DNA of 5,144 bases from NCBI GenBank assembly GCA_025936195.1, contig JAICTW010000254.1:1-5144 (forward strand), read 5' to 3'. The notes under the pieces were generated by a model, which ran no database searches, had not been told where the DNA came from, and worked only from the letters and a program-made list of their open reading frames with translations. The position numbers were made by a program, and so were the translations under genes. Shown piece after piece: positions 1 through 5,144 of the stretch (its first letter is position 1; each line of letters starts with the position of its first letter). This stretch comes from Flavisolibacter sp. GTDB taxonomy: Bacteria > Bacteroidota > Bacteroidia > Chitinophagales > Chitinophagaceae.

Positions 1-318
1 AACTTTTTTGCGAAGCGCAAACATCAATACGATGAGCAATAAATAAAATCCGGCTACCGCAAAAAAACCTGCCGCCATGCTATGGAACAAAGTGCCTAAC
101 CACCATCCCAATCCAAACCCAACAAAGAACAGAAAAAAGAAACCAAAGAAAAATGCTGTAACACCAACAACAATTCCCGCAGTGGCAACAGAGGCTCCGC
201 GAACAGCTTTGGCTTTGGCTAATTGTGTAAACGCATTTACATATTCACCAACATGCTCCTTAAGACGGTTTATCTTGGTTTTAAGATCTTCTTTTGGCTG
301 CTTTACTTCTTCTTGCAT
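1..318 (-). CDS. Phage holin family (DUF1469/Holin-X-like) small membrane protein, 3' end outside window
   Basis: The minus-strand frame opens with ATG at 318 and stays open for 106 codons to base 1, so the C-terminus lies outside the window. The first 40 or so residues (MQEEVKQPKEDLKTK...) are hydrophilic and charged, probably an amphipathic helix. Two very hydrophobic, Phe/Gly-rich segments follow at about residues 43-74 and 81-101, then a basic RKK. Two helices behind a charged N-terminus is the layout of the DUF1469 'phage holin family' (putative holin-X) proteins, which in Bacteroidota usually sit beside YtxH genes. The holin name is inherited from a family label; no prophage genes are nearby, and a chromosomal envelope or stress role is more likely. 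An A-rich AAAGAAAG lies about 10 bases upstream of the start. The gene follows the YtxH gene by 64 bases, with a terminator hairpin in the gap, so it is probably expressed by read-through at a lower level. Most family members are about 110-130 residues, so little is missing. Confidence 0.72.
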   Translation of the reverse strand, partial: MQEEVKQPKEDLKTKINRLKEHVGEYVNAFTQLAKAKAVRGASVATAGIVVGVTAFFFGFFFLFFVGFGLGWWLGTLFHSMAAGFFAVAGFYLLLIVLMFALRKKV

Positions 319-340
319 GAACAATGACTTTCTTTAAAGA

Positions 341-369
341 TAAAAAGAAAAGCAGGCCCAAAGGCCTGC
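341..369 (-). terminator. Rho-independent terminator between YtxH gene and holin-like gene
   Basis: Read on the minus strand, a perfect 7-bp GC-rich stem (GCAGGCC, loop TTTG, GGCCTGC; bases 369-352) is followed at once by the T-rich run TTTTCTTTTTA (bases 351-341). It begins 13 bases after the YtxH stop codon. This is a textbook intrinsic terminator for YtxH. Because the holin-like start codon is only 22 bases beyond the T-run, there is little room for a separate promoter, and the hairpin probably attenuates expression of the downstream gene rather than ending the operon outright. Confidence 0.8.
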
Positions 370-382
370 AATGCGGTAGGAA

Positions 383-640
383 TTAACTGTAAGACTCTTT
401 TACATTGTTGAATTTGTTAGCTGCATCTGAAGCCATTTTAGCGCCTTTACTGCCAAGATTATCAGCCTCGCTTTTTGCACTTGTAAACAGATCAGACAAA
501 CGACCAGCCCAATCACCTGCTGTATCACCAACCATTTTCCTCATGTCAGATCCCTTCTCAGGTGCAATCATAAGACCAACGATTACTCCGGCAGCCGCAG
601 CTCCTACCAGTCCAAGGACAACTTTTGTTGTTGTAGTCAT
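383..640 (-). CDS. YtxH domain-containing small membrane-anchored protein
   Basis: This is an 85-residue protein. After a short polar start (MTTTTK) there is one Gly/Ala-rich membrane helix at about residues 7-25. It runs into the YtxH hallmark IAPEKGSDMRK (residues 25-35), where the conserved A-P-x-x-G-x-x-x-R marks the membrane-cytoplasm junction. The rest (36-85) is a polar, Ala/Lys/Asp-rich amphipathic helix with a Ser/Asn-rich tail. YtxH proteins are general-stress proteins of unknown biochemistry in Firmicutes and Bacteroidota. The start at 640 is the only in-frame ATG that keeps the membrane helix whole. The upstream region is AT-rich with no Shine-Dalgarno, as is normal in this phylum. 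A promoter-like element lies 35-60 bases upstream and a strong terminator follows the stop. It is divergent from the response regulator gene at 837 and may be controlled together with it. Confidence 0.85.
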   Translation of the reverse strand: MTTTTKVVLGLVGAAAAGVIVGLMIAPEKGSDMRKMVGDTAGDWAGRLSDLFTSAKSEADNLGSKGAKMASDAANKFNNVKESYS

Positions 641-674
641 AATACACTATTTAAAAATGAGCAATTATTATTTA

Positions 675-700
675 CCTTTTAAATAATCATACCAAACCGG
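675..700 (-). promoter_or_regulatory. Promoter or operator element upstream of the YtxH gene (TTTGGTATGAT copy 1)
   Basis: On the minus strand, CCGG is followed by TTTGGTATGAT, then TATTTAAAAGG. The segment GTTTGGTATGAT (12 bases) recurs exactly on the plus strand at 795-806, ahead of the divergent gene. The TGGTATG part fits the -24 half of a sigma-54 promoter (TGGYAYG), and a TT pair follows at the right distance, but the GC usually required at -12 reads TA here. The element may therefore be a variant sigma-54 promoter or a binding site for a transcription factor. It ends 34 bases before the YtxH start codon, a plausible promoter distance. Confidence 0.45.
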
Positions 701-794
701 ACTGCTATGGCTTTAGAAGAATATTGAAATTCGATGCAGAAAAATATACATCAATACCTAATTTTACCCTGACGACAATCAACCGGAACTATGA

Positions 795-815
795 GTTTGG
801 TATGATAATTAAAGG
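795..815 (+). promoter_or_regulatory. Promoter or operator element upstream of the response regulator (TTTGGTATGAT copy 2)
   Basis: GTTTGGTATGAT is followed by AATTAAAGG. It is the mirror-image partner of the element at 675-700: 12 identical bases, then a similar TT/AAAGG ending. As in the other copy, TGGTATG matches the sigma-54 -24 half, but the -12 dinucleotide is AA, not GC. The AAAGG end lies about 22 bases before the response regulator start at 837. If the element is a -24/-12 promoter, the transcript would start near 823-825 with a very short leader. If it is not, AAAGGA at 811-816 could be part of a leader. Each copy pointing towards its own gene argues for shared control of the two genes. 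Confidence 0.45.
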
Positions 816-836
816 AACTAATGAATTGCTGATGAT

Positions 837-1181
837 ATGATGGCTCGCAAAAAGGTTTTAATCATTGATGACGAAGTGGACCTCTGTCTTTTAATGAAGA
901 CATATTTCCTCCGTAAAAACTACGAAGTGTATATTGCCCACACTTTAAGCGATGGAATGTCCCGCCTCAATGAAATTGTTCCCGATTATTTGTTTATTGA
1001 TTATAATCTTCCGGACGGATTGGGCTGGGATAAATTGCCCGAATTATATCAAAAATATCCTAATATACAGTTTCACTTGATCAGCGCTTTTCGTCCTACC
1101 ATGCCCTCCGAATTAGACGGAGCAAAACTTACAGTTTGGGAAAAGCCGATCAGTTTGAAATCGCTGGATAATTTCTTTTAA
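837..1181 (+). CDS. Stand-alone receiver-domain response regulator (CheY-like)
   Basis: The 114-residue protein is a single REC domain with no output domain. After MMARKK come the first beta strand VLIIDDE, with the acidic pair D11-D12 that binds Mg2+, and the phosphoacceptor D55 in FIDYNLPDGLG. The conserved hydroxyl residue is S83 in HLISAF, and the Lys-Pro pair K103-P104 (VWEKPIS) closes the active site. All residues needed for phosphotransfer are present. The last helix is short: the protein ends at LDNFF, about 10 residues earlier than a typical CheY. The start may be at 837 or at the next codon (840); no in-frame start lies upstream because TGA occurs at 822-824. A tiny frame, ATG-AAT-TGC-TGA at 821-832, precedes it by 4 bases and has AAAGGA upstream. 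No histidine kinase is adjacent, so the partner is unknown. The divergent YtxH gene and the shared upstream motif suggest a stress-response setting. Confidence 0.88.
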   Translation: MMARKKVLIIDDEVDLCLLMKTYFLRKNYEVYIAHTLSDGMSRLNEIVPDYLFIDYNLPDGLGWDKLPELYQKYPNIQFHLISAFRPTMPSELDGAKLTVWEKPISLKSLDNFF

Positions 1182-1187
1182 GGCACT

Positions 1188-1216
1188 CCCCCTTTCCCCT
1201 AAAGGTGAGACTTAGG
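1188..1216 (+). repeat. Left arm of an imperfect inverted repeat bounding a 356-bp element
   Basis: This arm starts with CCCCCTTTCCCC and ends with GAGACTTAGG. Its inverted partner at 1514-1543, read on the minus strand, starts CCCCCTGTCCCCC and ends with the identical GAGACTTAGG. By hand alignment 26 of 30 positions match, with one single-base gap. The arm begins 6 bases after the response regulator stop codon. Inside it, CC-TAAA-GG can form only a weak hairpin. Similar CCCCT..AGGGG boxes are familiar as dispersed intergenic repeats in Bacteroidota genomes, but that is recollection and not a search result. Confidence 0.75.
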
Positions 1217-1227
1217 CTTTAGTGTCT

Positions 1228-1427
1228 TTACTGATTGCAGCATTTCTTTAAGGTAAGTTCTATTCTGCGGATTACTTCTTCTGATTTCAGTTTTGTCTCC
1301 TCAGTGGAGAGTCGTAGAAAGATTAATCCTTCTTGCGATAATTGCTTTTGTCTTATCTCGTTATTTTGTTTTACTTCTTCCTCTTTGTAAATGGACAATC
1401 TTCACCAAAGAACATCTTTCTTTTCAT
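1228..1427 (-). pseudogene. Remnant of a DUF559-type endonuclease-like gene, internally deleted and frameshifted
   Basis: From ATG at 1427 (minus strand) the frame reads MKRKMFFGEDCPFTKRKK and stops at 1373-1371. A start of the MKRKMFFG kind is common in DUF559 proteins. In another frame, open from 1401 to the stop at 1230-1228, the text EEVKQNNEIRQKQL is followed by GLIFLRLSTEE, then EEVIRRIELTLKK and the end CCNQ. That is the characteristic C-terminal half of DUF559 proteins: a polar helix with IRQK.L, the G(L/I)xFLR(F/L) strand, then the (E)EVIxxIE helix. Whole family members are about 110-125 residues; here about 15 N-terminal and 50 C-terminal residues remain. The middle, which would hold the PD-(D/E)xK-like nuclease residues (around DFYC and EIDG..H), is missing. 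The protein cannot be active. The remnant lies entirely between the two inverted-repeat arms, which suggests it was the cargo of that element. The identification rests on pattern recognition. Confidence 0.65.
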
Positions 1428-1513
1428 TAGTAATTAGCTTTCTCTAAGCATTGTTCAATGGAAAAGAAAAACGTTGTGCTTTAAAGAGAAATGAAAAAGA
1501 AAAGCATCTCAGA

Positions 1514-1543
1514 CCTAAGTCTCCCCTTCAGGGGGACAGGGGG
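1514..1543 (-). repeat. Right arm of the imperfect inverted repeat
   Basis: This is the partner of 1188-1216 (26 of 30 positions match, ending in identical GAGACTTAGG on its own strand). It contains a compact hairpin, CCCC-TTCA-GGGG (1523-1534). Its outer edge GGGGG (1539-1543) pairs with CCCCC at 1551-1555 across a 7-base loop, and that loop holds the stop codon of citrate synthase. The arm is therefore fused directly to the 3' end of the citrate synthase gene. No target-site duplication is evident: the bases outside the arms are GCACT on the left and TTTCAA on the right. Confidence 0.75.
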
Positions 1544-1555
1544 TTTCAATCCCCC
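1539..1555 (-). terminator. Possible GC stem-loop at the citrate synthase 3' end
   Basis: On the minus strand, GGGGG-ATTGAAA-CCCCC forms a 5-bp all-GC stem that straddles the TGA stop codon, and it is followed by the further hairpin of the repeat arm (CCCC/GGGG, 1534-1523). There is no T-run, so it is not a standard intrinsic terminator. The stacked GC hairpins between convergent genes could still slow polymerase or protect the 3' end of the message. It may equally be just a by-product of the repeat. Confidence 0.3.
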
Positions 1556-2871
1556 CAAATCTCATCCTCGCCCTTCAGCCATTTCTTCACCAAACGGGTA
1601 GAAACAGACTTCGGACGTTCGAGAGGGAAATTTAAAATACGATCCCAGCATAAGCCTGCCAGCACACCCAGAGAACGGCTTACTCCAAACAACACCGTAT
1701 AAAATTCATACTCCACCATTCCGTAGTGTACCAACAATGCCCCACTATGCGCATCCACATTGGGCCAGGGATTTTTTATTTTTCCCAGTGATTGTAAGAT
1801 TGGAGGAACCGTTTCATAAATGTTCCAAACCGTTTGCACCAATGGATCATCAGGCATGTGTTTCTTTCCAAATTCCATTTGGGCAGTAAACCTTGGATCG
1901 GTTCTGCGCAATACAGCATGACCATAACCGGGAACCACTTTGCCTTCACTCAATGTTTTCTTTACGTATTCTGCAATTTGATCGCTGCCGGGTAATTCCG
2001 TTTTTAATTCTTCACGCATTTCAAAGATCCACTTGATCACTTCCTGGTTGGCCAGTCCGTGCAGCGGACCTGCCAATCCATTCATACCAGCAGCCAGACT
2101 TAAATACGGATCGCTCAGTGCCGAACCCACCAAATGAGTAGTGTGTGCCGATACATTGCCACCTTCATGATCCGCATGAATGGTCATGTACAAACGCATG
2201 AGCTCTTTAAAGCTATCGTCTTCATATCCCATCATGTGGGCAAAATTGCCAGCCCAGTCCAGCAGGCCATCCGGCTGAATATGATCTCCGTTTTTATATT
2301 TTCTACGATAGATGTAAGCAGCTATCCGGGGTAATCGTGCAATCAAATCCATAGCATCGTCAAAAACAACATCCCAATAATCTTTCTTGCTCATGCCGGC
2401 AGCATAACGTTTGGCAAACTGACTTTGGGTTTGCAAAGCCATAATGGCCACAACAAACTGCGTCATCGGATGTGTATTGACAGGCAATGCTTCAATAGTG
2501 GCAAAAACATGATTGGGCACATGACTGCGGCGTTGCCAAACAGAAGTTACATGTTGCACATCTTCGTCGGTCGGCAATTCACCAACCAGCATTAAATAAA
2601 ACAACCCTTCGGGGAGTGGCTCGTTGCCGCCTTCGGCCTTGGGTAATTTTTCCTGCAATTCGGGAATAGAATATCCGCGAAAGCGAATACCATCCTGCGC
2701 ATCCAGCAAGGACGTTTCTGTAACCAATCCTGTAATGCCGCGCATTCCCTGGTAAATTTGAGAGAGATGTACCTCACCAATGATTTTATTTCCGTGTTCT
2801 TTTAGCAGTTCCTTTATTTCGGAAGCAAGCGCATCGCCTTTTTCTTTAAACCTGTCCTTAATAATTCCCAT
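1546..2871 (-). CDS. gltA: Citrate synthase, mitochondrial/eukaryote-like type
   Basis: This enzyme condenses acetyl-CoA with oxaloacetate to give citrate, the entry step of the TCA cycle, in the cytoplasm. The 441 residues match the size of mature animal mitochondrial citrate synthase and the related bacterial group. The catalytic triad is visible: H271 in GPLHGLANQE, H318 in GYGHAVLRRTDPRF, and D373 in NVDAHSGALL. The HADHEGGNVSAH block (232-243) and the substrate-binding arginines near R322 and R399 (SRSLG) are also present. The N-terminal section GMRGITGLVTETSLLD and RFRGYSIPELQ is typical of this type, which lacks the NADH-regulated domain of the E. coli enzyme. ATG at 2871 is preceded by an AT-rich stretch without a Shine-Dalgarno. 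A weak TAACTTTA (minus strand, 2918-2911) resembles the Bacteroidota -7 box TAnnTTTG, but has no well-spaced -33 partner. The last five codons (EIWGD) and the stop run into the repeat element and may have been replaced by it. Gene symbol by function; the protein is not closely E. coli-like. Confidence 0.95.
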   Translation of the reverse strand: MGIIKDRFKEKGDALASEIKELLKEHGNKIIGEVHLSQIYQGMRGITGLVTETSLLDAQDGIRFRGYSIPELQEKLPKAEGGNEPLPEGLFYLMLVGELPTDEDVQHVTSVWQRRSHVPNHVFATIEALPVNTHPMTQFVVAIMALQTQSQFAKRYAAGMSKKDYWDVVFDDAMDLIARLPRIAAYIYRRKYKNGDHIQPDGLLDWAGNFAHMMGYEDDSFKELMRLYMTIHADHEGGNVSAHTTHLVGSALSDPYLSLAAGMNGLAGPLHGLANQEVIKWIFEMREELKTELPGSDQIAEYVKKTLSEGKVVPGYGHAVLRRTDPRFTAQMEFGKKHMPDDPLVQTVWNIYETVPPILQSLGKIKNPWPNVDAHSGALLVHYGMVEYEFYTVLFGVSRSLGVLAGLCWDRILNFPLERPKSVSTRLVKKWLKGEDEIWGD

Positions 2872-2959
2872 TTTATAAATTTTATATAGAGGGTGATCGT
2901 TTGAAAAGCGTAAAGTTATTGAATGAAGGCGGCAAGAAAAAATTGAAGAAATATGCCTG

Positions 2960-4054
2960 TTACTTCGGTGCTTTCATGTATAGATAGATTGCAACCGTAC
3001 TGAATACAATATTAGGCAACCATGCTGCTAACAACGGAGGTAAATCTCCCTGTATTGAAAACACGGTTGAAAAGCGGTCAGATAAAATGAACAAAGCAGC
3101 GATGATTATACCAAGTGCCAAATGCAAACCACTGCCACCACGGGTTTTTCTTCCGGCAATGATGGCACCGATCAACGTTAATAGTAAAACGGTAAATGGT
3201 GTTGCCGAACGGCGATATGCTTCCACTTCAAATGCTTCCAACCCTTCTCTTCCTCTCAGTTTTTCCTTATTGATGAAGTCATTTAATTCGGGAGTAGCGA
3301 GTTTGTCTTTCAGGTATTCATCATTGGTGAGATCGCGGGGCTTCAGATTGAGATTAATATTCATAGAAGGCAACTGGCGAAGTGTTTCCTTTGTACTGTC
3401 TATTGTTCGTTCGGTAACACTAATGAGTTTCCAGTTCTTTTTTGCAGTATCCCACTCCATTCGTTGCGCACGAAGATTATAAAACACTTTGCCATTACGA
3501 ACTTTCTCTAAAAAAAATGAAGAAGAAGATTTTGTAGTGGTATCAAAATACCTGATGCCCACATAGGTAATGGAATCTACTCTTTTATAAAAACAGGTAG
3601 TACAACGGCCCTCATCGTTGCCACCTGTTGGACTGTCAATATATTTTGCTTTGAAAGCATTCAGCAATCCGGTTGCTTTTGGAATACCGTAGCGATTGGC
3701 AAACCATAAGCCGGTTGCGAAAATGAGCCCGGCAATTAAATAAGGCCGCAGCCAGCGATTGTAAGTAGTGCCGCTTGCAATAATGGCCACTACTTCCGAC
3801 TTGATAGCCATTTTACTGGTGAAGAAAATAACGGCAATGAAAACAAAAAGAGGATAAAGCAATCCCCAGATCCATGGAATAAAACCAACATAGTATTGTT
3901 TGATGATTTCAATAGTACTCAGTTTCGATTTCACAAAATCATCAGTATGCTCACTGCTGTCCACCGCCACTGCAATGACTGTAAACAACAGCATGCAAAA
4001 TAAAAAGGTGGTGAAGAATTTTTTGAGTATGTACCAATCAATTTTTGTGAACAT
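2960..4054 (-). CDS. LptF/LptG-family permease (YjgP/YjgQ), lipopolysaccharide export
   Basis: This is an inner-membrane subunit of the LptB2FG ABC transporter, which extracts lipopolysaccharide and passes it to the periplasmic Lpt bridge. The 364 residues show the family layout. Three N-terminal helices (about 12-31, 55-79, 103-119) are followed by a large periplasmic beta-jellyroll-like domain (about 120-283) and three C-terminal helices (about 284-301, 308-325, 337-358). The start MFTKIDWYILKKFF is typical of the Bacteroidota members, as are the coupling-helix region FFTSKMAIKSEVVAIIASG (residues 77-95) and the EAYRRSATPFTVLLLTLIG entry to helix 4. Whether it acts as LptF or LptG cannot be told from one gene, so no symbol is given. 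An unusual C151-T-T-C154 pair lies early in the periplasmic domain. Placement downstream of tgt is common in this phylum. It starts 64 bases after the DUF1330 gene ends and is probably co-transcribed with it. Confidence 0.9.
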   Translation of the reverse strand: MFTKIDWYILKKFFTTFLFCMLLFTVIAVAVDSSEHTDDFVKSKLSTIEIIKQYYVGFIPWIWGLLYPLFVFIAVIFFTSKMAIKSEVVAIIASGTTYNRWLRPYLIAGLIFATGLWFANRYGIPKATGLLNAFKAKYIDSPTGGNDEGRCTTCFYKRVDSITYVGIRYFDTTTKSSSSFFLEKVRNGKVFYNLRAQRMEWDTAKKNWKLISVTERTIDSTKETLRQLPSMNINLNLKPRDLTNDEYLKDKLATPELNDFINKEKLRGREGLEAFEVEAYRRSATPFTVLLLTLIGAIIAGRKTRGGSGLHLALGIIIAALFILSDRFSTVFSIQGDLPPLLAAWLPNIVFSTVAIYLYMKAPK

Positions 4055-4118
4055 GGTGCAGCGAAATAAGGATATAATTGGGAAAAGAGTTGTGAAGATT
4101 TGCTCCAGGCGAAGTAAA

Positions 4119-4412
4119 CTACCTTTTAAACTCTCTTACCAGTATCATTGTACAATTCTTTGTGGAATTTAGCCTTATCTGTTTTACCGGTTGATACCCC
4201 GGATCGCTATAACAATTTAAAGCTGCTTCTTCCGAAGGAAATTTTATAATAGCATTCATCATTCTCGCGGTGCCTTCCAAACAAACAGGCTGAGTGTCCA
4301 TAGCAATTACTTCAGCACCGTACTTCTGTAACAAGGGTCTCACTCCCGGTGGATACTTCTGGAATTCTTCCATATCTGTTATGTCATAAGTGTTGATGTA
4401 ATAAACCTCCAT
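4119..4412 (-). CDS. DUF1330 family small protein
   Basis: This 97-residue soluble protein has a ferredoxin-like (dimeric alpha-beta barrel) pattern. The first strand is MEVYYINTYDITD, followed by a helix with EEFQKY, then LLQKYGAEVIAMDT (27-40). Next come the family signature LEG (45-47), the strand ending in FPS with EEAA (58-64), and the helix YSDPGYQPVKQIR (68-80). The final strand is CTMILVREF. The spacing of YG, LEG, FPSxEAA, YxDPxY and R fits DUF1330, whose biochemical role is not established. There is no signal peptide. It begins 24 bases after the tgt stop and lies on the same strand, so it is very likely co-transcribed with tgt. It separates tgt from the permease gene, two genes often adjacent in Bacteroidota. 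Its function here cannot be inferred from its neighbours. Confidence 0.8.
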   Translation of the reverse strand: MEVYYINTYDITDMEEFQKYPPGVRPLLQKYGAEVIAMDTQPVCLEGTARMMNAIIKFPSEEAALNCYSDPGYQPVKQIRLNSTKNCTMILVREFKR

Positions 4413-4436
4413 AACCAGGTTTTATTTTGCCAATAA

Positions 4437-5144
4437 TTATAATCTCTTTTTCAAAACCTCTACCATTTCCTTCTTCCAGCTAACAAAATCTCCTTCCAAA
4501 ATATGTTTTCTTGCTTCCTTCACCAACCATAAATAAAAAGCAAGATTTTGAATAGAAGCAATCGTCAAACCCAAAATTTCTCCGGCTTTAAATAAATGCC
4601 GCACATAAGCCTTGCTATAGTAATGACTTGTTTCGCAATCCAATCCGTCATCAATGGGAGAAAAATCTTTTTCCCATTTTTTATTATCAATATTGATAAT
4701 CCCTTTTGTTGTAAACAACATGGCATTGCGGCCATTGCGGGTGGGCATCACACAATCAAACATGTCAACACCCAGTGCAATGCATTCTAAAATATTCCAT
4801 GGCGTACCCACGCCCATCAAATAACGAGGTTTATCCTTCGGCAAATTTTCACAACACAACTGGCAGATCTCATACATCACGGTTTCGGTTTCGCCAACAC
4901 TCAGCCCGCCAATAGCATTGCCTGTCATGTTTTTTGAAGCAATGTATTCGCAGGATTCTTTTCGCAGATCATGATAAACCGCACCCTGAACAATGGGAAA
5001 TAAATTTTGCGTGTGACCATATTTATCAGGAGTAGAATTAAAATGGTCCACACACCTGTCCAGCCAGCGATGCGTAAGCTTCATGGATTCCAATGCATAT
5101 TTATACTCCGAATTCGCAGGCGGACATTCATCAAAGGCCATCAT
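4437..5144 (-). CDS. tgt: Queuine tRNA-ribosyltransferase (tRNA-guanine transglycosylase), N-terminus outside window
   Basis: This enzyme exchanges guanine at the wobble position 34 of GUN-anticodon tRNAs for preQ1, an intermediate of queuosine synthesis. The 235 residues in the window are the C-terminal two-thirds of a protein of about 375; roughly 140 N-terminal residues, including the TDSGGFQ region, lie to the right. The Met at 5144 is internal, part of the conserved (I)MMAFDECPP, and not the true start. Numbering from it, D5 of FDEC contacts preQ1 and the base-binding stretches are PIVQG (50-54) and AIGGLSVGE (77-85). The nucleophile is D130 in DMFDCVMPTRNGRN. The C-terminal metal site is largely missing. 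The E. coli pattern ECDCYTC reads GLDCETS here, so only C170 remains, and the ligand His of the IHNL motif is Gln (IQNL, Q199). Loss of these cysteines appears usual in Bacteroidota; the Gln seems rarer. It heads the likely transcription unit that continues into DUF1330 and the permease. Confidence 0.93.
   Translation of the reverse strand: MMAFDECPPANSEYKYALESMKLTHRWLDRCVDHFNSTPDKYGHTQNLFPIVQGAVYHDLRKESCEYIASKNMTGNAIGGLSVGETETVMYEICQLCCENLPKDKPRYLMGVGTPWNILECIALGVDMFDCVMPTRNGRNAMLFTTKGIINIDNKKWEKDFSPIDDGLDCETSHYYSKAYVRHLFKAGEILGLTIASIQNLAFYLWLVKEARKHILEGDFVSWKKEMVEVLKKRL

Follow-up and report, generated by a model that had tools for sequence, protein, structure and literature searches.

Gene arrangement and inverted arms in the window

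The window, that is, the whole stretch of 5,144 nucleotides that was analysed, contains a response-regulator gene and a citrate-synthase gene in convergent orientation, and the gap between them occupies positions 1182-1545. A response regulator with 95% identity over 84 residues is present in L001, a locus in genome G007, and the citrate synthase is 91% identical to those of two Flavisolibacter loci, L001 and L002, in keeping with a soil-type bacterium of the Chitinophagaceae kind. The features within and beside the gap are listed in Table 1.

Table 1. Features of the intergenic gap and its neighbours, numbered from the first nucleotide of the window.
Feature	Position	Strand	Evidence
Flanking response-regulator gene	837..1181	+	ORF; 3' end at left arm
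Left arm, response-regulator side, degenerate hairpin-type inverted repeat	1187..1217	+	24/29 complementary to right arm; weak fold
C-terminal part of DUF559 gene remnant	1228..1401	-	Profile match, positions 60-105; inside 134/195 match to L104
Start-codon end of DUF559 remnant, other frame	1392..1427	-	24/31 match to L104 (weak); translation
AT-rich leader from right arm to start codon, as in L104	1433..1511	-	Alignment with L104
Right arm, citrate-synthase side, left arm's type, better preserved	1513..1544	-	With adjoining bases 44/49 identical to L104 arm
Flanking citrate-synthase gene	1546..2871	-	ORF; 3' end at right arm

The left arm begins about 6 bases past the stop codon of the response-regulator gene and the right arm 2 bases past that of the citrate-synthase gene. 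Since each arm adjoins the stop codon of a flanking gene, the two arms enclose the gap, as had been claimed in the first-pass annotation of this DNA. That annotation had also given the arms as matching at 26 of 30 positions with the last 10 bases identical; the arms are real and their inner ten bases (GAGACTTAGG) are identical, but the best ungapped inverted pair (1188-1216 vs 1514-1542) matches at 24 of 29 positions, so that the earlier count was slightly generous. The arm pair was reported by a repeat finder as 45 nt at 73%. RNA folding gave -12.5 kcal/mol for the right arm and -3.7 kcal/mol for the left arm; among four arms folded as RNA, three folded well and the left arm of the window poorly. 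When 1000 segment pairs with this geometry were drawn at random from related loci, 1 scored as high as the arms. Taken by itself, then, the pair would be only moderately surprising as a chance product, and this question is settled by the existence of homologous arms elsewhere. Upstream of the response-regulator gene, at positions 683-697 and 795-810, another short inverted repeat was noticed by eye (ATCATACCAAAC / GTTTGGTATGAT).

A deleted DUF559 gene between the arms

The presence of a dead DUF559 gene in the gap, as annotated earlier, was not borne out by the Pfam profile test, in which a Pfam-A search of the window ORF at 1228-1398 gave no DUF559 match, but it was upheld by a profile built from 40 DUF559 domains of relatives and by DNA homology. 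The family-built profile matched the window ORF with 21.0 bits (domain) over profile positions 60-105 of 107, the E-value being 1.4e-6 over the 125 stop-to-stop stretches of at least 25 aa in the window and 1.4e-4 in a larger search. At the DNA level, a more complete copy, its arms almost the same as those of the window, was found in G007, the closest relative found, at locus L104, where the arms match each other without a difference for 33 bases and the gene has one in-frame stop. The window matches L104 at 44 of 49 positions in the first arm, at 134 of 195 across the C-terminal gene half and the second arm (E 9e-15) and, weakly, at 24 of 31 at the start-codon end (E 0.008). A shorter copy in the same genome, L228, matches the gene end and second arm of the window at 93 of 120 bases.

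The stretch between the C-terminal part and the start-codon end has been deleted in the window copy, with the junction at about 1392-1404, and the middle of the gene, including the catalytic core, is missing. It follows from the L104 and L228 matches and from the loss of the gene middle that the window preserves a dispersed element in a dead form, derived by internal deletion. Comparison with these relatives identifies positions 1187-1544 as the decayed copy, with an internal deletion, of an element that is bounded by inverted repeats and encodes a single putative DUF559 nuclease. The earlier observation of such an element with a dead DUF559 gene is confirmed; the annotation was right in substance, and the status of the window copy as a dead remnant is supported. 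As to a viral source, no relative was found in one scan of viral contigs with citrate synthase.

The orthologous gap in relatives

The gap between the citrate-synthase and response-regulator genes was variable among relatives in which both genes are adjacent. An empty site, for which the annotation had suggested looking, was observed at L003, with a gap of 13 bp, and the gap at L002 measured 110 bp and had no clear arms. At L001 it measured 695 bp, with a related arm adjoining the citrate-synthase gene, and at L060 (Cnuella takakiae) arms of the window type lie round a terminator in sequence with some masking by N. At L010 the terminator lies between arms of a different type. A terminator or host hairpin pair was considered as an explanation of the arms and rejected: some relatives' arms do enclose terminators, but arms within open frames are left unexplained by it.

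Distribution of DUF559 domains and their arms

Matches to the DUF559 profile (PF04480) above its cut-off came from 7 of the 9 near relatives and from 76 of 147 genomes sampled from the family of G007, and the profile was also found in 170 of 296 genomes sampled from its phylum. All 25 hits of the near-relative search were examined, of which L087, L092, L100 and L105 were weak matches in long helicase-like frames, and 29 new loci and 60 further regions, part of the listed hits, were examined from the search of the 147 family genomes. With identical domains counted once, exclusion of L087, L092 and L105 gave 111 unique domains, and subsequent removal of L100 (16 bits) gave a survey set of 110 different DUF559 domains, which were drawn from 62 family genomes and are biased toward high-scoring, mostly intact hits.

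Terminal inverted repeats, taken as inverted repeats with a score of at least 15 within 500 bp, were present round 58 of the 110 domains, vs 0 of 300 random placements, where the highest score was 14; at other loci such arms do enclose intact DUF559 genes, as the first-pass reading implied. Arms were detected for 30 of the 63 domains in long frames, for 28 of the 47 standalone domains and for 14 of 29 further domains from the phylum sample. A strict inverted arm pair was absent in 52 of the 110 domains, some of which have two unlike hairpins, an arrangement that is overlooked by strict inverted-repeat scoring and was recognised by eye in L084 and the metH inserts. Perfect arms of 40, 37 and 42 bases were found round L082, L097 and L355, respectively, and the window's own arm type is carried by L220 and L104. 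Taken across loci, the comparison defines a family of small elements, each with a single gene for a predicted DUF559 nuclease that is enclosed by a pair of inverted hairpin arms, mostly rich in C, and their sites in relatives lie between genes and also in frame within conserved genes.

In-frame copies and filled or empty alleles

Of the 110 domains, 63 lie in a longer open frame, meaning one that extends past the domain by more than 90 residues at one end or both; a few of these may be so placed by chance. Scanning of 28 different in-frame proteins (20 with NCBIfam and 10 with Pfam, two being shared) gave hosts that include leucyl-tRNA synthetase (LeuRS, two sites), methionine synthase (MetH, two places), methionyl-tRNA synthetase (MetG), chorismate synthase (AroC), CinA, IspG, HsdR, two helicases, acetylglutamate kinase (ArgB), adenine deaminase, IcmF, homoserine kinase and a PglX-like protein. 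Among the reported NCBIfam and Pfam hits of these 28 proteins there was no splicing (Hint) domain, and no intron or intein was seen. The arms are translated in the in-frame copies, for example as LTPSPSPKERG.

The metH insert was present in three of the four genomes of one genus, in frames of 1068, 1057 and 1076 residues, and the fourth genome, with a frame of 895 residues, was without it. The first leuS site was filled in 5 of 30 leuS loci, taken from 143 genomes with a match, and the 28 readable loci of the second site comprised 22 empty, 5 arm-only and 1 with a DUF559 insert. Empty alleles were thus found at leuS and metH as well as at the window's own gap. A search for target-site duplications at metH and leuS, whose filled and empty alleles have diverged, revealed none.

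Some individual loci were also recorded. At the second leuS site, lone in-frame arm-like palindromes occur in L305, L307, L319, L323 and L331, and the whole DUF559 insert occurs in L315. L140 and L142 have two DUF559 inserts, at both leuS sites, in one frame of about 1320 residues, and the HsdR frame of L136 contains a GIY-YIG domain at residues 265-331 in addition to its DUF559 insert.

Arms without a gene

A 22-base arm pattern, with up to 3 mismatches, was found in 55 copies in G002 (Cnuella takakiae), 31 in G007, 11 in G006, 6 in G004, 3 in G003 and 1 in G005, and in none in G001, G008 and G009, the reversed control pattern giving 0 in all 9 genomes. The arms are not unique to the window locus, a point on which the earlier reading depended. 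Neighbouring copies at most 1 kb apart in G002 and G007 were inward-facing in 18 of 18 cases, with spans of 124-753 bp. Thirteen arm pairs were read (7 in G007 and 6 in G002), and no DUF559 profile match was obtained in any of them; L228 retains the gene end.

The DUF559 enzyme

Putative catalytic residues are close to invariant: R, Q, D, E and H were conserved in all 110 domains and a second D in 109 of them. Of 14 close pairs, 6 allowed computation of dN/dS, which came to 0.07-0.25, several being near saturation. The DUF559 profile matched 3hrl (N. gonorrhoeae NGO0050, E 2e-32) and 3r3p (the homing endonuclease I-Bth0305I, E 2.4e-6), and with an AlphaFold2 model of pLDDT 83, Foldseek matched 3hrl, 3r3p (1.5e-5) and the Vsr structure 1vsr (E 2e-3). 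Profile and model matches together suggest that the DUF559 nuclease is a hydrolytic enzyme with an EDxHD/Vsr-like fold. DUF559 is assigned to the EDxHD homing family in PMC9403480, and EDxHD enzymes are described in PMC3943268.

Relationship between arms and nuclease and traces of movement

In the 58 armed elements, the median arm score was 26 within an element and 11 between elements. Arm similarity tracked nuclease similarity, with a Mantel r of 0.44 over 1600 pairs from which same-site pairs were left out, and of 0.43 over 1576 pairs when only pairs from different genomes were compared, 0 of 2000 permutations reaching the value in either case; this co-variation may partly reflect genome kinship.

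Two copies at different places in G073 were identical at 473 of 484 positions (98%). The right end of the shared tract is the right arm and its left start lies near an internal palindrome; on the left side the outer arm is common to both places, and the DNA between this outer arm and the shared tract is different. The pattern, seen in this single case, would be expected from recombination between arms into palindrome pairs already present. The nuclease tree (107 columns, poorly resolved) clustered by insertion site, with 27 changes vs 57.9 when shuffled and 0 of 200 shufflings as low, indicating that inheritance or homing within a site predominates and that moves to other sites also occur; much of the distribution may reflect vertical inheritance. 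No insertion event was caught in the genome comparisons.

Proposed mechanism

The mechanism that we consider probable, with a probability of roughly 0.65, is homing into palindromes, in which the nuclease would cut arms or palindromes, the unit would be copied in by host repair, and copies that have no gene or carry deletions would be used in trans. Comparison of the loci has brought out an arm-bounded unit, co-variation of arms and nuclease, dispersal, empty and filled alleles, deletion derivatives and a conserved putative active site. From these we infer that the nuclease may recognise its own arm class or a palindrome-like target and cut at the recognised arm or palindrome, after which host recombination repair would fill the break with a copy of the arm-gene-arm unit. 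Single arms, paired arms and units with deletions, including that of the window, would be non-autonomous passengers used in trans, comparable to REPINs used by RAYTs, and within genes selection would keep only those insertions that leave the frame open. The proposal is weakened by the 52 of 110 domains that have no strict arm pair, by the poorly resolved nuclease tree with its clustering by site and by those citrate-synthase gaps in which arms lie round a terminator, as if they had been inserted singly. The first-pass annotation had called the window unit perhaps homing-like or mobilised in trans; the nearest solved relatives of the enzyme fit homing and the gene-less and deleted copies fit mobilisation in trans, while mobility itself is suggested by comparison.

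True transposition, by which the whole unit would move end to end, its arms serving as terminal repeats and DUF559 as the subunit that cuts, seems unlikely. It agrees with arms that match within and not between elements, with the sharp outer ends and the deletion derivatives, and with the restriction-type nuclease fold of DUF559. Against it, no target-site duplication was recognised between the diverged alleles of metH and leuS, and the shared DNA of the G073 pair starts at the internal palindrome and not at the outer left arm. The relatives of DUF559 are hydrolytic nucleases that are not known to have a strand-transfer step, which also counts against transposition.

The arms could also be ordinary REPs moved by Y1 transposases, with the DUF559 gene caught between them. 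Y1 (RAYT-type, PF01797) transposases were found in 10 of the 14 genomes searched and are likewise flanked by palindromes, 19 of 30 loci scoring at least 15, with none of the listed Y1 frames longer than 230 residues, and the inward-facing arm pairs are REPIN-like. When arm sets were compared by class, however, all 58 DUF559 sets were nearest to DUF559 arms (99% at matched sample sizes) and 17 of the 19 Y1 sets were nearest to Y1 arms, the other 2 being ties. In addition, no Y1 match was found in G003, G006, G008 and G009, of which G006 and G008, as MAGs possibly incomplete, have armed DUF559 elements. Carriage by Y1 transposases was rejected on arm class in this search and is considered highly improbable.

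Palindromes of a further type were noted round small GIY-YIG genes, which likewise lie between inverted palindromes (L275, L276, L281, L284, L297 and L302); these are of a TGTCAT type unlike DUF559 or Y1 arms. Among the armed loci that were scored, TGTCAT or its complement occurred in 5 of the 8 with GIY-YIG, in 1 of the 19 with Y1 and in 1 of the 58 with DUF559. The TGTCAT-type palindromes resemble the CGTC repeats of PMC3733652, under which Rickettsia palindromic elements (RPEs) are treated and which are reported there as having no dedicated transposase.

It is also very unlikely that DUF559 serves the host as a selected Vsr-like repair gene, the palindromes being incidental regulatory hairpins or terminators. 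VsrA of Caulobacter, a DUF559 protein, is given in PMC12907096 as a predicted mismatch-repair endonuclease tied to a DNA-damage response; the low dN/dS values and the frequent position of arms beside stop codons point the same way. Such a function does not account for in-frame copies within more than 12 unrelated genes with empty alleles in relatives, for the near-identical copies at two places in G073 or for the patchy presence in about half of the family genomes (76/147). An inverted repeat formed by chance round an unrelated ORF, to which the 1 in 1000 random pairs equalling the window arm score and the missing Pfam match might point, is ruled out for practical purposes because arms and gene remnant have homologues in a near relative, at L104 and L228.

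Comparison with known systems and significance

The elements share with the REPtron or REPIN-RAYT system (GTAG REPs and a Y1 tyrosine transposase) short hairpin palindromes, inward pairs, many gene-less copies and one gene between arms; they differ in that the gene encodes a predicted hydrolytic nuclease and not a Y1 (HUH) transposase, in the arm class and in the frequent in-frame copies. With the EDxHD homing endonucleases, such as I-Bth0305I, they have in common a catalytic domain related by sequence and fold and empty and filled alleles at fixed sites, whereas the DUF559 units are bounded by palindromic arms, occupy many unrelated sites, have gene-less derivatives and show no intron or intein. 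Vsr mismatch endonucleases are alike in fold (1vsr), but the DUF559 elements are arm-bounded, multi-copy and patchy. Terminal inverted repeats and internal-deletion derivatives are also known from MITEs and insertion sequences, from which the DUF559 elements differ in having no known transposase class and no target-site duplication found at metH and leuS. RPEs resemble them as palindromic DNA that lies in frame in protein genes and is translated, as at the arm-only loci of the second leuS site (5/28). We know of no nuclease gene in RPEs, unlike the DUF559 elements.

Among the matches listed in the open-access literature on palindromic repeats, REPIN/RAYT, Vsr/EDxHD homing and GIY-YIG, no such nuclease-palindrome element was found; in the literature searched, DUF559 is mentioned by 14 papers, by none of them in title or abstract, and never together with "inverted repeats". 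The window remnant appears to belong to an undescribed kind of nuclease-palindrome element. A broader proposal, offered tentatively and at somewhat less than even odds, is that Bacteroidota harbour a class of minimal mobile elements in which homing-type nucleases (DUF559 and, in parallel, GIY-YIG) have cognate palindromes. Gene-less pairs would be their non-autonomous offspring, the copies in essential proteins would be unspliced in-frame inserts, and the TGTCAT (CGTC-like) palindromes would be those of GIY-YIG.

If this is true, the DUF559 nuclease would act for its own palindromes as RAYT does for GTAG REPs, and the members of a common, mostly uncharacterised protein family would be selfish nucleases with a repeat class of their own. 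It would supply an enzyme for genomic palindromes that are independent of RAYT, and would account for extra domains within proteins such as LeuRS and MetH. Since harmless bacteria provide the arms, the empty alleles and nucleases whose active sites are intact, the spread of REP-like palindromes would become directly testable.
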